Shown: positions 1 through 64,000 of the stretch, one piece after another
How the letters are laid out: each line of letters opens with the position of its first letter
Numbering within the stretch: the first letter of the stretch is position 1
DNA from: an uncultured Prochlorococcus sp.
Lineage (GTDB): Bacteria; Cyanobacteriota; Cyanobacteriia; PCC-6307; Cyanobiaceae
Assembly (NCBI GenBank): GCA_902525585.1
Contig: CABZHQ010000001.1
Coordinates: forward strand, 28,976-92,975
DNA length: 64,000 bases
Reading direction: 5' to 3'
Program-made: the position numbers and the translations under genes
Notes under the pieces: model-generated
Database searches by the model: none
Told to the model about the DNA's origin: nothing
The model's input: the letters and a program-made list of their open reading frames with translations, nothing else

Positions 1-306
1 ATTGAGCTGGAGAAGGACATGCATAAAGTATTGCCTTCTCTGGACGTTACCTATATAAATGCAATTGCATGGGTGGGAGAAAATTATGAGGTTCATGGAA
101 GTGCATTTAAATTGCACAGTGAGTTGCCATTTAAAAAAGATTCCATAATATTGCATCCACTTGCTCGTGGCCCTGAATTGTCAACATCACTTGATCAGAC
201 CTCAAAAAATTGGTATTTTGCTCAGTCAAGAGGAGCAGTATTTGTAAGAATGGCATTACTTACCTGTCTGATGGATAGAACAACAAGAGTAATGGATGTC
301 ATTTAA
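1..306 (+). CDS. Aspartate/ornithine-carbamoyltransferase-like protein, C-terminal part (truncated by window edge)
   Basis: The frame is open from base 1, so only the last 101 residues are seen. The tail has the transcarbamylase C-terminal pattern: 'HPLARGPELS' matches the HPLPR..E loop that binds the amino-acid substrate in PyrB, and 'WYFAQSRGAVFVRMALL' matches the PyrB closing helix. These enzymes move a carbamoyl group from carbamoyl phosphate to an amino group. The gene ends 4 bases before the AsnB-type gene, so the two are probably co-transcribed. That setting, next to an N-carbamoyl amidase, suggests a specialised transcarbamylase rather than the pyrimidine enzyme, but the N-terminal part is needed to decide. 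Confidence 0.75.
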   Translation: MELEKDMHKVLPSLDVTYINAIAWVGENYEVHGSAFKLHSELPFKKDSIILHPLARGPELSTSLDQTSKNWYFAQSRGAVFVRMALLTCLMDRTTRVMDVI

Positions 307-310
307 ATAG

Positions 311-2323
311 ATGTGTGGAATAGGGGGGGTTTTTAATAAATCAAAAGATAAATCTGTTGTACCTCAGATTCTTGTAAATATGGCTGCTATTCAAAGCCAT
401 CGTGGACCGGACGGTTTCGGATATAAATTATCAGATGATGCTTCTGTAGGGTTTTGTCATGCAAGACTATCAATAATAGATTTGAATGAAAATCGAGCTA
501 GACAACCTTTTATTGGAGGTGCTGAAAATAATATTTTGATGGCACATAACGGTGAATTTTATGACTTTCAAAGAATCAGGGCTGATCTTGTTGCTCAGGG
601 CGTAAGCTTTTCTTCAAAAAGTGATTCGGAAATATTGCTTAGACTTTATGAGAAATATGGCATTGATGAGTCATTATCTTATCTGAGAGGAGAATTTGCC
701 TTTTCGTTGTTTGATGCAGATCAGGATTGTCTTTATCTCGTAAGAGATCGATTTGGGATTAAACCTCAATACTGGATTGAGACCGATGATTCCTTAATAT
801 TTGGCTCTGAATTAAAAGTACTATTTGCCCATCCATCAGTTGAAAGGAAATTTACGGGAGAAGGATTGGTTCATCAACTGATGCAGGTTATGGTCCCTGG
901 CTCTACGGCATTTGCAGGTGTTAAACAAGTTAAGCCTGGATATATTCTTAAGGTCAAAAGATTAAATAATAAATTTCAGATAACAGAGGAAAAGTTCTGG
1001 GATATAAATTTCCCAAAGAAAAACGCTTATCAAAGAGAAAAAAGTGAAGAATATTTTATTGAAAATATTAGAAAAGAATTGTTGAGAGCTGTAGAATTAA
1101 GAATGGTCGCTGATGTTCCTGTCGGCTGTTATTTATCCGGTGGAATTGATAGTTGCTCAATTTTAGGATTGGCTTCTGCCATAAGTCAAAAATCAGTAAA
1201 GGCATTCACGATTGGTTTCAGTGATGAAAGATATGATGAAACTTCAATAGCAAAAGAGATGGCTGTCGCCACAAATGCAGATCATGAGATTTTAAAAATA
1301 AATGGGGATGATCTTTATGGGAATTTTGAAAAGGTTCTATGGTTTACTGAAAGATCTATTTATAACACCCTTGCAATTGCCAAATACCTTATGAGCAAAA
1401 GAGTGAATGAGCTTGATTATAAGGTCGTTATGACAGGAGAGGGTTCAGATGAATTGTTTGGTGGCTATCCCGCTTTTAGAAAAGATATGTATACCTATGG
1501 GGTAGGGATTTCTAATGCAGATTCTGAGAATCTTAAAGAAAATCTAGAAAATTCAAATGATATTTTCAAGGGTGCGATGCTAGCTAATGAAGAGATAAGT
1601 AATCAATCTTTCAAGGAATTCTTAGGATTTACGCCGAGTTGCCTTCAACCTTGGCTTGCATGTGAAACTTATGCAAAAAGTCTAGTCTCAAGTAAATATA
1701 AAGAGTTAACGGAAAATTATGATCCTGGAGCAGCAATTTTTGGAGAACTTGATCTTGAACAGTTAGAAGATAGATACGCAATTGATCAGGCTCAGTACGT
1801 TTGGATGAAGACTATGCTTGAGGGCCAAATTCTCACATGGGGAGGAGATAGAGTGGATATGTCAAATTCAATGGAGGCAAGACCTGCATTTTTAGATCAT
1901 TACCTAGCTGAAGCTGCTGTTGCTGTTCCCCCTGAATTAAGGATTAAAGACAATGTCGAGAAGTATGTTTTAAGAGAAGCCATGTCAGGATTGCTGCCTG
2001 AATCATTATATAAACGTGAAAAATTTCCTTTTATGGCTCCCCCTTCCCATGCAGATAAAGATAATTTAAGTTCTATGCAGGAAATTGTGGATGAGTTTTT
2101 AAGTCCTGAGAGGATAAGAGAATTTGGAATCTTGGATGAAACAGAAGTAAATAATTTGCTGAATAAATTTTTTAGTTCAGAGCTTGATGCCTCAGAAAAA
2201 GTACAATTGGATGCAATAATCAATCATCTTTTAAGCGTTCAGATCTTATATAAGATTTTTATAATTGAAGATATCCCAGATAAGGCTCAAAAGTTGGCTG
2301 ATAATTTGGGTTGGAAAGTTTGA
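311..2323 (+). CDS. asnB: Asparagine synthase (glutamine-hydrolysing)-type amidotransferase, AsnB family
   Basis: A 670-residue protein with both AsnB domains. Cys2 in 'MCGIGG' is the glutaminase nucleophile, and 'RGPDG' and 'AHNGEF' complete the class II amidotransferase site (about 1-215). The synthase domain has the PP-loop 'SGGIDS' near residue 276 and 'GEGSDELFGGY'. The family adenylates a carboxylate and converts it to an amide with glutamine-derived ammonia. At 670 residues it is longer than E. coli AsnB (about 554) and resembles the longer AsnB paralogues that work on other acids in biosynthetic clusters. Its neighbours are a transcarbamylase, an N-carbamoyl amidase and DUF1028, so the true acceptor may not be aspartate. 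Confidence 0.88.
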   Translation: MCGIGGVFNKSKDKSVVPQILVNMAAIQSHRGPDGFGYKLSDDASVGFCHARLSIIDLNENRARQPFIGGAENNILMAHNGEFYDFQRIRADLVAQGVSFSSKSDSEILLRLYEKYGIDESLSYLRGEFAFSLFDADQDCLYLVRDRFGIKPQYWIETDDSLIFGSELKVLFAHPSVERKFTGEGLVHQLMQVMVPGSTAFAGVKQVKPGYILKVKRLNNKFQITEEKFWDINFPKKNAYQREKSEEYFIENIRKELLRAVELRMVADVPVGCYLSGGIDSCSILGLASAISQKSVKAFTIGFSDERYDETSIAKEMAVATNADHEILKINGDDLYGNFEKVLWFTERSIYNTLAIAKYLMSKRVNELDYKVVMTGEGSDELFGGYPAFRKDMYTYGVGISNADSENLKENLENSNDIFKGAMLANEEISNQSFKEFLGFTPSCLQPWLACETYAKSLVSSKYKELTENYDPGAAIFGELDLEQLEDRYAIDQAQYVWMKTMLEGQILTWGGDRVDMSNSMEARPAFLDHYLAEAAVAVPPELRIKDNVEKYVLREAMSGLLPESLYKREKFPFMAPPSHADKDNLSSMQEIVDEFLSPERIREFGILDETEVNNLLNKFFSSELDASEKVQLDAIINHLLSVQILYKIFIIEDIPDKAQKLADNLGWKV

Positions 2324-2416
2324 ATTCGTTCTTAAATTAATTTCTGAAAAGGTGTAAACCAATACAGGTTTTATTTAGAAAATAAGCGACCTTAATTAGG
2401 CTTAAGTAATAGACGT

Positions 2417-3694
2417 ATGAGCTATAGCACTGGGTTAAACATCCTAGAGCCACAGGTAATAAATAGGGAAAGAATCCAAGAATTAATAAATTCTTTTTCT
2501 TCAATCGGAGCTTCTGAGAATGGCTCTGTTACAAGAAGAGGTTTTTCAGATGAAGATATATATGCAAGAAATTTTTTTATGAAAACCCTTAAAGACTTAG
2601 GTTTAAAAATAAGAATAGATACTGCAGGAAATATTATTGCAAGATTAGATGGTCATGATAATAGTTTACCTCCAATTGTTACTGGATCTCATCTCGACAC
2701 TGTTCCAAAGGGAGGTAAGTACGACGGAACTTTAGGAGTAATTGCAGGAATTGAAATCGCTTTTTTCCTTCAGGAAAATGACATTAAATTAAATAGACCA
2801 TTTGAAATAATTGTTTTTGCTGATGAAGAATCGACAATGATTGGTTGTAAAGGCTTTACAGGTAATTTATCCGTAAACGAAGAAGATTTTATTACCAGTA
2901 ATTCTTGTTCAATAATTGATAATCTTTCTAGGATTGGTGGAAATTGGCTTGAGATTAAAAGTGCGACAAGAAGTAAAAAAGATATATTCGCTTTTCTTGA
3001 ATTACATGTTGAACAGGGAAAGGTTTTAGAAGATGGTGGTTTGGATATCGGAATTGTTAATGGAATAGTAGGTCAAAAAAGAATAACGGTTAAGGTTATA
3101 GGCCAGGCAAATCATGCAGGAACTACACCGATGTCAAATAGAAATGACGCACTTTTGGCCGCCTCTAAAATTATTGTTGGCATTGAACAGATTGCTAAAA
3201 CTACTTCTGAAAGTTCAGTCGCAACAGTTGGCAAATTGAAATTACATCCAAATACGGCAAATGTTATTCCAGGAGAGGCAGTATTCACTATAGATATGAG
3301 AGATTTGGATGAAGATGTAATTGGGAAAATGAGTTTAAGAATTGAGAATCTATGCTCAGAAATTCAAGAAGTTACTGGATGCGTAGTACAGATAGAACCT
3401 CAATTTGAAGTGATTCCCACTAAGTCATGCCCTAAATTAGTGAGATCTTCATTTCATCAATCTGAAAAGTTGGGATTTAAAACCGGAATCTTACCAAGCA
3501 AAGCGAGTCACGACTCACAAGAAATAGGTAGGATTTGTCCTATGGTTATGATCTTTGTCCCAAGTAGGAATGGTCTGAGTCATTCCTATAAGGAATATAC
3601 TTCTCTTGATCAATGCGCTAATGGTATTGAGGTTTTATTGAATACAATATTTTCCATTGATAAGAATTTTTTAGACAAGCCTCTAATAATATAA
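2417..3694 (+). CDS. M20-family N-carbamoyl-L-amino-acid / ureido-acid amidohydrolase
   Basis: A 425-residue binuclear-metal amidase of the HyuC/AllC type. Visible metal-site motifs are 'GSHLDTVPKGGKYDG' (His about 92, Asp about 103), 'FADEEST' (tandem Glu about 137-138), 'LELHVEQG' (His about 197) and 'SHDSQEIG' near 365. The dimerisation insert 'GIVNGIVGQKR' and 'NHAGTTPMSNRND' is typical. Such enzymes hydrolyse N-carbamoyl amino acids, ureidoglycolate or allantoate, releasing CO2 and ammonia. Its stop directly abuts the ATG of the DUF1028 gene, so the two are translationally linked. The exact substrate cannot be read from the sequence. Confidence 0.88.
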   Translation: MSYSTGLNILEPQVINRERIQELINSFSSIGASENGSVTRRGFSDEDIYARNFFMKTLKDLGLKIRIDTAGNIIARLDGHDNSLPPIVTGSHLDTVPKGGKYDGTLGVIAGIEIAFFLQENDIKLNRPFEIIVFADEESTMIGCKGFTGNLSVNEEDFITSNSCSIIDNLSRIGGNWLEIKSATRSKKDIFAFLELHVEQGKVLEDGGLDIGIVNGIVGQKRITVKVIGQANHAGTTPMSNRNDALLAASKIIVGIEQIAKTTSESSVATVGKLKLHPNTANVIPGEAVFTIDMRDLDEDVIGKMSLRIENLCSEIQEVTGCVVQIEPQFEVIPTKSCPKLVRSSFHQSEKLGFKTGILPSKASHDSQEIGRICPMVMIFVPSRNGLSHSYKEYTSLDQCANGIEVLLNTIFSIDKNFLDKPLII

Positions 3695-4381
3695 ATGACA
3701 TTTTCAATTATTGGTTTTGATCCTTTAAAAAATAGATTTGGTGTTGCAGTTTCTTCTTGTCATATAGCTGTTGGCTCAACAGTTTCATTTGTTAGATCAC
3801 AGGTTGGTGCTGTTGCAACTCAGGGACAAACTAATCCTTATTTAGGATTAAGAAGTCTTGAATTACTCCAATCCTGCTCTGATTCAAAAATTGTTTTGGA
3901 AGATTTAATTAAAGAAGATTTTGGCAGGGGAAAAAGACAGGTTCACTTAATTGATAAGTATGGGATAAGCGCATGCTGGACAGGTCAAGAATGTTTTCAG
4001 ACAAGCGGACATATAAGTGGAGAAAACTTTTCTGTAGCTGGCAATTTTCTAGAGAATATTGAAGTTCTTGAGGTGATGGCTGATGTTTTTAAACAAAGTG
4101 ATCCAAATATCAAATTAGGGAAAAGACTACTTGATGCTCTTAATGCAGGAGAAAATATAGGTGGAGATAGACGAAGCCCCCGTTCAACCTCAAGCGCCTT
4201 AAAGGTAAGCGGAGAACTAGGCTTTCCCCTTTTAGACCTTAGAGTTGATTATCATGATTCTTCTGTAGATGAACTAATTAGAATTTATAGACATAGTCAA
4301 AGTGAATGGGCTCAGGAATGGAGAGATTCAATGAATGACTTGCCTGAAATGAATATGAAACGAGAATTTAGAGTGGCATAA
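3695..4381 (+). CDS. DUF1028 family protein (Ntn-hydrolase-like fold)
   Basis: 228 residues. The start 'MTFSIIGFDPLKNRFGVAVSSCHIAVGS' and 'VGAVATQGQTNPYLG' are characteristic of DUF1028, a family with an Ntn-hydrolase-like fold often found beside amidase and amino-acid catabolism genes. It starts immediately after the M20 amidase stop. The family's activity is not firmly known to me; the pairing suggests it handles the same carbamoylated or amidated compound. It ends 86 bases before the convergent dxr gene. Confidence 0.85.
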   Translation: MTFSIIGFDPLKNRFGVAVSSCHIAVGSTVSFVRSQVGAVATQGQTNPYLGLRSLELLQSCSDSKIVLEDLIKEDFGRGKRQVHLIDKYGISACWTGQECFQTSGHISGENFSVAGNFLENIEVLEVMADVFKQSDPNIKLGKRLLDALNAGENIGGDRRSPRSTSSALKVSGELGFPLLDLRVDYHDSSVDELIRIYRHSQSEWAQEWRDSMNDLPEMNMKREFRVA

Positions 4382-4467
4382 AGTTTAAAGATAAAAGACT
4401 TTGCTTGTAATTTCAGCATCCAATAGTCGTAAGAAATCGTTAGTTAGGTGACTTTTAATATTCACTT

Positions 4468-5697
4468 TTATCCAATACTTACGTATTTTTTCCCTTTTTT
4501 AATTTCTTGCTCAACAAAAAGTCTGGCCCAATTGTCTACTTCAAGAATATCCTCCAATTCGGGACTCAAATTCAAATTCTCCATATGTGATTCACAAGCT
4601 TTACTTATAAATGTTGGAATTTCTTGAAAAGAAATTTTTTCTTTGAGGAATTGTTCAACAGCCATTTCATTAGCAGCATTTAAGACTGCAGGCATAGTCC
4701 CAGAAGATTTCCCTGCAGCATAGGCAAGTCCCATGCATGGATATTTAAACTCGTCTGGTTCTTTAAAAGTTAATTTTCCAATTTCACTTAGGTTTAATCT
4801 TTTCCAATTTGTTTTAAATCTTTCAGGCCAACTCATCGCATATAAAATGGGTAGTTTCATATCTGGCCAACCTAATTGAGCTAATACTGAAGAATCTTCC
4901 ATCTCAATCATTGAATGAATAATACTTTGAGGGTGGATAACTATTTCGATATTTTCGTAAGAGGTCCCAAATAAATAATGAGCTTCTATAACTTCTAATC
5001 CTTTATTCATAAGAGTTGCGGAATCTACAGTTATTTTTTTTCCCATATCCCAATTAGGATGTGAAGTCGCATCTTCCACTGTGACATGCTTTAAATCCTC
5101 AACGGCCCAATCTCTGAAAGCACCACCAGAAGCTGTTAAATGTATGGCTTTTAAACCCTTAGGCATCTCTCCTGTTGAAAAATCTGCATTTTTATAATTA
5201 GGTAATCCTTGTAAACATTGAAAGATAGCAGAGTGTTCTGAATCAGCAGGTAAAAGCCTACTATTATTTTTCTTTAATGCAGGAATAACAATTGGTCCTG
5301 CCGCAATTAAAGTTTCTTTGTTAGCGAGTGCAATATTTTTCCCCGCATTAATCGCTGACATTGTTGGAATTAAGCCTGCACAGCCTACTATCCCTGTTAC
5401 AACAGTATCTGCCTTATCCCATGCTGAAACTGCGTTAATCCCCTGCTTTCCACCTAAAACCAAGGGAGCATCATCCAAATCTAAGTTATTAATATTATCT
5501 TTTAAATCTTTTATAAGACTCTCATCCTCAATTGCAACTACCTCTGGTTTATGTGTTTTAACTTGTTCAGTTAATAAATTAATATTTCTTCCTGCAGAAA
5601 GAGCTACGGCTTTAAACTTATCAGGCTGCTCACTAGCTATTTCGAGAGTTTGAGTCCCAATTGAACCAGTAGAACCAAGCACAGTAATGTATTTCAA
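4468..5697 (-). CDS. dxr: 1-deoxy-D-xylulose 5-phosphate reductoisomerase
   Basis: 409 residues, normal length for Dxr. It catalyses NADPH-dependent rearrangement and reduction of DXP to MEP, the committed step of the non-mevalonate isoprenoid pathway that feeds carotenoids, phytyl chains and quinones. Seen: nucleotide-binding '[13 protein letters not shown]' at the N-terminus, metal and substrate motifs 'ASGGAFRDW', '[17 protein letters not shown]' and '[13 protein letters not shown]', and '[12 protein letters not shown]' in the C-terminal domain. It is last in a minus-strand run HlyD-polA-cysS-dxr, with 82 bases between it and cysS. Confidence 0.97.
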
Positions 5698-5779
5698 TTT
5701 TCTCTGATATTTCTAATATCTTCCCATTTAAAGGTGTATTTAAAAAACAAAAATTTCAAATTGGTTTTTTTCTTAAAAT

Positions 5780-7249
5780 TTAGATCCTTATCCATGTAGT
5801 TATTTCCTTTGATTGATCAATAACTTCAATACCTTTTTCGTTTAACAAATTCCTTATTTCATCGGCCTTCGTATAATCCTTTTCCTTTTTTGCTTTCAAT
5901 CTTTCATTAATGAGCGTTGATATTTCTTCTTCTGTTATTTTACTTTCTTTTACTAAAACCTCTTTTTTAAGACCCAGTACCTCAGTCAACTTTTCAAGAG
6001 TTTTAAAATTCTCAAGTAGAAAGAATTTTTCATTTAGGTTTATTTTAAAACCTTCGACCCTTTGAAATTGGTTTAAAAAGTTTTTTAATGGTTTTGCTAA
6101 ATCGTAAATAATTGCAATAGCGCCTGCTGTATTAAGGTCATTTCCAAGAGCCTCAGAAAATTTAAGCTTTTTTTGAGATAATTCAAAGCTTATTTTCTCT
6201 TTATATTTTTCTTCGATATATTCATTTTTATCAATAGATCTAAAAGTACCTTTTGTAAGATCCATAAAAGAAAGGGCTACATTAATGTTTTTCCAAGCTT
6301 CTGAAGCACTCCTTAAAGCTTCTTCAGTAAAATCAAGTGGTTTTCTATAATTCACAGTCATAACAAAATATCTCAAAGTCATAGGGCTTATACCTGAATT
6401 AATTAGCTCTCTGATAGTTTTAAAATTTTTCAGGGATTTACTCATCTTTTGTCCATTTACATTGACCATCCCATTGTGTAACCAATAGTTCGCTAGCTTT
6501 TTGCCATTGGCTGCTTCTGATTGGGCAATTTCATTCTCATGATGTGGAAAAATCAAATCAGAACCACCTAAATGGATATCAATAGTATCTCCTAATTCAT
6601 CTTTTACCATCGCCGAACATTCAATATGCCATCCTGGCCTACCTTTCCCCCATGGCGAATCAAAAAATGGCTCATCATCTTTGGCTTTTTTCCATAGTGC
6701 AAAATCTTGCGGATTAAGTTTTTTACTATTTTCATCATTAGCCATTCTTCCTTGCTGATTGATATTTTGTTCTTGTATATTTTGATTACTTAGCTTTCCA
6801 TAATTTTTATTTTTAAAAACAGAATAATAAACATCTCCATCCCTAGAGTATGCGTAACCTTTGTCCTCAAGGATTGTTATAAAGGAGCAGATATTGCAAA
6901 TATGATTCGTTGCTCTTGGCATACTATCCGGACGCATTATTCCTAAAGAATCCATATCTTTATGAAATTCAATAATATTTTTTTCAGATACTTCCTTCAT
7001 TGAACTGCTTTCTTCTTTAGCTCTTTTTAAGATCTTGTCATCAATATCTGTAAAATTTTGAACATACTTCACTTTGAAATCATTGTAAATTAAAAATCTT
7101 CTCAATACATCCCAAGCTATATAACTTCTGGCATGACCAAGATGACATAAATCATAAACAGTTACTCCACAACAATAAATTTTTACTACATCATCAATAG
7201 GCTTAAAAACCTCAACTTTTTTGCTTAAAGTATTAAAAAGTTTGATCAT
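5780..7249 (-). CDS. cysS: Cysteinyl-tRNA synthetase
   Basis: 489 residues, normal for class I CysRS. It charges tRNA-Cys with cysteine. The HIGH motif is 'HLGH' at 36-39, preceded by the zinc-binding 'CCGVTVYD'; further zinc ligands are in 'WHIECSAM' and 'HHENE'. The KMSKS motif is intact in 'NGQKMSKSLKNF' near residue 268. The C-terminal helical domain follows. It lies 24 bases downstream of polA on the same strand. Confidence 0.97.
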   Translation of the reverse strand: MIKLFNTLSKKVEVFKPIDDVVKIYCCGVTVYDLCHLGHARSYIAWDVLRRFLIYNDFKVKYVQNFTDIDDKILKRAKEESSSMKEVSEKNIIEFHKDMDSLGIMRPDSMPRATNHICNICSFITILEDKGYAYSRDGDVYYSVFKNKNYGKLSNQNIQEQNINQQGRMANDENSKKLNPQDFALWKKAKDDEPFFDSPWGKGRPGWHIECSAMVKDELGDTIDIHLGGSDLIFPHHENEIAQSEAANGKKLANYWLHNGMVNVNGQKMSKSLKNFKTIRELINSGISPMTLRYFVMTVNYRKPLDFTEEALRSASEAWKNINVALSFMDLTKGTFRSIDKNEYIEEKYKEKISFELSQKKLKFSEALGNDLNTAGAIAIIYDLAKPLKNFLNQFQRVEGFKINLNEKFFLLENFKTLEKLTEVLGLKKEVLVKESKITEEEISTLINERLKAKKEKDYTKADEIRNLLNEKGIEVIDQSKEITTWIRI

Positions 7250-7273
7250 TTTAAATTAAGTATTTCATAAGGT

Positions 7274-10204
7274 TTATTTTGTCTCCATCCAATTGTCTCC
7301 AATACCAATATCAACTAAAAGAGGCACATTTAATTTTACACAATCTTCCATAGTCTTCTTTACTAATTTCGTCGTAATTTCCAAAGAATCTGGTTCAACT
7401 TCAAACAATAATTCATCATGTACTTGCAAAAGCATTTTTGCGGGAATATTCATTTCTATGAATTTCTTATTAAGTTTAACCATCGCAATTTTAATAATGT
7501 CTGCACTTGAACCCTGAATTGGTGCATTGGCTGCGGCTCTTAATGCCTGCGCTTCCATGCCAGCCCTTCTTGCAGATTGCAGGTCAATTTCGTAAGGATC
7601 TTTCCCAATTAATCTTCCAAGTCCATTTTTATCAAACTTAAATTCTCTTTTTCGACCAAAAATTGTTTTAACATAACCTTTTGATAAGGCTAGCCTTTCT
7701 TGGAGTTCAAGAAATTTGAAAATTTTTGAATATCTTTCTTTGTATTTTATTAGGAATTCTTTTGCCTCTTGAGTACTTACTCCTGTTGAACGAGCAAACT
7801 TTTTTATACCCATACCATAGATAACTCCGAAATTTATTGTTTTCCCAACTCTCCTTTCTTCGGATGATATTTCTTCTTTCTCGAAAATTAATCTTGCAGT
7901 CAAAGAATGAATGTCATCATTTTTATGAAACGCATTAATTAGTATTTCTTCATCCGCTAAGTGAGCAAGTATTCTTAATTCGATCTGAGAATAATCAGCG
8001 GATAAAAGTTTCCAATTTTTTTCAGGCAAGAATGCTTTTCTGATTCTCCTACTAAATTCAGTCCTAACCGGGATATTTTGAAGATTAGGATTGCTACTAC
8101 TTAGTCTCCCAGTCGCTGTAGCAGCTTGATTAAAGTTTGTATGAACTCTTCCTGTCTTTTTGTTAATAAGATTTGGAAGAGCATCAATATAGGTGCTAAG
8201 TAATTTGCTGAGAGTTCTATGTTTTATTAAATGTTGGATTATTTCATGCTCGTCGACTAATCTCTCAAGAACTACTGCATCTGTACTCCATCCTGTTTTT
8301 GTTTTGCGTGATTTCTTTTTATCCAAATTTAATTTTTCAAACAAGATCTCACCGAGTTGTTTTGGTGAAGATAGATTAAAATTTTCTTTTGCTAGTTCAT
8401 AAACTTTACTTTCAATATCTTCTAAGGTACTTTTTAGTTCTTTTGAGAGTTTATCTAAATAAGGGATATCGATGGTTATTCCATTCATTTCCATTTGAGA
8501 CAATACCGGCTCTAAAGGCAGCTCAATTTCTTCGAACAATTTGATTAATTCATCTTTTTCCTTTGAAAATCTTTCTTTAAAAATTTTGACAATCTTAAAA
8601 GTTAGAAATACATCATAACCGCAGTAAATACTTGCTTCATTAATATCAACAAATGAAAAGTCTTTATTTTTCCCTACTGTTTCTTTAAATGAAGGGGGCT
8701 TAAATCCAAATAATCTAAAACTAATTTCACTTAACCCATGCTTCTCCTGGTTATTAAGGAGGTAGTCTGCTATCAAGGTGTCAAAGGTTACGCCTTTAAG
8801 ATCAAGTCCATGATTAAAAAATATTTGCCTGTCAAATTTAGAATTTTGGAGTACTTTTTCTTTTTTCGGATCTTCTATCCAAGTTCTTAGTTTTGAGAAA
8901 ACATCTTCAATTGATAATTGACTGGGGGGCTCTTTTTTTGTTTGATGACCAAGAGGTATATAAAATAAATCATCATTTTCTTCTCCAAGACATAACCCTA
9001 TCCCAACAAGTTCCGCATCGATTGGATTTAAACTATTGGTCTCTGTATCTAAAGAAACTATCTCATTGGTCTTGTCTAATCTTTGAATTAATTCATCAAG
9101 TGATTCGAAATCATTTAAAATATTTACCTTAATTTTAGGGATTTTATTTTCACTATTTTCTAATTCATTTTTACTGGAGACTTTTGGTGGATTCCCCTCC
9201 TCTTTAGCTACATTATTTTTGTCAAAACCACCTTTGCTGAAAGTTGAATTGAAAATATCAATTTGTCTAAGTAGTGTTGATAATTCAAGTTTTTGCAGTG
9301 ACGCTGAAAGTAGTTCTTGATTTATATTTTTCAATTCATAATCGTTACTTAAAATTAAAGGCACCTCAGTATTTATTTTTGCTAAATCTCTAGAAAGAAA
9401 AGCATTATGTTTATCGTTTCTGAGCTTTTCTATAACTGAACCTTTGATGAATCCTTTATATTTTTTATCATTGTTCTGCTGAATCTTGTCCAAAGCCTGA
9501 TAAATCCCATCAAGAGTGTCGTTCTCCTTTAGTAGATTAATTGCAGTTTTTGGACCTACGCCTTTAATACCAGGAATATTATCAGAACTATCACCAGTTA
9601 GGGCTTTAAGATCAACTACTCTTTCTGGTGCAACACCTAATTTTTCTTTTACTCCATTTTCATTCATAAAAGTTGGATTACCACTTTTCGCATATGGACC
9701 ACCACCCATATAGAGTACATAAATATCTTTTTGATCATCTACTAATTGAAATAAGTCCCTATCCCCAGAAAGAATATTCACGCACCATCCTTTAGAAGAA
9801 GCATCATTTGCAATTGTGCCTAGGAGATCATCTGCTTCATAACCGGGAGATTTAAATATTGGTAAATTAAGGCTTTCTTCTAAAATGATTTCTAGTTGTT
9901 CAATATCCTGAAAAAAAACATCTGGAGCTACATCTCTATTGGCCTTATAATTTGGATCTAATTCATGTCTGAAAGTTGGTTTTTCGGTGTCAAATGTAAT
10001 ACAAACACCCTCAGGACTAATATTTTTGCAATTATCCAGAAGACTTTTTAGAAATCCATAAGTCACACTTGTTGGGAATCCTTCTTTAGTTGTTAAACCT
10101 CCATCAATCCCTTTGCTAAATGCATAAAAGCTTCTAAAAGCAAGTGAATGACCATCGACTAAAAGTAAAATTGGTTTTTTAGAGTTTTCAGATTTTAAAC
10201 TCAT
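7274..10204 (-). CDS. polA: DNA polymerase I
   Basis: 976 residues in three parts: N-terminal 5' nuclease ('LLVDGHSLAFRSFYAF', 'YEADDLLGT', 'GDSSDNIPGIKGVGPKTA'), a 3'-5' exonuclease domain that keeps the DxE motif ('SLDTETNSLNP'), and a family A polymerase domain ('SADYSQIELRILAH', 'GKTINFGVIYGMG', 'LLQVHDELLFEV'). It fills gaps in repair and removes Okazaki primers. Its ATG overlaps the stop of the upstream HlyD-type gene by 4 bases, so translation is coupled. Confidence 0.97.
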   Translation of the reverse strand: MSLKSENSKKPILLLVDGHSLAFRSFYAFSKGIDGGLTTKEGFPTSVTYGFLKSLLDNCKNISPEGVCITFDTEKPTFRHELDPNYKANRDVAPDVFFQDIEQLEIILEESLNLPIFKSPGYEADDLLGTIANDASSKGWCVNILSGDRDLFQLVDDQKDIYVLYMGGGPYAKSGNPTFMNENGVKEKLGVAPERVVDLKALTGDSSDNIPGIKGVGPKTAINLLKENDTLDGIYQALDKIQQNNDKKYKGFIKGSVIEKLRNDKHNAFLSRDLAKINTEVPLILSNDYELKNINQELLSASLQKLELSTLLRQIDIFNSTFSKGGFDKNNVAKEEGNPPKVSSKNELENSENKIPKIKVNILNDFESLDELIQRLDKTNEIVSLDTETNSLNPIDAELVGIGLCLGEENDDLFYIPLGHQTKKEPPSQLSIEDVFSKLRTWIEDPKKEKVLQNSKFDRQIFFNHGLDLKGVTFDTLIADYLLNNQEKHGLSEISFRLFGFKPPSFKETVGKNKDFSFVDINEASIYCGYDVFLTFKIVKIFKERFSKEKDELIKLFEEIELPLEPVLSQMEMNGITIDIPYLDKLSKELKSTLEDIESKVYELAKENFNLSSPKQLGEILFEKLNLDKKKSRKTKTGWSTDAVVLERLVDEHEIIQHLIKHRTLSKLLSTYIDALPNLINKKTGRVHTNFNQAATATGRLSSSNPNLQNIPVRTEFSRRIRKAFLPEKNWKLLSADYSQIELRILAHLADEEILINAFHKNDDIHSLTARLIFEKEEISSEERRVGKTINFGVIYGMGIKKFARSTGVSTQEAKEFLIKYKERYSKIFKFLELQERLALSKGYVKTIFGRKREFKFDKNGLGRLIGKDPYEIDLQSARRAGMEAQALRAAANAPIQGSSADIIKIAMVKLNKKFIEMNIPAKMLLQVHDELLFEVEPDSLEITTKLVKKTMEDCVKLNVPLLVDIGIGDNWMETK

Positions 10205-11262
10205 TTTCTCTTCTTAGCCCATGGTGGAATATCAATAAAGATTTGCTCTCCAGGTTCTAATCCATCAATTACTGAAGTTTTATTTCCACTACTAATACCA
10301 ATTTCGATTTTTTCAAATTTGGGAGAATTGTTTTTATCAACTTTTAAAATTCCTTTTTCACCTTTTTCTGTGACAATAGAAACTGTGGGAACTAGGATTT
10401 TTTCTTCATTACCTTCGACTCTAAATTCAAGATCTGCAGTCATTCCAATTTTGATTTCTTCAGAAATATCTTTAAAATTTAAAGTTACTTCGAATGAGGT
10501 TACATTATTATCTTTTACAGCTCTTGTGGCTATTTTTTTAACTATGGCACTATATTTTTTTGAGGGATAAGCCTCAATTCTTACTGAGGCTTCTTGACCT
10601 ATTTTTATTCTGCCAATGTCACTCTCGGGAACTTTGGCAACAATTTCTAGACCCTCTGATAATTCAAAAATGAAGTTTTTAGTTTTAGGGTCTGAACTTA
10701 AGTTTGTACTTGGTGTGACATAAGATCCTATCTCTGCATATTTTGCAGTTATCTTTCCTCCATAAGGAGCTTTAATTAGATAGAAACTTTTTTCAGCTTT
10801 TGCATCATTAAGTTTGGAGCTACTAATGTTGTAGTTATTTTTATAACTTTCATAATCTTCTTTACTCACCGCACCTTCTTGATATAAAAATTCCCTTCTT
10901 AAAAATTCAGATTTTTGTTTTTCTACATTTAATTTAAGTTCTTCAATTTTATATATAAAATCTTCATCATCGAGAGAAGCTAAAACCTGATCTTTTTTTA
11001 CAATATCGCCCTCATCTACTTTGATTTCTTTAATTACTCCTTGCTTTCGAGGCCCAATATTGCTTGTCCTTATTGCTTTTACTTCACCACTTGTATTAAT
11101 TGAATCTGAGAGGATTCCTTTTTCAACTTGAACTACAAAATCAGAAATGTCTTTTGATTTATTTTTCTTGAAGGAATTGGTTATGAAAACGAAAAATATA
11201 GTTAAAGAAAGTAATATAATTCCACTTCTTAGATTTATATTTTTTTTTATTAAATCAAGCAT
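10201..11262 (-). CDS. HlyD/RND-type periplasmic adaptor (membrane fusion protein)
   Basis: Membrane fusion protein with one N-terminal transmembrane helix ('GIILLSLTIFFVFITN'), a barrel-sandwich lipoyl-like part ('VDEGDIVKKDQVLASLDD'), a helical hairpin, a second half-motif ('IKAPYGGKITAKYAEIGSYV') and C-terminal beta domains. Adaptors of this type link an inner-membrane ABC or RND exporter to the outer membrane. The frame extends to 11337, but the Met at 11262, just before the membrane helix, is the more normal start. No exporter partner gene is adjacent. It overlaps polA by 4 bases and diverges from ychF. Confidence 0.85.
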   Translation of the reverse strand: MLDLIKKNINLRSGIILLSLTIFFVFITNSFKKNKSKDISDFVVQVEKGILSDSINTSGEVKAIRTSNIGPRKQGVIKEIKVDEGDIVKKDQVLASLDDEDFIYKIEELKLNVEKQKSEFLRREFLYQEGAVSKEDYESYKNNYNISSSKLNDAKAEKSFYLIKAPYGGKITAKYAEIGSYVTPSTNLSSDPKTKNFIFELSEGLEIVAKVPESDIGRIKIGQEASVRIEAYPSKKYSAIVKKIATRAVKDNNVTSFEVTLNFKDISEEIKIGMTADLEFRVEGNEEKILVPTVSIVTEKGEKGILKVDKNNSPKFEKIEIGISSGNKTSVIDGLEPGEQIFIDIPPWAKKRK

Positions 11263-11405
11263 TTCTTTTGAAAAAAGTAATTGAGAATATTTGGGAACTA
11301 AATAAATAATCAAGTCGATTATAATTAACTTATCCAAGATTGGTTAAGTAAATACTATATTACTAGAAGATGTTTTCTGAATAATTTTTCCATAAATTTT
11401 TTCAA

Positions 11406-12497
11406 ATGTTAAAAGCCGGTATTATTGGATTACCAAATGTTGGGAAATCAACTTTATTTAATGCACTTGTAGAAAATGCTAAAGCTCAAGCGGCTAATTT
11501 TCCCTTTTGTACTATAGAACCTAATAAAGGTATAGTTTCAGTCCCAGATCAAAGGTTACAAGAGTTAGGTGATTTAAGTTCTAGCCAAAATATTATCCCA
11601 ACAAAAATTGAATTTGTAGATATCGCAGGACTAGTAAAAGGAGCCAGTAAAGGTGAGGGTTTGGGAAATAAATTTTTATCAAATATTAGGGAGGTTGATG
11701 CAATAGTTCATGTTGTGAGGTGCTTTGAAGATAGTGATGTAATTCATGTTTCAGGTAAGGTAGATCCTTTGGATGACATTGAGATTATTAATCTGGAATT
11801 GAATTTAGCTGATTTATCCCAACTCCAAAAAAGAAGAGAAAGAATTAAAAAACAGGTTAGAACTAGTAAAGAGGCAGCAAAAGAAGATAATTTACTAGAA
11901 AAGATTGAAGAAGAGCTACAAAAAGGATTTTCAGTTAGATCAATATCTTTGAGTGAAGAAGAAAATTTAATAATTAAGCAACTAGGCTTTCTTACTGCTA
12001 AACCAATTATTTACGCAACAAATTTGAATGAAAATGATTTAGCTGAAGGGAATGATTTCTCTTCAAAAGTTCAGAGTTTTGCAAGCAATGAAAATACAGA
12101 ATGTATAAAAATATCAGCGCAAGTCGAATCTGAATTAATAGAGTTAGAACCAGAAGATAAAAAAGACTACCTTATTGGTTTAGGAGTAGAAGAAGGGGGA
12201 TTAAGTTCTTTAATTAGATCAACATATAAATTATTGGGATTAAAAACTTATTTCACCACCGGAGAAAAGGAGACAAAAGCATGGACCATAAAAGATGGGA
12301 TGACTGCGCCACAGGCAGCAGGAGTAATTCATACTGATTTTGAAAAAGGATTCATAAGAGCTCAGACTATTTCGTTTCAAAACTTAATTGATTCAGGTTC
12401 AATTGCCAATGCAAAAACTAAAGGTCTTTTAAGAAGTGAAGGGAAGGAATATATTGTTAACGAAGGTGATGTAATGGAGTTCTTATTTAATGTTTAG
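11406..12497 (+). CDS. ychF: YchF/Ola1-family redox-regulated ATPase (Obg-like)
   Basis: 363 residues. The P-loop 'GLPNVGKST' is at residues 8-16, switch II is 'DIAGLVKGASKGEG', and the specificity loop is the NxxE form ('ATNLNEND') that shifts preference from GTP to ATP. The C-terminal TGS domain 'YFTTGEKETKAWTIKDGM' is present. YchF binds ribosomes and takes part in translation and stress response. It starts 144 bases from the likely start of the divergent HlyD gene. Confidence 0.96.
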   Translation: MLKAGIIGLPNVGKSTLFNALVENAKAQAANFPFCTIEPNKGIVSVPDQRLQELGDLSSSQNIIPTKIEFVDIAGLVKGASKGEGLGNKFLSNIREVDAIVHVVRCFEDSDVIHVSGKVDPLDDIEIINLELNLADLSQLQKRRERIKKQVRTSKEAAKEDNLLEKIEEELQKGFSVRSISLSEEENLIIKQLGFLTAKPIIYATNLNENDLAEGNDFSSKVQSFASNENTECIKISAQVESELIELEPEDKKDYLIGLGVEEGGLSSLIRSTYKLLGLKTYFTTGEKETKAWTIKDGMTAPQAAGVIHTDFEKGFIRAQTISFQNLIDSGSIANAKTKGLLRSEGKEYIVNEGDVMEFLFNV

Positions 12498-12505
12498 TAA
12501 ATCTC

Positions 12506-12664
12506 TTAAGGCTTACTATTTTGCTTTTTGAATTTAAATTCAAAAAATGAAATTAACAAAATTAAGATACATCCTAAGCAACTTCCTATTAACCCAAAAA
12601 CAATGGTTGTAAAGCCATCATCGTAGCCATATTGTAATTGTGGCAAGTGAGGGGGTATTGGCAT
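12506..12664 (-). CDS. Small conserved membrane protein, 52 aa
   Basis: Reads from ATG 12664 to TAA 12506. It has an N-terminal proline-rich segment ('MPIPPHLPQL'), then one transmembrane helix ('FGLIGSCLGCILILLISFF') and a basic tail. Its start overlaps the stop of the next upstream small gene by one base (TAATG), so it is the second gene of a two-gene minus operon. Not recognised by family; function unknown. Confidence 0.6.
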   Translation of the reverse strand: MPIPPHLPQLQYGYDDGFTTIVFGLIGSCLGCILILLISFFEFKFKKQNSKP

Positions 12665-12825
12665 TATTTTTCAACAGAATTTTCAATATCTTCCAGTAAA
12701 TGTTTAGTTGATCTACTAAAACCATTTGTTTTTAAATAGTTTTGAGCCTCTCTAAATTTTTCAGCTACTCTTTTTGCGTAAGGAGTATTCATGGAATTTT
12801 GAGTCATCTTGAAAGTGCGACTCAT
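12664..12825 (-). CDS. Small conserved protein, 53 aa
   Basis: ATG at 12825, 53 residues, soluble and basic, ending 'HLLEDIENSVEK'. It shares one base with the start of the 52-aa membrane protein (TAATG), which supports both as real genes. A second Met at residue 7 is an alternative start. No family recognised. Confidence 0.6.
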   Translation of the reverse strand: MSRTFKMTQNSMNTPYAKRVAEKFREAQNYLKTNGFSRSTKHLLEDIENSVEK

Positions 12826-12962
12826 TTTATAATCTGATTTAGGTAAACCCTTGATAAGTATTCAAAAATACAAGAATATAAAAATAGGATTTTTTACTTA
12901 CTAAGAAATTTATTGTAAAAAGTTCTTGATTCTCCAAAATAAAGTTTTTCAAATTAGAAAAA

Positions 12963-13253
12963 TTGACTATGACATATATATTATTAATTCTTTTTTTTGT
13001 ACTTATATTATTAATATTTTTTTATTCAAAACGAAATAGAGGGTTAGTCCAAAAAACAACAATTAGTCCAACTTATGTTCCTTTCTTAAAAGAACAAAAA
13101 TTTAATCCTGACATAAGTACTGATAATTGGGATTTACACAAACTTAGATTAGATAAATTTAAAAGATCACAATATAAGGGATTAACTTTCTTCGTAAGTT
13201 CAGAAAATAAAATTTACTATCTTTCGGAAGAAGGGGATAAGGTTTATTGCTAA
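12963..13253 (+). CDS. Hypothetical membrane-anchored protein, 96 aa
   Basis: One N-terminal transmembrane helix (residues 3-21, 'YILLILFFVLILLIFF') followed by a basic soluble part of about 75 residues. No known family. It is the first of three plus-strand small membrane-protein genes between ychF and the hli cluster. Confidence 0.6.
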   Translation: MTMTYILLILFFVLILLIFFYSKRNRGLVQKTTISPTYVPFLKEQKFNPDISTDNWDLHKLRLDKFKRSQYKGLTFFVSSENKIYYLSEEGDKVYC

Positions 13254-13306
13254 CAGGTGAAATTAATTTTATAAATAAGAAAAGCCGATAGAAAATAATA
13301 ATATAA

Positions 13307-13558
13307 ATGAAGTATTTATTTTTATTATCAGAAAAGTTTTATAGGTTTATCAAATGGGAGTGGAATACTTTAAAAAATCTAAGAAGAACAAAAAGAAAGA
13401 ATTTTTTTTTAAGAGGATCATTTGCGTTATTTAGTTTATTCTCTATTCTTTTTTTAATATTTTCTCCTCCTATCGCTTTTGGATTGTTATTTGGAGAGGG
13501 ATTGAAATTTAGTACTTTTTTTATTTGGATATGGATTTTAAATTTAAAGTTTTTTTGA
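13307..13558 (+). CDS. Hypothetical membrane protein, 83 aa
   Basis: A basic N-terminal half ('WNTLKNLRRTKRKNFF') followed by two hydrophobic segments ('ALFSLFSILFLIFSPPIAFG' and 'FSTFFIWIWILNL'), so probably a two-helix membrane protein with a cytoplasmic N-terminus. No family recognised. Confidence 0.55.
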   Translation: MKYLFLLSEKFYRFIKWEWNTLKNLRRTKRKNFFLRGSFALFSLFSILFLIFSPPIAFGLLFGEGLKFSTFFIWIWILNLKFF

Positions 13559-13616
13559 AAATGTATGATTAATTTCTCGAGATTATTTAAAATTAGGAAT
13601 ATAAAAAATTTACATT

Positions 13617-13832
13617 ATGCCAAAAATATTCAAACAAAATAAGTTCGCTTTGTTGGGAGCAAATATATTAATAATTTTGCTCTGGGTAACTATATCTTCT
13701 TTTTTGCTAAATTTTTTTCAAAGTGAAAATGCACCATTTTATATTTATAAAATATCTTTTTTAATCAGATTTCTTCCTCCTATCTGGGTTACATGGTTCC
13801 TATGGATAAAAAGAGGTGGTTTAAAAAGATAA
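13617..13832 (+). CDS. Hypothetical membrane protein, 71 aa
   Basis: Two predicted transmembrane helices ('FALLGANILIILLWVTISSF' and 'FLIRFLPPIWVTWFLWI') between basic ends. No family recognised. A strong terminator follows at 13928-13964. Confidence 0.5.
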   Translation: MPKIFKQNKFALLGANILIILLWVTISSFLLNFFQSENAPFYIYKISFLIRFLPPIWVTWFLWIKRGGLKR

Positions 13833-13864
13833 ATAAAAAAAAGTATTTTTGCGTATTTACTATA

Positions 13865-13964
13865 AAAATAAATCAGTTAAAATCTGAAGGCTTACTTGAA
13901 ATTTTCATGTGAGAATTAGGTAATTGAGAGATTGTTTTTAGCTAAGAAACAATCTCTTTTTTTT
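13865..13964 (+). ncRNA. Candidate small RNA or 3' end with strong terminator
   Basis: A 10-bp perfect stem GAGATTGTTT / AAACAATCTC (13928-13956) with a 9-base loop is followed by eight T. Upstream, TAAAAT near 13878 resembles a -10 box and no ORF lies between, so this may be an independent short transcript of about 75 nt; it may equally be just the terminator of 13617-13832. The terminator is clear, the RNA gene is inferred. Confidence 0.45.
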
Positions 13965-14034
13965 ATTTTTTCTCAAAAAAAAAGTGCCTGTCAGTATCCC
14001 TATGACAAACACTCATGACGATCAATTTTTAAAA

Positions 14035-14214
14035 TTAAACAGGTAATCTATTATCAATTTCCACCAGTCCAGAATCCATAAGACGACCAATTTTAATAAC
14101 TAGAGCCATATCTAGCCTTGAAAATTCAGACTGATGGTTAGTTATCCAATCAAGTTCTGAAAGAGTTATAACTCCCAAAGTATTTACTTTAAGATAAAGT
14201 AGGCCTATATTCAT
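14035..14214 (-). CDS. Small conserved protein, 59 aa
   Basis: From ATG 14214 to TAA 14035; soluble, with a helix-rich sequence ('LSELDWITNHQSEFSRLDMA', 'IGRLMDSGLVEI'). It lies one base downstream of the hli gene 14216-14344 on the same strand, so it is probably in the same operon. Function unknown. Confidence 0.65.
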   Translation of the reverse strand: MNIGLLYLKVNTLGVITLSELDWITNHQSEFSRLDMALVIKIGRLMDSGLVEIDNRLPV

Positions 14215-14215
14215 T

Positions 14216-14344
14216 TTAAAAGATTCCTGGGATTATCCAGCCGAATAAGCCATAATTTACAACTAATGCAAATAAGCCCATCATTGCCATTCTTCCATTA
14301 GTTCTCTCAGCATTTTGCCAATAAGTTGGTTTTGAATTTTCCAT
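14216..14344 (-). CDS. hli: High-light-inducible protein (Hli), 42 aa
   Basis: A one-helix chlorophyll-binding-like protein. The helix has the Hli signature 'AERTNGRMAMMGLFALVVNY' with the ExxNGR chlorophyll-ligand pattern, then 'WIIPGIF'. Hli proteins protect photosystem assembly and bind chlorophyll and carotenoid under excess light. It lies 35 bases downstream of the Hli gene at 14380 and directly upstream of the 59-aa gene. Confidence 0.88.
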   Translation of the reverse strand: MENSKPTYWQNAERTNGRMAMMGLFALVVNYGLFGWIIPGIF

Positions 14345-14379
14345 TTTTTTATAGTTGAAGGTTTACTAAATAGTAATTT

Positions 14380-14640
14380 TTAAACGAAACCAGGAATTAT
14401 TTGACCTGTTGTTAGATATGCTCCGACAGCAGCAATTAATCCAAGCATTGCGAATCTGCCGTTAAGAGTTTCAGCAACAACTTTTTCTTTTTCGATTGTT
14501 TTGACTTTTGTGTTTGTGTTTTTCATTTGTTTAGAAGATGAATAGTTTAAATTTTCGTTTTGAAATTGCTTTGTTAAATAAGCAACGAGGATGGCTGTAA
14601 TGAATATAATTACGGCTAAAAAACCTGAAAGTGGACTCAT
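14380..14640 (-). CDS. hli: High-light-inducible protein with extra N-terminal membrane helix, 86 aa
   Basis: Start set at ATG 14640, which shares one base with the upstream Hli stop (TAATG); a longer frame only overlaps the upstream gene. An N-terminal hydrophobic helix ('FLAVIIFITAILVAYL') is joined by a linker to a C-terminal Hli helix, 'ETLNGRFAMLGLIAAVGAYL', ending 'TTGQIIPGFV'. Nearly the same protein is encoded at 53498-53758. Two helices make it unusual for an Hli, closer to a two-helix stress protein. Confidence 0.85.
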   Translation of the reverse strand: MSPLSGFLAVIIFITAILVAYLTKQFQNENLNYSSSKQMKNTNTKVKTIEKEKVVAETLNGRFAMLGLIAAVGAYLTTGQIIPGFV

Positions 14641-14846
14641 TAAAAAATGCCAGGAATAATTTGTCCAGTTGAAACGTATGCTCCAACTAATGCAACAAGG
14701 CCAATCATTGCCCAACGACCATTAACTTTTTCTGCGTTTTGTGGGTAGCTGTCGTATGAAACAGACTCATCTATGTAAGGACGTGTTTCAGTAGGAAACA
14801 TATTCTGTCTGCCGCCTGATTCAGTAGTAACGTTTGAATTCGCCAT
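14640..14846 (-). CDS. hli: High-light-inducible protein, 68 aa
   Basis: A soluble N-terminal part ('TTESGGRQNMFPTETRPY') is followed by the Hli helix 'EKVNGRWAMIGLVALVGAYV', ending 'STGQIIPGIF'. It is first in a four-gene minus operon. A near-identical paralogue is at 53758-53967. The upstream region has a 27-bp block (14872-14898) conserved with the second copy, probably promoter or 5' UTR. Confidence 0.9.
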   Translation of the reverse strand: MANSNVTTESGGRQNMFPTETRPYIDESVSYDSYPQNAEKVNGRWAMIGLVALVGAYVSTGQIIPGIF

Positions 14847-15150
14847 TGAAGTTGTGTAATTGTTAATTAATGTAACACTACTATTAACAAATGTAAAGTA
14901 TTAAGCTGATATTAAGTTATTTTTAAGATAATTACTACATAAATGTTACATATACGTAACATATATTTTTAAATAAATTTTTTTTAGGCTTTTTACGCTT
15001 TACAGATTGGTTCGCAAACTATTAAGAGTTAAATGAGATTTTTAAGTATTTATTTTTAAATCTTTAAAAAGATATCAGTTTGGTAGAAAAAACTACATCA
15101 TTCTAAAATTTGAATAATTAGTTTTTAGATATAATCTATTTCACTTTATT
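14847..15150. promoter_or_regulatory. Divergent hli intergenic region
   Basis: 304 bases between divergent hli genes. The block 14872-14898 closely matches 53997-54023 upstream of the duplicated hli operon; the rest of the upstream DNA has diverged, so it is probably the promoter or 5' UTR. A palindrome GTTACATATACGTAAC near 14944-14959 may be a regulator site. No ORF is supported here. Confidence 0.5.
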
Positions 15151-15279
15151 ATGGAATTCGCAAAAAAAATCATGACCGAAAAAGCTGAAAAGCTTAATGG
15201 TAAAGCAGCAATGCTTGGAATGTTTGCTCTTGTGGGAGCTTATTATTTTACTGGTCAAATTCTTCCAGGAATTTTCTAA
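15151..15279 (+). CDS. hli: High-light-inducible protein, 42 aa
   Basis: Hli helix 'EKLNGKAAMLGMFALVGAYY', ending 'FTGQILPGIF'. The usual NGR is NGK here. ATG 15151 and TAA 15277; a GGGCTT/AAGCCC terminator follows at 15305. Divergent from the 14.0-14.8 kb hli operon. Confidence 0.88.
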   Translation: MEFAKKIMTEKAEKLNGKAAMLGMFALVGAYYFTGQILPGIF

Positions 15280-15304
15280 GAAAAATCCTTTTAAAATTTT
15301 TTTC

Positions 15305-15327
15305 AGGGCTTTATCAAGCCCTTTTTT
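15305..15327 (+). terminator. Rho-independent terminator after hli gene
   Basis: Stem AGGGCTT / AAGCCCT with a 4-base loop, then six T; 26 bases after the hli stop codon. Confidence 0.8.
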
Positions 15328-15353
15328 CCTGGATGATTGTACTATATCGCTTT

Positions 15354-16091
15354 TTAATTATCTAATAATTCAAATAACTTACTTATTAGAAACTTTCTTT
15401 TAAAAAAAGTTTTATCAATGTATTTTTTATTCTCTTCTTTTAAAATTTCCTGACCATTTGAGCCCAACCCTTTAAGGACAAATTCTTTATCTTCTTTAAT
15501 CCACTTATTTATCATTACCCCCGTCGTCTCTATGTGGAATTGCAATCCGTAAGCAAAATTACCAATCCTAAAAAACTGTTCCTTACAACGTTCACTACTA
15601 GCAATGAGTACTGCTTTATTAGGTAATAAAATCCTATCTCCATGCCAATGCAGGACATGAAAAGGCTCTTCAAACAGTGTTTTGAAGTCTTTATTCGATT
15701 TGTCTATATAAATTTGAGACCATCCAATTTCTGGTAATGCTCTTGGAGGTGATCCATATTTAAGAATTTCTACATCTCCTCCCGCAGCATTCGCAAGCAA
15801 CTGAGCACCTAAGCAAACACCGATTATAGGTCTCTCATTTTCTAATTCTTTTTTTATAAAATCTCTTTCTAACTTAAGCCATGGATAGCTGTCTCTTCCA
15901 ATATCTTTAACTCCCATTGGTCCACCCATAATTAAAATTAAGTCGCCTTTTTTGGTTTTAGGCAGATCATTTTTATTATCTAAACGAATAATTTCTATTT
16001 TTAAATCTCTTTCTTTAGCAAATTGTTCAAAAAGACCAGGCCCCTCTATTGCTAAATGCTGCAAAACTAATAGGCGTCTTATTGTCTTCAT
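15354..16091 (-). CDS. Class I glutamine amidotransferase (GATase1) family protein
   Basis: 245 residues with a free-standing GATase1 domain: 'IMGGPMGV' (oxyanion strand), nucleophile elbow 'GVCLGAQLLANAAGG' and catalytic 'YGLQFHIET'. It is like the GMP-synthase glutaminase domain without the synthetase part, a group that often removes gamma-glutamyl groups or acts on small amides. It overlaps the downstream end of the 98-aa secreted protein gene by 4 bases. Substrate unknown. Confidence 0.88.
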   Translation of the reverse strand: MKTIRRLLVLQHLAIEGPGLFEQFAKERDLKIEIIRLDNKNDLPKTKKGDLILIMGGPMGVKDIGRDSYPWLKLERDFIKKELENERPIIGVCLGAQLLANAAGGDVEILKYGSPPRALPEIGWSQIYIDKSNKDFKTLFEEPFHVLHWHGDRILLPNKAVLIASSERCKEQFFRIGNFAYGLQFHIETTGVMINKWIKEDKEFVLKGLGSNGQEILKEENKKYIDKTFFKRKFLISKLFELLDN

Positions 16092-16384
16092 TCGCTTTCC
16101 ATTATTTCAGCTGATTCAGAACAGACATTAACGCTAAACCACTTCATTGCCGACCAAGTATCTTCTTGGTATGTACCTGCAGCAATACTTACAAAACAAT
16201 CATTTTCATACCAACTTCGATAACTAGGAGTTACTCCCGTTCCTTTTAATCTATTTTCTAAGCCTTTTCCATATTTTTTAATAACAAGATTCATAGCTTC
16301 ATTCTCAATTTCTCTTTGCTTTTCATCAGCAAAACTTCCTAGTGGAATAATAAAAAGAATTGATCCAAAAAGTAAACTTATCAT
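16088..16384 (-). CDS. Putative secreted protein, 98 aa
   Basis: N-terminal signal peptide ('MISLLFGSILFIIPLGSFA', cleavage likely after 'SFA'), then a small soluble domain with two cysteines ('NDCFVSIAAG' and 'VNVCSESAE') that could form a disulfide in the periplasm. Coupled by a 4-base overlap to the amidotransferase gene. No family recognised. Confidence 0.65.
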   Translation of the reverse strand: MISLLFGSILFIIPLGSFADEKQREIENEAMNLVIKKYGKGLENRLKGTGVTPSYRSWYENDCFVSIAAGTYQEDTWSAMKWFSVNVCSESAEIMESE

Positions 16385-16506
16385 TTAGTCTTTTTCTTTG
16401 TATGTAGCTAATTTTATCTTGATTATTTATTTTTAACACCGAATTCTATATTTTAGAAAACTCTTAAGCTCATAAAAACATAAAAGCTTTTTCTCATCAG
16501 GATCCC

Positions 16507-16776
16507 TTATCCGTAATTGTGAGATACTTCTGTCCACCCTTTTTGGTGAAGTTCGTGCCACTTTTCCCAGGCTGAATCTATGTTGTGTTTTTCAGAGGAT
16601 TTGTACCCTCCTGGTTCTCCAAGGTGATTTGTGTAGAAAAGATGCGTATGAATTTTTAAATTAGGTTTAGGAGAATTTTTGCATTCTTCGAAAAAGATCA
16701 TCCTGCTGCCTTCGGGATTTAGTAGGCATCCGTTTGGCATGCTAGTGCTACAACCAAATGAATAATTAGACTTCAT
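16507..16776 (-). CDS. Hypothetical protein, 89 aa, DUF1651-like
   Basis: Contains 'LLNPEGSRMIFFEECKNS' and ends with 'SAWEKWHELHQKGWTEV'. A strand pair followed by a helix ending in KGW is the layout of DUF1651, a family largely restricted to marine picocyanobacteria; similar endings are in 31498-31755, 48188-48436 and 62270-62518. Family assignment is from this pattern only. Function unknown. Confidence 0.6.
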   Translation of the reverse strand: MKSNYSFGCSTSMPNGCLLNPEGSRMIFFEECKNSPKPNLKIHTHLFYTNHLGEPGGYKSSEKHNIDSAWEKWHELHQKGWTEVSHNYG

Positions 16777-16883
16777 GCTTTCGCCTTAAAAGGTTATTTG
16801 AATATTAATACATTTGTACTATAAGTTATATTCTTTTCGTTTCGCTGTCAATCCTTTTAGGGTAATGTACTTATTTACTAATA

Positions 16884-17108
16884 ATGATTTTACCTTTTAA
16901 TAAAAAAGATAAATTAGTTGAGCTTATGAATTATAGGGAAGATTTAGAAATCAAACTACAAAAAGTAACACTTGCGATACAGGAGGTTTTAGAGGACGTC
17001 TATAAAACTGAACAGGAGAAGCAAAAAATTATTGGCAAACTGATTGACTTTAAAGAGGCAATAATATCAAAAGGAGTTGAACTTAATATTGAATTAGAAG
17101 CAGCCTAG
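16884..17108 (+). CDS. Hypothetical coiled-coil protein, 74 aa
   Basis: Charged helical protein ('LVELMNYREDLEIKLQKVT', 'YKTEQEKQKIIGKLIDFKE') with heptad-like spacing over most of its length. No membrane segment or signal. Function unknown. Confidence 0.6.
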   Translation: MILPFNKKDKLVELMNYREDLEIKLQKVTLAIQEVLEDVYKTEQEKQKIIGKLIDFKEAIISKGVELNIELEAA

Positions 17109-17181
17109 AAATATTGTAAATCTCATGAATATTTAATAGCTTTTAGAATATTGGTATTTAAAGAGTAGGTTAATTTATCAA

Positions 17182-17343
17182 ATGCAGCCTGGAACTTTTG
17201 AATTATTGATTCTAGTATTTATCTTTTTGGGTCTTCAAGCCTGGTGGATTATCCCAATAGTTATTAAAAATAATAAATTAAATAATAAAGGTAAGGATTT
17301 AAGAGAGGAAATTAAGCTATTAGAAAAGTTATATAAAAAATAA
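17182..17343 (+). CDS. Small conserved membrane protein, 53 aa
   Basis: ATG 17182 to TAA 17343. 'MQPGTFELLILVFIFLGLQA' begins a single transmembrane helix, then 'WWIIPIVIKNN' and a basic coiled tail ('DLREEIKLLEKLYKK'). It looks like a conserved small cyanobacterial protein; function unknown. Confidence 0.65.
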   Translation: MQPGTFELLILVFIFLGLQAWWIIPIVIKNNKLNNKGKDLREEIKLLEKLYKK

Positions 17344-17377
17344 ATAAGTTTTTATTTTTGCAAACTACTTATTATTA

Positions 17378-17818
17378 GTGAAACTCAAATATCTAATGAA
17401 ATTAAAAATATTTATTCCATTTTGCTTCCTTTTTATTGGGACTTTAGCTTTACCATACCCATCTCTTGCTGAGGAAAAAATTGAAGTTATACCTCTTATT
17501 CAAAGTTCAAAAGGACTTAGTGGTAAAAATTTTAATTATCTCGAGGGGAAGCCTGAATTAAGACTCCTAAAAGTAAAAATTCCAGTTGGCTTGAAAACTC
17601 AAATTCATACTCATCCTTCCCCAATGTTGATTCATGTCACTAGAGGAAGATTAAAGCATGTGAGGGGTAAAGAAATTAATTTCTTTAAAGCTGGTGATGC
17701 ATTTATAGAGAGTAACAATGGGAGCGCCCACTATGTGAAAAATGTTGGGAAGAAGCCGGCCATACTTCATGTGGGTGTTGTATCAGTAGTTGGAATGCCT
17801 ACGGCCATAAATAAATAA
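17378..17818 (+). CDS. Periplasmic cupin-domain protein
   Basis: 146 residues. A hydrophobic N-terminal segment ending 'YPSLAEEK' acts as a signal peptide; a second Met at residue 7 (17396) is an equally good start. The cupin core has metal-ligand histidines in 'QIHTHPSPMLIHVTRGRL' and 'HYVKNVGKKPAILHVG'. Small cupins bind a metal and a small molecule; substrate unknown. The export signal places it in the periplasm or lumen. Confidence 0.75.
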   Translation: MKLKYLMKLKIFIPFCFLFIGTLALPYPSLAEEKIEVIPLIQSSKGLSGKNFNYLEGKPELRLLKVKIPVGLKTQIHTHPSPMLIHVTRGRLKHVRGKEINFFKAGDAFIESNNGSAHYVKNVGKKPAILHVGVVSVVGMPTAINK

Positions 17819-17860
17819 TATTTTTCTGTAATTTGTTCAATCTGCAAGAGTATTGAACTT

Positions 17861-19567
17861 TTATGAAGAACAGCTGTAGTAAGATATTCCTCCATAGTTA
17901 AAATACTGGCTTGGCTTTAGTCGATTATATTTTTGATCTATTTCTGAGGGTTGTTCTATATATGGGTTACTGAAAACATTCTGTAACTCTTTTATTTTTT
18001 TGTAATTTCCTTTTTCAGCTTCTTCATATGCAGGGACGACCATCCATTCGCGCCATGTATAGACTGGATTAAGAGATTTCATCGAGGCCGATTTTGCTTT
18101 GATATATCCCTCTTTCTTCAAGACTGATTGCCAGTTTTCAAGCCATACTCCCCACCTATTATTAAGCTCATCATTAATTGGTAAATAAAAACTGTCTTTT
18201 AAAGAATCTAAGTTATCAGGTATTTCAGAGAGTTTACGGAACAAAATTGTATAGTCTGCTTTTGAAATGACCATGAGATTAAAAAAATCATTTATTAGAG
18301 TTTCGTTGTAATGTTCTAAACCAAGCTTGTTTGCCCACATTTTCATCAATTCCTTATTCATTAATTTGGAAAAGTCCTTTTCGATTTGATCTAACTTTTC
18401 TTGAGCTTGTTTGCTTTCTGAAAGTAACGGACTAAGAGAGGAACAGAATGTTTTAAAGTTAATTGCCGCAGCAGAAGGTTGGTTAAAAAATGAGAAATGT
18501 TCACCTCCACCTGTCCATGGTTGAAATCTTGGATCAAATAATTCACAGAATCCAAAGGGGCCATAATCCAAGGTATAACCTCCAGCAGCACAATTATCAC
18601 TATTGAAGTTACCTTGGCAATAACCAACTCGCATCCAGTTGGCTATTAGTGATATCAATCTAGATCTATATAAACAAGCTAGTTGTGTTACCTTACTTTC
18701 AAGTGAAATTTCATTTTCGATTTCTTCTTTATAGTTTCTATCAATAAGATGTTGAACTATCATCTCTAGTTCACTAAGAGCTTCATCATAAGCATTATTG
18801 CGAACTCGTCTTGCAAAAAGTTCAAGCTGTCCTACACGTAAAAAAGACGGAGCGACTCTTGTAGTAATTGCCGCTTGATTGTCAATCATGATGTCAGGTT
18901 CAAAATACCTGGACCCTTTGGAATACCATGGCCTCCTAACTTTTTCTGATTGTGAGACAAAAAGTGTTAAAGACCTTGAGGTAGGAATTCCCAAGGAATC
19001 CATTAATTCCTGTGCAAGAAATTCTCTAACGCTAGATCTTAAGACAGCCCTACCATCTGCTCCTCGACAGTAGGGAGTTGGACCTCCTCCTTTAAGTTGC
19101 ATCTCCATTCTTTTCCCATTGAATATACCTTCAAAAACAGAAATTGCTCTGCCATCACCATAACCATTGCCAGTACCAAAGGGACATTGTTGAGTATATT
19201 CAGTTCCATAAATTGATAATGCATAACCTGTTGCCCAACCAACAGGACTCATTGGATAATTAGCAACAGAAATATCACCTGAGAAAAAACGACAAAATTT
19301 CTTGTCTTTAGTAAGATCTGAGCTTAGCTTTAGTTCTTTAAAAAGTTTCTTGCTATGGGAAATATATTCTGGTTCTGGAATAGCAGTTGGAACAACTGGT
19401 ACGAAATGACCTGAATATACTGATCGCGGCTTATGATCATTTCCATCTTTTGTTGATTGAGGATCTGCTTTAAGAGAATTCATAAAAGAATAGTCAGATA
19501 GTTGAGAAAATTCAGAAAAATTTTCTGTAAGCTTTCCTTTTAGTGAATCAGATTTGGTTGACATCAA
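17861..19567 (-). CDS. selO: SelO-family protein adenylyltransferase
   Basis: 568 residues of the SelO/YdiU pseudokinase family, which transfers AMP from ATP to protein side chains in redox stress response. Seen: 'MQLKGGGPTPYCRGADGRAV' (glycine-rich loop and lysine), 'RSSVREFLAQELMDSLGIPT', 'NFNSDNCAAGGYTLDYGPFG' (metal-binding Asp residues) and 'FCELFDPRF'. The usual C-terminal selenocysteine/cysteine appears as Cys in 'SYYSCSS'. Alone, with 269 bases to the next gene. Confidence 0.93.
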   Translation of the reverse strand: MMSTKSDSLKGKLTENFSEFSQLSDYSFMNSLKADPQSTKDGNDHKPRSVYSGHFVPVVPTAIPEPEYISHSKKLFKELKLSSDLTKDKKFCRFFSGDISVANYPMSPVGWATGYALSIYGTEYTQQCPFGTGNGYGDGRAISVFEGIFNGKRMEMQLKGGGPTPYCRGADGRAVLRSSVREFLAQELMDSLGIPTSRSLTLFVSQSEKVRRPWYSKGSRYFEPDIMIDNQAAITTRVAPSFLRVGQLELFARRVRNNAYDEALSELEMIVQHLIDRNYKEEIENEISLESKVTQLACLYRSRLISLIANWMRVGYCQGNFNSDNCAAGGYTLDYGPFGFCELFDPRFQPWTGGGEHFSFFNQPSAAAINFKTFCSSLSPLLSESKQAQEKLDQIEKDFSKLMNKELMKMWANKLGLEHYNETLINDFFNLMVISKADYTILFRKLSEIPDNLDSLKDSFYLPINDELNNRWGVWLENWQSVLKKEGYIKAKSASMKSLNPVYTWREWMVVPAYEEAEKGNYKKIKELQNVFSNPYIEQPSEIDQKYNRLKPSQYFNYGGISYYSCSS

Positions 19568-19836
19568 ATTTGTTATCTATTCTTTTAGGCTCTCTAATTT
19601 CTTTAAATTAAACACCTAAATGTATTTTATATAGATTCTATTAGGGATGGTTTTTGCAGATACGTTTGAGATTTAATATAAGTTAAAAATTTAATACTTA
19701 ATTAAAAACAGGGTCCGCAGTAAGACATTTTTTTTAAGTTTGCTTTAAAGTAACCTGAAAAAGTTTATCAATTTAATTTGTTGGTCGACTTATACCACCC
19801 CCCTTATTTCCGCACTATATTACTTGTGAAAATTTT

Positions 19837-21180
19837 CTAACTTACCCAGCCTTGGAGCAAATCAAACACACTAATAAATAGTCCAAAACCAATAATTGGG
19901 GGCGCAACCCATCTTGTCATGAATTTCAAATAACGTGTCGTTTTGATTCCTACTTTTGAATCACTAAGTTCTTCATTAAACTTTCTAGGTACTACCCATC
20001 CCATAAAGAAAGTAACCAAGAATCCACCAAAGATAAGTAATACGCCTCCAAAAATCGAATCAATAGTTCCAAGAATGTTTAAGTTCAATGCAGAAGGAAT
20101 GCCTGCTAAGAATAGGAAAAGAGTTATCAGCCAAACAGATTTTTCTCTTTTAAAACCAAATTTATCCATTAAAGAGGAAACTGGAACTTCCAATAATGAA
20201 ACAGAGGAAGTTATTGCTGCAATATAAGCTAGTGCAAAAAATGCAACAGCTACAACTCTTCCAACCGCTCCATATGAACCAAGGCCCGTAGGAATTGATA
20301 TAAATAAGGCACCAACTGTTGATTCAGAAATAGCATCACTTAAACCAAATGTTAAAACAATAGGAAAGGTAATAAGTCCTGCCATAAGACCCACCAAAGT
20401 ATCCAAAGAAGCGACTCCAACACTTAGTTTTGGAAGATTACTCTTTTTATTTAAATAGGAAGCATAAGTCACCATAACTCCAATTCCTAAACTTAAAGAA
20501 AAGAAAGCTTGTGTAAAAGCATTTCTTATTGTTTGAGGATTCCTTAATTCATCAAAGTCAAACTTAAACAAAAATGTCTTGTATCCTTCCCATGCGTCTG
20601 AAAGTGAAGTGGCCCATATTGCTAACGATATAAGAATTATAAAAAGTATAGGCATAAAGAATCGCGTCACCTTTTCGATTCCTTTTTTTATCCCTGATGA
20701 AACTATTATGGCTGTGAGAACAAGACTTAATAGGTGCCCCAATAAAACACTGCTACCACCACTAATTGAGCCAAAGAAAGCTTCTGCTTCACTTAAATTT
20801 TTTGGTAATCCAAAAAATAATGAATGGAACAAGGTATCTGCGGTCCACCCCATAATGACTGAATAATATGATGCTATTCCCAAGGGAGCTATAAAGAAAA
20901 GAATTCCTAATGGATACCAATTTTTTCCAGCTAACTTTACTGGTGCTAGCAATGTGCTGGCAGTAGCGTTTCTTCCTAAAGCCATTTCAGCAACAAATAC
21001 TGGAAGGCATACAATTAAAACTATGAGTATGTATAAAAGTACAAAAGCAGCACCTCCTCCTTGAGAGGCTCTGTAGGCGAAACCCCAAAGGTTACCGAGA
21101 CCTACTGCGCTACCAGCAGCAGCAAGAATGAATCCCAACTTACTAGTCCATTGTTCTCTTGGAGAAATTTTTGAGTCCAA
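19837..21180 (-). CDS. Sodium-dependent transporter, NSS/SNF family
   Basis: 447 residues, about 11 transmembrane helices, length typical of LeuT-like bacterial transporters. The first helix has 'REQWTSKLGFILAAAGSAVG' and 'LGNLWGFAYRASQGGGAAF', the Na+ and substrate site; 'TQAFFSLSLGIGVMVTYASY' is the helix 6-7 signature. It imports an amino acid or similar amine with Na+. Substrate not determinable. Confidence 0.92.
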   Translation of the reverse strand: MDSKISPREQWTSKLGFILAAAGSAVGLGNLWGFAYRASQGGGAAFVLLYILIVLIVCLPVFVAEMALGRNATASTLLAPVKLAGKNWYPLGILFFIAPLGIASYYSVIMGWTADTLFHSLFFGLPKNLSEAEAFFGSISGGSSVLLGHLLSLVLTAIIVSSGIKKGIEKVTRFFMPILFIILISLAIWATSLSDAWEGYKTFLFKFDFDELRNPQTIRNAFTQAFFSLSLGIGVMVTYASYLNKKSNLPKLSVGVASLDTLVGLMAGLITFPIVLTFGLSDAISESTVGALFISIPTGLGSYGAVGRVVAVAFFALAYIAAITSSVSLLEVPVSSLMDKFGFKREKSVWLITLFLFLAGIPSALNLNILGTIDSIFGGVLLIFGGFLVTFFMGWVVPRKFNEELSDSKVGIKTTRYLKFMTRWVAPPIIGFGLFISVFDLLQGWVS

Positions 21181-21319
21181 AATTAAAATCTGTTTTTTAT
21201 AGTTGATTTATGACCCATAAATAAAAATTAGTTAATACATTGCTTAATAAAAACTAATCTTTATTCAATTATTTTTTTCGCAAAAAGATTTAAAATCTAA
21301 AAAACATCTTATTATTGCT

Positions 21320-21583
21320 ATGTATATGGAAAAGACTATTCTAGATTTTCAACTAAGTAATAAGTTTGAACAATATGAATCTCATATGATTGCTGAGGAA
21401 CAGCAGTCGATGTTTAACGAAATGGGAGTTAAAACATTTTATATTGGTAAATCATTAGATGATCTTCAAAGGGCAACTGTAATTTTTCAAGGACCAGAAA
21501 ATGTTCTATACGATATTTTTATGAATCCTGAAACAAAATCTATTGTTGAAGCTTCAGGGCTTATTTATGCGGGGCCAAAATAA
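21320..21583 (+). CDS. DUF3764-like small protein, 87 aa
   Basis: A ferredoxin-like alpha/beta pattern: 'TILDFQLSNKFEQYESH', then 'MGVKTFYIGKSLDDLQRATV', 'IFQGPENVLYDIFMNPETKS' and 'IVEASGL'. This order is that of the DUF3764 family of picocyanobacteria. The Met at residue 3 (21326) is an alternative start. Function unknown. Confidence 0.65.
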   Translation: MYMEKTILDFQLSNKFEQYESHMIAEEQQSMFNEMGVKTFYIGKSLDDLQRATVIFQGPENVLYDIFMNPETKSIVEASGLIYAGPK

Positions 21584-21615
21584 TTCGATGGATTTCTTGA
21601 AAAAATAAATCTTTT

Positions 21616-21915
21616 ATGAATTATCAACTTTTAATTGAATCATACTCTTTTGGGACATCCCTTTCTGAGCAAGAAATAGAACTTTTAAGTATGGAACTTG
21701 AAACTCAAATTATGAACATTAATATATCAACAGAATTTGGCTGTTTTAAATCTGCCCCCACCCATATTTGCGAAGGTCTAAATTTAAAAAAAGATACATA
21801 TTGGATTATGTGCCTTGCTGAAATATTAGATTTACATAAGCCCCCTAAATTTGGGAAAACGAAAAGTGTGGAGGTTTTCGATTTACTTCTTGAAAAAGGA
21901 CTTGTTATTGGTTAA
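21616..21915 (+). CDS. Hypothetical protein, 99 aa
   Basis: Soluble, with acidic helices ('LSEQEIELLSMELETQIM') and three cysteines (in 'GCFKSAPTHICEG' and 'MCLAEI'). It follows the DUF3764-like gene by 32 bases. Not recognised. Confidence 0.55.
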   Translation: MNYQLLIESYSFGTSLSEQEIELLSMELETQIMNINISTEFGCFKSAPTHICEGLNLKKDTYWIMCLAEILDLHKPPKFGKTKSVEVFDLLLEKGLVIG

Positions 21916-21995
21916 TTATTTTATAATTTGAGTATTAAAAAAATAAGTTGTTTTTTATTTATTCTGATATTATTAACCTAGGGCAAGATTAATAA

Positions 21996-22280
21996 ATGAA
22001 AGATTCTAATAAATTGATATTGGGAAATATTATTAAGCTAACTAGATCAAGTGAAAAGAAATTTAAACTAGGAAATTTTAAAGGGGCAATAGATGACAAA
22101 ATGAAGGCTAATGCAATATTGAAATCCAAATCTTCTGATGAAAAAATTATTGAAAAATATAGAGAAGAATTATCAAGATTGTATTCCTCAAAATTTGATC
22201 TTATATTCGATCATAAGCTGAAAATTGATGAAATAAAGAAAAATGAAATAGTAAAAATGCTGAAACAAAAAAGTAAGTAA
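21996..22280 (+). CDS. Hypothetical TPR-like small protein, 94 aa, with in-frame continuation after stop
   Basis: Helical, basic protein with one TPR-like unit ('EKKFKLGNFKGAIDDKMKAN'). Directly after the TAA at 22278 the same frame stays open for 23 codons (22281-22352) encoding 'LDYKGAIKAFRRAEKYF', another TPR-like unit. The ancestral protein was probably about 118 residues and was shortened by a nonsense mutation. Function unknown. Confidence 0.6.
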   Translation: MKDSNKLILGNIIKLTRSSEKKFKLGNFKGAIDDKMKANAILKSKSSDEKIIEKYREELSRLYSSKFDLIFDHKLKIDEIKKNEIVKMLKQKSK

Positions 22281-22478
22281 AAATTAAAAAGTCTTGATTA
22301 TAAAGGAGCAATAAAAGCCTTTAGGAGGGCAGAAAAATATTTTTCAAATTAAAATCACTTTAAATCTCAGAGTTTTTATAAGACTATTAAATTTATTATT
22401 ATGAGAAAAAAATAATGAAAGGGTTGATTTTTTTTCAGAATTCGTTTCTTTAAAGATATATCATTTTTGGTACTACTC

Positions 22479-22592
22479 ATGGTTATGCCCCAATCTACCT
22501 TGGAAAGCTTATTATTTTTTTTGATACTTTCCCTTTTTGCAACTTACATTGTTAATTTAAAGTATTCCTCAAAATTAAAAATACAGAAGTAG
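22479..22592 (+). CDS. Small membrane protein, 37 aa
   Basis: ATG 22479 (or Met3 at 22485) to TAG 22592. One transmembrane helix ('LLFFLILSLFATYIV') and a basic tail. Many such single-helix proteins occur in this genome; weak evidence, based on ORF and composition only. Confidence 0.4.
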   Translation: MVMPQSTLESLLFFLILSLFATYIVNLKYSSKLKIQK

Positions 22593-22620
22593 TTTTTATT
22601 TATCTTTTTCTTAATTAGAT

Positions 22621-22818
22621 TTATTTTCTGGGATCACTCCAAGACTCTTTGTATAACCAGCTCAAAAAAGTAAGAGTAAGTATATTCCCAAATGCATAAG
22701 TTATTCCTAATAATGGGTCATAAATATTGGCAATAATTGTCGACATTATTAAGATTATTAACCCTGATACAACCAAATCCTGGATAGGCAAATGGTTAAA
22801 ATTCACCGAATTTATCAT
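22621..22818 (-). CDS. Hypothetical two-helix membrane protein, 65 aa
   Basis: 'LVVSGLIILIMSTIIANIY' and 'YAFGNILTLTFLSWLY' are two membrane segments; the ends are polar. No family recognised. Confidence 0.55.
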   Translation of the reverse strand: MINSVNFNHLPIQDLVVSGLIILIMSTIIANIYDPLLGITYAFGNILTLTFLSWLYKESWSDPRK

Positions 22819-22900
22819 TTGATAATTGTTTTTAATAGATTAAATTAATTATAAAACCAACAAGTACCTTATTTATTTATAAGGCAATATCATCTAAGAT

Positions 22901-23131
22901 ATGAATAATTTTATGATTGCTAAAATAATTGTAGTTTTTTCATCATTAACATATTTGAGTGTTTCATTTTTAAGAAATTATAATTCTCCAGAAAATATAG
23001 AAAAAAGATGTATTCTTAAATTTGAAAAGGATTTTAAAAATAATTTGGAAACATCTCATGAAGAATGGAATCAAATTTTAGATTTAGCTGATAACAACTA
23101 TTTAAAATGTATGGGAATATCTCAGTATTAA
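22901..23131 (+). CDS. Hypothetical membrane-anchored protein, 76 aa
   Basis: N-terminal helix ('MIAKIIVVFSSLTYLSVSFL') acting as signal or anchor, then a soluble part with two Cys ('KRCILKFEKDF', 'YLKCMGISQY'). It ends 2 bases before the DUF2839 start at 23134, so probably co-transcribed. Confidence 0.55.
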   Translation: MNNFMIAKIIVVFSSLTYLSVSFLRNYNSPENIEKRCILKFEKDFKNNLETSHEEWNQILDLADNNYLKCMGISQY

Positions 23132-23133
23132 TT

Positions 23134-23349
23134 ATGGGAGAGGCAAAGAGAAGAAAAAATTTAGGTATTCCGCCTAGAGAAGAAACTGAAGACATAAAGT
23201 TGCCTCAACTTGATAAAAAAGCCATACAACAAAAAGTAAGGACTACCTTGTATAAATATCCAATTATTCCTTTTCTTTTTTATGGAGCTGCAATATTGAT
23301 ACTAATCGGAGGTTTATTTTATGTTTTCAAATCCTTCAACATAGCTTAA
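23134..23349 (+). CDS. DUF2839 family membrane protein
   Basis: The start is taken at 'MGEAKRRKNLGIPPREE' (23134), the conserved N-terminus of the cyanobacterial DUF2839 family, not the upstream in-frame Met that overlaps the previous gene. 71 residues with one C-terminal transmembrane helix ('IPFLFYGAAILILIGGLFYV'). A paralogue is at 25549. Role unknown. Confidence 0.8.
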   Translation: MGEAKRRKNLGIPPREETEDIKLPQLDKKAIQQKVRTTLYKYPIIPFLFYGAAILILIGGLFYVFKSFNIA

Positions 23350-23420
23350 TTAAAAGGATTATTAATTTTGATATTTATGAATTTTGGCATCCTCAATTAA
23401 CAATAATTGAAGGATAATAA

Positions 23421-23516
23421 ATGAGCAATTTTTATTGTGCAAAAATAATCAAAGAAATAATATATGAGAATTATTTACAATTGACACCATCATATGATGT
23501 TGTAATTTTGGATTAA
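23421..23516 (+). CDS. Possible small protein, 31 aa
   Basis: ATG 23421 to TAA 23516, with AAGGAT 5 bases upstream as a possible ribosome site. 'MSNFYCAKIIKEIIYENY' is helical. Evidence is the ORF and ribosome-site-like sequence only. Confidence 0.35.
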   Translation: MSNFYCAKIIKEIIYENYLQLTPSYDVVILD

Positions 23517-23529
23517 ATTAAAAATATTT

Positions 23530-23664
23530 ATGAAAAAAATAAATAAAAAATATGATGAAATAATGCGTCAAGCTGATAATGCAGTTGGAAGAAAAGAAGT
23601 AGTTAGTTTATTAAAAAAAGCTGCAATAATTATGTCTAAAACTGAGGAAAACTTAGCTGCTTAA
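23530..23664 (+). CDS. Small conserved helical protein, 44 aa
   Basis: ATG 23530 to TAA 23664. Basic, helical ('MKKINKKYDEIMRQADNAVG', then 'LLKKAAIIMSKTEENLAA'). Convergent with the 43-aa membrane protein on the other strand. Function unknown. Confidence 0.5.
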   Translation: MKKINKKYDEIMRQADNAVGRKEVVSLLKKAAIIMSKTEENLAA

Positions 23665-23674
23665 ATTAAAAAAA

Positions 23675-23806
23675 CTATTTTATTAGGATAAATAAAACAC
23701 CATAAAGAATGATTGATGAGGATGCAGCCATAATGATAAATGGTAGGATCATGCCTGAGTTTAACCATCTTAAAAGTCTAATTTTTTTGTTAATTACTCT
23801 TGGCAT
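23675..23806 (-). CDS. Small membrane protein, 43 aa
   Basis: 'MPRVINKKIRLLRWLNSG' then one transmembrane helix ('MILPFIIMAASSSIILYGVL'). The frame stays open upstream for some ten codons without ATG, so the true start could be an upstream TTG. Positive-inside orientation. Function unknown. Confidence 0.5.
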   Translation of the reverse strand: MPRVINKKIRLLRWLNSGMILPFIIMAASSSIILYGVLFILIK

Positions 23807-24030
23807 CTTTTCTGAATCCCTTGACTGCAACCTAACAAGTAAATAAATGGTGTAAATGATTAATTAATCTTTTTAAATATCATTCTTTAGCTATTTTGGA
23901 AATAAATTTTCTAAAAAAAATTATTTTAATTGCATCCGGATTTTTTATCTTAAGAGAAATTTTAGGTAATTAATACCTTGTATTCTTAAAATTTCTCAAG
24001 CAAAATTTAGAAACATTAGATTTCTAAATA

Positions 24031-24306
24031 ATGATTGAAAATTTTAAAGAGATTCCGGAAGAATTTAAAGATTATGATTCAGATCTGTTACTTAAGATTC
24101 TAAATAAGACATTGCTCGAGAATAAAAAAGTTGATGATAAAGAACTATTTGTAGATGAAAATTGGAAAATTAATTCAAAAAATACGAGTAATATAATACC
24201 CTCAGATAATTCAAATTTGAAAAGAATATTATCAGATATTTTCCCAAATAAAAAAATAGTGATTGAAGATAATAATGATGGGTCGCAAACAATTTTTTTA
24301 TTCTAA
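24031..24306 (+). CDS. Hypothetical protein, 91 aa
   Basis: Acidic soluble protein ('EEFKDYDSDLLLKILNKTLL' at the N-terminus, 'IEDNNDGSQTIFLF' at the end). No signal or membrane helix. Not recognised. Confidence 0.55.
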   Translation: MIENFKEIPEEFKDYDSDLLLKILNKTLLENKKVDDKELFVDENWKINSKNTSNIIPSDNSNLKRILSDIFPNKKIVIEDNNDGSQTIFLF

Positions 24307-24453
24307 TTTATGTAGTATGAAATGCTTATTTATCCTTTTTATTCAATATTTAATTTTTTGAGAAAAATTAGTAGAAATTTCTCTCGCGGAATTTTTTTGT
24401 AGATGTTATCGTTCATTAACGTTCATCCAAGTTTATATATCTGGACGCATGAC

Positions 24454-24498
24454 ATGGGAGTAGGGAACGGGATTCTCATTAACTGCAAAAGACCATGA
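24454..24498 (+). CDS. Possible 14-codon leader ORF overlapping the next start
   Basis: ATG 24454 encodes 'MGVGNGILINCKRP' and stops at TGA 24496-24498, which overlaps the ATG of the 56-aa gene (ATGA). The G-rich tract here stands out in this A+T-rich region. It could couple translation of the next gene; no proof of expression. Confidence 0.35.
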   Translation: MGVGNGILINCKRP

Positions 24499-24665
24499 AT
24501 AACCTCTTACAAATAAGAGAAAAAATCAAAAAAGCCAATAGGCTTTATAAAGCTCAACTATTGGCAACAAAAAATGGAGAAATTACTCCATATAGAAGAT
24601 CCGTCTTTGAAGAAAGAATCAGGAAAACACAAAATGAAATGAAATTGAAAGACTCAAAAAATTAA
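24495..24665 (+). CDS. Small conserved basic protein, 56 aa
   Basis: 'MNNLLQIREKIKKANRLYKA' followed by 'TPYRRSVFEERIRKTQNEM': a basic two-helix protein that could bind nucleic acid or ribosome. Its start overlaps the short ORF at 24454 and a terminator follows at 24690. Function unknown. Confidence 0.6.
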   Translation: MNNLLQIREKIKKANRLYKAQLLATKNGEITPYRRSVFEERIRKTQNEMKLKDSKN

Positions 24666-24689
24666 ATTCTTTTGTAACTGATCAAAAAG

Positions 24690-24714
24690 AGAGGGTTTAA
24701 TCCCTCTTTTTCTT
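24690..24714 (+). terminator. Rho-independent terminator
   Basis: Stem GAGGG / CCCTC with loop TTTAAT and a T-rich tail, 25 bases after the 56-aa gene. The same hairpin type, with the same stem, lies just before the ATG at 50042. Confidence 0.75.
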
Positions 24715-24854
24715 TATTTTTATAAAAACAAAGTAATTCTAAATTTATTTTTCCGATTATAAATTATTAAAAATGACAAAATTTTGATGTTTTTACTATT
24801 GCATTAAATTATATAAATGGCAAATTTAATTCAATAATTAAGATGTAAATAGAG

Positions 24855-25145
24855 ATGTTTAAAAAGAAATATAAACAATTAAATAACTCATCAAATAAAT
24901 CAAGATTAGATCAAGTCTTATGGTTTATAGAAAATTATTTACCACAGAAGAAAGATAGAGGTCTTCAAAAAAATTTGTATATGGATAATCTAGAAGCAGA
25001 GACTATTAAGAAATTTTCTCAATTAGCCTCTATACGTTCTAAAAAATTATTCTCAACTACAAAAAATGCGACAATCTCTTTTACCATTGGTAATTGGGCC
25101 TTGCCCTACCTTAAATTGCTAAAGAAAATAGGAATAGCTAAGTAA
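24855..25145 (+). CDS. Hypothetical protein, 96 aa
   Basis: Basic soluble protein rich in Lys, Asn and Ser; the C-terminal 'FTIGNWALPYLKLLKKIGIA' is amphipathic. No family recognised. Confidence 0.5.
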   Translation: MFKKKYKQLNNSSNKSRLDQVLWFIENYLPQKKDRGLQKNLYMDNLEAETIKKFSQLASIRSKKLFSTTKNATISFTIGNWALPYLKLLKKIGIAK

Positions 25146-25298
25146 GAAAATGTAAAGGACAAGAAGAAGATTTATCCTAAAAATAAAATTAAATAAAGAT
25201 TATAAAGTCTCACAAAGTTCTTAATTAATTACAAGGAGAGATACTTACTTTACATAAAAAATACAATTGCTAAGTTTAAAATAATAGATCTATTAATT

Positions 25299-25445
25299 AT
25301 GTTTCTAAATTATCTGCCTAATGAGATGGTTGAAGTTGTAGGTTTAACTATGATTTTTTCATTCCTAGTTGGAACTATATTAATTTTGTTATTTACATCA
25401 GATCAAGCAAATACAAAGAATTTATATTTAAAGAAGGTCAAATAA
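25299..25445 (+). CDS. Small membrane protein, 48 aa
   Basis: ATG 25299 to TAA 25445, one transmembrane helix ('VVGLTMIFSFLVGTILILLF') and a polar tail. Unknown function; typical of picocyanobacterial small single-helix proteins. Confidence 0.5.
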   Translation: MFLNYLPNEMVEVVGLTMIFSFLVGTILILLFTSDQANTKNLYLKKVK

Positions 25446-25548
25446 ATTTTAAATAATTTATTCCTTTAAAAAAGTTATTTTTAAATAAAATTAACTCGCA
25501 GGTGCAGAGCATAATTTTTAATATTGAGACATAAATAAATTTTAGATT

Positions 25549-25749
25549 ATGGGCGAAGCTAAAAGAAGAGAGGAATTAGGATTGCCACCTAGACAAAAAA
25601 AAGTTGAATTAAATAAATCTGATAGATACATTTCATGGCTTCCTATTACCAAATCAAGGATTAAGAAATATCCTTATATGGGTGTGGCAACAATGGCACT
25701 AGGAGCGATAATTTTCTTAGTCAGTGGTGGAGCAAATAGTATTAATTAA
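25549..25749 (+). CDS. DUF2839 family membrane protein
   Basis: 66 residues starting 'MGEAKRREELGLPPRQKK', the DUF2839 hallmark, with one transmembrane helix near the C-terminus ('YMGVATMALGAIIFLVSGG'). Paralogue of 23134-23349. Role unknown. Confidence 0.82.
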   Translation: MGEAKRREELGLPPRQKKVELNKSDRYISWLPITKSRIKKYPYMGVATMALGAIIFLVSGGANSIN

Positions 25750-25778
25750 TTAGATTTTTGGACCTACTTAAAATTTAT

Positions 25779-26039
25779 CTAAGTTCTTTTTTGTAATAGT
25801 CTTAGGCCAGAAATTACAGATATAACTGATGCTATACCAAGAAATATTGAGTAAAAAGGTTGCAAATTAATAATCCCAAAATTACCTGTATGCCATTTGA
25901 TTAACCAAAAAAAATCTACACCTAATGGCTGGAGAATACTATAAATAGTCCCAGATAAAATAGTAATTAATAAAGGGATTGCTGAAAGTGCGGTTATTTT
26001 TCTGTGAATTTTTCTTTTATCGGTTTTTAATTTCCCCAT
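25779..26039 (-). CDS. Small PepSY-associated-TM-like membrane protein, 86 aa
   Basis: Begins with 'KRKIHRKITALSAIPLLITI', resembling the basic-His start of PepSY-associated transmembrane proteins, then 'LSGTIYSIL', 'WLIKWHTGNFGIINL' and a second helix ('IFLGIASVISVISGL'). Two membrane helices with histidines near them could bind haem or metal. It starts one base downstream of the DUF3721 gene's stop; likely the last gene of the 25.8-27.8 kb minus operon. Confidence 0.6.
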   Translation of the reverse strand: MGKLKTDKRKIHRKITALSAIPLLITILSGTIYSILQPLGVDFFWLIKWHTGNFGIINLQPFYSIFLGIASVISVISGLRLLQKRT

Positions 26040-26261
26040 TTATTTCCTCAAATAAATATGTAATTCTTTTTCATTTTTGCATGGCATCCATTTATCTTGG
26101 TTCTTATGTATTCCTTCGCAACCAAGTTCTAAAGATCTATTTTCGGCGTCCTCTTCAGAAAGAAATGTACCCCTCATATGTGCATACGAATAACCATTGA
26201 AATTTAGAGATAAGGAAAACAAAAAAATAAAAAATTTAAAATTTCTAAGAAAAATATGCAT
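26040..26261 (-). CDS. DUF3721 family secreted protein
   Basis: 73 residues: signal peptide ('FKFFIFLFSLSLNFNGYSYA'), then a DUF3721-like domain with 'FLSEEDAENRSLELGCEGIH' and 'DKWMPCKNEKELH'. The two cysteines and nearby histidines suggest metal or thiol chemistry. It abuts the PepSY-like gene and lies 23 bases downstream of the DUF411 gene. Confidence 0.7.
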   Translation of the reverse strand: MHIFLRNFKFFIFLFSLSLNFNGYSYAHMRGTFLSEEDAENRSLELGCEGIHKNQDKWMPCKNEKELHIYLRK

Positions 26262-26283
26262 TATTTCAAATTAAGTATTTTTA

Positions 26284-26811
26284 TTAAGGAGAGATTTTAT
26301 CAAATATTTTTGTTTTGCCAGTTTTACTAAATGAAACTACTTTGTATTTCTCATAATTATGAGAGTGCGAGTCTTGAGAATGCATTTCCATCCCTGGAGA
26401 GCCAAGTGGCATTCCTGGAACTGCTATCCCATTGATTTTTGGTTTTTCTCTAAAAAGTTTGTTGATTGATTCAATCGGGACATGTCCTTCAATCGTATAG
26501 TTAGCTATTTGAGCAGAGTGACATGATCTCAGATTATTGGGAATTTGATATTTGTTTTTAATTACTGAAACATCCTCAACTATATTATCAACAACTTCTA
26601 ATCCATTATCTCTTAAATGATTGATCCATTTTTTGCAACAACTACATGATGCTGATCTGTAAGAAACAACTTTTGGGATATCAATATTTTCTTGAGTTAA
26701 AGCAATACTCTTATTTGGATTAATTATATTTGTAAAAAGAATTCCAGAAAAAATTAGATAATTTAAAAATTCTCTTTTCAAAAATATTTTATTAAGTACC
26801 ATACTAATCAC
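26284..26811 (-). CDS. DUF411 family metal-binding protein
   Basis: 175 residues with an N-terminal hydrophobic segment. The DUF411 core is 'SYRSASCSCCKKWINHLRDN' (Cys56, 58, 59), 'NNLRSCHSAQIANYTIEGHV' and 'GIAVPGMPLGSPGMEM'. The CxCC site, CH motif and methionine-rich loop fit copper binding; the family is common in copper-resistance clusters. The neighbours (MauE-like, DUF3721) support a periplasmic metal or thiol role. No copper measurement is possible here. Confidence 0.82.
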   Translation of the reverse strand: MISMVLNKIFLKREFLNYLIFSGILFTNIINPNKSIALTQENIDIPKVVSYRSASCSCCKKWINHLRDNGLEVVDNIVEDVSVIKNKYQIPNNLRSCHSAQIANYTIEGHVPIESINKLFREKPKINGIAVPGMPLGSPGMEMHSQDSHSHNYEKYKVVSFSKTGKTKIFDKISP

Positions 26812-26863
26812 GAAGATTAAATTTAATATTTGAATTAACCATAAATGAAAATTTATTAAATCG

Positions 26864-27316
26864 CTATTTAATCAAAATTAAGATGCTCATAATTGCCATT
26901 AAAAGATTTTCAATAATACTAATAATTCCCAAAGGAGTTTTTGCATATCCACCAATACATGCACAATTTAATTTTAATTTATCCAAATAAACAGCCTTAA
27001 ATACTGAAATCATTCCAGAAATTCCTAAAATTAGGGCAATAAAAATAATTAAAGAGGGTGGAGAAGAATTAAGAAAACTTATTCCAATTAATAATTCACA
27101 AAAAGGATAAATATATATCCAGCTATCAAATTGAGAAGAAATTAAATCATACTTCTTATAACTTTTTCCAAAAGCTTCAATATCCATAAACTTGAGCATC
27201 GCTAAAAGACAAATTGATATTCCCATAAAAATTTGGAAACTTTTAAGCAATGAAATAGTTATTAGAAATGAAGTACCAAATACTACAATTAAGGGGCCAA
27301 ATGACTTAATCTTCAC
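26864..27316 (-). CDS. MauE/DoxX-family redox-associated membrane protein
   Basis: 150 residues, four transmembrane helices, with the MauE-like cysteine pair 'LNCACIGGYAKTPLG' after helix 3. MauE-type proteins feed electrons or disulfides to periplasmic partners. It sits between the 76-aa gene and DUF411, consistent with disulfide or metal handling in the periplasm. Confidence 0.72.
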   Translation of the reverse strand: MKIKSFGPLIVVFGTSFLITISLLKSFQIFMGISICLLAMLKFMDIEAFGKSYKKYDLISSQFDSWIYIYPFCELLIGISFLNSSPPSLIIFIALILGISGMISVFKAVYLDKLKLNCACIGGYAKTPLGIISIIENLLMAIMSILILIK

Positions 27317-27318
27317 TT

Positions 27319-27549
27319 TTAACTTTTAAGGATAGAGTCACAAATACTAGATGGATTTGCTTGTTTAACTATTTTTAGTCTTTTGATAAGTTTGTCTCGA
27401 TCTATTTGATGTTTTAAATATTTAATACATAAATTTTTTTCCTGATATACCAGTGCTATTGGAGCAATCTTTAAAGCAATAGCAAAAGTACCAATAACTA
27501 AAAGAATGTTTGTAGCTAGTCGAATATTTGGTCGAAAATTTGATCTCAT
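27319..27549 (-). CDS. Hypothetical membrane protein, 76 aa
   Basis: One N-terminal helix ('ATNILLVIGTFAIALKIAP') and a basic soluble part with two Cys ('LCIKYLKHQ', 'SSICDSILKS'). Its ATG overlaps the stop of the upstream 38-aa gene (ATGA) and 2 bases separate it from the MauE-like gene, so it is part of the operon. Confidence 0.55.
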   Translation of the reverse strand: MRSNFRPNIRLATNILLVIGTFAIALKIAPIALVYQEKNLCIKYLKHQIDRDKLIKRLKIVKQANPSSICDSILKS

Positions 27550-27662
27550 TCGTATTCTTTATTACTGTCAATAATTTCCCTTAAATATATATCTTTTAGC
27601 TCGTCATTGTAACCATTTTCTTTTGCAAATTTCTCCAATTCCTTAAACTCTTTTTCTGTCAT
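27546..27662 (-). CDS. Small acidic protein, 38 aa
   Basis: 'MTEKEFKELEKFAKENGYND' then 'KDIYLREIIDSNKEYE'. It overlaps the 76-aa gene by 4 bases (ATGA) and shares one base with the upstream gene's stop (TAATG). This double coupling supports it as real. Function unknown. Confidence 0.55.
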   Translation of the reverse strand: MTEKEFKELEKFAKENGYNDELKDIYLREIIDSNKEYE

Positions 27663-27805
27663 TAAGCAGATTTGGATATATTGTTTTTCATATCTTCAAT
27701 TTGGTTGATTAATTTATCTAACCATTCTGTATTATTTTCGGATCTTTTCTGGAAATATGTAATTTTAGGTTGATTGATTTCTAGTGTCTCATAATCTCCA
27801 CTCAT
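27662..27805 (-). CDS. Small soluble protein, 47 aa
   Basis: ATG 27805 to TAA 27662. 'MSGDYETLEINQPKITYF' then a helix ('WLDKLINQIEDMKNNI'). First gene of a coupled minus-strand series running to 25779. Function unknown. Confidence 0.5.
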   Translation of the reverse strand: MSGDYETLEINQPKITYFQKRSENNTEWLDKLINQIEDMKNNISKSA

Positions 27806-27950
27806 GACTTACCCATAAATTTGCACTCTGCATAATTTATCTAGAGAAATTATGCCCATCAATAGGCTCTAATACTTATTTGACTTTTACCATGGGTATC
27901 AAGTCACTTTTCTAATAGTATAAATATCAAGGAATTTATCTCCCAAAAAT

Positions 27951-28055
27951 ATGGCAACTAATGAAGAACTAGAAAAAAGAATTGAGACTCTAGAAAAAGA
28001 AGTACAACATTTAAAAGCTGTCCTGCAATATCAAATGAGAAATAAGAAAAAGTGA
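27951..28055 (+). CDS. Small coiled-coil protein, 34 aa
   Basis: 'MATNEELEKRIETLEKEVQH' then 'LKAVLQYQMRNKKK' gives clear heptads (L/I at a and d positions), so a short dimeric coiled coil. Function unknown. Confidence 0.5.
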   Translation: MATNEELEKRIETLEKEVQHLKAVLQYQMRNKKK

Positions 28056-28232
28056 TTCACACCGCATAGTAAATACTTTTGGTCAGATAACCATTATCTC
28101 TTGATTGTTTTAGGTAGCTAATAAAAAGCTTAATATTAAGAATTAGTCCATAATTAATCACTTTTTGAAAAAATAACTTTAGTCATTGATATTTTGAACA
28201 TATTTGTTTTTATATATATAAAACTGCCCGAT

Positions 28233-28349
28233 ATGATTAACTCAATAGCTATTACATTGTTATTATTTAGCTCTTTAGTCGCTTACAAAAGACTAAAAAG
28301 AAAAAAACGGCAATTTCACGCACCACCTACAAATCAGCTTCCTAGTTGA
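28233..28349 (+). CDS. Small membrane protein, 38 aa
   Basis: 'MINSIAITLLLFSSLVAY' helix, then a basic 'KRLKRKKRQFHAPP' tail. Positive-inside single-helix protein; function unknown. Convergent with the 37-aa gene. Confidence 0.45.
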   Translation: MINSIAITLLLFSSLVAYKRLKRKKRQFHAPPTNQLPS

Positions 28350-28352
28350 AGA

Positions 28353-28466
28353 TTAAATTCCGTCTTCGTCTTCTCCAAAAGGATTGTACCTAATATCCCA
28401 GATGAGAACTACTGCTATAGATAAAAGCAATAGACCAAAAATAACTTGAGGAGGTGGGAATAACAT
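28353..28466 (-). CDS. Small membrane protein, 37 aa
   Basis: 'MLFPPPQVIFGLLLLSIAVV' helix, then 'WDIRYNPFGEDEDGI' with an acidic tail. ATG 28466, TAA 28353. Looks like a conserved thylakoid-type small protein; not identified. Confidence 0.5.
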   Translation of the reverse strand: MLFPPPQVIFGLLLLSIAVVLIWDIRYNPFGEDEDGI

Positions 28467-28499
28467 TAATGAAATATAACAATTATAAATAAGCTTTGC

Positions 28500-28667
28500 T
28501 TATGAAAATTTTAAAGGGTAATCAATATTGTTTGGTTCTAGATATTTTAAATAACATGCTGTTGTGCAATCTACTCCCTTACTATTGATGCTACAAGAAG
28601 TTATACATTCAAAAAAACTTTCCAAAGCATCTGAATCTTTAATATTTGAATAAATTTCATTTTTCAT
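28500..28667 (-). CDS. Cysteine-rich small protein, 55 aa
   Basis: Start taken at the second Met ('MKNEIYSNIKDSDALESFF', 28667); an in-frame Met at 28700 is the alternative. Four cysteines in 'FECITSCSINSKGVDCTTAC' give a CxxxC-x8-CxxxC arrangement that could bind a metal or form disulfides. Function unknown. Confidence 0.55.
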   Translation of the reverse strand: MKNEIYSNIKDSDALESFFECITSCSINSKGVDCTTACYLKYLEPNNIDYPLKFS

Positions 28668-28744
28668 TTTTAATCTTCCATTCTGAAGCTTATCTAGCAA
28701 TTAATTTTTAATAATGTCAAATTTTAGGTAAAGTACCTATCCAC

Positions 28745-28997
28745 CATTTTTTTTAAAACTATTGAATCTATAAGTTTTTCCCCACCCTTCCTCTAAAAGG
28801 TTTTATATTCGTTTCTCGCTTCTTCGATAGATTCAACCCTAGAGCCTTTAATAACTGGCTTACTTGATCTCTTTAAAAAGGAAACTATAAGAGATTAAAA
28901 TTGTATTAATCATAAAAGAGTTCTTAGAACCATCTTCAAAAGGTTCAAATACTTTAATCCTCGATCTGGTTTTATTGATTAAAGTAAATTTTTACAT
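28745..28997 (-). pseudogene. Decayed DUF1651 gene
   Basis: Aligns with the gene at 48188-48436 from its start ('KFTLINKTRSRIK' after a stop directly behind the ATG) to its end ('KGWGKT' region), including the segment for 'SRVESIEEARNEY', but has stop codons, lost bases in the middle and frameshifts. The initiator region touches the terminator of the RNA element at 28998. Similarity seen by eye at DNA and protein level. Confidence 0.65.
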
Positions 28998-29189
28998 AAA
29001 AAAAGGGCGTTAGCTTCGCCCCAATCAAAAAGCGTGATAATCCCCATCACCCAGCCTTTTTAAAATCCTAGCACTACATATGGTGTTTGTAAGTATTTAA
29101 AATTACCTATTGATGGGGTTGTTTGTTTCTGTTTAATTTGTCATTATAGGAGTCCCCATCACCTAGACTCGTAAGAGTCTTTTTTTTTG
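28998..29189. ncRNA. Bidirectional small-RNA/leader element, copy 1
   Basis: About 190 bp with an outward terminator at each end: on the minus strand GGGCG...CGCCC then T7 (28998-29022), on the plus strand AGACTC/GAGTCT then T9 (29165-29189). Between them CCCCATCACC occurs at about 29042 and 29154, and its complement-like GATGGGG at about 29112, allowing alternative pairings. Copy 2 (51589-51784) is inverted and closely matching over the whole length, with the paired stems conserved by compensating changes. So an RNA is likely produced from one or both strands. Confidence 0.7.
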
Positions 29190-29286
29190 TTTGCCTTTTA
29201 TGCTTATGAGTTTTTAATTAGTGTTTAAAGACTTTGAGTTTAATTTTTTAATTCGATAATTAATAATTAAAAAAATAATTTTATTC

Positions 29287-29598
29287 ATGCAAACTTACAT
29301 CGTACACTGGCAATTTCCAGATCAAGAAAGTCATATGCAAGGGGCCGAAGCTTTTGCGGGTTTTGTTGAAGGAGGATGCGAAGGTGATCAATTTGATGGG
29401 TTTAAAGTTCTTAATCGAGTAGTAAATCCTGAGGGAGCTAATGGTTGGGCAATAGTTGAATCTTCAAACCATCAGAACATCTGGAAATGGAGTAGTATCT
29501 GGGTCGATAATTTTGGGGTAGAGATTGAAGTTACACCAGTTCTAACGGATAAAGAATTTCTCTCCGTCCATAAAGAAATTTCAGCAGCCTCAAACTAA
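29287..29598 (+). CDS. DUF3303-type small protein, 103 aa
   Basis: 'MQTYIVHWQFPDQESHMQGA' then 'VVNPEGANGWAIVES' and 'IWKWSSIWVDNFGVEIEVTP': the dimeric alpha/beta-barrel pattern of DUF3303-like proteins (MvaI-like fold). Soluble, no signal. Function unknown; stress-related roles are speculative. Confidence 0.7.
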   Translation: MQTYIVHWQFPDQESHMQGAEAFAGFVEGGCEGDQFDGFKVLNRVVNPEGANGWAIVESSNHQNIWKWSSIWVDNFGVEIEVTPVLTDKEFLSVHKEISAASN

Positions 29599-29659
29599 TA
29601 GTCAATCTTTTGTATGTTTGAATGTTGGTTTAAGATAAAAGGGTAATAAATATTTTTTT

Positions 29660-29827
29660 ATGGGAAAATTTTCTTCTGAAGAAATTGAAAGTCAATACAA
29701 TCTAATAAAGATGCTTTTAGCTGAACCCGAAAAGTATAGAGATGCCATTGATGCAATAAAAAAAGATATTGCATATATGCCTATAGAACTTAAAAAAAAA
29801 CTTGAGGAAGAAAATATTATCTTATGA
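29660..29827 (+). CDS. Small helical protein, 55 aa
   Basis: 'MGKFSSEEIESQYNLIKMLL' then 'EPEKYRDAIDAIKKDIAYM' and 'LKKKLEEENIIL': a three-helix soluble protein. ATG 29660, TGA 29827. Function unknown. Confidence 0.5.
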   Translation: MGKFSSEEIESQYNLIKMLLAEPEKYRDAIDAIKKDIAYMPIELKKKLEEENIIL

Positions 29828-29895
29828 ATGAATCGCAAATCGCATTAATCATAATCGTTAATTTTTAAAAATTAGTAGATAGCAATTCTCGTAAA

Positions 29896-30060
29896 CTAAC
29901 CGAGAGAGTCTAAATCTCTTCGATGGTGAACTGTATTTTCGTAATCTTGTGGAACTTTCTGTTCTCTTATTAAATCTGCAATTGTTGGATAATCTTTTGC
30001 ATTATCAAGATCTCTTGCATTTTTATCTTGAATTGCGAATGGTGATCTTTTTAAATTCAT
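29896..30060 (-). CDS. Small hydrophilic protein, 54 aa
   Basis: Start at 'MNLKRSPFAIQDKNARDLDN' (30060); the longer frame only overlaps the upstream gene. Very polar, probably disordered, with 'TIADLIREQKVPQDYENTVH' next. Eleven bases downstream of the 61-aa gene, so probably one operon. Confidence 0.55.
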   Translation of the reverse strand: MNLKRSPFAIQDKNARDLDNAKDYPTIADLIREQKVPQDYENTVHHRRDLDSLG

Positions 30061-30071
30061 AATTAATTTCC

Positions 30072-30257
30072 TCAAAATTTTTGTTGGATTCTGATTACAG
30101 ATCCTGGATTGTCTTGTACGTAAGTGTTGAATTCTCTCGCAAGCATTAGGCAATCGTATGCATCGCGAGCATAGAAGCCAACTTCATGTGTTTTATTTGT
30201 TGAATCTTTGTAACTCAATACATATTTATTACAAGATTTTAATGGTGTTGAAGGCAT
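30072..30257 (-). CDS. Small soluble protein, 61 aa
   Basis: 'NKYVLSYKDSTNKTHEVGFY' then 'ARDAYDCLMLAREFNTYV' and 'NPGSVIRIQQKF': strand-helix-strand pattern, a compact alpha/beta domain. Function unknown. Confidence 0.6.
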   Translation of the reverse strand: MPSTPLKSCNKYVLSYKDSTNKTHEVGFYARDAYDCLMLAREFNTYVQDNPGSVIRIQQKF

Positions 30258-30318
30258 TTAATTTATTTCAGTTACCACTAAGTTCTAACTAGGCATGCTT
30301 ATCAATCGACTAATATAA

Positions 30319-30483
30319 ATGTACGGTTTAAGGCACAAACATATACGGAAAGAGGACCAACAACTTAATTTAAAAATAAATATAATAATCAAGTTGATTT
30401 CGCAAAGAAAGACAATATTTTCGTTACTCCTATATAACTATTTTCAGTGGTGGCCTTTTTTTGCAAGAATCCTATGTAGATGA
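30319..30483 (+). CDS. Possible small basic protein, 54 aa
   Basis: ATG 30319 to TGA 30483. Lys/Arg-rich N-terminus ('MYGLRHKHIRKEDQQ') and an aromatic hydrophobic end ('LLLYNYFQWWPFFARILCR'). Supported only by the open frame and amphipathic pattern. Confidence 0.35.
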   Translation: MYGLRHKHIRKEDQQLNLKINIIIKLISQRKTIFSLLLYNYFQWWPFFARILCR

Positions 30484-30826
30484 TGTGTTTTTATAGACGA
30501 ATCATCTGTATTGCTAAATAAGTTTGTTTGAAATTATAAATAAATTTTTATCCATCATCATCATGGAAGGTAGAGATTAATAACTGAACTCCTACAAGTC
30601 TAAATTTCATAGATAAATATAAAATAGGAATTGGCTTAACCTAACATTGAAACATTTAAATTAAATTTGAGGAATCTTTTCAATATCTATATTTTCTTTT
30701 AATTATTTAGAAAAAAACTTTCTAAGATCAAAATAGTTTTTTTATTTGAGAAAACTGAAAGTAGATCTAAAATGAGGTAAATTTGCTGTTTTTATTTAGT
30801 GAGTTTTAAAAATATTTTAAAAATCA
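30484..30826. other. Non-coding stretch
   Basis: 343 A+T-rich bases upstream of the SRAP gene. No supported ORF, tRNA or strong hairpin. Confidence 0.5.
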
Positions 30827-31465
30827 ATGTGCGGAAGATTTGAGCTAAAAACTAAATTTGAGAATTTGCCAAAGGTTTTGAAACAAGACTATCCAAATGG
30901 ACTTGATTCTAAATATGAGACTCAAAATCTAATAAGACCTAATGATCCTGTTCTTGTAATTAAAAACGAAGGAAGAATTAAAACTACTTTTATGACATGG
31001 GGTTTTATTTCTCCTTGGGCGAGAGACCCATTTGATAAAGAGAGACCAAGACCATTTAATGCAAGATCAGAAACAGTAGAAGAAAAAAAATTATTTAGTG
31101 GAAGTTGGAAACATAAAAGGTGCCTAATACCTGCAAGCGGTTTTTTTGAAAAAAAATATCGTGTTCGAAAAGTGAATTATGAGACTTTTTGGTTGGGAGG
31201 AATTTGGAGTAAGTGGACCTCACCAGAAGGCGCAGAACTTGAGAGTTGCTGTGTTTTAACTACTGATCCAAATGATTTGATTAAACCTTTACATTACCGA
31301 ATGCCTGTGATCGTTCCTAATGGATATGAGGAACAATGGACAGAGCAAATTAAAGATGCAGATGAATTAAAAGGATTATTTGCAATCATGATGAGTTGGT
31401 CCCCTGATGGTTGGTTAGTAGAGGATTTAAAGAAAAAAGAAACTGATCAAATGAGTTTGTTTTAA
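30827..31465 (+). CDS. SOS-response-associated peptidase (SRAP/YedK/HMCES family)
   Basis: 212 residues. Cys2 ('MCGRFE') is the residue that forms a thiazolidine crosslink with abasic sites in single-stranded DNA; 'PFNARSETVEEKKLF', 'KRCLIPASGFFEK' and 'LHYRMPVIV' (His) complete the active site. It shields abasic sites during replication. Length is normal for the family. It lies upstream of a DUF1651-like gene. Confidence 0.93.
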   Translation: MCGRFELKTKFENLPKVLKQDYPNGLDSKYETQNLIRPNDPVLVIKNEGRIKTTFMTWGFISPWARDPFDKERPRPFNARSETVEEKKLFSGSWKHKRCLIPASGFFEKKYRVRKVNYETFWLGGIWSKWTSPEGAELESCCVLTTDPNDLIKPLHYRMPVIVPNGYEEQWTEQIKDADELKGLFAIMMSWSPDGWLVEDLKKKETDQMSLF

Positions 31466-31497
31466 ATGGAACGCTTACTAATTCCAAGACTAGATTA

Positions 31498-31755
31498 ATG
31501 GCTAATTCTTATTGGTTGATTAATTCAAATAGGTCAGAAGTTAAAAGATTTGTGAAAAACGATAAGAGTATCGATGGAGTTTTTGAGTATATGTTTATAG
31601 ATACTGGAAAAATAGTGGGGGAATTAGGAAACGAACCACCCGTAATTACAAATACAGTTTCTGTTGAAATAGATTTAGCTAGAGAAATTTATGAAAGATT
31701 ACTTTCTAAGGGATGGAGAAAAATTGAAAAAGTTCGAACTAAGAAATATATTTAG
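31498..31755 (+). CDS. DUF1651-like protein, 85 aa
   Basis: 'MANSYWLINSNRSEVKRFVK', a middle strand region, then 'AREIYERLLSKGWRKIEKV', the helix-KGW ending seen in other DUF1651-like proteins of this window. It follows the SRAP gene by 32 bases. Function unknown. Confidence 0.65.
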   Translation: MANSYWLINSNRSEVKRFVKNDKSIDGVFEYMFIDTGKIVGELGNEPPVITNTVSVEIDLAREIYERLLSKGWRKIEKVRTKKYI

Positions 31756-31818
31756 ATCTGTGTGAAAGAACTTATTGATAAAAATAATTTGAAGTCTAGT
31801 AACTATAATTTTAACTAA

Positions 31819-31852
31819 AATTGACAGCTGGTTTAAAATAAGGGGCAATTAG
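31819..31852 (+). promoter_or_regulatory. 34-bp repeated promoter-like module, copy A
   Basis: Begins AATTGACAG, contains TAAAATAAGGGGCAATTAG and lies 38 bases before the rluF start. Nearly the same 34 bp occur at 48805 and 58247 before unrelated genes. TAAAAT is the likely -10 box, with transcription from the G run; TTGACA sits too close to be a normal -35. Confidence 0.6.
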
Positions 31853-31889
31853 TTAATTATTTAGTGCAGATAAAATAGAAACATTCAAA

Positions 31890-32612
31890 ATGGCTACCAG
31901 AATAAATAAATATTTAAGCGAAATCGGTTATTGTTCCAGAAGAGAAGCTGATAAATTAATTTTGGAAGGGAAGATAACCATTAATGGCAAAATTTCAGCA
32001 ATTGGTGCCAAAGTAGAAGAAAGTGATCAAGTAGAAGTTAAAGGTCAAAGGATATATAAACCAACGAATCAAAAAAATACATACTTAGCCTTTAATAAAC
32101 CTGTAGGAATTGTTTGCACAACAGATAGAAATGTAGAACCCAATAATGTCATAGATTTCATTAAATATCCTAAAAGAATTTTCCCTATCGGAAGATTAGA
32201 TAAGCTCAGTGAGGGATTGATTTTTTTAACAAATGATGGGGATATCGTAAATAAAATACTCAGAGCAAGAAATAATCATGAAAAGGAATACATTGTAAAA
32301 GTTAATCGTCAAATTAATAGTAATTTTATAAAAAGTATGAGTAATGGAGTTGAAATATTAGGTACAAAGACTAAGAATTGTTTCGTAAAACAATTAGGTC
32401 CAAAAAAATTTAAAATTATCCTCACTCAGGGACTTAACCGTCAAATTAGAAGAATGTGTGAGACCCTAGGTTACAGAGTACAGTCATTAAAGCGAGTAAG
32501 AATTATGAATATAAAGTTAGACGTCCCAACAGGAGAATACAGAGAATTTAGTAAAGAAGAACTCCTGGAATTAAATATTTTAATCGAAAAATCTTCGAAG
32601 ACATATGACTAA
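31890..32612 (+). CDS. rluF: 23S rRNA pseudouridine synthase, RluF-type
   Basis: 240 residues: N-terminal S4 RNA-binding domain ('RINKYLSEIGYCSRREADKL'), catalytic Asp104 in 'PIGRLDKLSEGLIFLTNDGD', and 'RNNHEKEYIVKVNR' and 'LTQGLNRQIRRMCETLGY' as in the RluF/RluB branch. It converts a uridine of 23S rRNA (RluF: U2604 by E. coli numbering) to pseudouridine. Shorter than E. coli RluF (290 aa) by its C-terminal tail. Preceded by the 34-bp promoter-like module. Confidence 0.88.
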   Translation: MATRINKYLSEIGYCSRREADKLILEGKITINGKISAIGAKVEESDQVEVKGQRIYKPTNQKNTYLAFNKPVGIVCTTDRNVEPNNVIDFIKYPKRIFPIGRLDKLSEGLIFLTNDGDIVNKILRARNNHEKEYIVKVNRQINSNFIKSMSNGVEILGTKTKNCFVKQLGPKKFKIILTQGLNRQIRRMCETLGYRVQSLKRVRIMNIKLDVPTGEYREFSKEELLELNILIEKSSKTYD

Positions 32613-32732
32613 ACAAACGATAACCTTGAACTTATTGATTGAATGATACGCTTATAACCTTTATCTAGAAGAAACTTTTAACCCTATTTTGTTTTTTTAC
32701 TTTTAAAATATATAAAATTTAACTAAAAAAAA

Positions 32733-33008
32733 ATGATTAAAAAAGAAGACAATATCCGAAGCGAAAGCTTTTATCCAGATTCTAGTTTCTACATTGATAA
32801 TAAAGAAAATAATTTTTCTGATAAGGTCAATTCTCCTGAAGATATTACACTTACAAAAAATCAAATATCCAATACTTCTAAATTTGAATGGCCAAATAGT
32901 TATTGGTTTATTGCGGAAAGAACAAATGGAAGACTTGCAATGATAGGCTTTATGGCTGTCATTATTAACTACACTTTATTTGGATGGATAGCATATCCAA
33001 TCCTTTAA
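32733..33008 (+). CDS. hli: High-light-inducible protein with long N-terminus, 91 aa
   Basis: An acidic soluble N-terminal part of about 55 residues, then 'WPNSYWFIAERTNGRLAMIG', 'FMAVIINYTLFGWI', the Hli helix with ExxNGR. The length suggests the unicellular picocyanobacterial long-Hli type. No operon partner nearby. Confidence 0.85.
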   Translation: MIKKEDNIRSESFYPDSSFYIDNKENNFSDKVNSPEDITLTKNQISNTSKFEWPNSYWFIAERTNGRLAMIGFMAVIINYTLFGWIAYPIL

Positions 33009-33651
33009 ATGATGAATTCTAATTTTGGTGTAAAAATATTTAAATTTTGGAATTGCAATGGATATAACTCTTTCAGATATTGCGTAATGCGTTGGGAAGT
33101 AGACTTTTATCCCTAAAAATAACTTCTACATTTAACAACTTCAATTGCTTTAATATCTTAGTCCACCAAAAATAAATGAGATTTATGCTCTTCAACTTGT
33201 ATGAACTCATATAATGAAACTATAAATTGACCCATTGCTGTTATAAATTCAAAACCTCAGTTTTAAATTCTTCAAATCTACAGCTCAAAGTTAAAATGAT
33301 GAGTGTATCCAGAAAAAGGAATGTATTGAAGCTTATTTAGATCGACTGTTAATAGGAATAAACTTTGACACTCTGCTAGATCTCTTCATAGTTCTATTAA
33401 ATTTTTTGCATTGGAGACATAACCATTTCAAACCCTTTAACAATATGTCCTATTGATATTGATACATATATTAGCTGATATAAAATATTACTAACCAATG
33501 GTAGTAATTTTTTCAATTTTCTAAATATTTTAAATTTAATCGGTATTCACTTTTAAGATTTTTTAAACTAAATTTATTACTTTTTCTAATAGATGTTTTT
33601 TCAAAATCCTTTACTGCATAGAATTCTCAAAAGAAATCCTGCTAAATTAAA
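33009..33651. other. Gene-poor region with decayed gene remnants
   Basis: 643 bases with no intact gene. The minus strand at 33113-33235 is a remnant related to the DUF3764-like gene at 50042 (see separate entry). The rest is A+T-rich and unexplained. Confidence 0.5.
33113..33235 (-). pseudogene. Remnant of DUF3764-like gene joined to a DUF1651-like tail
   Basis: The minus frame from 33235 reads 'YEFIQVEEHKSHLFLVD', stop, 'DIKAIE...', which matches 'YELIKVNEHKSHLILKVRDL' of the protein at 50042-50302. The same frame ends 'CRSYF' and stop, the ending (FRSYF) and DNA context of the DUF1651 genes at 48188 and 62270. So two decayed families appear joined. One in-frame stop in the middle. Confidence 0.5.
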
Positions 33652-34716
33652 TTATTGTGTTGAAGATTTTAAGCTTGTTTTTCTGCTTTGGGTTCCGATA
33701 GCAACTAATGGAATCCAGCTTACTAGAAACCACCATCCGAATCGGCCTTCATAAATACTCCATGTAAATCCTATCACAATTAAAGAGGTGACAGTAATAA
33801 AAGTAATTGCTATTAGAAGCTTACTTTCTTTGATAAACCAAGCGCCACGAATTGATAAAATATAAAAAGAACTCATAAAAATAGTAATAAAAAAATTATT
33901 TTTCAATGAATACCAAGGTCTCACTTGTATTAATTCCCAACCTATTCTTCTTAAAAACAAATCAATATAATAAAGGGGTGATGATGAAAAATCAATGAAC
34001 GTTTCAGGCATATTCCAAATAACTTGTCCATTTGAGAAAGATTCAATTAAATAAGTTTTTGCATCATCATTTGAAGCGAAAACGTAATAAATTAAGATTA
34101 AAAAAACTAATATTGATAATGATATTAATATTATGATTTGCCTAAAGTTAAGTTTTTGTTTCACTACATAAGAACAAATAACTGCAGCGCCAAAAAGGGT
34201 GAAAGCATTAGGTCTTAGAGTTGTTGTTAGAGCAGAAAATAAAAGAAGTAAAAATGAACTTTGGAATATAAATATCCATAGCCATATAATCACAGCAGAG
34301 AAATAAAGTGTTTCTGACATTAACCACCTAGTCCATTGAGCTGTGAGCGGATTTAATAGCCACACATAAACTGCTATCCAAGCGCAAAAGTTAGATGAAT
34401 ATTTTTTTGTGATCTGCCAAAGTAAATCCCCGGAAACTATTACAAAAATTGAGTTTAATATTACAAAAACCCACTTGGTTGGCCCTATTAAACTAGCAAA
34501 TTTAACAATAATCGCCATCCCTGAATAAAGCCTTTGCTGTGGAAGAAGATCAGGAAATCTTTCCGCAGAGTTAATATAAAAATTTGAATCAAAACTTACT
34601 ATAGGAGTAATATCAAAGCCCCTCAAACTGAAGAGATATAGTGTCGCAATTATTTGTCCCACAAAAAAGATAAATATTATTTTTTGATATCTTTTAAGTA
34701 TTCCTGTTTGATGCAT
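33652..34716 (-). CDS. Multi-spanning membrane protein, GT-C glycosyltransferase-like
   Basis: 354 residues, about ten transmembrane helices, with an early periplasmic loop 'FDSNFYINSAERFPDLLPQQ' carrying an acidic motif and 'WLLNPLTAQWTRWLMSETLY' between helices, an arrangement like polyprenol-sugar-dependent GT-C enzymes. That assignment is by topology only. Neighbours (TPR-glycosyltransferase, sulfotransferase, oxygenase) suggest surface glycan assembly. Confidence 0.5.
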   Translation of the reverse strand: MHQTGILKRYQKIIFIFFVGQIIATLYLFSLRGFDITPIVSFDSNFYINSAERFPDLLPQQRLYSGMAIIVKFASLIGPTKWVFVILNSIFVIVSGDLLWQITKKYSSNFCAWIAVYVWLLNPLTAQWTRWLMSETLYFSAVIIWLWIFIFQSSFLLLLFSALTTTLRPNAFTLFGAAVICSYVVKQKLNFRQIIILISLSILVFLILIYYVFASNDDAKTYLIESFSNGQVIWNMPETFIDFSSSPLYYIDLFLRRIGWELIQVRPWYSLKNNFFITIFMSSFYILSIRGAWFIKESKLLIAITFITVTSLIVIGFTWSIYEGRFGWWFLVSWIPLVAIGTQSRKTSLKSSTQ

Positions 34717-35004
34717 TTAATTCATTACAAATAAAAAAAAATTGGTTTTTAATAACCTCTTCTGTTTGAAAAAAATCTTTGAGTATTAACTTTATTTTTA
34801 TTATAAGTAATTGCAAATTAAGTAAACTTATATTTAAATATCAAAATCAGGAAATAACAAAAAACTTTAGTAGGATTAATTTAAATTTTAATTAAAAAAT
34901 TTTTTATATTCAATTTTTACAAAAATCTTTTTTAAAAATTTATTGAAATAAATAATTTTCATAAGATTAAAATTTTTCTTTATTAAAAATAATAAAATGT
35001 AAAT

Positions 35005-35937
35005 ATGAATAAATCTGAGTTTCAATATCTAAATAAAAAAGTAATAAATGCTGAATTTAAAACAGAACCATACAAGCATATTTATATTGAAAATTTTTTA
35101 TCTGAAAAACATTTTGAAGAATTAATTTCTGATCCACAAGTTGCAATTAGCGGCAAAAGTGATGAAGAACTTCTAGAAAACCTTAAAAAAGCAGGGTGGG
35201 TTGCTCGACCTTTTGGGGGTTCTACAATCAATGAAAAAGCTTACTTGAATTGGCATAAAAATAAAAAAAATGGGTTTAGGAATCAAACGACTTGTAGTGG
35301 TTTTGGTATGACTTACAAATTATGTTCACCATCAAAGAATAAAATCACAAATGAACTTATGAAATTTTTCTCTAAAGGTTCTTTTTATGAAACTTTGAGA
35401 AAAAAATTTAAAATAAAAAAGCAAGAATTTCGGATTGATGCTGGATTTCAAAAATATCTTGATGGGTATGAATTAAGTCCTCATCCAGATGTAAGAGCTA
35501 AAGCTATTACATTTATGCTTAGTACTCACCCTTCTGCAGACGCTATAAATAACAGTCATCACACCAGCTACCTCAAACTTAAACCTGAATATGAATTCAT
35601 AAGTACTTTCTGGAAGAATAACAAAAAGCTCGATAGATCTTGGTTACCTTGGCATTGGTTTAAAGAAGAATTTTTACAAACGGAAAACAATTCAATAGTT
35701 ATATTTAGTCCTAATGATTATTCATTTCATGGAATTAAGGCAAATTATAATCATCTGAATTATCAAAGATCTAATTTTTATGGCAACCTCTGGTTTGAAG
35801 ATGAAACTAAACTTCCCATGCCTCAATGGGAAGATTTCGAAAAACTACTTAAAGTTGATTTAAAAAATAAACCAAGTGAAACTGCAACGTTTTTCTGGAA
35901 GCTTAAATATAAATTAAGTTCCCTTGCAAAAAAATAG
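35005..35937 (+). CDS. 2-oxoglutarate/Fe(II)-dependent oxygenase-like protein
   Basis: 310 residues of double-stranded beta-helix type. The iron triad is visible: His160-x-Asp162 in 'ELSPHPDVRAKAI' and His242 in 'NDYSFHGIKAN', followed by Arg255 in 'YQRSNFYGNLWF', the usual 2OG-binding basic residue. Such enzymes hydroxylate proteins, lipids or small molecules. It is isolated on its strand in a surface-glycan type island, so a glycan or lipid substrate is possible. Confidence 0.72.
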   Translation: MNKSEFQYLNKKVINAEFKTEPYKHIYIENFLSEKHFEELISDPQVAISGKSDEELLENLKKAGWVARPFGGSTINEKAYLNWHKNKKNGFRNQTTCSGFGMTYKLCSPSKNKITNELMKFFSKGSFYETLRKKFKIKKQEFRIDAGFQKYLDGYELSPHPDVRAKAITFMLSTHPSADAINNSHHTSYLKLKPEYEFISTFWKNNKKLDRSWLPWHWFKEEFLQTENNSIVIFSPNDYSFHGIKANYNHLNYQRSNFYGNLWFEDETKLPMPQWEDFEKLLKVDLKNKPSETATFFWKLKYKLSSLAKK

Positions 35938-35944
35938 CTTTCTT

Positions 35945-36003
35945 AAGCACTTAACAACCCTTTTTGGAGCACACTATTTCTAGAAGCCATAACTAAATAG
36001 TTG
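35945..36003. repeat. Relic of a tRNA-Pro integration junction
   Basis: Starts with AAGCAC, the end of the tRNA-Pro fragment, and continues about 53 bp with clear similarity (TTAACAACCC, then ACTAAATAGTTG at the end) to the right flank of the fragment at 54909-54954. The rest of the tRNA part is gone. It marks an older insertion of an element with the same end as E3. Confidence 0.6.
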
Positions 36004-36080
36004 ATATTGATCCTTATTTTGATCATAAAAAGTATATTTAGCACTTGTTTTTTTATCTTTTAGGAATCGATTTTTAGATT

Positions 36081-36482
36081 TTAGTAATTTTTATATGATT
36101 TTTCTTCAACTAGCTCTGAATTGTACTTCTCATTTATTTCTTTTTTGATAGACGCCCTCTTATCATTTTCTATGTAAACCGATCTTGCGAGTTTTATAAA
36201 CTCTTCATCAAATTCTTGGTTGCTCTCTTTAATTCTGATGTTATCTTCAATTTCCCAAAGGTTTTCGTTTATTTTTTTTAGATTTTTAATCAAATCGATA
36301 TTAATTTCTAGGTTTTTATCTTGAAGTATATTTTTAAGTAGTTTAACCTCTTTATTGATATTTTTTAGCTTAATACCAGTCATATATATTTGTTTAATTT
36401 CCAGAATTGTGATTTTATCTATAAGTTCCCCAATAGAGATAGGGGCAAGGATGGTAGAAAAATATTTAATTTTTGAACTCAT
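36081..36482 (-). CDS. DUF6165-like protein, 133 aa
   Basis: Start chosen at 'MSSKIKYFSTILAPISIGEL' (36482), giving a 17-base overlap with the TPR gene end; longer starts would overlap more. 'ISIGELIDKITILEIKQI' and the following long charged helices are the DUF6165 pattern. This family is often found beside TPR and glycosyltransferase genes. Function unknown. Confidence 0.65.
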   Translation of the reverse strand: MSSKIKYFSTILAPISIGELIDKITILEIKQIYMTGIKLKNINKEVKLLKNILQDKNLEINIDLIKNLKKINENLWEIEDNIRIKESNQEFDEEFIKLARSVYIENDKRASIKKEINEKYNSELVEEKSYKNY

Positions 36483-38424
36483 AATTTTCATCCATTTCTT
36501 TTTTAATTGTGCTGGATACTGTCTCAATAACATTTTTCCAGTTATTTCGTTTCTTTTGTCGAAATAATCTCATTGAAGGATACCAAAATGTGGTTTCTCC
36601 TTCCAGTCCCCAAGTCCAATAGGGTACATCTTTTAGTAATAACCAAACTTTTTTACCCATACCTCCTGCCAAATGCGCGATTGAAGTATCAGAAGTAATA
36701 ATTAAATTACAGTTTTCTATGATGGCAGCATTTTCAAGGAAATCCCAAGTGGAATCAATTTGGTCTTGGCAACTAACAAATTGATCTTTAAAAGAGCAAT
36801 AATCTAGTTGTTCTGAACCGAATCCTTTTTGTAATGATAAAAATTTTAAATTATTATTTCTAGCTAGAGTTGAGAAAATTTCTAATGGTAATGAGCGACC
36901 TTTGAGGAAATTTATCTCTGTCTCCTTATTCCCTTGCCAATTAATTCCAATGATTGGTCTTCTCTCTTTAGAGAGAATATTTTTCCATTTTTTATTTAAT
37001 TTATCCGTTGAATTTATATAAGGTTTTGAAATAATTGGATTATCAGGTCTTACTCGTAAATATCGCGGTAAAGATAAGAGTGGAATCCATTGACCATCTA
37101 AAACTGAAGATGTTTGTTCAGGGGTTAAGGGATTTTGGTCGATCCCTGATGATTTTATTAAAGAATGCAGTTTTTCTTGAGCAGCAAATATTACATCATG
37201 CCCTTGCTGTTTCAGATATTTTACATAACGCATATATTGAAGAGTATCGCCCAAGCCTTGTTCGCTTATCACTAAAAGCTTTTCTCCTGATTTTAATTTC
37301 TTATGGTCTATTCTTTCGAGATTTGTTTGACCATGAGGCATTGTCGGTTTATTGGTTTTAAATCTATATTCATAATTTTCTAAACCATTTTGATAGTTTC
37401 CTTCAGCAAGTTCTATTAGTGAAAGGTTGAAATAAGCATCTGCAAAATCAGGGTTAAGTGCGATTGCTTTTCTTTGTGAGATTTCTGCTTCTTTTAATTT
37501 TCCAAGGTCACTTAATATGTTTCCGAGATTATAATGAGCAATTGCATAATCAGGGTTAAGTGCGATTGCCTTACGTGTAGAAACTTCAGCATCTTTTAAA
37601 TTTCCATAATCTCTTAAGAAACTTCCTAGATTAGAGTGAGCAATTGCATAATTAGGATTAAGTTGGATTGCTTTTCTATAAGACAATTCAGCATCTTTTA
37701 ATTTGCCAAGATCACGGAGTAGATCTCCAAGGTTAGAGTGAGCAATTGCATAATTAGGATTAAGTTGGATTGCTTTTCTATAAGACAATTCAGCATCTTT
37801 TAATTTGCCTAGATCACGGAGTAGATCTCCAAGGTTAGAGTGAGCATTTGCATAATTAGGATTAAGTTGGATTGCTTTTCTATAAGACAATTCAGCATCT
37901 TTTAATTTGTTAAGATCGAAAAATAGGTTCCCAAGATTGTAATAAGCATCAGTAAAGCTAGGATTTAGCTGAATTGCTTTTCCATAAGACAATTCAGCAT
38001 CTTTTAGTTTACCAAGACTATATAAAATTCTCCCTAAACTAGAATATGCATTGGCATAATTAGGATTAATTTCAATTGCTTTGCGAGTGTAAAATTCAGC
38101 ATCTTTTAATTTGCCAAGATCGCATAATAAGTTCCCAAGATTGTAATGAGCATTGGCATAATTGGGATTAATTTTAATTGCCTTTCTATAGAGCAATTCA
38201 GCATCTTTTAATTTACCAAGATTGTTTAATATGATTCCATAATTAGAAAAAACTCTGCAATCTTTAAATCCTTGTTCTATGCAATTTTTATAATATTTTG
38301 TTGCTTCAGGTATATTCCCTTTTATATGTAATTGAATTGCTTGATTAACAATTCGTTCTTGAGAATTTAACTTATTTTTTTTACTTTTCAAATTAGATAC
38401 ATGATCCTCACCAAAACCTTTCAT
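36466..38424 (-). CDS. TPR-repeat protein with C-terminal glycosyltransferase-like domain
   Basis: 652 residues. About nine tandem 34-residue TPRs lie between residues 35 and 345, each like 'NYANAHYNLGNLLCDLGKLK' plus 'DAELSYRKAIQLNP'. The C-terminal 300 residues resemble GT41/heptosyltransferase folds: 'ISEQGLGDTLQYMRYVKYLK' and 'ITSDTSIAHLAGGMGKKVWL'. Architecture matches the SPINDLY/O-GlcNAc-transferase-like proteins of cyanobacterial surface islands, where they may modify proteins or glycans. Coupled to the DUF6165 gene. The 102-bp DNA repeats are nearly identical (see separate entry). Confidence 0.8.
   Translation of the reverse strand: MKGFGEDHVSNLKSKKNKLNSQERIVNQAIQLHIKGNIPEATKYYKNCIEQGFKDCRVFSNYGIILNNLGKLKDAELLYRKAIKINPNYANAHYNLGNLLCDLGKLKDAEFYTRKAIEINPNYANAYSSLGRILYSLGKLKDAELSYGKAIQLNPSFTDAYYNLGNLFFDLNKLKDAELSYRKAIQLNPNYANAHSNLGDLLRDLGKLKDAELSYRKAIQLNPNYAIAHSNLGDLLRDLGKLKDAELSYRKAIQLNPNYAIAHSNLGSFLRDYGNLKDAEVSTRKAIALNPDYAIAHYNLGNILSDLGKLKEAEISQRKAIALNPDFADAYFNLSLIELAEGNYQNGLENYEYRFKTNKPTMPHGQTNLERIDHKKLKSGEKLLVISEQGLGDTLQYMRYVKYLKQQGHDVIFAAQEKLHSLIKSSGIDQNPLTPEQTSSVLDGQWIPLLSLPRYLRVRPDNPIISKPYINSTDKLNKKWKNILSKERRPIIGINWQGNKETEINFLKGRSLPLEIFSTLARNNNLKFLSLQKGFGSEQLDYCSFKDQFVSCQDQIDSTWDFLENAAIIENCNLIITSDTSIAHLAGGMGKKVWLLLKDVPYWTWGLEGETTFWYPSMRLFRQKKRNNWKNVIETVSSTIKKEMDENYEFKN
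37440..38215 (-). repeat. 102-bp tandem DNA repeats encoding TPRs
   Basis: The TPR part of the gene repeats with 102-bp period; units at about 37630-37860 are almost identical at DNA level ('agcatcttttaatttg' recurs in every unit). Such homogeneity indicates recent duplication or gene conversion. It is coding, not CRISPR. Confidence 0.85.
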
Positions 38425-38836
38425 TTTTGAGAAATTTTAATTCATCTAGTATAGATTTTAGGGGTGGTTAGACAAAATGAAATTTTTTATATTAATAGAC
38501 ACAAACCTTTTTTTATTGTAGCTTTTTAAAGGTTTTTTTTAATATATAGCTCCATAAACAATTGATCTATTAAATGAGATTTATCAATATTATCTATTAC
38601 AAATGTTAGTGGAACTAGTTTGAGTCAAATATTGTATAAACATTTAATCTCTTAAAAAAATCAATATTAAATATCACCATTCTTAAATGGAAGTTGTGAT
38701 TAATTTAAATGATTTTGATAATGTACAGTTCAAATATTTATTTTTAGATTTTTTTTCTTCATATACATTTTTTAATGATCTTGTACATAATAAAGTAAAA
38801 ATTTATATAAGCTTTTTATTTTAAGAAATTATAAAA
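38425..38836. other. Non-coding stretch
   Basis: 412 A+T-rich bases between divergent genes. No ORF or clear hairpin found; promoters for both genes must lie here. Confidence 0.5.
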
Positions 38837-39643
38837 ATGGTTAATTTTAAAATTAATGGAACAAGCTTTGAACTATCTAGCTCAGAGAAGGTTAATTTAC
38901 CTCTAATGGTTTGTTCTCATGAAAGGAGTGGGACACATTTCGTCATGAATTCAATATCTAAATGTACAGAATACACCGCAAATCCATTCTTGAATTTTGA
39001 TTATTCGCCTTTAGGTTCTTTGATTAATTTTTTTTCAGAGGAAAGTGTAAGAATTTTTCTAAATTCTTTAAAAAATATAAAATACAATAATTCAATAAAT
39101 TACTGTACTAACAGTATTATTAAATCTCATTTTCCCTTGACACTTTTGGGACATGATGCGAAAAAACTTTGTAAGGTAATTTATATTTATAGAAATCCAG
39201 AAGAAGTTTTTATTTCTTATTGGAAGTTTTTGCATAGATGGGACTGGTTTGAAGGTCCTAAGTTAAATTCACCACTTGAACTTATGAAGATCAACCCAAA
39301 GGGTCAATCACAACGATATCAAATTGAAAATTACAAAAATTATTTTGTAAGATGGGCTTCACATATATTAATTGCAAAAAAAGAACAAAAAAAATCTAAA
39401 AATATCGTAATGGTTAATTATTCTGACCTAGAGAATGATTTTAAAAAAACAATTAAAAACATATGTAATAAATTAGAAATAAATATTATTTGTCCTCCAT
39501 CAAAACCTAATAAAGAAGAATACGTCCATGGTAAAGATTTGAAATTAAGTTATAAAGAAAAGCAACTTATGAAAAGTTTTATTAGGGAAGAGATTCAAAA
39601 TTTTCCTGATTTACCAAATGATCTTAAAGCTTTGTTTGATTAA
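38837..39643 (+). CDS. Sulfotransferase family protein
   Basis: 268 residues. The PAPS-binding 5' loop is 'CSHERSGTHFVMNSISK' (from residue about 27) and the 3'-phosphate site is 'VIYIYRNPEEVFISYWKF' (about 117-134). It moves sulfate from PAPS to a hydroxyl or amino group, probably on a glycan or lipid given the neighbourhood. Very A+T-rich codon usage like the whole island. Confidence 0.8.
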   Translation: MVNFKINGTSFELSSSEKVNLPLMVCSHERSGTHFVMNSISKCTEYTANPFLNFDYSPLGSLINFFSEESVRIFLNSLKNIKYNNSINYCTNSIIKSHFPLTLLGHDAKKLCKVIYIYRNPEEVFISYWKFLHRWDWFEGPKLNSPLELMKINPKGQSQRYQIENYKNYFVRWASHILIAKKEQKKSKNIVMVNYSDLENDFKKTIKNICNKLEINIICPPSKPNKEEYVHGKDLKLSYKEKQLMKSFIREEIQNFPDLPNDLKALFD

Positions 39644-40076
39644 TTACTAAAAGAGGAAGATATGGAAGAAAAAAATGATAAGAATTTTGCTTAAAGCTAT
39701 AACTAGTAACAAAATAAATAAAGAATATTCATCTAATTCTCTTTTAGCAATATGAGAAAGGAGTTTAAAAAAAAAGAGTCAGTTATCTTTCTATAAATTG
39801 ATTCTTAAGATTAGGCCAAAGGATTGGAAACTGCATCCTAGTTCGCCCAAAGTATTTGACAGCCATATAGCAGAACTAGTGTTTCATGCCATATCAAATT
39901 TTTTAATTAGTTCTTCGAGGGTTGTCATGACAAATAAATTAATATTTCTATCCAATATGTACATAAAATATTAGTTAAGAAAAATTTAACTAGCATTTTA
40001 TACAAGATATTGATCTATTTAAATCTATAAAAATTTGAAATTTGGAATATAGTTTAGGAAATTACGTACAAAAAAT
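39644..40076. other. Non-coding stretch, possible decayed gene
   Basis: 433 bases with no convincing gene. An open frame without ATG (39798-39974, plus) and short frames on the other strand exist but lack support. Confidence 0.4.
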
Positions 40077-40202
40077 ATGGAATCATTTGATTACTTCGAA
40101 TATCTAAATTCAATATCTTTTCATCCGCCTGTAATGATAATAACTACATTAGTGTTCTTTTATATAAGAAGAAAATTTTTATTAGCTGGTAAAAAACATT
40201 AG
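40077..40202 (+). CDS. Small membrane protein, 41 aa
   Basis: 'MESFDYFEYLNSISFHPP' then the helix 'VMIITTLVFFYI' and basic 'RRKFLLAGKKH'. ATG 40077, TAG 40202. Unknown function. Confidence 0.45.
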   Translation: MESFDYFEYLNSISFHPPVMIITTLVFFYIRRKFLLAGKKH

Positions 40203-40291
40203 CAATTTGTTTAATATTTTATATTTTTGAATGAGTCAAAAATTAAATAAACAAAGCAAGTAATAAAAACAATTACATATATAGATTCCAT

Positions 40292-40660
40292 TTAACTTGC
40301 CGTTGTTATTGAACTGCTTAGTCCATAAGTAAGAAAAATAAAGCTTGCAAAAGTAACTCCAATCATTACTGTTGTGTAAAGTTTATTTAGTTTGAAATTA
40401 TTACTTGCAGGTGAAAAGTCAGCTATAACTAAATTTTTCATTGAATATTTATCTCTATTTTTGAAATTATTACAGTTAACCAAACTGCCTAAAATTGGAT
40501 CTGTTGAAACTTTTATTTCTTGATTGATAACAGAATTTAAACCTTTATCTTCATTGAAGAATCTTGGAAACATGTATGCATGCCATAAAGCTATTATTGC
40601 CACCCAAAAAACTACACTAACTCCTGCAAAACCAAAAAGTAAGAATCTAAAGGTTTCCAT
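40292..40660 (-). CDS. Hypothetical two-helix membrane protein, 122 aa
   Basis: N-terminal helix ('GFAGVSVVFWVAIIALWHAY'), a polar middle of about 60 residues, and a C-terminal helix ('TVMIGVTFASFIFLTYGL'). No family recognised. It diverges from the 98-aa gene. Confidence 0.55.
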   Translation of the reverse strand: METFRFLLFGFAGVSVVFWVAIIALWHAYMFPRFFNEDKGLNSVINQEIKVSTDPILGSLVNCNNFKNRDKYSMKNLVIADFSPASNNFKLNKLYTTVMIGVTFASFIFLTYGLSSSITTAS

Positions 40661-40878
40661 ATTTGTTATTTAATTAACTAAAATCTACATCAAAAAAAAT
40701 ATCTTAATATCCCAATCCAAAAAAATATACTTTAAATAAACCAATTAATCATTTCATTATGTTACTAATGATTAGAGACAATGTTATTAGGAGTTTTTCT
40801 TTAAATATAAGTTAATGATCAAATCATTTATTTAATTAAAAAAGACAAAATAATAATCACATTTATTATTTTTTAGAA

Positions 40879-41175
40879 ATGGATTTCAGGATTTTACTTG
40901 TTATTACGCCAATAGTATTCTCATGGATATTTACAGTTTTTTGGTTAGGTAGGTGGGATGTATTTAGATTAACACCACTAGGATTACCAAAGAAGGGAGT
41001 AGCTCCTTTTAAAAATTATCAAGTATGGGAAGATTCAGCATTAATTCCTGATACTGGTAGACCAGCAGAAGGTTATCCAGTATTTACTGTAAGAACCGCA
41101 GCAGTAAATGCCTTAGGGATTCCAACCGTTTTCTTCCTTGGAGCAATATTGGCAATGCAGTTTAAAACTTATTAA
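40879..41175 (+). CDS. Small two-helix membrane protein, 98 aa, possibly photosynthesis-related
   Basis: N-terminal helix '[20 protein letters not shown]' then '[20 protein letters not shown]', a soluble middle ('[20 protein letters not shown]') and a C-terminal helix ('[16 protein letters not shown]'). The first 20 residues resemble the PsbY start, but the rest is not PsbY. Highly regular sequence suggests a conserved thylakoid protein. A shorter paralogue follows 12 bases later. Confidence 0.6.
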
Positions 41176-41187
41176 TAGGAAATTTTT

Positions 41188-41373
41188 ATGGACATTAGAT
41201 TTTTAATTGTTGGAGCACCATTTTTAATAGCATTTTTTTATACCTTATTTTGGTTAAAAAAATGGGGTGCTTTTAATTTTACGAAAAACAATTTGCCAAA
41301 AAATATTTCTCTTAAAAATGAATCAATAGAACAAAGTTATATTTTAGAAGATATCTTTTTAACAAAAAATTAA
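41188..41373 (+). CDS. Small membrane protein, 61 aa, paralogue of upstream gene
   Basis: 'MDIRFLIVGAPFLIAFFYTL' and 'FWLKKWGAFNFTKNNLPKN' match the first 40 residues of the 40879 protein, then the sequence diverges and the second helix is missing. Tandem duplication with truncation. Same operon by the 12-base gap. Confidence 0.6.
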   Translation: MDIRFLIVGAPFLIAFFYTLFWLKKWGAFNFTKNNLPKNISLKNESIEQSYILEDIFLTKN

Positions 41374-41407
41374 TCAAATTTTCTCACCCTTAAATTAATA
41401 CCTTGTA

Positions 41408-41506
41408 ATGATTCCTATAGAACAGTATTTGTTTTTTGCAGTTTCTCTTTATGCATTTTTTTATCTTTCAATAACTATAGTAAGTAAATTAATTAGCCTT
41501 TCCTAA
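41408..41506 (+). CDS. Small membrane protein, 32 aa
   Basis: 'MIPIEQYLFFAVSLYAFFYL' then 'SITIVSKLISLS': a single-helix protein. ATG 41408, TAA 41506; third gene of the plus-strand run. Real status is uncertain because of its size. Confidence 0.4.
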   Translation: MIPIEQYLFFAVSLYAFFYLSITIVSKLISLS

Positions 41507-41589
41507 GCAATAATTACATAAAATATTAAACACTTATTTGTATAAAATTGATCTTCCTGTATTTTAAAACTCATTATATAAATATATAA

Positions 41590-41697
41590 GTAGATATTAG
41601 GGCAATCTACTAACCGCTAGCTTTGATAAAGCGGTTCGTAATGAGAACCTCCCTTTGACCTCATTTTCTTTTTCGCAATCTTAGAAAATGAGGTTTA
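41590..41697 (+). ncRNA. Candidate small RNA, tandem copy A
   Basis: Begins GTAGATATTAGGGCAATCT, has a hairpin AACCGCT...AGCGGTT, an AACCTCCC segment and ends in the terminator CCTCATTTTC/GAAAATGAGG with T-rich tail (about 41659-41696). No ORF. It aligns in order with copy B at 41823, which supports an RNA gene. Confidence 0.6.
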
Positions 41698-41822
41698 AAT
41701 ATTTTTAAATAGCTATGAATATTAAACTAATTCTTAATTAAAACTTTAAATTATTAAATATTATTCCTTCCCATGTATATTATTTACTTTTTAAAAAAGA
41801 GTTTTTTCTTTATAAAGAATAT

Positions 41823-41935
41823 GTAGATATTTGGCGAATCTGCAACGGTATAGATTCCGTCTTTATGAACCTAGCCAACGAAAATATTCCTAACTACGTT
41901 TTAGTTATTTTAGTAGTTAGGAATATTTTTATTTA
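41823..41935 (+). ncRNA. Candidate small RNA, tandem copy B
   Basis: Begins GTAGATATTTGGCGAATCT, then a hairpin AACGG...CCGT, ATGAACCT, and a long terminator stem AATATTCCTAACTAC / GTAGTTAGGAATATT followed by T5 (about 41883-41931). The 5' half aligns with copy A while the terminators differ, as expected for duplicated RNA genes. No ORF. Confidence 0.6.
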
Positions 41936-41970
41936 TTACACCTTTTAAAGTAAATTTTTCTGAAAATCAA

Positions 41971-42384
41971 ATGATCAATAAATCAAGAAATGAATTTATA
42001 TTAGAAAAAATTTATAAGAATTTGGAATCTGGAATGCCAGAGAATAAATCTATCAAAGAGTATGCTCTACCTAATGCAAGGCAGTGGCTTTGTGGAAGAT
42101 TCGTTGCTATATGGGTTTTACCTATTTATTTTTTAAGGAAAATTGCAAAGTTTTCTGCTTCTTCCGCCTTTGTTAAGCCATATTCTCCTTCTAAAAATGG
42201 GCCATCTTACAAGCAACCAGAAACTCTATTTACCTCTTTACGAAGTGTTTTCAGGGGCGAAGATCATTTAAGATTTTTTGACCATAGATTTATTGGTATT
42301 TGGGTTTTACCAATTGCCTTGACTGGGATAGTTTTTGAAATCCTACTAATAGCTCCTAGTAATAACACTTCACCATTCAATTAA
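41971..42384 (+). CDS. Hypothetical membrane protein with internal repeat, 137 aa
   Basis: Two similar segments, 'WLCGRFVAIWVLPIYFL' (about 45) and 'FDHRFIGIWVLPIALTG' (about 108), each starting a membrane helix. Probably a duplicated helix-plus-anchor unit. No family recognised. Confidence 0.55.
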   Translation: MINKSRNEFILEKIYKNLESGMPENKSIKEYALPNARQWLCGRFVAIWVLPIYFLRKIAKFSASSAFVKPYSPSKNGPSYKQPETLFTSLRSVFRGEDHLRFFDHRFIGIWVLPIALTGIVFEILLIAPSNNTSPFN

Positions 42385-42848
42385 AAATCTTTTGTCCATT
42401 TTTTTTATGGACAGACTTAACCCAATACCTTCTAGAGCCTTTTGGATGATTTAGGAAATCAGTCCCATAACAACTTGAAACAATTATTGAGGGTCTTGGA
42501 TAAGAACCAATACTCCTCCATAGGGTCTTCTAAATGTATCAATTGGTCTTGATAAAAGAACTTTAATGAGTTTACTTTTTCTTAATTTGGTGAGATCCTA
42601 TTGAGTTCTCCAATTTCAAAAATCCAACATCTTTGAAGCATCATTGCCCAATCTTGATCTAATTTCTCCTTTAATCCATCATGGCTGTTGATGCCTGGTA
42701 GCTATTTTTTGGTGTATCTACTGTCTTTTTCTTTAATTTCGAGATCATTTTGATTTATAAACGTTTCAATAGTTTGGCTGAGTTTCATTGCTCCATATCC
42801 ATTGAGATTGTGGAGATCTTTGTACATCAAATCATTTTTGTCAGTTGG
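42385..42848. other. Gene-poor junction with acyltransferase fragment and decayed gene
   Basis: No intact gene. 42650-42842 duplicates the 3' end of the acyltransferase gene at 45141-45337. On the minus strand, about 42385-42580, broken frames contain 'SIIVSSCYGTDFLNHPKGSR', which looks like protein sequence from a lost gene I cannot name. Confidence 0.55.
42650..42842 (-). repeat. Direct repeat: truncated 3' end of acyltransferase gene (left copy)
   Basis: About 190 bp, roughly 85-90% identical by eye to 45141-45337, covering the last 30 or so codons and downstream region of the OafA-type gene. Shared landmarks: 'cctggtagctattttttgg', 'cagtttggctgagtttcat' with small differences. Marks a recombination boundary around the genes at 42849-44597. 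Confidence 0.8.
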
Positions 42849-43574
42849 CTAATCTGTAAGAAAAAACTTTTCTTTGAAATTTGTAAAAATTGAGTCGCAA
42901 ACTTCATTGCCAATAAGTTTCATTATTTTTTTTGAATTTAAATTAGCGCCTGTCAATCTTCTGAAGATTTGATCACAAGTATCAGGATCTACTCCTTGTG
43001 AACTGAGTTTATTAACTGTATCTAAATAAGAAAATAACAATCTATTTACTATCAGTCCATCAATAACTGGACATTCATACATTTCGTATCCAATAACATT
43101 AATGAAACTTTCTATTGTTTGCTTTTTTGTTGAAAATTCTTGAAAAGACGAAAATTCCACAAATTTGAATGAATTAACTGGATTAATAAAATGAAGAGCA
43201 CACATATTCCGTGGATTAATTAATAATTTCTTTAGGTCTAATGAAGATGTATTAGTACAAATAATTTTTTCTTCCAAATTAGCCAAATGTTGTATAACTT
43301 CTAACTTTATTTCAAGATTTTCTGGCAAAGTTTCAATAATGATTGATGTTTTTTTAAGAGAGTTTATATCGTTTGAAAAATTAATTTTAAGTTTATCTTC
43401 TTCAATACCTATAATCCTTTGAGTTTTTTTGGATAGTTTATCCTTTTTAATTCCTCTACCTATTAAATTAACATTTATGCCTTTAGATGCTGCAAGCAAT
43501 GCTATTTGCCAACCCATCAAACCGTCACCAACTATTCCTAGTGTTAAGTCGTAAGATTCAAAATTCTGACCCAA
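42849..43574 (-). CDS. 3-hydroxyacyl-CoA dehydrogenase-like NAD-binding protein
   Basis: 241 residues. Rossmann motif 'LGIVGDGLMGWQIALLAASK' (GxGxxG with G-D-G variant), 'IIETLPENLEIKLEVIQ', 'ICTNTSSLDLKKL' and 'ALHFINPVNSFKFVE' (catalytic His-x4-Pro pattern), then the C-terminal helical domain start 'VIDGLIVNRLLFSYLD'. The family oxidises beta-hydroxy acyl-CoA or similar. The end is directly against the acyltransferase repeat, so the last residues may derive from the junction. Role in surface or lipid metabolism is inferred. Confidence 0.75.
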   Translation of the reverse strand: MGQNFESYDLTLGIVGDGLMGWQIALLAASKGINVNLIGRGIKKDKLSKKTQRIIGIEEDKLKINFSNDINSLKKTSIIIETLPENLEIKLEVIQHLANLEEKIICTNTSSLDLKKLLINPRNMCALHFINPVNSFKFVEFSSFQEFSTKKQTIESFINVIGYEMYECPVIDGLIVNRLLFSYLDTVNKLSSQGVDPDTCDQIFRRLTGANLNSKKIMKLIGNEVCDSIFTNFKEKFFLTD

Positions 43575-43712
43575 TTTACCACAAAGCTTATGTTTTTAAA
43601 ATCATAATATAGTTATATTTTTTTGAGAAATATATTTATAATTAATAACTTACTTAGTAATATTTATATTTAAATGAATAATAATTAATTAACTATAATA
43701 AATTAAAAATAA

Positions 43713-44597
43713 ATGGATTTAAATATAAAAAATATTAAAACTACTGAATTGAGCTCTAATGATTTAGAGGAGATATCTAAAATTTTTAAATCATCATTTC
43801 AAATAAGTGTTAAACCTAGCTCTTTATATAAAAAATATGTTAGCAATTTTTTTGGATTTTCTTTTCATTCTATTGTAAGAAATTCTAAAGATGAATTAAT
43901 TGGGATTTATACTTTTTCTCCAAAAATTTTTTCTATTAATAATAAGAAAATAAAAGCACTACAATCTTTAGATACATGTTTTCCTCAAAAAGGTTTAGTA
44001 AACCCTTTTTTACTAAAAAAAGTTGTTAATGATTTGGTTAATTACGCAAAAAATAATATTAGTGATTTGAGCTTTATTTATGGTTTCCCAAATTCGAAAT
44101 ACGAGAAATTATCTAAATATTTTTTAAACTGGAAATATGTCTTAACTCTTTATTCTTATTTAGAAATTTTTCCTTTAATAAGATTATTGTATTTCTCATT
44201 TTTTAGAAATAATAAATACAATAATATTTTAAAAATAATTCCAAATTATGATGAAGTAAAAACTAGAGTTAAATCCGATTTACATTGTAATTTAAATATT
44301 TTTAAAATAAACCTATTGACAATATGGATTACAAAAAATCCTTTTTACTTGCAAATCTTTAATATAAGTTTTTACACAAAAGATTATTATCCTAATAAAA
44401 AAATAGATATTTTTAATAAATTATATTTAATATCTAGATTGTTTATACCCTCAGTTTCATCAACCACTAATAAACCTTGTTGGTTGATAAGTAAATTTTT
44501 GCCAAAATTTAATTTATATGCCATCTCACTAAATGATGATTTAGATTTTAAAAAATTATATTTAGATGTAAATTTTTTGTGGAATGATGTACCTTAA
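43713..44597 (+). CDS. GNAT-like N-acetyltransferase, 294 aa
   Basis: N-terminal part resembles GNAT acetyltransferases: 'SNDLEEISKIFKSSFQ', 'DELIGIYTFSPKIF', 'FIYGFPNSKYEKLSKYFLNW'; this last pattern is common in GNATs of polysaccharide clusters. The remainder has no clear motif. Codons are extremely A+T-rich, more than in the core genes. It lies between the two acyltransferase-end repeats. Confidence 0.55.
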   Translation: MDLNIKNIKTTELSSNDLEEISKIFKSSFQISVKPSSLYKKYVSNFFGFSFHSIVRNSKDELIGIYTFSPKIFSINNKKIKALQSLDTCFPQKGLVNPFLLKKVVNDLVNYAKNNISDLSFIYGFPNSKYEKLSKYFLNWKYVLTLYSYLEIFPLIRLLYFSFFRNNKYNNILKIIPNYDEVKTRVKSDLHCNLNIFKINLLTIWITKNPFYLQIFNISFYTKDYYPNKKIDIFNKLYLISRLFIPSVSSTTNKPCWLISKFLPKFNLYAISLNDDLDFKKLYLDVNFLWNDVP

Positions 44598-45236
44598 AAG
44601 AAATCTAAATTGCTTTTTTCTTACATTTAAATACATTTCCTAGATGATATTCGAATGCTTTGATATGTATGAATTTATCACAAAAAAAAGGTATAAACCG
44701 ATAAAATAATTTTTTATTTCTTGGAAAATATTGAAAGTTAGAAAACCCCTCTGTTTTTTAATTATTATTTTTGTAAATTAACTTTTTAAAAAAATTGGAC
44801 AGAATATTGGTAATTTTTAGAAATTTAGTCTCAAAGTAATAACTGAAAACCCCAGTAAATAGGTAGGTCAGTCTCATAATTTAGAAGGTGTACTGTTTGA
44901 CACACAATTCTTCTTTTGTGGCGGTGTGGCTGTGGCAATAGCTAATTTCTATATTCTTAATGGCTTTATTTATCTAAATATATATATAGATATTTTTTTT
45001 TAATTTTATATGCCACATAGGGGCAGAACCCGCTAAAGGTAGATGGGTATTTGGATTTAGTCTGGGGCAGTATTTGTGGCAGTCTGTGGCTGTCTTGTAT
45101 AAATAGACGTTTTCTCAGTTTTACTTCCATCAGGCATAGTAAATCTTGATCTGGTCTCTCCTTTAATCCATCCTTTCTGTTGCAGCCTGGTAGCTATTTT
45201 TTGGAATGTCTACTGTCTTTTTCTTTAATTTCGAGA
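44598..45236. other. Gene-poor junction region
   Basis: 639 bases without a gene. It has GTGGC-rich tandem units at 44914-44936 and 45061-45093 (11-bp period), similar in form to the E-module end repeats, and the right copy of the acyltransferase-end repeat from 45141. No tRNA fragment is recognised between the two GTGGC sites. Confidence 0.55.
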
Positions 45237-45337
45237 TCATTTTGATTTTATAAAACCTTCAATAGTTTGGCTGAGTTTCATGGCTCCATATCCATTGAGA
45301 TGGTGGCTATCTTTGTACATTAACTCATTTTTGTCAT
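45141..45337 (-). repeat. Direct repeat: 3' end of acyltransferase gene (right copy)
   Basis: Contains the last codons of the 45237-47114 gene and about 95 bp downstream; matches 42650-42842 in the same orientation. The pair brackets 2.3 kb holding the dehydrogenase-like and GNAT genes. Confidence 0.8.
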
Positions 45338-47114
45338 GATTTTTACAGTCTTGATCTGGACATAGTATTGAAAACGCATCAATATAGGCAACTTGTGGGT
45401 TTGCTAATAGAAACTTTTTAATCCTAGTAATTGCTAAATTTTTTGATGAAAGCCATTCGTTCTTGTTTACTTCCGAAATACAAAGTGGAGATATCACCCA
45501 CGACGGACGATACCATTCTTCTTGGCAAGTGTATCCTACTTTTACTTCTGAAAAAGTTGGGGTTGGTGAAATTAGAATGAATTTCATGCCAATATTTTGG
45601 GTTTGTTTAATGAAAGTTGAATATACCTTTGTCCAGTCTTGACCATCTTTGTAGTACTTACTGTAATGGGCCGCAAAAATAATAACGTCTCCTTTTTTGA
45701 ATTTGTTTTTATATTCTCGAAGAGGGGCATGGATATACTCATTAACACCATTTTTCATATCTTTTTTTAAAAGTTTTAGTCCACTACCTTGAGGATGAAA
45801 TATCCAATTAAATTCTTTTTTGTCAGATAATTGAGCCATTACTGGACCATAGTGACCAATGTGACTGTCCCCTAAAAGATAAATTGTTGGAAGGGTTTTG
45901 TTATGGATAATTTTAGTACCAAAGTGAAATTTCATGTTCCATTTATTATATTGATCTCCAATAAATAATTTTCCTTTCAATGGTTTACCAAGTACAACAA
46001 AATTAATTGAAAGAGTAATCAAAACTCCTATGCCAACTGTCATTGTTTTCCACCTTTTACTAAACCAATTATTCTTACGAAGTGGCGTTTCTATGTATCT
46101 ATATGAAGCGATCGCAAGACCAAATATCAGAGCAACCTGGATAGGCGCGGACCACCAATGAATACCAATAGTCCAACGACTAACTGAAAGAACACCCCAG
46201 TGCCATAGGTAAAGAGAATAAGAAATGAGACCTATATAAACAATTTTTGAATTGGAAAAAAATGTGTACGCTGCAGTTCCTTTTTTCAAAGAAGCAAGGA
46301 GTATTGCAGATAGAGAAACTATTGCAACAGTCGATGCTGTTGCCCAAGAATTCTGTAAATACATTATTCCAACCATTATTGCCAGTACAATCAATGGTGG
46401 AAATTTCATAAGAAACTTTTCAATAGATTTTTTTTTCTGAAATCCAATGAAGAGCAAACAACCTGATGCCATTTCCCAAAATCTTGTGGGCATAAGGAAA
46501 TATGCTGCCGGTTGGTTGATTGGATAGAGATATATAAATCCAATTAAAGATATAATTGCTAGTACTCCTACTATCAGAAATAAATTTCGAATTCCATTCT
46601 TAGTCTGGCGGCCAAAACCAGAAAACCAAATTAAAAAAGGAAACAAAATATAGAACTGTTCTTCAACACCAAGAGACCAAGTATGTGTGAACACATTGAA
46701 TTCCGTTCCCTGACCAAAGTAATTTGTTGAATCTATGAATAAATAAATATTGGATAGTCCAAACAAAGACGCGAGACCAGTTTTAAGCGTTGCTTCTGTT
46801 TGTGGGTCGAATAAACAGATTACGATACTTGTTATTAGAACAAAAACTGATAAAGCTGGAACTAATCGCTTGATTCTTCTTTCATAAAAACCACTTATGA
46901 AATCTTTGAAATTTTTACTTGGTCTTTCATAAAGAGATGATGTGATAACAAATCCTGAGATTACAAAAAATATATCAACCCCAAGGTATCCATTCGGTAA
47001 TATTTCTTTGTTGAAGTGATTTATAATCACTGTTAATACTGCAAATGCTCGCAAACCATCTATTTCTGGTCGATAGCGATTTTTTTTAGCTGAATTATTT
47101 ATATTGCTTAACAT
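45237..47114 (-). CDS. Acyltransferase 3 family (OafA/YrhL) with C-terminal SGNH domain
   Basis: 625 residues. N-terminal AT3 domain with about ten membrane helices: 'YRPEIDGLRAFAVLTVIINH' (family start motif with conserved Arg/Asp/His), 'YLGVDIFFVISGFVITS' and 'HTWSLGVEEQFYILFP'. C-terminal SGNH-type domain with 'YLLGDSHIGHYG' and 'DSHHLNGYGAMKL' (Ser and Asp/His of the triad). AT3-SGNH proteins O-acetylate lipopolysaccharide or other surface glycans. Its 3' end is duplicated at 42650-42842. Confidence 0.92.
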   Translation of the reverse strand: MLSNINNSAKKNRYRPEIDGLRAFAVLTVIINHFNKEILPNGYLGVDIFFVISGFVITSSLYERPSKNFKDFISGFYERRIKRLVPALSVFVLITSIVICLFDPQTEATLKTGLASLFGLSNIYLFIDSTNYFGQGTEFNVFTHTWSLGVEEQFYILFPFLIWFSGFGRQTKNGIRNLFLIVGVLAIISLIGFIYLYPINQPAAYFLMPTRFWEMASGCLLFIGFQKKKSIEKFLMKFPPLIVLAIMVGIMYLQNSWATASTVAIVSLSAILLASLKKGTAAYTFFSNSKIVYIGLISYSLYLWHWGVLSVSRWTIGIHWWSAPIQVALIFGLAIASYRYIETPLRKNNWFSKRWKTMTVGIGVLITLSINFVVLGKPLKGKLFIGDQYNKWNMKFHFGTKIIHNKTLPTIYLLGDSHIGHYGPVMAQLSDKKEFNWIFHPQGSGLKLLKKDMKNGVNEYIHAPLREYKNKFKKGDVIIFAAHYSKYYKDGQDWTKVYSTFIKQTQNIGMKFILISPTPTFSEVKVGYTCQEEWYRPSWVISPLCISEVNKNEWLSSKNLAITRIKKFLLANPQVAYIDAFSILCPDQDCKNHDKNELMYKDSHHLNGYGAMKLSQTIEGFIKSK

Positions 47115-47600
47115 GAAATCTTAAGAACTAATAGTTATAATTTAATGCATTTTTCTAAAGATTTTCAATTTTATTAAACTTCACTTTTTTAGAGTTTTAT
47201 AAAAAAATATTTTACTTTTTCGCATAGACAAGCTTTTTGTAAAATGATTTATTACATGTTATGTATTAAAATCTTATGTTTTTTTGAGTACTTATATTTT
47301 TGGCTGTGTTTGGATATGGTATACAATTTAGACGATTTTTTTTATTAAATTAATTTTCAGAAGATACTAGTTGCATGAGAAAACCACTTAAAAGGAATTT
47401 TGAATACTCGAATGATAAAGAATTTTGAATAAATTCAGACCCACCTAAACTTGTAGGTTATTGGGTACGTTATTACAAGATGATGTGTATTGATTAAATG
47501 TAATGCTTATTTTTGCACTGTTTTTTTATTAGGAAAATGATGGAGTCGGAATAAAGATAAATAGCAGAAAATTACAATTAATTAGAGAATAATCTTATAG
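47115..47600. other. Non-coding stretch
   Basis: 486 A+T-rich bases; no supported gene, tRNA or repeat found. Confidence 0.5.
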
Positions 47601-47756
47601 GTGTTATCCTCATTGGGCAATAGCTATAAAGAATTGAAGGAATTTTTACAGGAGATTTGGCAGAATCATCATGACCCAACCCATGCAACTTATGGAATAG
47701 TTGTAGTACTAGTATTATTGGCAATTTATAATCGCTTACTCAATAAATATCAGTAA
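47601..47756 (+). CDS. Small membrane protein, 47-51 aa
   Basis: Non-ATG start: GTG 47601 or TTG 47613, with 'SYKELKEFLQEIWQNHHDP' then the helix 'GIVVVLVLLAIYNRLL' and 'NKYQ'. It has the same layout as the 37-aa protein at 52199 ('ELWNNQPNELIGVGMSIFIL' then 'ALLNTYK'), which supports both. Function unknown. Confidence 0.45.
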   Translation: MLSSLGNSYKELKEFLQEIWQNHHDPTHATYGIVVVLVLLAIYNRLLNKYQ

Positions 47757-47894
47757 CAAGAAACCCCTCCAGAAATTCAAACTACTGAAAGGGTTATTAA
47801 ATCGACTTGCAACTATATTGAATCAATCTATGTCTTGCAGCAAACTTAGAGTGTGCTGATGAGGTTTGGCCTCAATTAGTAATAGCAAAAATTT

Positions 47895-48110
47895 TTAAAC
47901 TCCCGCTACTTTTCGTTCCGCATGACGTTTTTTTAGAATTGAATAAGCTTGTGAAGCCCATTTTCGAGAAATATCAAATTCCGCATCTAACTTCTCTCTA
48001 AGTAATTTGCCAATTTTAAATACTTCTAAGAAGCCTAGATAAATTATTACCAGTACCTTAGTTATGTTTACTGCAACAGCTGCTATCTTTTCAATTCTTT
48101 GATCTTGCAT
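47895..48110 (-). CDS. Hypothetical membrane protein, 71 aa
   Basis: One helix ('VAVNITKVLVIIYLGFLEVF') then a basic soluble part ('FDISRKWASQAYSILKKRHA'). No family recognised. Same strand as the DUF1651 gene upstream (77 bases). Confidence 0.5.
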   Translation of the reverse strand: MQDQRIEKIAAVAVNITKVLVIIYLGFLEVFKIGKLLREKLDAEFDISRKWASQAYSILKKRHAERKVAGV

Positions 48111-48187
48111 TTAAACTTATCCAAGTCCACTAAAATTACCAGTTGTAAGAAATTATGCAAATGTTTTTTCAAACGTTTGAAATTAGA

Positions 48188-48436
48188 TTAAAAATAACTT
48201 CTAAAAATAATGGATTTCTTCCAACCTTTTTTCAATAATTCTGCATATTCTTTTCTTGCAGCTTCAATTGTTTCTACCCTGCTACCTTTCATAACTGGTT
48301 TACTACTTCTTTTATAAACGCAACCATAACTAATCATCATTGCATCAATCCTTTGCGATGGCTTGGAAACATCTTCAAATGGTTCAAAGACTTTAATTCT
48401 TGATCTTTCCTTATTTATAAGAGTAAATTTCTCCAT
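48188..48436 (-). CDS. DUF1651 protein, 82 aa
   Basis: 'MEKFTLINKERSRIKVFEPF' begins a set of strands; 'ARKEYAELLKKGWKKSIIF' is the helix-KGW ending. It is about 90% identical to 62270-62518 and related to the broken copies at 52315 and 28745. The DNA before the ATG (48453 onward) keeps 'aaaaaagaggcgacag', matching the terminator end of the RNA element copy 2. Role unknown. Confidence 0.75.
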   Translation of the reverse strand: MEKFTLINKERSRIKVFEPFEDVSKPSQRIDAMMISYGCVYKRSSKPVMKGSRVETIEAARKEYAELLKKGWKKSIIFRSYF

Positions 48437-48558
48437 AAATTAATAATATACAAAAAAGAGGCGACAGAAAACCTTTTGAAAGTTACGCCATAAGTCGGGC
48501 AGAACTAGAACCCTGACTATCTTCTAAAGTTATGCCAGTTATTTTGGAGGAAATTATT

Positions 48559-48580
48559 TTTGCGTGAATTTTGCGTGAGG
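48559..48580 (+). repeat. Twin 11-bp end repeat, site c
   Basis: TTTGCGTGAAT followed directly by TTTGCGTGAGG, with a third TTTGCGTGAAT at 48587. Left side of the tRNA fragment at 48631; end of the module lying to the left. Confidence 0.65.
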
Positions 48581-48630
48581 CAATTATTTGCGTGAATTAG
48601 TTATTAGCTGAGACTTACTGCTATAACTGA

Positions 48631-48676
48631 TCGGGGCAACAGGATTCGCACCTGAGACCTAGTGCTCCCAAAGCAC
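48631..48676 (-). repeat. tRNA-Pro(TGG) 3' fragment 1 (attachment-site relic)
   Basis: 46 bp from the anticodon stem-loop to the 3' end, with 3 mismatches to the three identical copies (at T-arm and acceptor). Not a functional tRNA: no D-arm or 5' acceptor strand. Leftmost full copy and one of the two most diverged. Confidence 0.8.
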
Positions 48677-48765
48677 CCGAACAAACAAGGCTATAACTGA
48701 GACTTAATGCTATAGAAGAACTTTTAGAGAAATAAGTATGGACTCATTGGGACTAATATTTTGTA

Positions 48766-48787
48766 TTTTGGACACTTTGTGGGCACA
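48766..48787 (+). repeat. Twin 11-bp end repeat, site l (imperfect)
   Basis: TTTTGGACACT then TTGTGGGCACA, 8 of 11 matching. 90 bp right of tRNA fragment 1, the same placement as the better-preserved sites to the right. Confidence 0.4.
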
Positions 48788-48804
48788 TATTCTATTTAGT
48801 TTTT

Positions 48805-48838
48805 AATTGACAGTCGATATAAAATAATGGGCAATTAG
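48805..48838 (+). promoter_or_regulatory. 34-bp repeated promoter-like module, copy B
   Basis: Starts AATTGACAGTCGAT, then AAAATAATGGGCAATTAG; ends 10 bases before the NTF2-like start. Matches 58247-58280 at all but one base and 31819-31852 closely. TATAAAAT is the likely -10. Confidence 0.65.
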
Positions 48839-48848
48839 CTCCTTTCTT

Positions 48849-49232
48849 ATGTCAAGTACTCAAGCCATAGAAAATTTAATTAATGGTTATGCAATAAGTG
48901 AAGATTCTTCTTTTCTAATACCGAATGCAACCGAAGATTTTTTGGCTGTAAGGCCAAGTGGAAATCCAATCTCTGCACAGGGATTAGTGGGAATGTTTGA
49001 TAGTAAAGACTTAGTTGCAGAATCCTCAGAACTAATCAAAACCCACAAAATTGAAATTTACGATGAGATAGCATACGCGGTTTTCACTTTGAATGAAATC
49101 TTTAGTTATAAAGGAAATCAAAATAAAGATCTTTCAACTTACACTTGCATTTTTAAAAATGAAAACGGGACATGGAAATATGCCTGGATGCAAAGATCAC
49201 AAGGAACTACTGATTTGAAAACTTGGGAATAA
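48849..49232 (+). CDS. NTF2-like (SnoaL/DUF4440-type) protein, 127 aa
   Basis: 'TQAIENLINGYAISEDSSFL' N-terminal helix, then 'LVGMFDSKDLVAESSELIK', 'YDEIAYAVFTLNEIFSYKG' and 'FKNENGTWKYAWMQRSQG': the cone-shaped NTF2 fold order. May bind a small ligand; no catalytic residues assignable. First gene of E1, behind the repeated promoter module. Confidence 0.6.
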   Translation: MSSTQAIENLINGYAISEDSSFLIPNATEDFLAVRPSGNPISAQGLVGMFDSKDLVAESSELIKTHKIEIYDEIAYAVFTLNEIFSYKGNQNKDLSTYTCIFKNENGTWKYAWMQRSQGTTDLKTWE

Positions 49233-49318
49233 ATAAAAAGCTTACTACTTGCATCACAGGATAATTAAGGCTTGGTTATCCTGAATCAATAACACCTTAA
49301 GAAATACCTTTTTGATGA

Positions 49319-49645
49319 ATGTTGAGACTTCTTCCGTTACCGATTTTTATTTGCATTTATCTATTCTCTTGGTGGAGATGTAAAAAAAATATTATCGCTA
49401 GTGATAATCAACTGAAACCTTGCATTGATTGGGCATATATAAAAAATTTACCTCTCCCACCAAAACCTTCATTTGTCGAGTTTTATATTGTTTTTGTCTC
49501 TTCTTTTTTTAAATTTCCCTTTGGGATAATTATTCAAAAACTACCGTTTGGAAAGAAAGTAAGATACTACGAAAGAGAAATGAAATTAATTTTTGATAAA
49601 TGGAATCTAGAAAAAATTAAAAAAAATAATAAACTAATAAACTAA
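49319..49645 (+). CDS. Hypothetical membrane protein, 108 aa
   Basis: N-terminal helix ('LRLLPLPIFICIYLFSWW'), a proline-rich stretch ('NLPLPPKPSFVEFY') and a second hydrophobic segment ('IVFVSSFFKFPFGIIIQ'), ending basic. It ends in a short tandem 'aataaact' DNA repeat. No family recognised. Confidence 0.5.
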   Translation: MLRLLPLPIFICIYLFSWWRCKKNIIASDNQLKPCIDWAYIKNLPLPPKPSFVEFYIVFVSSFFKFPFGIIIQKLPFGKKVRYYEREMKLIFDKWNLEKIKKNNKLIN

Positions 49646-50041
49646 TAAACTAATTTATTAATATGTTTGGAGTAAAGATATATTAATTTCTAATCATACA
49701 AATATTATTACACCTATTCCCATAACTGTAGTGGGTTGATTGATTATTCCAAAAATTAATTAAAAACCCCATTGATTGGGAAGTTTAAATTTTTTTAGCT
49801 CTATTAGCTCTATTCATTACTTTTCTCAAAATATTATTTTTAATTGATAAATCAGAAATACAATAAAGAGTTAAAAACAAAACTAATTTTGCAAAAAATG
49901 AGATTTGCATAATGAAAATAACCTTACACTAATAAAAGCAAATTTCATTAAAAATGCCAATTTTTTTGAAGACCTTACAATAAGAGGTATTTTAATAATT
50001 GACAGACGATCTAACATAGAGGGATTAAACCCTCTTTCTTT
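49646..50041. other. Non-coding stretch with attenuator-like hairpin
   Basis: 396 bases with no supported ORF. It contains AATTGACAG at 49998, the first part of the 34-bp promoter-like module, and a terminator-type hairpin at 50018-50041 touching the next ATG. Confidence 0.55.
50018..50041 (+). terminator. Terminator-type hairpin ending at the ATG of 50042
   Basis: Stem AGAGGG / CCCTCT, loop ATTAAA, tail TTCTTT directly followed by ATG. This could be an attenuator controlling the gene or the end of a short upstream RNA starting near 49998. Confidence 0.6.
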
Positions 50042-50302
50042 ATGAATACTTTAATAGTTTCTACTTTTGATTGTTCTTTTGAAGATTTCAATAAATTTGT
50101 AGCAGGTTTCCATGAAAAGGAGGGACATAAATATGTCGAAGAATATGAACTAATCAAGGTAAATGAGCATAAAAGTCACTTAATACTTAAAGTTAGAGAT
50201 TTAGAGGGATTTGCATCTGCTACAAGTACTCCAGAGATGAAAGAGTGGGATAAAGAAAATGGTTATAAAGACATTTGTTATTCTCTCATTCCGGTTGAAT
50301 AA
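50042..50302 (+). CDS. DUF3764-like small protein, 86 aa
   Basis: 'LIVSTFDCSFEDFNKFVAGF', 'YVEEYELIKVNEHKSHLIL' and 'LEGFASATSTPEMKEWDKEN' fit the ferredoxin-like alpha/beta pattern of DUF3764. A decayed relative is at 33113-33235. The start codon follows a terminator-type hairpin without a normal leader, so expression is probably controlled by read-through. Confidence 0.6.
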   Translation: MNTLIVSTFDCSFEDFNKFVAGFHEKEGHKYVEEYELIKVNEHKSHLILKVRDLEGFASATSTPEMKEWDKENGYKDICYSLIPVE

Positions 50303-50394
50303 TATGAAACTCTCAATACTTGCACCGCCAATAGTTAATAATTGACAGCCAACTTAGAGAGAATCGTATAGCATTTATGAAAATAAAATTTTAA

Positions 50395-50760
50395 GTGAAA
50401 AGAAGTTTTTTAATTGGATTGATTGCGGGCATTGCTGGTCTTGCGATTGGTTATAAAGTGCCAAAAGACAAAAATGTTGGTTATGTAATGATTTCTGGCA
50501 GGATTACAAATCCAGAACAAGCAGGTAAATACTTTGAAGCAGTTAATGATGTTGTTGTTAAAGGTTGCGGAGCTAAGACATTATCAGTTGATTTTGAGAC
50601 TGATGTTAGAGAGGGATATGATGGCCCTTTTTCTGTTCTTTCAAAATTTCCAAGTAAACAAGCAGTAATTGATTGTTATGAAGGACCATATCAAAAATTA
50701 ATTCCTTTAAGAGAAGGAGCTATAGAGATGAATTTTAGGATAGTTGAGAGAAATAGATAA
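50395..50760 (+). CDS. DUF1330-like protein, 121 aa
   Basis: GTG start at 50395 (no ATG in frame). N-terminal helix ('FLIGLIAGIAGLAIGY') as signal or anchor, then the DUF1330 pattern 'VGYVMISGRITNPEQAGKYF' and 'FSVLSKFPSKQAVIDCYEGP' and 'YQKLIPLREGAIEM'. Family fold is ferredoxin-like; activity unknown. AATTGACAG lies 57 bases upstream. Confidence 0.7.
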   Translation: MKRSFLIGLIAGIAGLAIGYKVPKDKNVGYVMISGRITNPEQAGKYFEAVNDVVVKGCGAKTLSVDFETDVREGYDGPFSVLSKFPSKQAVIDCYEGPYQKLIPLREGAIEMNFRIVERNR

Positions 50761-50879
50761 GTTTTCCTACTCGTTATATACCTAATAAAGAGTTAGAGTA
50801 GGAACAATGGAAGCATTTGATTGGAGATAACTTCACTAGTTCAAAGCAACTATTTATACCTTCAAAAAAAATTAAAGAA

Positions 50880-51167
50880 ATGACTATTTTTATTGGAAAT
50901 TTATCTTGGGAAACTGAGGTCGAAGATCTTGAACAACTTTTTAGTAATTATGGAGTAGTTAAAAAATGTTATTTACCTCTTGATAGAGAAACAGGAAGAA
51001 AAAGAGGGTTCGCTTTCGTGGATTTAAATGATCATAATTCCGAAAAAAAAGCTATTGATGATCTTCAAGATGTTGAATGGATGGGAAGAGAGATAAGGGT
51101 CAACGAAGCTGAGAAAAGAGACAGACCCAACAATAAAAAATACAATAAATTTAATAGAAATAGTTAG
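50880..51167 (+). CDS. RNA-binding protein, single RRM domain
   Basis: Start chosen at 'MTIFIGNLSWETEVEDLEQL' (50880), the typical start of cyanobacterial Rbp proteins; the frame extends to 50817. RNP2 is 'IFIGNL', RNP1 is 'KRGFAFVDL'. 95 residues with a Lys/Asn-rich tail. Cyanobacterial Rbp proteins bind mRNA and respond to cold or light; here it is cargo of E1. Confidence 0.85.
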   Translation: MTIFIGNLSWETEVEDLEQLFSNYGVVKKCYLPLDRETGRKRGFAFVDLNDHNSEKKAIDDLQDVEWMGREIRVNEAEKRDRPNNKKYNKFNRNS

Positions 51168-51390
51168 TTATTATTACTTCGCGATTCTGAAGATTATTAC
51201 TATAAATCAAAAGAAAATTAGAGATTGCTTATTCGTAACTTATAACCATAATTCATCAATTGATTATAAGTTGATTTTATTTGTAAAGAGTTAAGAGAAA
51301 GACGTTACTCCTTATTCTTTTGTAAATAAAAAAACCTTTGTTATCTATATTTTTCTCAATAGACACAAATTCTTTCCCTTTCTCTAGAAT

Positions 51391-51480
51391 TCAAGGTTCT
51401 AATTGGAAATTATCATCTCCTATTTGATAATCTCTTGGATAAATAGGATAAATATCATTAGTTTGATTCTCTAGAGACAT
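51391..51480 (-). CDS. Possible small protein, 29 aa
   Basis: 'MSLENQTNDIYPIYPRDYQI' then 'GDDNFQLEP'. Acidic, no helix. ATG 51480, TGA 51391. Low support; composition differs from random A+T-rich ORFs. Confidence 0.4.
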   Translation of the reverse strand: MSLENQTNDIYPIYPRDYQIGDDNFQLEP

Positions 51481-51588
51481 ATTGAATACCTTACCTTTAC
51501 TAAAAGTACCCTAATACTTTGTGATGGATTTTTTGTGTATCTAGAGAGATTGTTATATGTATATGTTGCACTTGAATGGTTTTAAAGG

Positions 51589-51784
51589 CAAAAAAAAGAC
51601 CCTTGCGAGCCTGGATGATGGGGATTTCTATCATGACAAATTAAAAAGGAACAAACAACCCCATCGATAGGTGATTCTTAATACTTACAAACACCATATA
51701 TAGTGCTAGGATTTTTAAAGAGCTGGGTGATGGGGATTATCAAGCTTTTTTATTTAGGGCGAATCTGTCGCCCTTTTTTTGTTT
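51589..51784. ncRNA. Bidirectional small-RNA/leader element, copy 2 (inverted)
   Basis: Reverse-complement partner of 28998-29189. The minus-strand end has AGACCCTTGCGAGCCT next to a T-rich tail; the plus-strand end is the terminator GGGCGA/TCGCCC with T7 (51757-51780). GATGGGGATT occurs at 51616 and 51730, CCCCATC at 51659. Both the ends and the inner segments match copy 1. A 23-codon ORF starts 4 bases after the T run. Confidence 0.7.
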
Positions 51785-51856
51785 ATGAAATTTACTTCTA
51801 AAACCTTAAGTTTGATACTTAATTTGGCTTTTTGTATTTTGGTATTCGTTATTTAG
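51785..51856 (+). CDS. Possible hydrophobic micro-peptide, 23 aa
   Basis: ATG 51785 just after the element's terminator; 'MKFTSKTLSLILNLAFCILV' then 'FVI'. Charged start and hydrophobic body, like type I toxin peptides; or the relic of a DUF1651 start (MEKFT). Supported only by position and pattern. Confidence 0.3.
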   Translation: MKFTSKTLSLILNLAFCILVFVI

Positions 51857-52093
51857 TTACTGCTGTTGTTGGTGCTCTCGACGTTTCATGATTTTGTATT
51901 CTTCATGCAGAGAACCTAAGTGCCAAGCCTCTCTGAATCCTTTTGCACCTTGCATTAGAAGTCTTATATCTGAGGTTGAATGTGACTTCATCTCCAAGAA
52001 CTCTTTCTGCCAAGAAGTTTTATCCAATTTAGTAATCAAATTTTTTCCATTCTTTTTTTCTATCATCCCAGAACTCACCTTGTTTGTCCACAT
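51857..52093 (-). CDS. Hypothetical protein, up to 78 aa, frame overlapping 52029-52157
   Basis: 'WQKEFLEMKSHSTSDIRLLM' then 'KGFREAWHLGSLHEEYKIMK' and a Gln-rich end. Soluble, helical. Its 5' part overlaps the 42-aa ORF in another frame, and the two together may be one frameshifted gene of about 100 codons. Start uncertain (52093 or the Met at 52066). Confidence 0.5.
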   Translation of the reverse strand: MWTNKVSSGMIEKKNGKNLITKLDKTSWQKEFLEMKSHSTSDIRLLMQGAKGFREAWHLGSLHEEYKIMKRREHQQQQ

Positions 52094-52157
52094 AAGAGAA
52101 AGTTAAATCTTTTACTATCTTTCCAATTTCTTCGTAAAACTTTTCTATTCTTTCCAT
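52029..52157 (-). CDS. Small helical protein, 42 aa, or 5' part of a frameshifted gene
   Basis: ATG 52157, 'MERIEKFYEEIGKIVKDLTF' then 'YVDKQGEFWDDRKKEWKKF', TAA 52029. It overlaps the next frame by 65 bases. Protein-like in both frames up to the overlap. Confidence 0.45.
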   Translation of the reverse strand: MERIEKFYEEIGKIVKDLTFSYVDKQGEFWDDRKKEWKKFDY

Positions 52158-52198
52158 AATTATTTTCTTTAGTATTCTTAACTAGAGAGTGTTTTTTT

Positions 52199-52312
52199 AT
52201 GGGATATTTTCACGAGCTTTGGAATAATCAACCAAATGAACTTATCGGTGTAGGCATGTCAATATTCATTTTGTTGGGAATTTACATAGCATTACTCAAT
52301 ACATATAAGTAG
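52199..52312 (+). CDS. Small membrane protein, 37 aa
   Basis: 'MGYFHELWNNQPNELIGVG' then the helix 'MSIFILLGIYIALLNTYK'. Same layout as 47601-47756. ATG 52199, TAG 52312, 3 bases before the frameshifted DUF1651 gene. Confidence 0.5.
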   Translation: MGYFHELWNNQPNELIGVGMSIFILLGIYIALLNTYK

Positions 52313-52314
52313 TA

Positions 52315-52564
52315 ATGGAAAAATTTACTCTTACTAAATAAGGATAGATCGAGGATAAAAGTATTTGAACCATTTGAAGATGTATCGAAGCCTAGTCCTA
52401 GTATTGATGCAATGATGATTTCCTATGGTTGTGTTTATAAGAGAAGTAGTAAACCAGTTATGAAAGGAAACAGAGTTGAAACTATCGAAGCAGCTCGGAA
52501 GGAATACAAACAACTACTGGACGAGGGGTGGAAGAAAACAAGTATCTTCAGGAGCCATTTGTAG
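52315..52564 (+). pseudogene. Frameshifted DUF1651 gene
   Basis: Compared with 62270-62518, the reading frame starts 'MEKFTLT' and stops, but after one extra base near 52336 the other frame continues 'NKDRSRIKVFEPFEDVSKPS' to 'EGWKKTSIFRSHL'. A single insertion separates it from an intact gene, so the loss is recent. Confidence 0.8.
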
Positions 52565-52593
52565 GCACTAAATACATCAAAGCACATCCTATG

Positions 52594-52613
52594 AGCTCCC
52601 CCTACAGCTCCCC
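52594..52613 (+). repeat. Twin 12-bp end repeat, site d
   Basis: AGCTCCCCCTAC then AGCTCCCC. Same motif as sites i and j of module E4. 74 bp left of tRNA fragment 2. Confidence 0.65.
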
Positions 52614-52636
52614 ATTCTCAATTTGAGACAGTAAAC

Positions 52637-52662
52637 AATAAAAAAGCGAGTTGGGAGACTCG
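52637..52662 (-). terminator. Terminator downstream of tRNA-Pro fragment 2
   Basis: CGAGT...ACTCG stem followed on the minus strand by T-rich sequence (AAAAAA on plus). Similar stems lie beside fragments 3 and 4 (54868, 57964): the tRNA terminator was copied along with the tRNA end. Confidence 0.7.
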
Positions 52663-52686
52663 ATATTATGACTTGGTTTTTAAGAG

Positions 52687-52732
52687 TCGGGATGACAGGA
52701 TTCGAACCTGCGACCTATTGCTCCCAAAGCAC
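52687..52732 (-). repeat. tRNA-Pro(TGG) 3' fragment 2
   Basis: 46 bp, three mismatches to the identical trio. Followed to the right by module-specific sequence starting CCGCCC. Confidence 0.8.
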
Positions 52733-52861
52733 CCGCCCTCCAATTTGAGACACTTACCTAAATAAACAAGTGGTGCAATGGCAAGATAAATGGGATATCA
52801 GAGGATTGGTGAGTCTCAAAAACAGGTCAAAGGTATACGAAATATCCATAAATATACAAAT

Positions 52862-52880
52862 CCTCGCCCGTTTGTCGCCC
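52862..52880 (+). repeat. Twin end repeat, site e
   Basis: TCGCCCGTTTG then TCGCCCG (11-bp period), in a context shared with site f at 54815. Confidence 0.6.
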
Positions 52881-52915
52881 GCTTACTACCTAGTACTTTA
52901 TGAACCAATTTTTTA

Positions 52916-53074
52916 TTAAATAATGCAATAAGGATTACTGAAGGATTTACTACAAAATAATCTATTGCGATTAAATTTTTTTACTGATTTTGAATAGATA
53001 TTAGCTGTAAGGATCGCTCCAAAATTTACTAAAACTACAATCAAGAGAAGTAACTCCATAACGAGGTTGGTCAT
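52916..53074 (-). CDS. Small membrane protein, 52 aa
   Basis: 'MTNLVMELLLLIVVLVNFG' helix, basic tail. A GGAGG ribosome site 8 bases before the ATG (53083-53087 on plus) supports the start. Last gene of the E2 hli operon. Confidence 0.55.
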   Translation of the reverse strand: MTNLVMELLLLIVVLVNFGAILTANIYSKSVKKFNRNRLFCSKSFSNPYCII

Positions 53075-53170
53075 AAGATTTACCTCCTTAAACTTATATG
53101 GAAACTCTATAACGACTTTGTAAGTATTGAATAGAGTTTAAATTCTTATTTTTGGGAGTCTAAATCTTTC

Positions 53171-53260
53171 TTAGTTAGTTGTTTTTTTTCCCTTAGCGAT
53201 CATTACTACTGGTACTAAGAGATAAGTAAAGAAAGAGATTAAGAAAATGTCTATGTTCAT
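53171..53260 (-). CDS. Small membrane protein, 29 aa
   Basis: 'MNIDIFLISFFTYLLVPVVM' then 'IAKGKKTTN'. Single helix, ATG 53260, nine bases from the upstream 75-aa gene. Probably co-expressed with the Hli genes. Confidence 0.5.
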   Translation of the reverse strand: MNIDIFLISFFTYLLVPVVMIAKGKKTTN

Positions 53261-53269
53261 GGCTTTTTA

Positions 53270-53497
53270 CTATAAATTTTTTAAATCTTGTTCTATTTTT
53301 TCAAGTTTTTTGTATAGTTCTGTTTTCTCCTTCAATAGAGCTTTTTTCTTTAACTGAAGTTCTTTGTTAAATGGAGAATTGAAGTACTTTTTGTAAGCTA
53401 GAAAAAATACAGCTAGTGCTACAACAATCCCGATCGCGCCAATTATGAGTATGGGCGAAGATGGAAAATCGTAGAATGGTATAGAGAGTAAAAGCAT
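53270..53497 (-). CDS. Membrane-anchored coiled-coil protein, 75 aa
   Basis: One helix ('ILIIGAIGIVVALAVFFLAY') then a Lys/Glu coiled coil ('ELQLKKKALLKEKTELYKKL'). It directly abuts the Hli gene stop, so it is part of the hli operon. Function unknown. Confidence 0.6.
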   Translation of the reverse strand: MLLLSIPFYDFPSSPILIIGAIGIVVALAVFFLAYKKYFNSPFNKELQLKKKALLKEKTELYKKLEKIEQDLKNL

Positions 53498-53758
53498 TTA
53501 AACGAAACCAGGAATTATTTGGCCTGTTGTTAAGTAAGCTCCAATAGCAGCAATTAATCCAAGCATTGCGAATCTGCCATTAAGCGTTTCTGCTACAACC
53601 TTTTCTTTTTCGATTGTTTTTACTTTAGGGTTTGAATTTGTCATTGGATTTGAAGTTAGATAGTTTAAATTTTCGTCTTGAAATTGCTTTGTTAAATAAG
53701 CAACGAGGATAGCTGTTAAGGATACGATTACAGCTAAAAAGCCTGAAAGAGAAGACAT
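53498..53758 (-). CDS. hli: High-light-inducible protein, 86 aa (paralogue of 14380-14640)
   Basis: Start at ATG 53758 (TAATG with the upstream Hli gene). N-terminal helix 'FLAVIVSLTAILVAYLTKQF', linker, Hli helix 'ETLNGRFAMLGLIAAIGAYL', ending 'TTGQIIPGFV'. Nearly the same as the 14-kb copy, so a recent duplication via the mobile module. Confidence 0.87.
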   Translation of the reverse strand: MSSLSGFLAVIVSLTAILVAYLTKQFQDENLNYLTSNPMTNSNPKVKTIEKEKVVAETLNGRFAMLGLIAAIGAYLTTGQIIPGFV

Positions 53759-53967
53759 TAAAAAATACCTGGAATTATCTGACCTGTAGTTACATAAGCT
53801 CCCAAAAGTGCAACTAAACCAATCATTGCCCAACGTCCATTAACTTTTTCTGCGTTTTGAGGATATCCATCATAAGAAACAGATTGATCAACATAAGGAC
53901 GAGGCTCAGTTGGAAAAATATTTTGCCTTCCGCCTGATTCCGTAGTTATGTATGAAGAATTAGTCAT
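53758..53967 (-). CDS. hli: High-light-inducible protein, 69 aa (paralogue of 14640-14846)
   Basis: 'TTESGGRQNIFPTEPRPY' then Hli helix 'EKVNGRWAMIGLVALLGAYV', ending 'TTGQIIPGIF'. Close to the 14640 copy including the conserved 27-bp upstream block (53997-54023). First gene of the E2 minus operon. Confidence 0.9.
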   Translation of the reverse strand: MTNSSYITTESGGRQNIFPTEPRPYVDQSVSYDGYPQNAEKVNGRWAMIGLVALLGAYVTTGQIIPGIF

Positions 53968-53996
53968 TAGTTTAAGAATTTAATTTGTTAACAAAC

Positions 53997-54023
53997 GTAA
54001 CATTCTTATTAACTAATGTAAAG
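53997..54023. promoter_or_regulatory. Conserved upstream block of the duplicated hli operon
   Basis: 27 bp with about five differences to 14872-14898, in the same position before the first Hli gene. Read on minus it begins CTTTACAT and ends TGTTAC. Conserved while the surrounding DNA has changed. Confidence 0.6.
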
Positions 54024-54185
54024 AAAAAGGTTAAAAATATGTGTAATTCGGTACTTTTAAAGCAACATTGATACAGATCCGTAACAGTTATTAATTTATT
54101 TTTAAAGTTAAAGCTAATAATTAAAAGATCATGGAGATATGAAAAAACTTCCCCGGATTTGTTTTTGATTGATCAAAATTAAATA

Positions 54186-54335
54186 ATGACTGATCCTATT
54201 CTCTACTTATCGATGATCCTTGGGTTGGGAGGCGTTTATGTCTTGATTGCCTCTTTCAATGATGACGATGATGACAGCAATGATGATGGAGAAAAATATT
54301 TTTTTAATCTCGAGTATGCAGAGGCGGGAAAATAG
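54186..54335 (+). CDS. Small membrane protein with acidic tail, 49 aa
   Basis: 'MTDPILYLSMILGLGGVYVL' helix, then 'NDDDDDSNDDGEKYFF' acidic stretch. ATG 54186, TAG 54335. First gene of the E2 plus run with an Hli gene. Function unknown. Confidence 0.55.
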   Translation: MTDPILYLSMILGLGGVYVLIASFNDDDDDSNDDGEKYFFNLEYAEAGK

Positions 54336-54461
54336 TTTAATAAGTCCAGCTTATAGTGGGTATGAGAGTAAGTAATTATACTCACACTTGCAATTTTCAA
54401 TTATTAGATTTGTTTAAAGATTGCATTAAGAAGCGTCTTAGCTAAACAACCAACCAAACAA

Positions 54462-54596
54462 ATGAACGAAACAAAAACAGTTGAGAAGGAAAAAATCGTA
54501 GCTGAGAAGCTTAACGGTAGGTTTGCAATGATCGGCTTTATTGCCCTTATTGGTGCATATCTAACAACAGGACAAATTATTCCAGGGTTTGTATAA
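54462..54596 (+). CDS. hli: High-light-inducible protein, 44 aa
   Basis: 'EKLNGRFAMIGFIALIGAYL' and 'TTGQIIPGFV' at the end. The Hli part matches the end of the 86-aa Hli protein nearby. It abuts the 35-aa gene (TAA then ATG with no gap). Confidence 0.88.
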   Translation: MNETKTVEKEKIVAEKLNGRFAMIGFIALIGAYLTTGQIIPGFV

Positions 54597-54704
54597 ATGG
54601 ATTTTATATTTAAAAGACAAGGATATGTACCAATCAAGGTGGTTCCTTATATATTCTTTGTTGCAGTTGTTTTAAGCATCGCAACAACAACTACATTCGT
54701 ATAG
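54597..54704 (+). CDS. Small membrane protein, 35 aa
   Basis: 'MDFIFKRQGYVPIKVVPYIF' then 'FVAVVLSIATTTTFV'. It starts on the base after the Hli stop, so it is in the same operon; a terminator follows. Unknown function. Confidence 0.55.
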   Translation: MDFIFKRQGYVPIKVVPYIFFVAVVLSIATTTTFV

Positions 54705-54725
54705 TTTTTAAAACTTGCATTGTCA

Positions 54726-54763
54726 TGAAAGTCAGCTGGTAGGGAATACGAGCTGACTTTTTT
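54726..54763 (+). terminator. Rho-independent terminator after the hli pair
   Basis: Stem AAAGTCAGCT / AGCTGACTTT with a 13-base loop, then T's. Close to the gene end. Confidence 0.8.
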
Positions 54764-54814
54764 AATTGGTATTGCCGGCGACACACCCTCCAAAGTTATC
54801 CAAAGATATACAAA

Positions 54815-54832
54815 TCCTCGCACATTCCTCGC
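54815..54832 (+). repeat. Twin 11-bp end repeat, site f
   Basis: TCCTCGCACAT then TCCTCGC. Similar to site e in sequence and context. Confidence 0.6.
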
Positions 54833-54908
54833 CTGCAGAGATTTTAAGATAAACGAGAAATAAATAAGCGAATGGGGGACTCGCTATTATGAATTGGTTT
54901 TTAAATTG

Positions 54909-54954
54909 TCGGGGCGACAGGATTCGAACCTGCGACCTAGTGCTCCCAAAGCAC
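54909..54954 (-). repeat. tRNA-Pro(TGG) 3' fragment 3
   Basis: 46 bp, identical to fragments 4 and 5. Reverse complement starts GTGCTTTGGGAGCAC (anticodon TGG in the loop), then T-arm GGTTCGAATCC and ends CCCCGA. Confidence 0.85.
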
Positions 54955-55042
54955 TTAACAACCCTAGTTGGGCACTATGTCTACAGACCATGACTAAATA
55001 GTTGCAGGTTTTTACAGGATTTGACATCACAAACTAGGGTAT

Positions 55043-55064
55043 ATTTGTTGGCGATTTGTTGGCG
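55043..55064 (+). repeat. Twin 11-bp end repeat, site g
   Basis: ATTTGTTGGCG present twice directly in tandem. 89 bp right of tRNA fragment 3; the last gene of E3 ends 14 bases later. Confidence 0.85.
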
Positions 55065-55077
55065 ATAAATATTACTT

Positions 55078-56418
55078 CTAGGAAGTAAAAAATAAAATAA
55101 AAGGTGAAACAATAGCGAAAAATATAAAACTAAAACGATAAAATTTGTCAAAAGATAGTCCGAAATATTTCTTTGAAAACCTTTCTATCCTATTTCTAGA
55201 ATCAACTATTATGAGGGCATTTGCTAATTGAAGGATAGCTAGCAAGTAACTTAAGAAATAAAGTTTATCCATATAGGTGATATAGGATAATTGAGGAATT
55301 TCACTTTGATAGCCATTTTGCATAAAGATGAAAGTAAGCAAAACTGTTGGGGGAGTAGCAACTTTAATATCTTTGAATTTATTAGATAAATTTTCGGTAA
55401 GGATCAGGACTGATACTCCTGCGATTAAAGGCAATATATATCTGAAAAAACTTGATGAGCCTGACCTTACAAAATAAGATTCTAAAACTGCAACAGGATA
55501 GTAATCTATTTTTTTAGTTGCTTCAAAAAATTCTTTCGAAATAATATTATTATCTACATCCTGATCTTGCACATTATATCCAGGCTTCAATTCATTGTAT
55601 ATGCATCCATATTCTTTATAAACTTGATCTTTTTCGTAAAAATCATCTATATAACACTGTTTATCTTGATGAATAAAAGCTTCAAATCTAAATCTATCTT
55701 CCAAAACATTTCCTGAAGCATCAAGAAAAAAATGTATTTTAGTGGCCGGTAAAAGACTTGTTAGCTCAATCCTTAATTTTGAATTGTCAAATGGAAATCT
55801 TCTCAAATCTCTATCCAATCTAAATCTTCCAGAGAATTTGTACAAAGATGTTTTTGCATCAGATGAATTATCTAAAGTAACTTTCTCATATATTTGATCT
55901 TCCGAATCATAAAAATTTAAATATAAGGAAGAAAGTACATCTTTCTTAGATTTATCTAGCAACTCTTGATCAGGCATATGCTCATCAAGAGGAACAACCC
56001 CTTCATCAGTCCATGATGCTCTTATAAATCCACTTGCATAAATACTTGAAGTTTTTTCATCAAAGTCAAATAGATTGTTAATCTTTATAGTTATGTATGT
56101 ATCATCTGGGATTTGATATTCTGAAAAATTTTCCTCTCCCTTTTCAAATTGATCTTTAAATTCATTAAAGAATTTATTTCTATAGTTACTGACTTTTTGT
56201 TTTAGTAGCCCATCTTCATAAAAGTTTAGAGTTTCTATAGATCTGGAATATTCACTCTGGGTTATAGGTATTGTTGATTGTTGAACATATTCGTTAATAC
56301 TAAAAAAAGTGGTTAAACCAAAAATAAAAAATATAAATAGAGTTAGAGTAAGAGAAATACCAAAAATCTTTTTTTGTTGATTTAACTTTTTAAAAATATT
56401 CTTTTTAACTTTTTTCAT
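55078..56418 (-). CDS. Pentameric ligand-gated ion channel-like protein (Cys-loop superfamily), 446 aa
   Basis: Layout of a prokaryotic pLGIC. After an N-terminal membrane segment (about 18-40) comes an extracellular beta domain of about 270 residues, with 'YASGFIRASWTDEGVVPLDE' (loop A-like W-x-D) and 'LRRFPFDNSKLRIEL', the FPFD of the Cys-loop position (208-211). Four helices follow: M1 about 323-341, M2 355-368, M3 378-405 ('SYITYMDKLYFLSYL') and M4 427-444. No Cys pair, as in other bacterial forms. It would gate ions in response to a ligand. It lies 6 bases downstream of the PrsW-like gene. The extra N-terminal helix is unusual; ligand unknown. Confidence 0.7.
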   Translation of the reverse strand: MKKVKKNIFKKLNQQKKIFGISLTLTLFIFFIFGLTTFFSINEYVQQSTIPITQSEYSRSIETLNFYEDGLLKQKVSNYRNKFFNEFKDQFEKGEENFSEYQIPDDTYITIKINNLFDFDEKTSSIYASGFIRASWTDEGVVPLDEHMPDQELLDKSKKDVLSSLYLNFYDSEDQIYEKVTLDNSSDAKTSLYKFSGRFRLDRDLRRFPFDNSKLRIELTSLLPATKIHFFLDASGNVLEDRFRFEAFIHQDKQCYIDDFYEKDQVYKEYGCIYNELKPGYNVQDQDVDNNIISKEFFEATKKIDYYPVAVLESYFVRSGSSSFFRYILPLIAGVSVLILTENLSNKFKDIKVATPPTVLLTFIFMQNGYQSEIPQLSYITYMDKLYFLSYLLAILQLANALIIVDSRNRIERFSKKYFGLSFDKFYRFSFIFFAIVSPFILFFTS

Positions 56419-56424
56419 ATATGT

Positions 56425-57459
56425 TTATGTAGAGACATTAGATATCAAATTAATTGCATTAGATAGGATAATCTTTCTCTCTTTTTTTTCGTAGTTGATA
56501 TATTCATCTGAATAGGACAAAGCGTATTTTGAAAAAGAATTAAATATATCTCTGCTAACTGGAGAGGTTTTATGAAGCTTAAAAAGTCTCCAACTCCATT
56601 TATATCTTGCTAGGAGGTGATAAATAGGATTAGATAGTACCTTCAAAGTTTGTAATTGAGGTTTTTCTAACAAATTTTGATCATGAATTTCAAATATAAA
56701 AAAATTTAAATAATTTATATCTCTTATGACTGAGAAACCAATTAAAGTTATAAATAGAGCAATGGATAAAGCTCTAGTTATTGCATATGAAATATTTCCT
56801 AAATAATTAATAGCTGCAATACTATTTGAAGATTCGAAGGAAGAGAATACACTTGAAAGATTGTTGAAAAAATGTAATCCAATAGCGATTAAAACAAAAA
56901 AGAGAAAATTAAGTTTGATTTTGGTTGACTTTTTGTAGAACCATAATCCAACGCCAGACCAAGCAGTGAAAAGTGCATGCATATAACCACTTTCAATAAC
57001 TCTTCCAGTTAGCTGCATGTTCCAATAATAAGTAATGTCATTCTCATAGCCTAATGTTCCCCATAAATAAATAATATTTTCAATAAATTGAAAACCTGCT
57101 GCAACTAAACAGCTATAAACAACGAAATCTGTTAATGAATGAAATTCTTTCTTGAAAGTTTTAAAAACAAAAAACAATCCTATAAATTTATAAATTTCTT
57201 CTTTTATTGGAGCGTCAATAATTGTCCCAAAAACTTCATTTAAATTCGGGTCGAGATCTAAAGTATTAATAATATAGTTCCCTATCGAAAAAGGAAAAAT
57301 TAATATTGCTATGGCTGAAGCAATTCCCCAAGCAAATGCTGCGATAATTGGTTTTAGTGGCTCCCTTTCAATTGCATCAAGAAAACGTATGGAGTAAATA
57401 ATTGAAAGACTGCTTAAAGTTGCAAATATTGGACTTGCTAAAAATATAAATAATTCCAT
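56425..57459 (-). CDS. PrsW-family intramembrane metalloprotease
   Basis: 344 residues, about eight helices. Metal-site motifs are visible: 'APIKEEIYKF' (Glu87-Glu88-x-x-Lys91), 'GFQFIENIIYLW' (Glu127), His161 in 'YMHALFTAWSG' and His196 in 'GLHFFNN'. PrsW proteases cut membrane-anchored regulators such as anti-sigma factors. Here it is upstream of the channel-like gene with 6 bases between them, so it may process or regulate the channel. The C-terminal 100 residues are a soluble extension. Confidence 0.82.
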   Translation of the reverse strand: MELFIFLASPIFATLSSLSIIYSIRFLDAIEREPLKPIIAAFAWGIASAIAILIFPFSIGNYIINTLDLDPNLNEVFGTIIDAPIKEEIYKFIGLFFVFKTFKKEFHSLTDFVVYSCLVAAGFQFIENIIYLWGTLGYENDITYYWNMQLTGRVIESGYMHALFTAWSGVGLWFYKKSTKIKLNFLFFVLIAIGLHFFNNLSSVFSSFESSNSIAAINYLGNISYAITRALSIALFITLIGFSVIRDINYLNFFIFEIHDQNLLEKPQLQTLKVLSNPIYHLLARYKWSWRLFKLHKTSPVSRDIFNSFSKYALSYSDEYINYEKKERKIILSNAINLISNVST

Positions 57460-57557
57460 TAATTCAAAATATTTTCTAAATTAATAAACCTAAATATGGG
57501 TTTCTGCAATTGTTTGTTTGCTGGCCAATATTTATTTAAGGATTATTTTTAATGCTT

Positions 57558-57872
57558 CTACTCTGATACTTCTATTTTGAGTGCTTTGATTTTTAAATCT
57601 CCATAATTTTTTGCTTTAACAATTCCGGCTTTTGCCAAAAAAGGAGTTGCAATGAAGGCAAAAGGAGTAGCCTTTTCCTCAGGAGTAAACAAGCCAATTA
57701 TAAAAGCTCCGAAAAATACAAATAAAGCAGGAGTAATTGTTCTTCTTGAGGCAGCATAGTAAATCCATACAAAAGGGATAATATGAGCTACTGCATAACC
57801 CCAGCCTTTATCTTTTTGTCTGACTTCCCATGATTCCTCTTTACTTATTAAATTTGGTTTAGGAATTACCAT
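57558..57872 (-). CDS. Hypothetical membrane protein, 104 aa
   Basis: N-terminal polar part ('EESWEVRQKDKGWGYAVAH'), then 'IIPFVWIYYAASRRTITPAL' and 'FVFFGAFIIGLF', and a second hydrophobic region. Two or three helices. First gene of E3; 98 bases before the protease gene. Function unknown. Confidence 0.55.
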   Translation of the reverse strand: MVIPKPNLISKEESWEVRQKDKGWGYAVAHIIPFVWIYYAASRRTITPALFVFFGAFIIGLFTPEEKATPFAFIATPFLAKAGIVKAKNYGDLKIKALKIEVSE

Positions 57873-57914
57873 ACTAAAATTGAATAAATTTTTTGTAAGT
57901 TTAACTTAAACATA

Positions 57915-57936
57915 ATTTGTTGGCTATTTGTTGGCT
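57915..57936 (+). repeat. Twin 11-bp end repeat, site h
   Basis: ATTTGTTGGCT twice in tandem; differs from site g only in the last base of each unit. Left of tRNA fragment 4 by 75 bp. An inverted TTGGCT/AGCCAA is also formed with 57943-57949. Confidence 0.85.
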
Positions 57937-57963
57937 GCTATGAGCCAACAAGTAAAAGCAATA

Positions 57964-57988
57964 AAAAAGCGAGTCTGGGTAACTCGCT
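57964..57988 (-). terminator. tRNA-Pro terminator copy beside fragment 4
   Basis: GCGAGT / ACTCGC stem and A6 on plus (T6 on minus), 24 bp from the tRNA 3' end. Copies beside fragments 2 and 3. Confidence 0.75.
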
Positions 57989-58011
57989 AGTATGACTTGG
58001 TTTTTAAATGG

Positions 58012-58057
58012 TCGGGGCGACAGGATTCGAACCTGCGACCTAGTGCTCCCAAAGCAC
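58012..58057 (-). repeat. tRNA-Pro(TGG) 3' fragment 4
   Basis: 46 bp identical to fragments 3 and 5, no CCA encoded and no 5' half. Confidence 0.85.
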
Positions 58058-58182
58058 TTGTATGTAACTTTGAGAAAAATATAAGAATGTAGATTGTAAC
58101 TATACTTTTCTTTGTTGTTGGAACGTATTTGAGTCTCAAAATTATGCGTTGCGATCGCAAAAAATAGCATACGATTGTCGCC

Positions 58183-58206
58183 TAGCTCCCCCTTTAGCTC
58201 CCCCCT
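58183..58206 (+). repeat. Twin 12-bp end repeat, site i
   Basis: TAGCTCCCCCTT then TAGCTCCCCCCT. 126 bp right of tRNA fragment 4. Confidence 0.8.
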
Positions 58207-58246
58207 TTACAACCTAGTGCCTTCTTGTAGTTATCAAACTGAAAAT

Positions 58247-58280
58247 AATTGACAGTCGATATAAAATAAGGGGCAATTAG
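58247..58280 (+). promoter_or_regulatory. 34-bp repeated promoter-like module, copy C
   Basis: Begins AATTGACAGTCGAT and ends GGGGCAATTAG, 10 bases before the 58291 start; the same distance as copy B to its gene. TATAAAAT is the likely -10. Confidence 0.65.
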
Positions 58281-58290
58281 CCTTTTTTTT

Positions 58291-58860
58291 ATGACTAAAA
58301 AGTGGAAACAATCTGAATTAAATAGAATCTACAGAGATAATCCAGAATTAAAGAAAGCCCCCTTAGTGGGTGTAGATGTAATAGTTGTTGAATTTTTAAA
58401 ATTACATGATGTAGAAGCAAGACCACCTAAAAATACAAGCAAGAGAGATGGAGCTATTGCTGGAGCTATTACTGGTGCATTTGGTGCTGATGTAGGAGGA
58501 GATGCTTTTTTAATACAAGGACAAAAAACACAAACCCAACAGCAAGAATGGACATCATGGAAACAATGGGCTTTAAGTCATAAAGATTTCCCAGAATATA
58601 AAGCCAAGTTTAATGGTGAAGCAGAAGCAAAAAATAAGGAAATTGATAAGACATTGGCTGACCCTGCTTTTATAGAAAAATGGGAGGCTTATTTTAAAGA
58701 AGCTCGTGATAAAGAATTTGTGAAAAAACAAAAAGCTATGAAAGGAAGAGCCTATGCGTTGATAGCATTATTCGTAATTATTGGAACGTTGATTGGTATT
58801 GGAAACTCACCAGAAGCCCAAAAGTTTTTAAATATCGAAGGTAGTGAATATAAAAAATAA
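58291..58860 (+). CDS. Hypothetical protein with glycine-zipper and C-terminal helix, 189 aa
   Basis: N-terminal soluble part, then a glycine-rich 'DGAIAGAITGAFGADVGG' (glycine zipper, membrane-active type), a Trp/Lys-rich middle ('WTSWKQWALSHKDFPEYKAK') and one C-terminal transmembrane helix ('YALIALFVIIGTLIGIG'). First gene of the E4 run; the next gene starts 6 bases later. No family recognised. Could be a membrane-acting effector, but that is inference. Confidence 0.55.
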   Translation: MTKKWKQSELNRIYRDNPELKKAPLVGVDVIVVEFLKLHDVEARPPKNTSKRDGAIAGAITGAFGADVGGDAFLIQGQKTQTQQQEWTSWKQWALSHKDFPEYKAKFNGEAEAKNKEIDKTLADPAFIEKWEAYFKEARDKEFVKKQKAMKGRAYALIALFVIIGTLIGIGNSPEAQKFLNIEGSEYKK

Positions 58861-58866
58861 TAATTA

Positions 58867-59649
58867 ATGAAACGCTTACTACTCCCACTACTAGCTGCTC
58901 TTGCTTTACCTACTGCTGTTAATGCAAATATAGATCCTAAAGTTGCTGAAATATGCATGAAGGCTGTTGACTTTCAAGGTTGCGTAAAAGCAATGGGAGG
59001 TGAATCAAGTGAACCAGTTAGAACGACAGTTGTCTCTGACAAACAAAATGATCTGCTTTTAGAAATAAAAAAGCTACCTTCAAGAATACAAAATACTTCA
59101 CTTAAAGATTACTCATCAAGAACATTATCTTTTACAGATGCTTTAGCAGTGAGTACTCCTGAAGAGGTTGGAGAAACTCTTTATTCAAATGCAAAAAAGA
59201 TTTCATTAGCTTTAGACGTCTTATATGAAACTTGGAATAGAAATAATGATGTTGTCGTTTACAACGGTTATTGGCTACCAGAGAAAAATTTAAAAGCAAA
59301 AAATAATTTAGATAGAATATTCGGAGGGAATACAATAGAAATTAAATGTACAAAAAGATTCTTTGGCTTGTTAGGGGGTGGCAATAGAAGAATCGGAGAA
59401 AATATCTTAAACCCAGTAGCTAGGGTTGTTGCAAATGCAGCTAATCAGGTTAAAACAGCTAATGATCAGATCATTTTCCCCTCACAACAGGAACCCTCTT
59501 TTGTAACAAGTTCAGCTCCTTTCTTTTGTCCTGGCGATCCAAATGCACCAGTTGAAGAAAAAAAACCAAAAGAAGATGATAAACCAAGACAACCAGTAAA
59601 AATTAATTGTGATTCTCCTGTTTGGAAAAAGAAGCCTATCTGTAATTAA
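58867..59649 (+). CDS. Secreted hypothetical protein, 260 aa
   Basis: Clear signal peptide ('MKRLLLPLLAALALPTAVNA'), then a small two-Cys segment ('VAEICMKAVDFQGCVKAMGG'), a helical middle of about 150 residues and a Lys/Pro/Asp-rich tail ('KKPKEDDKPRQPVK') ending with Cys. The secreted start with CMKA...GCVKA occurs in other picocyanobacterial exported proteins. Role unknown; probably co-expressed with 58291. Confidence 0.6.
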   Translation: MKRLLLPLLAALALPTAVNANIDPKVAEICMKAVDFQGCVKAMGGESSEPVRTTVVSDKQNDLLLEIKKLPSRIQNTSLKDYSSRTLSFTDALAVSTPEEVGETLYSNAKKISLALDVLYETWNRNNDVVVYNGYWLPEKNLKAKNNLDRIFGGNTIEIKCTKRFFGLLGGGNRRIGENILNPVARVVANAANQVKTANDQIIFPSQQEPSFVTSSAPFFCPGDPNAPVEEKKPKEDDKPRQPVKINCDSPVWKKKPICN

Positions 59650-59670
59650 TGAAATGCTTACTACTTGCAC

Positions 59671-59763
59671 ATGAATAGATTAATAAAAGTAGCTATTGAA
59701 TTTCAAGAAGAAAGAATTAATGCTTTGGAAGGTAGAAGGATTATTGATGTAGAAGCTAATTAA
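59671..59763 (+). CDS. Small helical protein, 30 aa
   Basis: 'MNRLIKVAIEFQEERINALE' then 'GRRIIDVEAN'. ATG 59671, TAA 59763. Low support because of length. Confidence 0.35.
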   Translation: MNRLIKVAIEFQEERINALEGRRIIDVEAN

Positions 59764-59795
59764 AACTACTCTATATATAAGGTATTAATCTTGAT

Positions 59796-60284
59796 ATGGG
59801 ATTACTTTCAAGAATTTTTGGTAAAGGCAAAGAAGATAAACAAGAACCACCAAAACAAACTTATCAACAATGGGAAAGGGAAAAGGTAGAAGAATATCAC
59901 GAGAATAATAAAACTTGGGGTGAGACTTGGAAGGAGATTGCTAGTAATGAGTTAAATGGAATGACATTAGTAAATGGAAAGAACACACATGAAGTATTAG
60001 ATGACCCTGCTGCTAAGAATGATTTATCAACAATGCTTGCTTGTTGTAGGGCAGAACTAGAAAGGGCAGATATAGGAGAAGCTCCCCCTGCTCCTTACTA
60101 TTTCAAAAGGGCTGCAATATTATTTGGGAAACAAAAAGAGTACGATAACGAAATTAAAATCTGTGAATTGTATTGTGATGCTTCAAAAAAATTTGGTGGA
60201 AATGGCAGAACTGATATACAGGAAAGAATACAGAAAGCATTATTAAAAAAAGATAGGGCAGCTAAGAAGGCACTAGAAAAGTAA
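59796..60284 (+). CDS. Hypothetical soluble protein, 162 aa
   Basis: Charged helical protein: 'YQQWEREKVEEYHENNKTW' and 'ETWKEIASNELNGMTLVNG', then a TPR-like part ('YYFKRAAILFGKQKEYDNEI' and 'KICELYCDASKKFGGNG'). Basic end. No family named. Its position as last E4 gene suggests accessory cargo. Confidence 0.55.
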   Translation: MGLLSRIFGKGKEDKQEPPKQTYQQWEREKVEEYHENNKTWGETWKEIASNELNGMTLVNGKNTHEVLDDPAAKNDLSTMLACCRAELERADIGEAPPAPYYFKRAAILFGKQKEYDNEIKICELYCDASKKFGGNGRTDIQERIQKALLKKDRAAKKALEK

Positions 60285-60308
60285 TCCACGACCGCAACAA
60301 CTGTTTCC

Positions 60309-60332
60309 TAGCTCCCCCTCTAGCTCCCCTTT
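60309..60332 (+). repeat. Twin 12-bp end repeat, site j
   Basis: TAGCTCCCCCTC then TAGCTCCCCTTT. Same motif as site i. 49 bp left of tRNA fragment 5. Confidence 0.8.
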
Positions 60333-60380
60333 CGCAAAATGAGACAAGCTATATTATTTATAATCCGTTGGTATGACTGA

Positions 60381-60426
60381 TCGGGGCGACAGGATTCGAA
60401 CCTGCGACCTAGTGCTCCCAAAGCAC
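60381..60426 (-). repeat. tRNA-Pro(TGG) 3' fragment 5
   Basis: 46 bp, identical to fragments 3 and 4. Nearest copy to the recombinase gene; module-specific sequence starts with TTCCCACCCC. Confidence 0.85.
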
Positions 60427-60514
60427 TTCCCACCCCATTGCAAGCACTAGTGTTTTGAGCTATATCTGGATTCTTGCGTGATGTTGCGTATTTTGTCAGG
60501 ACAAACTATACTGA

Positions 60515-60536
60515 ATTTGTCCACTATTTGTCCACT
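60515..60536 (+). repeat. Twin 11-bp end repeat, site k
   Basis: ATTTGTCCACT twice in tandem, 5 bases before the recombinase ATG. TTGCGTGATG then TTGCGTATTT (60473-60492) is a second twin unit nearby, like site c. Confidence 0.85.
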
Positions 60537-60541
60537 TTTTA

Positions 60542-61804
60542 ATGATTGCTAGAGACAGGCAAAAAGTTTTTCAAGTTCAGGTTAAAGACTTAATGATGGG
60601 TCTTACAGCTAACGAAAGAAGGGGAAAAGTACAACTTAAATTAAGAAGAACAGGGGAGAAACAACAATCAGTAATGCTTCCATTTGATTGGTCTCCTAAA
60701 TTTTTTGATGATGCTTATACAAGAATTAGGAATATTTATACTTTTATTGTTGAAGGACATAGCTTAAAAGCTGCTGCTGAATTAGCTCAAGGTAAAGCAC
60801 CAAAGAAGGGTCAGGATTGGAGCGATATGTTAACTAAATTTGAAAATTATAAAAAAACTTTTGGAAGAACAGTAAACGATCTTACTTGGACTAAAGACTT
60901 TAAAGCCTGCTACATGGCTGTTGATGTAATGGCTGCAAAGAACCCACCAAGCGACCCAATAACATTAATGGAAATGTGTTTGAAGGATTGGAAACCCGCT
61001 TCAAGAACAAGAGAAAAGAGGGCTCAGGCTTTAAGTAGTTTCCTTACTTACTGTGTTGAAAGATGTAACCTTCCAGAAACTTGGACTCCACCCGCAAAGT
61101 TAAAAACATTAATTGGAGAAATTAAGAAAGGGGAAGAACCTAATAAGATCGCAGGCGACCCATTCGATAATGACCAACAAATATTAGACCTATTGGCATC
61201 ATTACCAACTGATGACCAAGACAAGAAGGTTAGTAAAGCTGCTGCTCAATGGTTCAATGCTCTTTGCTTAATGGCTGAACTAGGTTTACGACCTATTGAA
61301 GTTGGGAAAATGATTATTAAATATGACCCAGTAATGAAAAAAGATCGTTGGTTTTGTACCCATGAAAAGAAGGGTGGTAATGGTAGAACTGACCCAAGAT
61401 TTGTAAAACCATTTCCCCTAATTGATTTAGATGGAAACTTAGTAAATTGGAATTTATTTGATAGGTTCAAAGCGGGTTTATTACCTTTGCCAGAAAATAT
61501 AAGTGGAGAGTCTTTTGGAAAGTATTTAATCAGAAGAAAGCACTATGTAGAGCTAAAAGCTGCCATGAAAAAAGAAGGCAAAAATTTAGTTAATTATAGT
61601 TTTAGACATTATTATTCTTTGCGTTCACACCAAGCAAATATCCCAGTTGGAGAAGTTTGTTTAAGTATGGGGCATAGTTATGAGAGTCACGTTAGAGCTT
61701 ATCCATACGCAAAGGCTTCTAGTGTAGATTCCGCATTTGATGAGGGGATTGAAAGGTTACTTGCAAGAGTAAAAGCTAAAAAATTATTGGAGGAAAAAGA
61801 ATGA
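60542..61804 (+). CDS. int: Tyrosine recombinase / integrase, 420 aa
   Basis: C-terminal phage-integrase fold with Arg250 in 'AELGLRPIEVGKM', Arg355 in 'NYSFRHYYSLR', His378 in 'SMGHSYES' and nucleophile Tyr387 in 'HVRAYPYA'. The first His of the HxxR motif is Tyr352 here. The N-terminal 240 residues form arm and core-binding domains; the first 45 (Lys/Arg-rich strands) may read the twin repeats. It cuts and joins DNA at the tRNA-Pro anticodon stem. It lies directly beside tRNA fragment 5 and overlaps the 61-aa gene by 4 bases (ATGA). Confidence 0.92.
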   Translation: MIARDRQKVFQVQVKDLMMGLTANERRGKVQLKLRRTGEKQQSVMLPFDWSPKFFDDAYTRIRNIYTFIVEGHSLKAAAELAQGKAPKKGQDWSDMLTKFENYKKTFGRTVNDLTWTKDFKACYMAVDVMAAKNPPSDPITLMEMCLKDWKPASRTREKRAQALSSFLTYCVERCNLPETWTPPAKLKTLIGEIKKGEEPNKIAGDPFDNDQQILDLLASLPTDDQDKKVSKAAAQWFNALCLMAELGLRPIEVGKMIIKYDPVMKKDRWFCTHEKKGGNGRTDPRFVKPFPLIDLDGNLVNWNLFDRFKAGLLPLPENISGESFGKYLIRRKHYVELKAAMKKEGKNLVNYSFRHYYSLRSHQANIPVGEVCLSMGHSYESHVRAYPYAKASSVDSAFDEGIERLLARVKAKKLLEEKE

Positions 61805-61986
61805 GAAACTTATGGACTAAAAGAAACATTATGGACTATCTAAGCCACCCAGAAGAGAGCTTGGATAAAAACTACAACCCAACCCGCCAGAAGTATAGAA
61901 AGGCACTTCGAAAAATGGATATGGAAACCAAAGCTCAAGGCGGTGTAGTTGATTGGAACTATATCCTTAACGACTTTATGTGGTGA
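61801..61986 (+). CDS. Small basic protein, 61 aa
   Basis: 'MRNLWTKRNIMDYLSHPEES' then 'YNPTRQKYRKALRKMDMETK' and 'GGVVDWNYILNDFMW'. Starts in the recombinase stop (ATGA) with GGAGG 8 bases upstream, so strongly coupled. Could be an excisionase-like factor by its position and charge, but no HTH is evident. Confidence 0.6.
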   Translation: MRNLWTKRNIMDYLSHPEESLDKNYNPTRQKYRKALRKMDMETKAQGGVVDWNYILNDFMW

Positions 61987-61988
61987 TT

Positions 61989-62273
61989 ATGAATTGCAAT
62001 CCAATACCAGAAAGAGAAGATTGGTTCATTACTGATAGGAAACCAACTATTTGCCCCAGATGCGGTACTAAGGAAGTTAGAAAAGCTGTTCTTGGTTATC
62101 CAACCGAAGAAGATTTCCATAATGACAATATTTATTTAATTGGCTGTATTCCAGACTTTCCTATTGATAGGACTTGGGGCTGTAGGCAATGTGATGCGGG
62201 ATTCTGGAAAGATACTCCAAGAAATAAAGCTGCATTAGGTGGATTAGTTCCCCATCAATGGCCTAAAGATTAA
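61989..62273 (+). CDS. Zinc-ribbon-like small protein, 94 aa
   Basis: Start taken at ATG 61989 ('MNCNPIPEREDWFITDRKPT'); an upstream in-frame GTG at 61980 is possible. 'TICPRCGTKEVRK' and 'WGCRQCDAGFWK' give CxxC...CxxC, a zinc-ribbon, with 'NDNIYLIGCIPDFPIDRTW' between. It follows the 61-aa gene by 2 bases and converges on the DUF1651 gene, overlapping its end by 4 bases. Confidence 0.65.
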   Translation: MNCNPIPEREDWFITDRKPTICPRCGTKEVRKAVLGYPTEEDFHNDNIYLIGCIPDFPIDRTWGCRQCDAGFWKDTPRNKAALGGLVPHQWPKD

Positions 62274-62518
62274 AAATAACTTCTAAAAATACTGGTCTTT
62301 TTCCAACCTTCTTTCAATAGTTCTGCATATTCTTTTCTAGCTGCTTCAATAGTTTCTACTCTGCTACCTTTCATAACTGGTTTACTACTTCTCTTATAAA
62401 CACACCCATAGGAAATCATCATTGCGTCAATACTTGGGGAAGGCTTGGAAACATCTTCAAATGGTTCAAAGACTTTAATTCTTGACCTATCTTTATTTAT
62501 TAAAGTGAACTTCTCCAT
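62270..62518 (-). CDS. DUF1651 protein, 82 aa
   Basis: 'MEKFTLINKDRSRIKVFEPF' to 'EEGWKK' region and 'FRSYF' ending; almost the same as 48188-48436. Start at 62518 by that comparison. Upstream (62532-62550) is a G-rich/C-rich hairpin next to T7 on the minus strand, like the RNA-element terminator. It is the only minus gene in E5. Confidence 0.75.
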   Translation of the reverse strand: MEKFTLINKDRSRIKVFEPFEDVSKPSPSIDAMMISYGCVYKRSSKPVMKGSRVETIEAARKEYAELLKEGWKKTSIFRSYF

Positions 62519-62674
62519 AAAAAAATTATAGACAAAAAAAGAGGGGTAAAGCTGCACCAAAACCCCCTAAGTAAACACACCTTAAATTAATGGCAGACTA
62601 AGAAGTGACCACACTTTTATGATAGCTTAAATATTATTTTTGTAGTATAATTTCTAATAATTAAGTATTAATTA

Positions 62675-62806
62675 GTGGCTTATTTTAAACCAACTAAATA
62701 TAAACAATTTAACGAAGTTTATCAAGTCAAAGCCTGCAATAATGGGCAAACTTTTAATACCTTAACTAACCCACAAGCTAGAAGACTATTAAAGGAGGTT
62801 TCTTAA
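62675..62806 (+). CDS. Small basic protein, 43 aa (GTG start)
   Basis: GTG 62675: 'AYFKPTKYKQFNEVYQVKAC' then 'TFNTLTNPQARRLLKEVS'. Its TAA shares a base with the next ATG (TAATG), and the AGGAGG ribosome site of the next gene lies inside it. Looks like a small DNA- or protein-binding factor; no family. Confidence 0.5.
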   Translation: MAYFKPTKYKQFNEVYQVKACNNGQTFNTLTNPQARRLLKEVS

Positions 62807-63204
62807 TGTCTAATTTAGATGACTTAATTGATAAAACCCACTTCGATTATGAACAAAACGAGACAAAAGCCAAGCAATTAGAAGACCGAATTTTGAAAGT
62901 GCCTGGAATGTCAAAAGATTTTCTTCCTAAGAGGAAATATGGGCAACAATTCAAAGGAGACCAACTAGGGGTAACAGCCCAATCAATGATAGTTAGAGGG
63001 GACAAAGCACTAGCAGCCTTTTTGGGTCTGGACTTAAATTACTGGAAGGAAAAAGCTCGAATTGAAGAAGAGCGTGAAGCCTACTTATCCGCCTTCAAAG
63101 AAAAGACAGAAGCATTAAGACTAAAGAATGAAGAAAATAAATTAGCTAGAGAAAGAAGAATGATATGGAATCAAACTCATGGTGTAGATCAAAGGAGACT
63201 TTAA
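62806..63204 (+). CDS. Hypothetical protein, 132 aa
   Basis: Preceded by AGGAGG 6 bases before the ATG. Helical and charged: 'YEQNETKAKQLEDRILKVPG', then 'ALAAFLGLDLNYWKEKARIE' and a coiled-coil C-terminal part ('KTEALRLKNEENKLARERRM'). No family recognised. Confidence 0.6.
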   Translation: MSNLDDLIDKTHFDYEQNETKAKQLEDRILKVPGMSKDFLPKRKYGQQFKGDQLGVTAQSMIVRGDKALAAFLGLDLNYWKEKARIEEEREAYLSAFKEKTEALRLKNEENKLARERRMIWNQTHGVDQRRL

Positions 63205-63206
63205 TA

Positions 63207-63545
63207 ATGCGTTTTGCTCGTCAGCACCCTTTTTATGGTTGGCTATTTTTAGAGCCACAAGATTACAGGAGGATTTATAACCAACTTATCCAAATGAGAG
63301 ATGCAGACCTAAAGAAGGGGGACAACTCCTCAGGGTTTCCCTCTGGTTTTGCTCTTTGGTGTGAAGATGATTTAAAAGAACTAGCCAAGCAAGATAGATA
63401 TAAGAAAAGGATTGCAGAACATTTGGCTCAATTAAAAATATCTATTGAAGTTAGAGAACGAGAATTAGCCAATACCTACTTAGCTGAGGAACTCCAGAAG
63501 ATGAAAGATAAGCAAGAACTAATAGAAAGTTTTATTAGCACTTAA
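63207..63545 (+). CDS. Hypothetical protein, 112 aa
   Basis: Start set at ATG 63207 ('MRFARQHPFYGWLFLEPQDY') with AGGAGA 11 bases upstream; the longer frame runs into the previous gene. Then 'SGFPSGFALWCEDDLKELAK' and a coiled coil to the end. Two bases after the previous stop. Function unknown. Confidence 0.6.
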   Translation: MRFARQHPFYGWLFLEPQDYRRIYNQLIQMRDADLKKGDNSSGFPSGFALWCEDDLKELAKQDRYKKRIAEHLAQLKISIEVRERELANTYLAEELQKMKDKQELIESFIST

Positions 63546-63586
63546 TGATTACAGCTAAACCAACTATTTCTAAGGAGGTTAACGCA

Positions 63587-63742
63587 ATGGCAGAAGCTCT
63601 AAATACTATTGCCCAAAATGACTTTATTGATTCAGCTACTCCATTAACCATCTCACTCTTTGCAACTAGCTTGGTTTGGACTTATAGAGATATTTGGGTT
63701 AATTACCTTTGGGAAGCTGAAGACAAATTGGAGGTTAATTAA
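63587..63742 (+). CDS. Small membrane-like protein, 51 aa
   Basis: Start decided by the AAGGAGG site at 63572-63578, 8 bases before ATG 63587 ('MAEALNTIAQNDFIDSATPL'). An upstream ATG at 63545, sharing a base with the previous stop, would add 14 residues. 'TISLFATSLVWTYRDIWVNY' is hydrophobic. Shares one base with the next ATG. Confidence 0.55.
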   Translation: MAEALNTIAQNDFIDSATPLTISLFATSLVWTYRDIWVNYLWEAEDKLEVN

Positions 63743-64000
63743 TGGCTGTTGTTAGTAGAAATGAAAGGAAAAAGCGTAGATGTGATGCACTCGCAAGATT
63801 AACTTCTGGCATGGGGGTGTCCCAAGTAACTGAAAGCCTAGTCAGGGACTACAAAATTACTAGAAGAAGTGCAAATCTGGACATCAACTGGGCAAGTACT
63901 CAAATAGTAAAGAACCTCGAAAAGCATGAAAAAAGAGACTTATTGGCTTGGCTTCTGACCCAGAGTGAACGTACTTTTCAGAGAGCCTTTGAAGCGGGTC
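63742..64000 (+). CDS. Partial protein with HTH-like N-terminus, possibly small-terminase-like (cut by window edge)
   Basis: ATG 63742 with GGAGG 8 bases upstream, 86 codons seen. Basic start 'MAVVSRNERKKRRCDALARL', then 'TSGMGVSQVTESLVRDYKIT' and 'RRSANLDINWASTQIV', which look like a helix-turn-helix with a recognition helix as in phage small terminases and DUF-type packaging proteins. Satellites often carry terS genes. Both ideas are inference until the full gene is seen. Confidence 0.45.
   Translation, partial: MAVVSRNERKKRRCDALARLTSGMGVSQVTESLVRDYKITRRSANLDINWASTQIVKNLEKHEKRDLLAWLLTQSERTFQRAFEAG

Follow-up and report, generated by a model that had tools for sequence, protein, structure and literature searches.

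What does a gene for a ligand-gated channel do beside a gene for an intramembrane protease on a mobile segment of a marine Prochlorococcus genome? Bacterial channels of the pLGIC type are relatives of the nicotinic, GABA and glycine receptors, and to our knowledge neither their natural role nor their regulation is known. The locus considered here lies in a 64,000-nucleotide stretch of DNA (the window) from an uncultured member of the genus; the window forms the end of contig C1, in a genome of 1.3 Mb and 76% completeness. Its closest relatives, and island genes nearly identical to its own, bear the name Prochlorococcus. According to the explanation that we favour, with about even confidence, it encodes a mobile sensory channel, probably cation-selective, with a dedicated regulatory partner of PrsW fold and often a small membrane protein.

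Gene module between tRNA-Pro remnants

The three genes are read from the minus strand in the order small membrane protein, PrsW, pLGIC and are predicted to form a single operon (Table 1). The interval 54909–58057 that holds them extends exactly from one 3′ remnant of tRNA-Pro(TGG) to the next. These bordering remnants are 107-nt repeats, 85% alike, in which the tRNA part of 46 nt is identical. The mobile module proposed in the sequence-only reading has tRNA remnants as its borders, and the six-base distance between its two main genes was confirmed.

Table 1. Location of the module genes and of island landmarks in the window
Feature	Position	Strand	Basis
Small membrane protein, 104 aa	57558..57872	-	one strong hydrophobic segment
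PrsW-family intramembrane protease, 344 aa	56425..57459	-	Pfam, motif check
Six-base spacer, PrsW stop to pLGIC start	56419..56424	-	ORF coordinates
pLGIC gene, 446 aa	55078..56418	-	profile, fold and alignment evidence
tRNA-Pro(TGG) 3′ remnant, left border of module	54909..54954	-	repeat comparison
tRNA-Pro 3′ remnant, right border of module	58012..58057	-	repeat comparison
tRNA-Pro 3′ remnant, border of preceding cargo segment	52687..52732	-	
tRNA-Pro remnant beside recombinase	60381..60437	-	Rfam tRNA 32.3 bits
Tyrosine recombinase, 420 aa	60542..61804	+	PF00589, PHROG, L121 comparison

Four tRNA remnants and a tyrosine recombinase are present in the island. The recombinase gave E 0.002 with PF00589, which is below the cutoff, 2.4e-5 with a PHROG integrase, and matched (22%, 2.7e-17) the recombinase that adjoins an intact tRNA-Pro at another locus, L121; it is probably the integrase of the island. 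Intact tRNA-Pro(TGG) adjoins related cargo both there and at L101. Tycheposons of Prochlorococcus, as described in papers that cite Hackl et al. (Cell 2023), share with this island tRNA-bordered cargo and a tyrosine recombinase; the window differs in having no intact tRNA, and the contig stops at the window edge, so that only part of the element ends is in view. An excised form was not observed. We assign the channel/PrsW stretch to a two-to-three-gene cargo module on a tycheposon-like integrative element, with moderate confidence in the explanation as a whole.

PrsW genes at three other loci (L119, L120 and L121) likewise stand among tRNA-Pro remnants, and PrsW is a recurrent cargo of tRNA-Pro islands. 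Other cargo includes small proteins of high-light-inducible type (53498–53967 and 54460–54597), enclosed by the tRNA-Pro remnant pair that precedes that of the module, and three island copies (48188–48436, 52331–52563 and 62270–62560) of a small gene of no assigned function (MEKFTLINK...VFEPFEDVSKPS), one of them in inverse orientation, which gives rise to a 233-nt inverted repeat (83%). Small same-strand genes that look phage- or satellite-like by eye occupy positions 62806–63999, from past the recombinase to the contig end. Known RNAs of the window are Yfr19 (at 13890), a glutamine-II riboswitch (24417) and Yfr13 (47776).

Identity of the channel and of the protease

The channel protein consists of an N-terminal hydrophobic segment (residues 18–36), a helical linker, a beta-sandwich of ligand-binding type (approximately 104–318) and the helices M1–M4 (320–445). 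The FPFD loop, the loop-A-like W-x-D and the four C-terminal helices recognised in the sequence-only reading are all present, the first as the Pro-loop at 208–211, the second as W136-T-D138 and the helices at 320–341, 346–371, 382–405 and 423–445 of an AlphaFold model built from 50 relatives (pLDDT 79, pTM 0.72). Taken alone, the sequence reached 14.5 bits with the neurotransmitter-gated channel domain PF02931, below the cutoff of 26, and matched PDB entries weakly (phmmer, E 0.002). A profile of the window channel and three cyanobacterial relatives matched ELIC chimeras across 300 residues with 3e-19, and a profile of Prochlorococcus channels only matched sTeLIC with 1.4e-5. The predicted fold was indeed the expected one, a beta-sandwich with four helices, and its best 50 matches among PDB folds were all pLGICs (sTeLIC, ELIC, glycine and GABAA receptors; best E 3e-16). 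The Pro-loop proline, the loop aspartate and a basic residue before M1 serve as superfamily criteria (PMC4795631, PMC549065); the corresponding P209, D211 and R318 are invariant in the four close channels known to us, and P209 in a wider set of 50. Judging by alignment and model, the protein is a genuine pLGIC.

Pore residues of M2, numbered by profile alignment to the GABAA receptor M2, are D(−2′), A(2′), T(6′), L(9′), F(13′) and N(16′). The acidic residue at −2′ and the absence of the Pro-Ala pair of anion channels suggest selectivity for cations. Presumably the channel assembles as a homopentamer and resides in the cytoplasmic membrane; its N-terminal hydrophobic segment may serve either as an anchor or as a signal peptide that is removed. 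The same segment was considered as a cleavage site of PrsW and not adopted; by eye, a signal peptidase site also fits three of the four copies. With sTeLIC, ELIC and GLIC (PDB 6fl9/9ex6, 2vl0 and 3eam) the window channel shares the fold, Pro-loop, pre-M1 arginine, four helices, leucine at 9′ and acidic −2′ at approximately 15% identity. Unlike them, it has the long N-terminal hydrophobic segment with a helical linker of about 55 aa, invariant cysteines C255 and C272, a helical insert ahead of the last strand and a PrsW partner.

In Bacillus subtilis, PrsW carries out the site-1 cleavage of RsiW, an anti-sigma factor. The window protein resembles it in matching PF13367 well over the cutoff (100.7 bits against 23.5; 9.7e-29) and in carrying EExxK, FxxxEN and two histidines, here EEIYK at 87–91 (E87, E88, K91), FQFIEN at 123–128 (E127), H161 and H196. 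The metal motifs reported earlier as intact are, therefore, in place, and by these motifs the protein is an intact PrsW-family protease. It differs from the Bacillus enzyme in scoring far below the cutoff of the NCBIfam PrsW equivalog (32 bits against 225), in the lack of an anti-sigma factor at the locus and in an additional C-terminal extension of about 80 aa, which is found only in channel-linked PrsWs and is absent from other Prochlorococcus PrsWs. The structure model of PrsW, derived from a two-sequence alignment (pLDDT 44), was not used.

Recurrence of the pair in the genus

Scanning of 84,980 species revealed two close channels, in AG-402-K21 (locus L008, 46%) and AG-436-C13 (L009, 40%), and many distant ones. 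Among 266 genomes of the genus a close channel was found in three: the window genome, AG-402-K21 (G306) and G340. PrsW was registered in eight of the 266, including all three with the channel (hypergeometric P 1.8e-5), and in these three genomes it lies directly upstream of the channel, even though the channels are just 38–47% alike. Thus, the search for the same pair in other genomes was successful; channel and PrsW are a conserved gene pair, and their products probably act jointly. In G340 an intact PrsW is followed 136 bases downstream by the channel, while the small protein, 72% identical to that of the window over the match, is convergent to the channel. In this genome the small protein has changed place and orientation, yet the three genes still lie side by side, so their linkage survived rearrangement. 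Against the pairing speaks the fourth close channel, in AG-436-C13, which has no adjoining PrsW; the only PrsW of that genome, 528 aa long and of other build, is encoded on another contig. A trypsin-like serine protease adjoins the channel both at L008 (7479–8777) and at L009 (1–1878), TPR-bearing in the latter.

The small membrane protein noted in the first reading accompanies the pair in one further genome, the same G340, and is itself more widespread: 19 of 265 genus genomes encode a homologue, and in most of them PrsW and channel are absent. It shares a genome with PrsW in five cases (P 5e-5) and adjoins it in four (the window, G340, G231 and G304), of which the last two are channel-free and have a zinc ribbon at the N-termini of both proteins. 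It may be, therefore, that these two genes constitute an older unit of their own. One can go further and assume that the function resides in PrsW and the small protein, as a proteolytic switch of the envelope, in which case the channel would be a separate gene hitch-hiking in a few islands. The data just listed speak for such an arrangement. It is nevertheless rather unlikely, because none of the channel genomes among the 266 is without PrsW, because PrsW stands directly upstream in three divergent copies and because in AG-402-K21 the channel pair and an intact PrsW occur without the small protein. At loci L118 (5727–7558) and L119 (5754–7412) PrsW lies beside the small protein with no channel and with zinc ribbons at both N-termini, and at L122 (4857–6032) the small protein is lengthened to 391 aa by a repeat-rich, TPR-like C-terminal region. 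The latter is the chromosomal site at which G340 holds the three-gene module.

Dead homologue and probable deletion scar in AG-402-K21

The AG-402-K21 genome supplied two further observations on the preferred reading, the channel with a dedicated partner. Its channel is preceded, at a distance of 21 bases, by a 338-aa homologue of PrsW (phmmer 8.7e-8) that has no EExxK and not a single histidine, while its frame is still open. By the loss of these motifs the homologue should be catalytically dead, and its persistence beside the channel argues that catalysis is not the sole reason for the genes staying together. This suggests either a binding role besides cleavage or decay, and the copy may simply be decaying.

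The second observation concerns another island of the same genome, where an orphan intact PrsW (97% DNA identity to that of the window) lies beside an intact tRNA-Pro and among flanking genes in common with the window. Here the tRNA remnant is joined directly to four codons from the start of the channel gene (ATGAAAAAAGTT), after which PrsW follows. Since these four codons remain, the channel was most likely once present and then deleted. The orphan differs from the window PrsW by 19 synonymous and 11 replacement codon changes, which corresponds to a rough omega of ~0.2 if three quarters of sites are taken as replacement sites; the genome that shows this value retains a channel at another locus.

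At this point one has to weigh whether unrelated cargo genes came to adjoin by chance in an array of tRNA remnants. Islands at tRNA-Pro do shuffle their cargo, other PrsWs travel without channels, and the AG-402-K21 counterpart of the window island now contains PrsW with neither channel nor small protein. However, the scar implies that the pair was there earlier, and both the direct PrsW-channel order in three divergent copies and the co-occurrence value given above are at odds with accident, so that we regard chance as quite improbable.

Distant relatives and the question of defence

The sequence-only reading considered a channel of this kind unexpected in a streamlined picocyanobacterium. 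This holds for the genus, in which it is rare (3/266), and fails for the family, where a related pLGIC is found in 119 of 400 sampled genomes and 18 of 59 genera, commonly in Synechococcus/Cyanobium; a survey of 2016 had already named Prochlorococcus among the holders of pLGICs (PMC4795631). All four Prochlorococcus channels group in a single clade (100/100), the stem of which measures 2.46 changes per site, and this long branch sets them apart; the place of the clade among other pLGICs is unsure in view of the tree tool's warnings of long-branch effects and unusual composition. The nearest larger relatives found, in Synechococcus (e.g. WH7803, L066), Cyanobium, Myxococcota and Halieaceae, share with the window channel the conserved M2 (AxPxTxLLT) and M2-M3 loop, and also tend to two-gene units. 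Their partner is a soluble binding protein: at 23 distant loci, including Synechococcus WH7803, a Peripla_BP_5/6 gene lies directly beside the channel, often with a 4-base overlap. The partner of the window channel, in contrast, is a membrane protease, and phmmer and local HMM searches for an adjoining PrsW had AG-402-K21 as the sole match and gave none at the distant pLGIC loci. In Synechococcus, Myxococcota, Halieaceae and Verrucomicrobia the Peripla_BP_5/6 gene stands before or after the pLGIC as a recurrent unit (L066 5212–7643 and 22 others). A paper of 2004 described pLGICs joined with periplasmic binding proteins and Cache domains, in operons and as fusions, and proposed a role in chemoreception (PMC549065).

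This surrounding bears on the other function offered initially, defence or abortive infection, in which PrsW would sense infection or envelope damage and unlock the channel, thereby depolarising the cell. Pore and protease together do recall how certain defence systems that act on membranes are built, and the module sits on a mobile island. Yet a PADLOC search with seven proteins returned no match at E 0.1, and no defence gene was recognised in the neighbourhoods examined, where island neighbours were genes of high-light-inducible type and genes of no assigned function. The nearest relatives adjoin periplasmic binding proteins, i.e. small-molecule sensing, and a proteolytic trigger is hard to reconcile with the dead PrsW that adjoins one of the channels. 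In translated searches of phage records the channel was unmatched and PrsW had one weak match; IMG/VR, scanned with the channel protein and with its profile, contained no relatives, and the fold search in viral structures returned two giant-virus pLGICs only. Nothing found points to defence, and this part of the sequence-only reading received no support; we consider it highly improbable.

Proposed working and meaning

In the reading we prefer, the extracytoplasmic beta-sandwich would sense a small molecule or ion, upon which a cation conductance opens. The PrsW-fold partner would bind the channel in the membrane and set its amount or activity; where the active site is intact, PrsW may act proteolytically, on the channel or on the small protein, while in AG-402-K21 the homologue would act through binding alone. 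The pentamer with its conductance and selectivity, the ligand, the physical contact and the cleavage target are what we infer from the features described above. Partners of pLGICs described earlier are ligand-binding domains or proteins (PBP, Cache; PMC549065), and a literature search for a pLGIC joined with PrsW found nothing. We tentatively suggest, as a possibility that is less than even, a new type of regulated channel, namely a pLGIC that has an intramembrane protease or its dead derivative as a dedicated accessory subunit.

If this is true, gating or abundance of the channel would be set by regulated intramembrane proteolysis, and such a channel would spread as mobile cargo among streamlined ocean cyanobacteria. 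The compact recurrent pair provides a testable partner protein for a bacterial pLGIC, and active and catalytically dead PrsW beside the channel offer a natural comparison. A streamlined ocean phototroph is seen here to carry ion channels among its mobile cargo.
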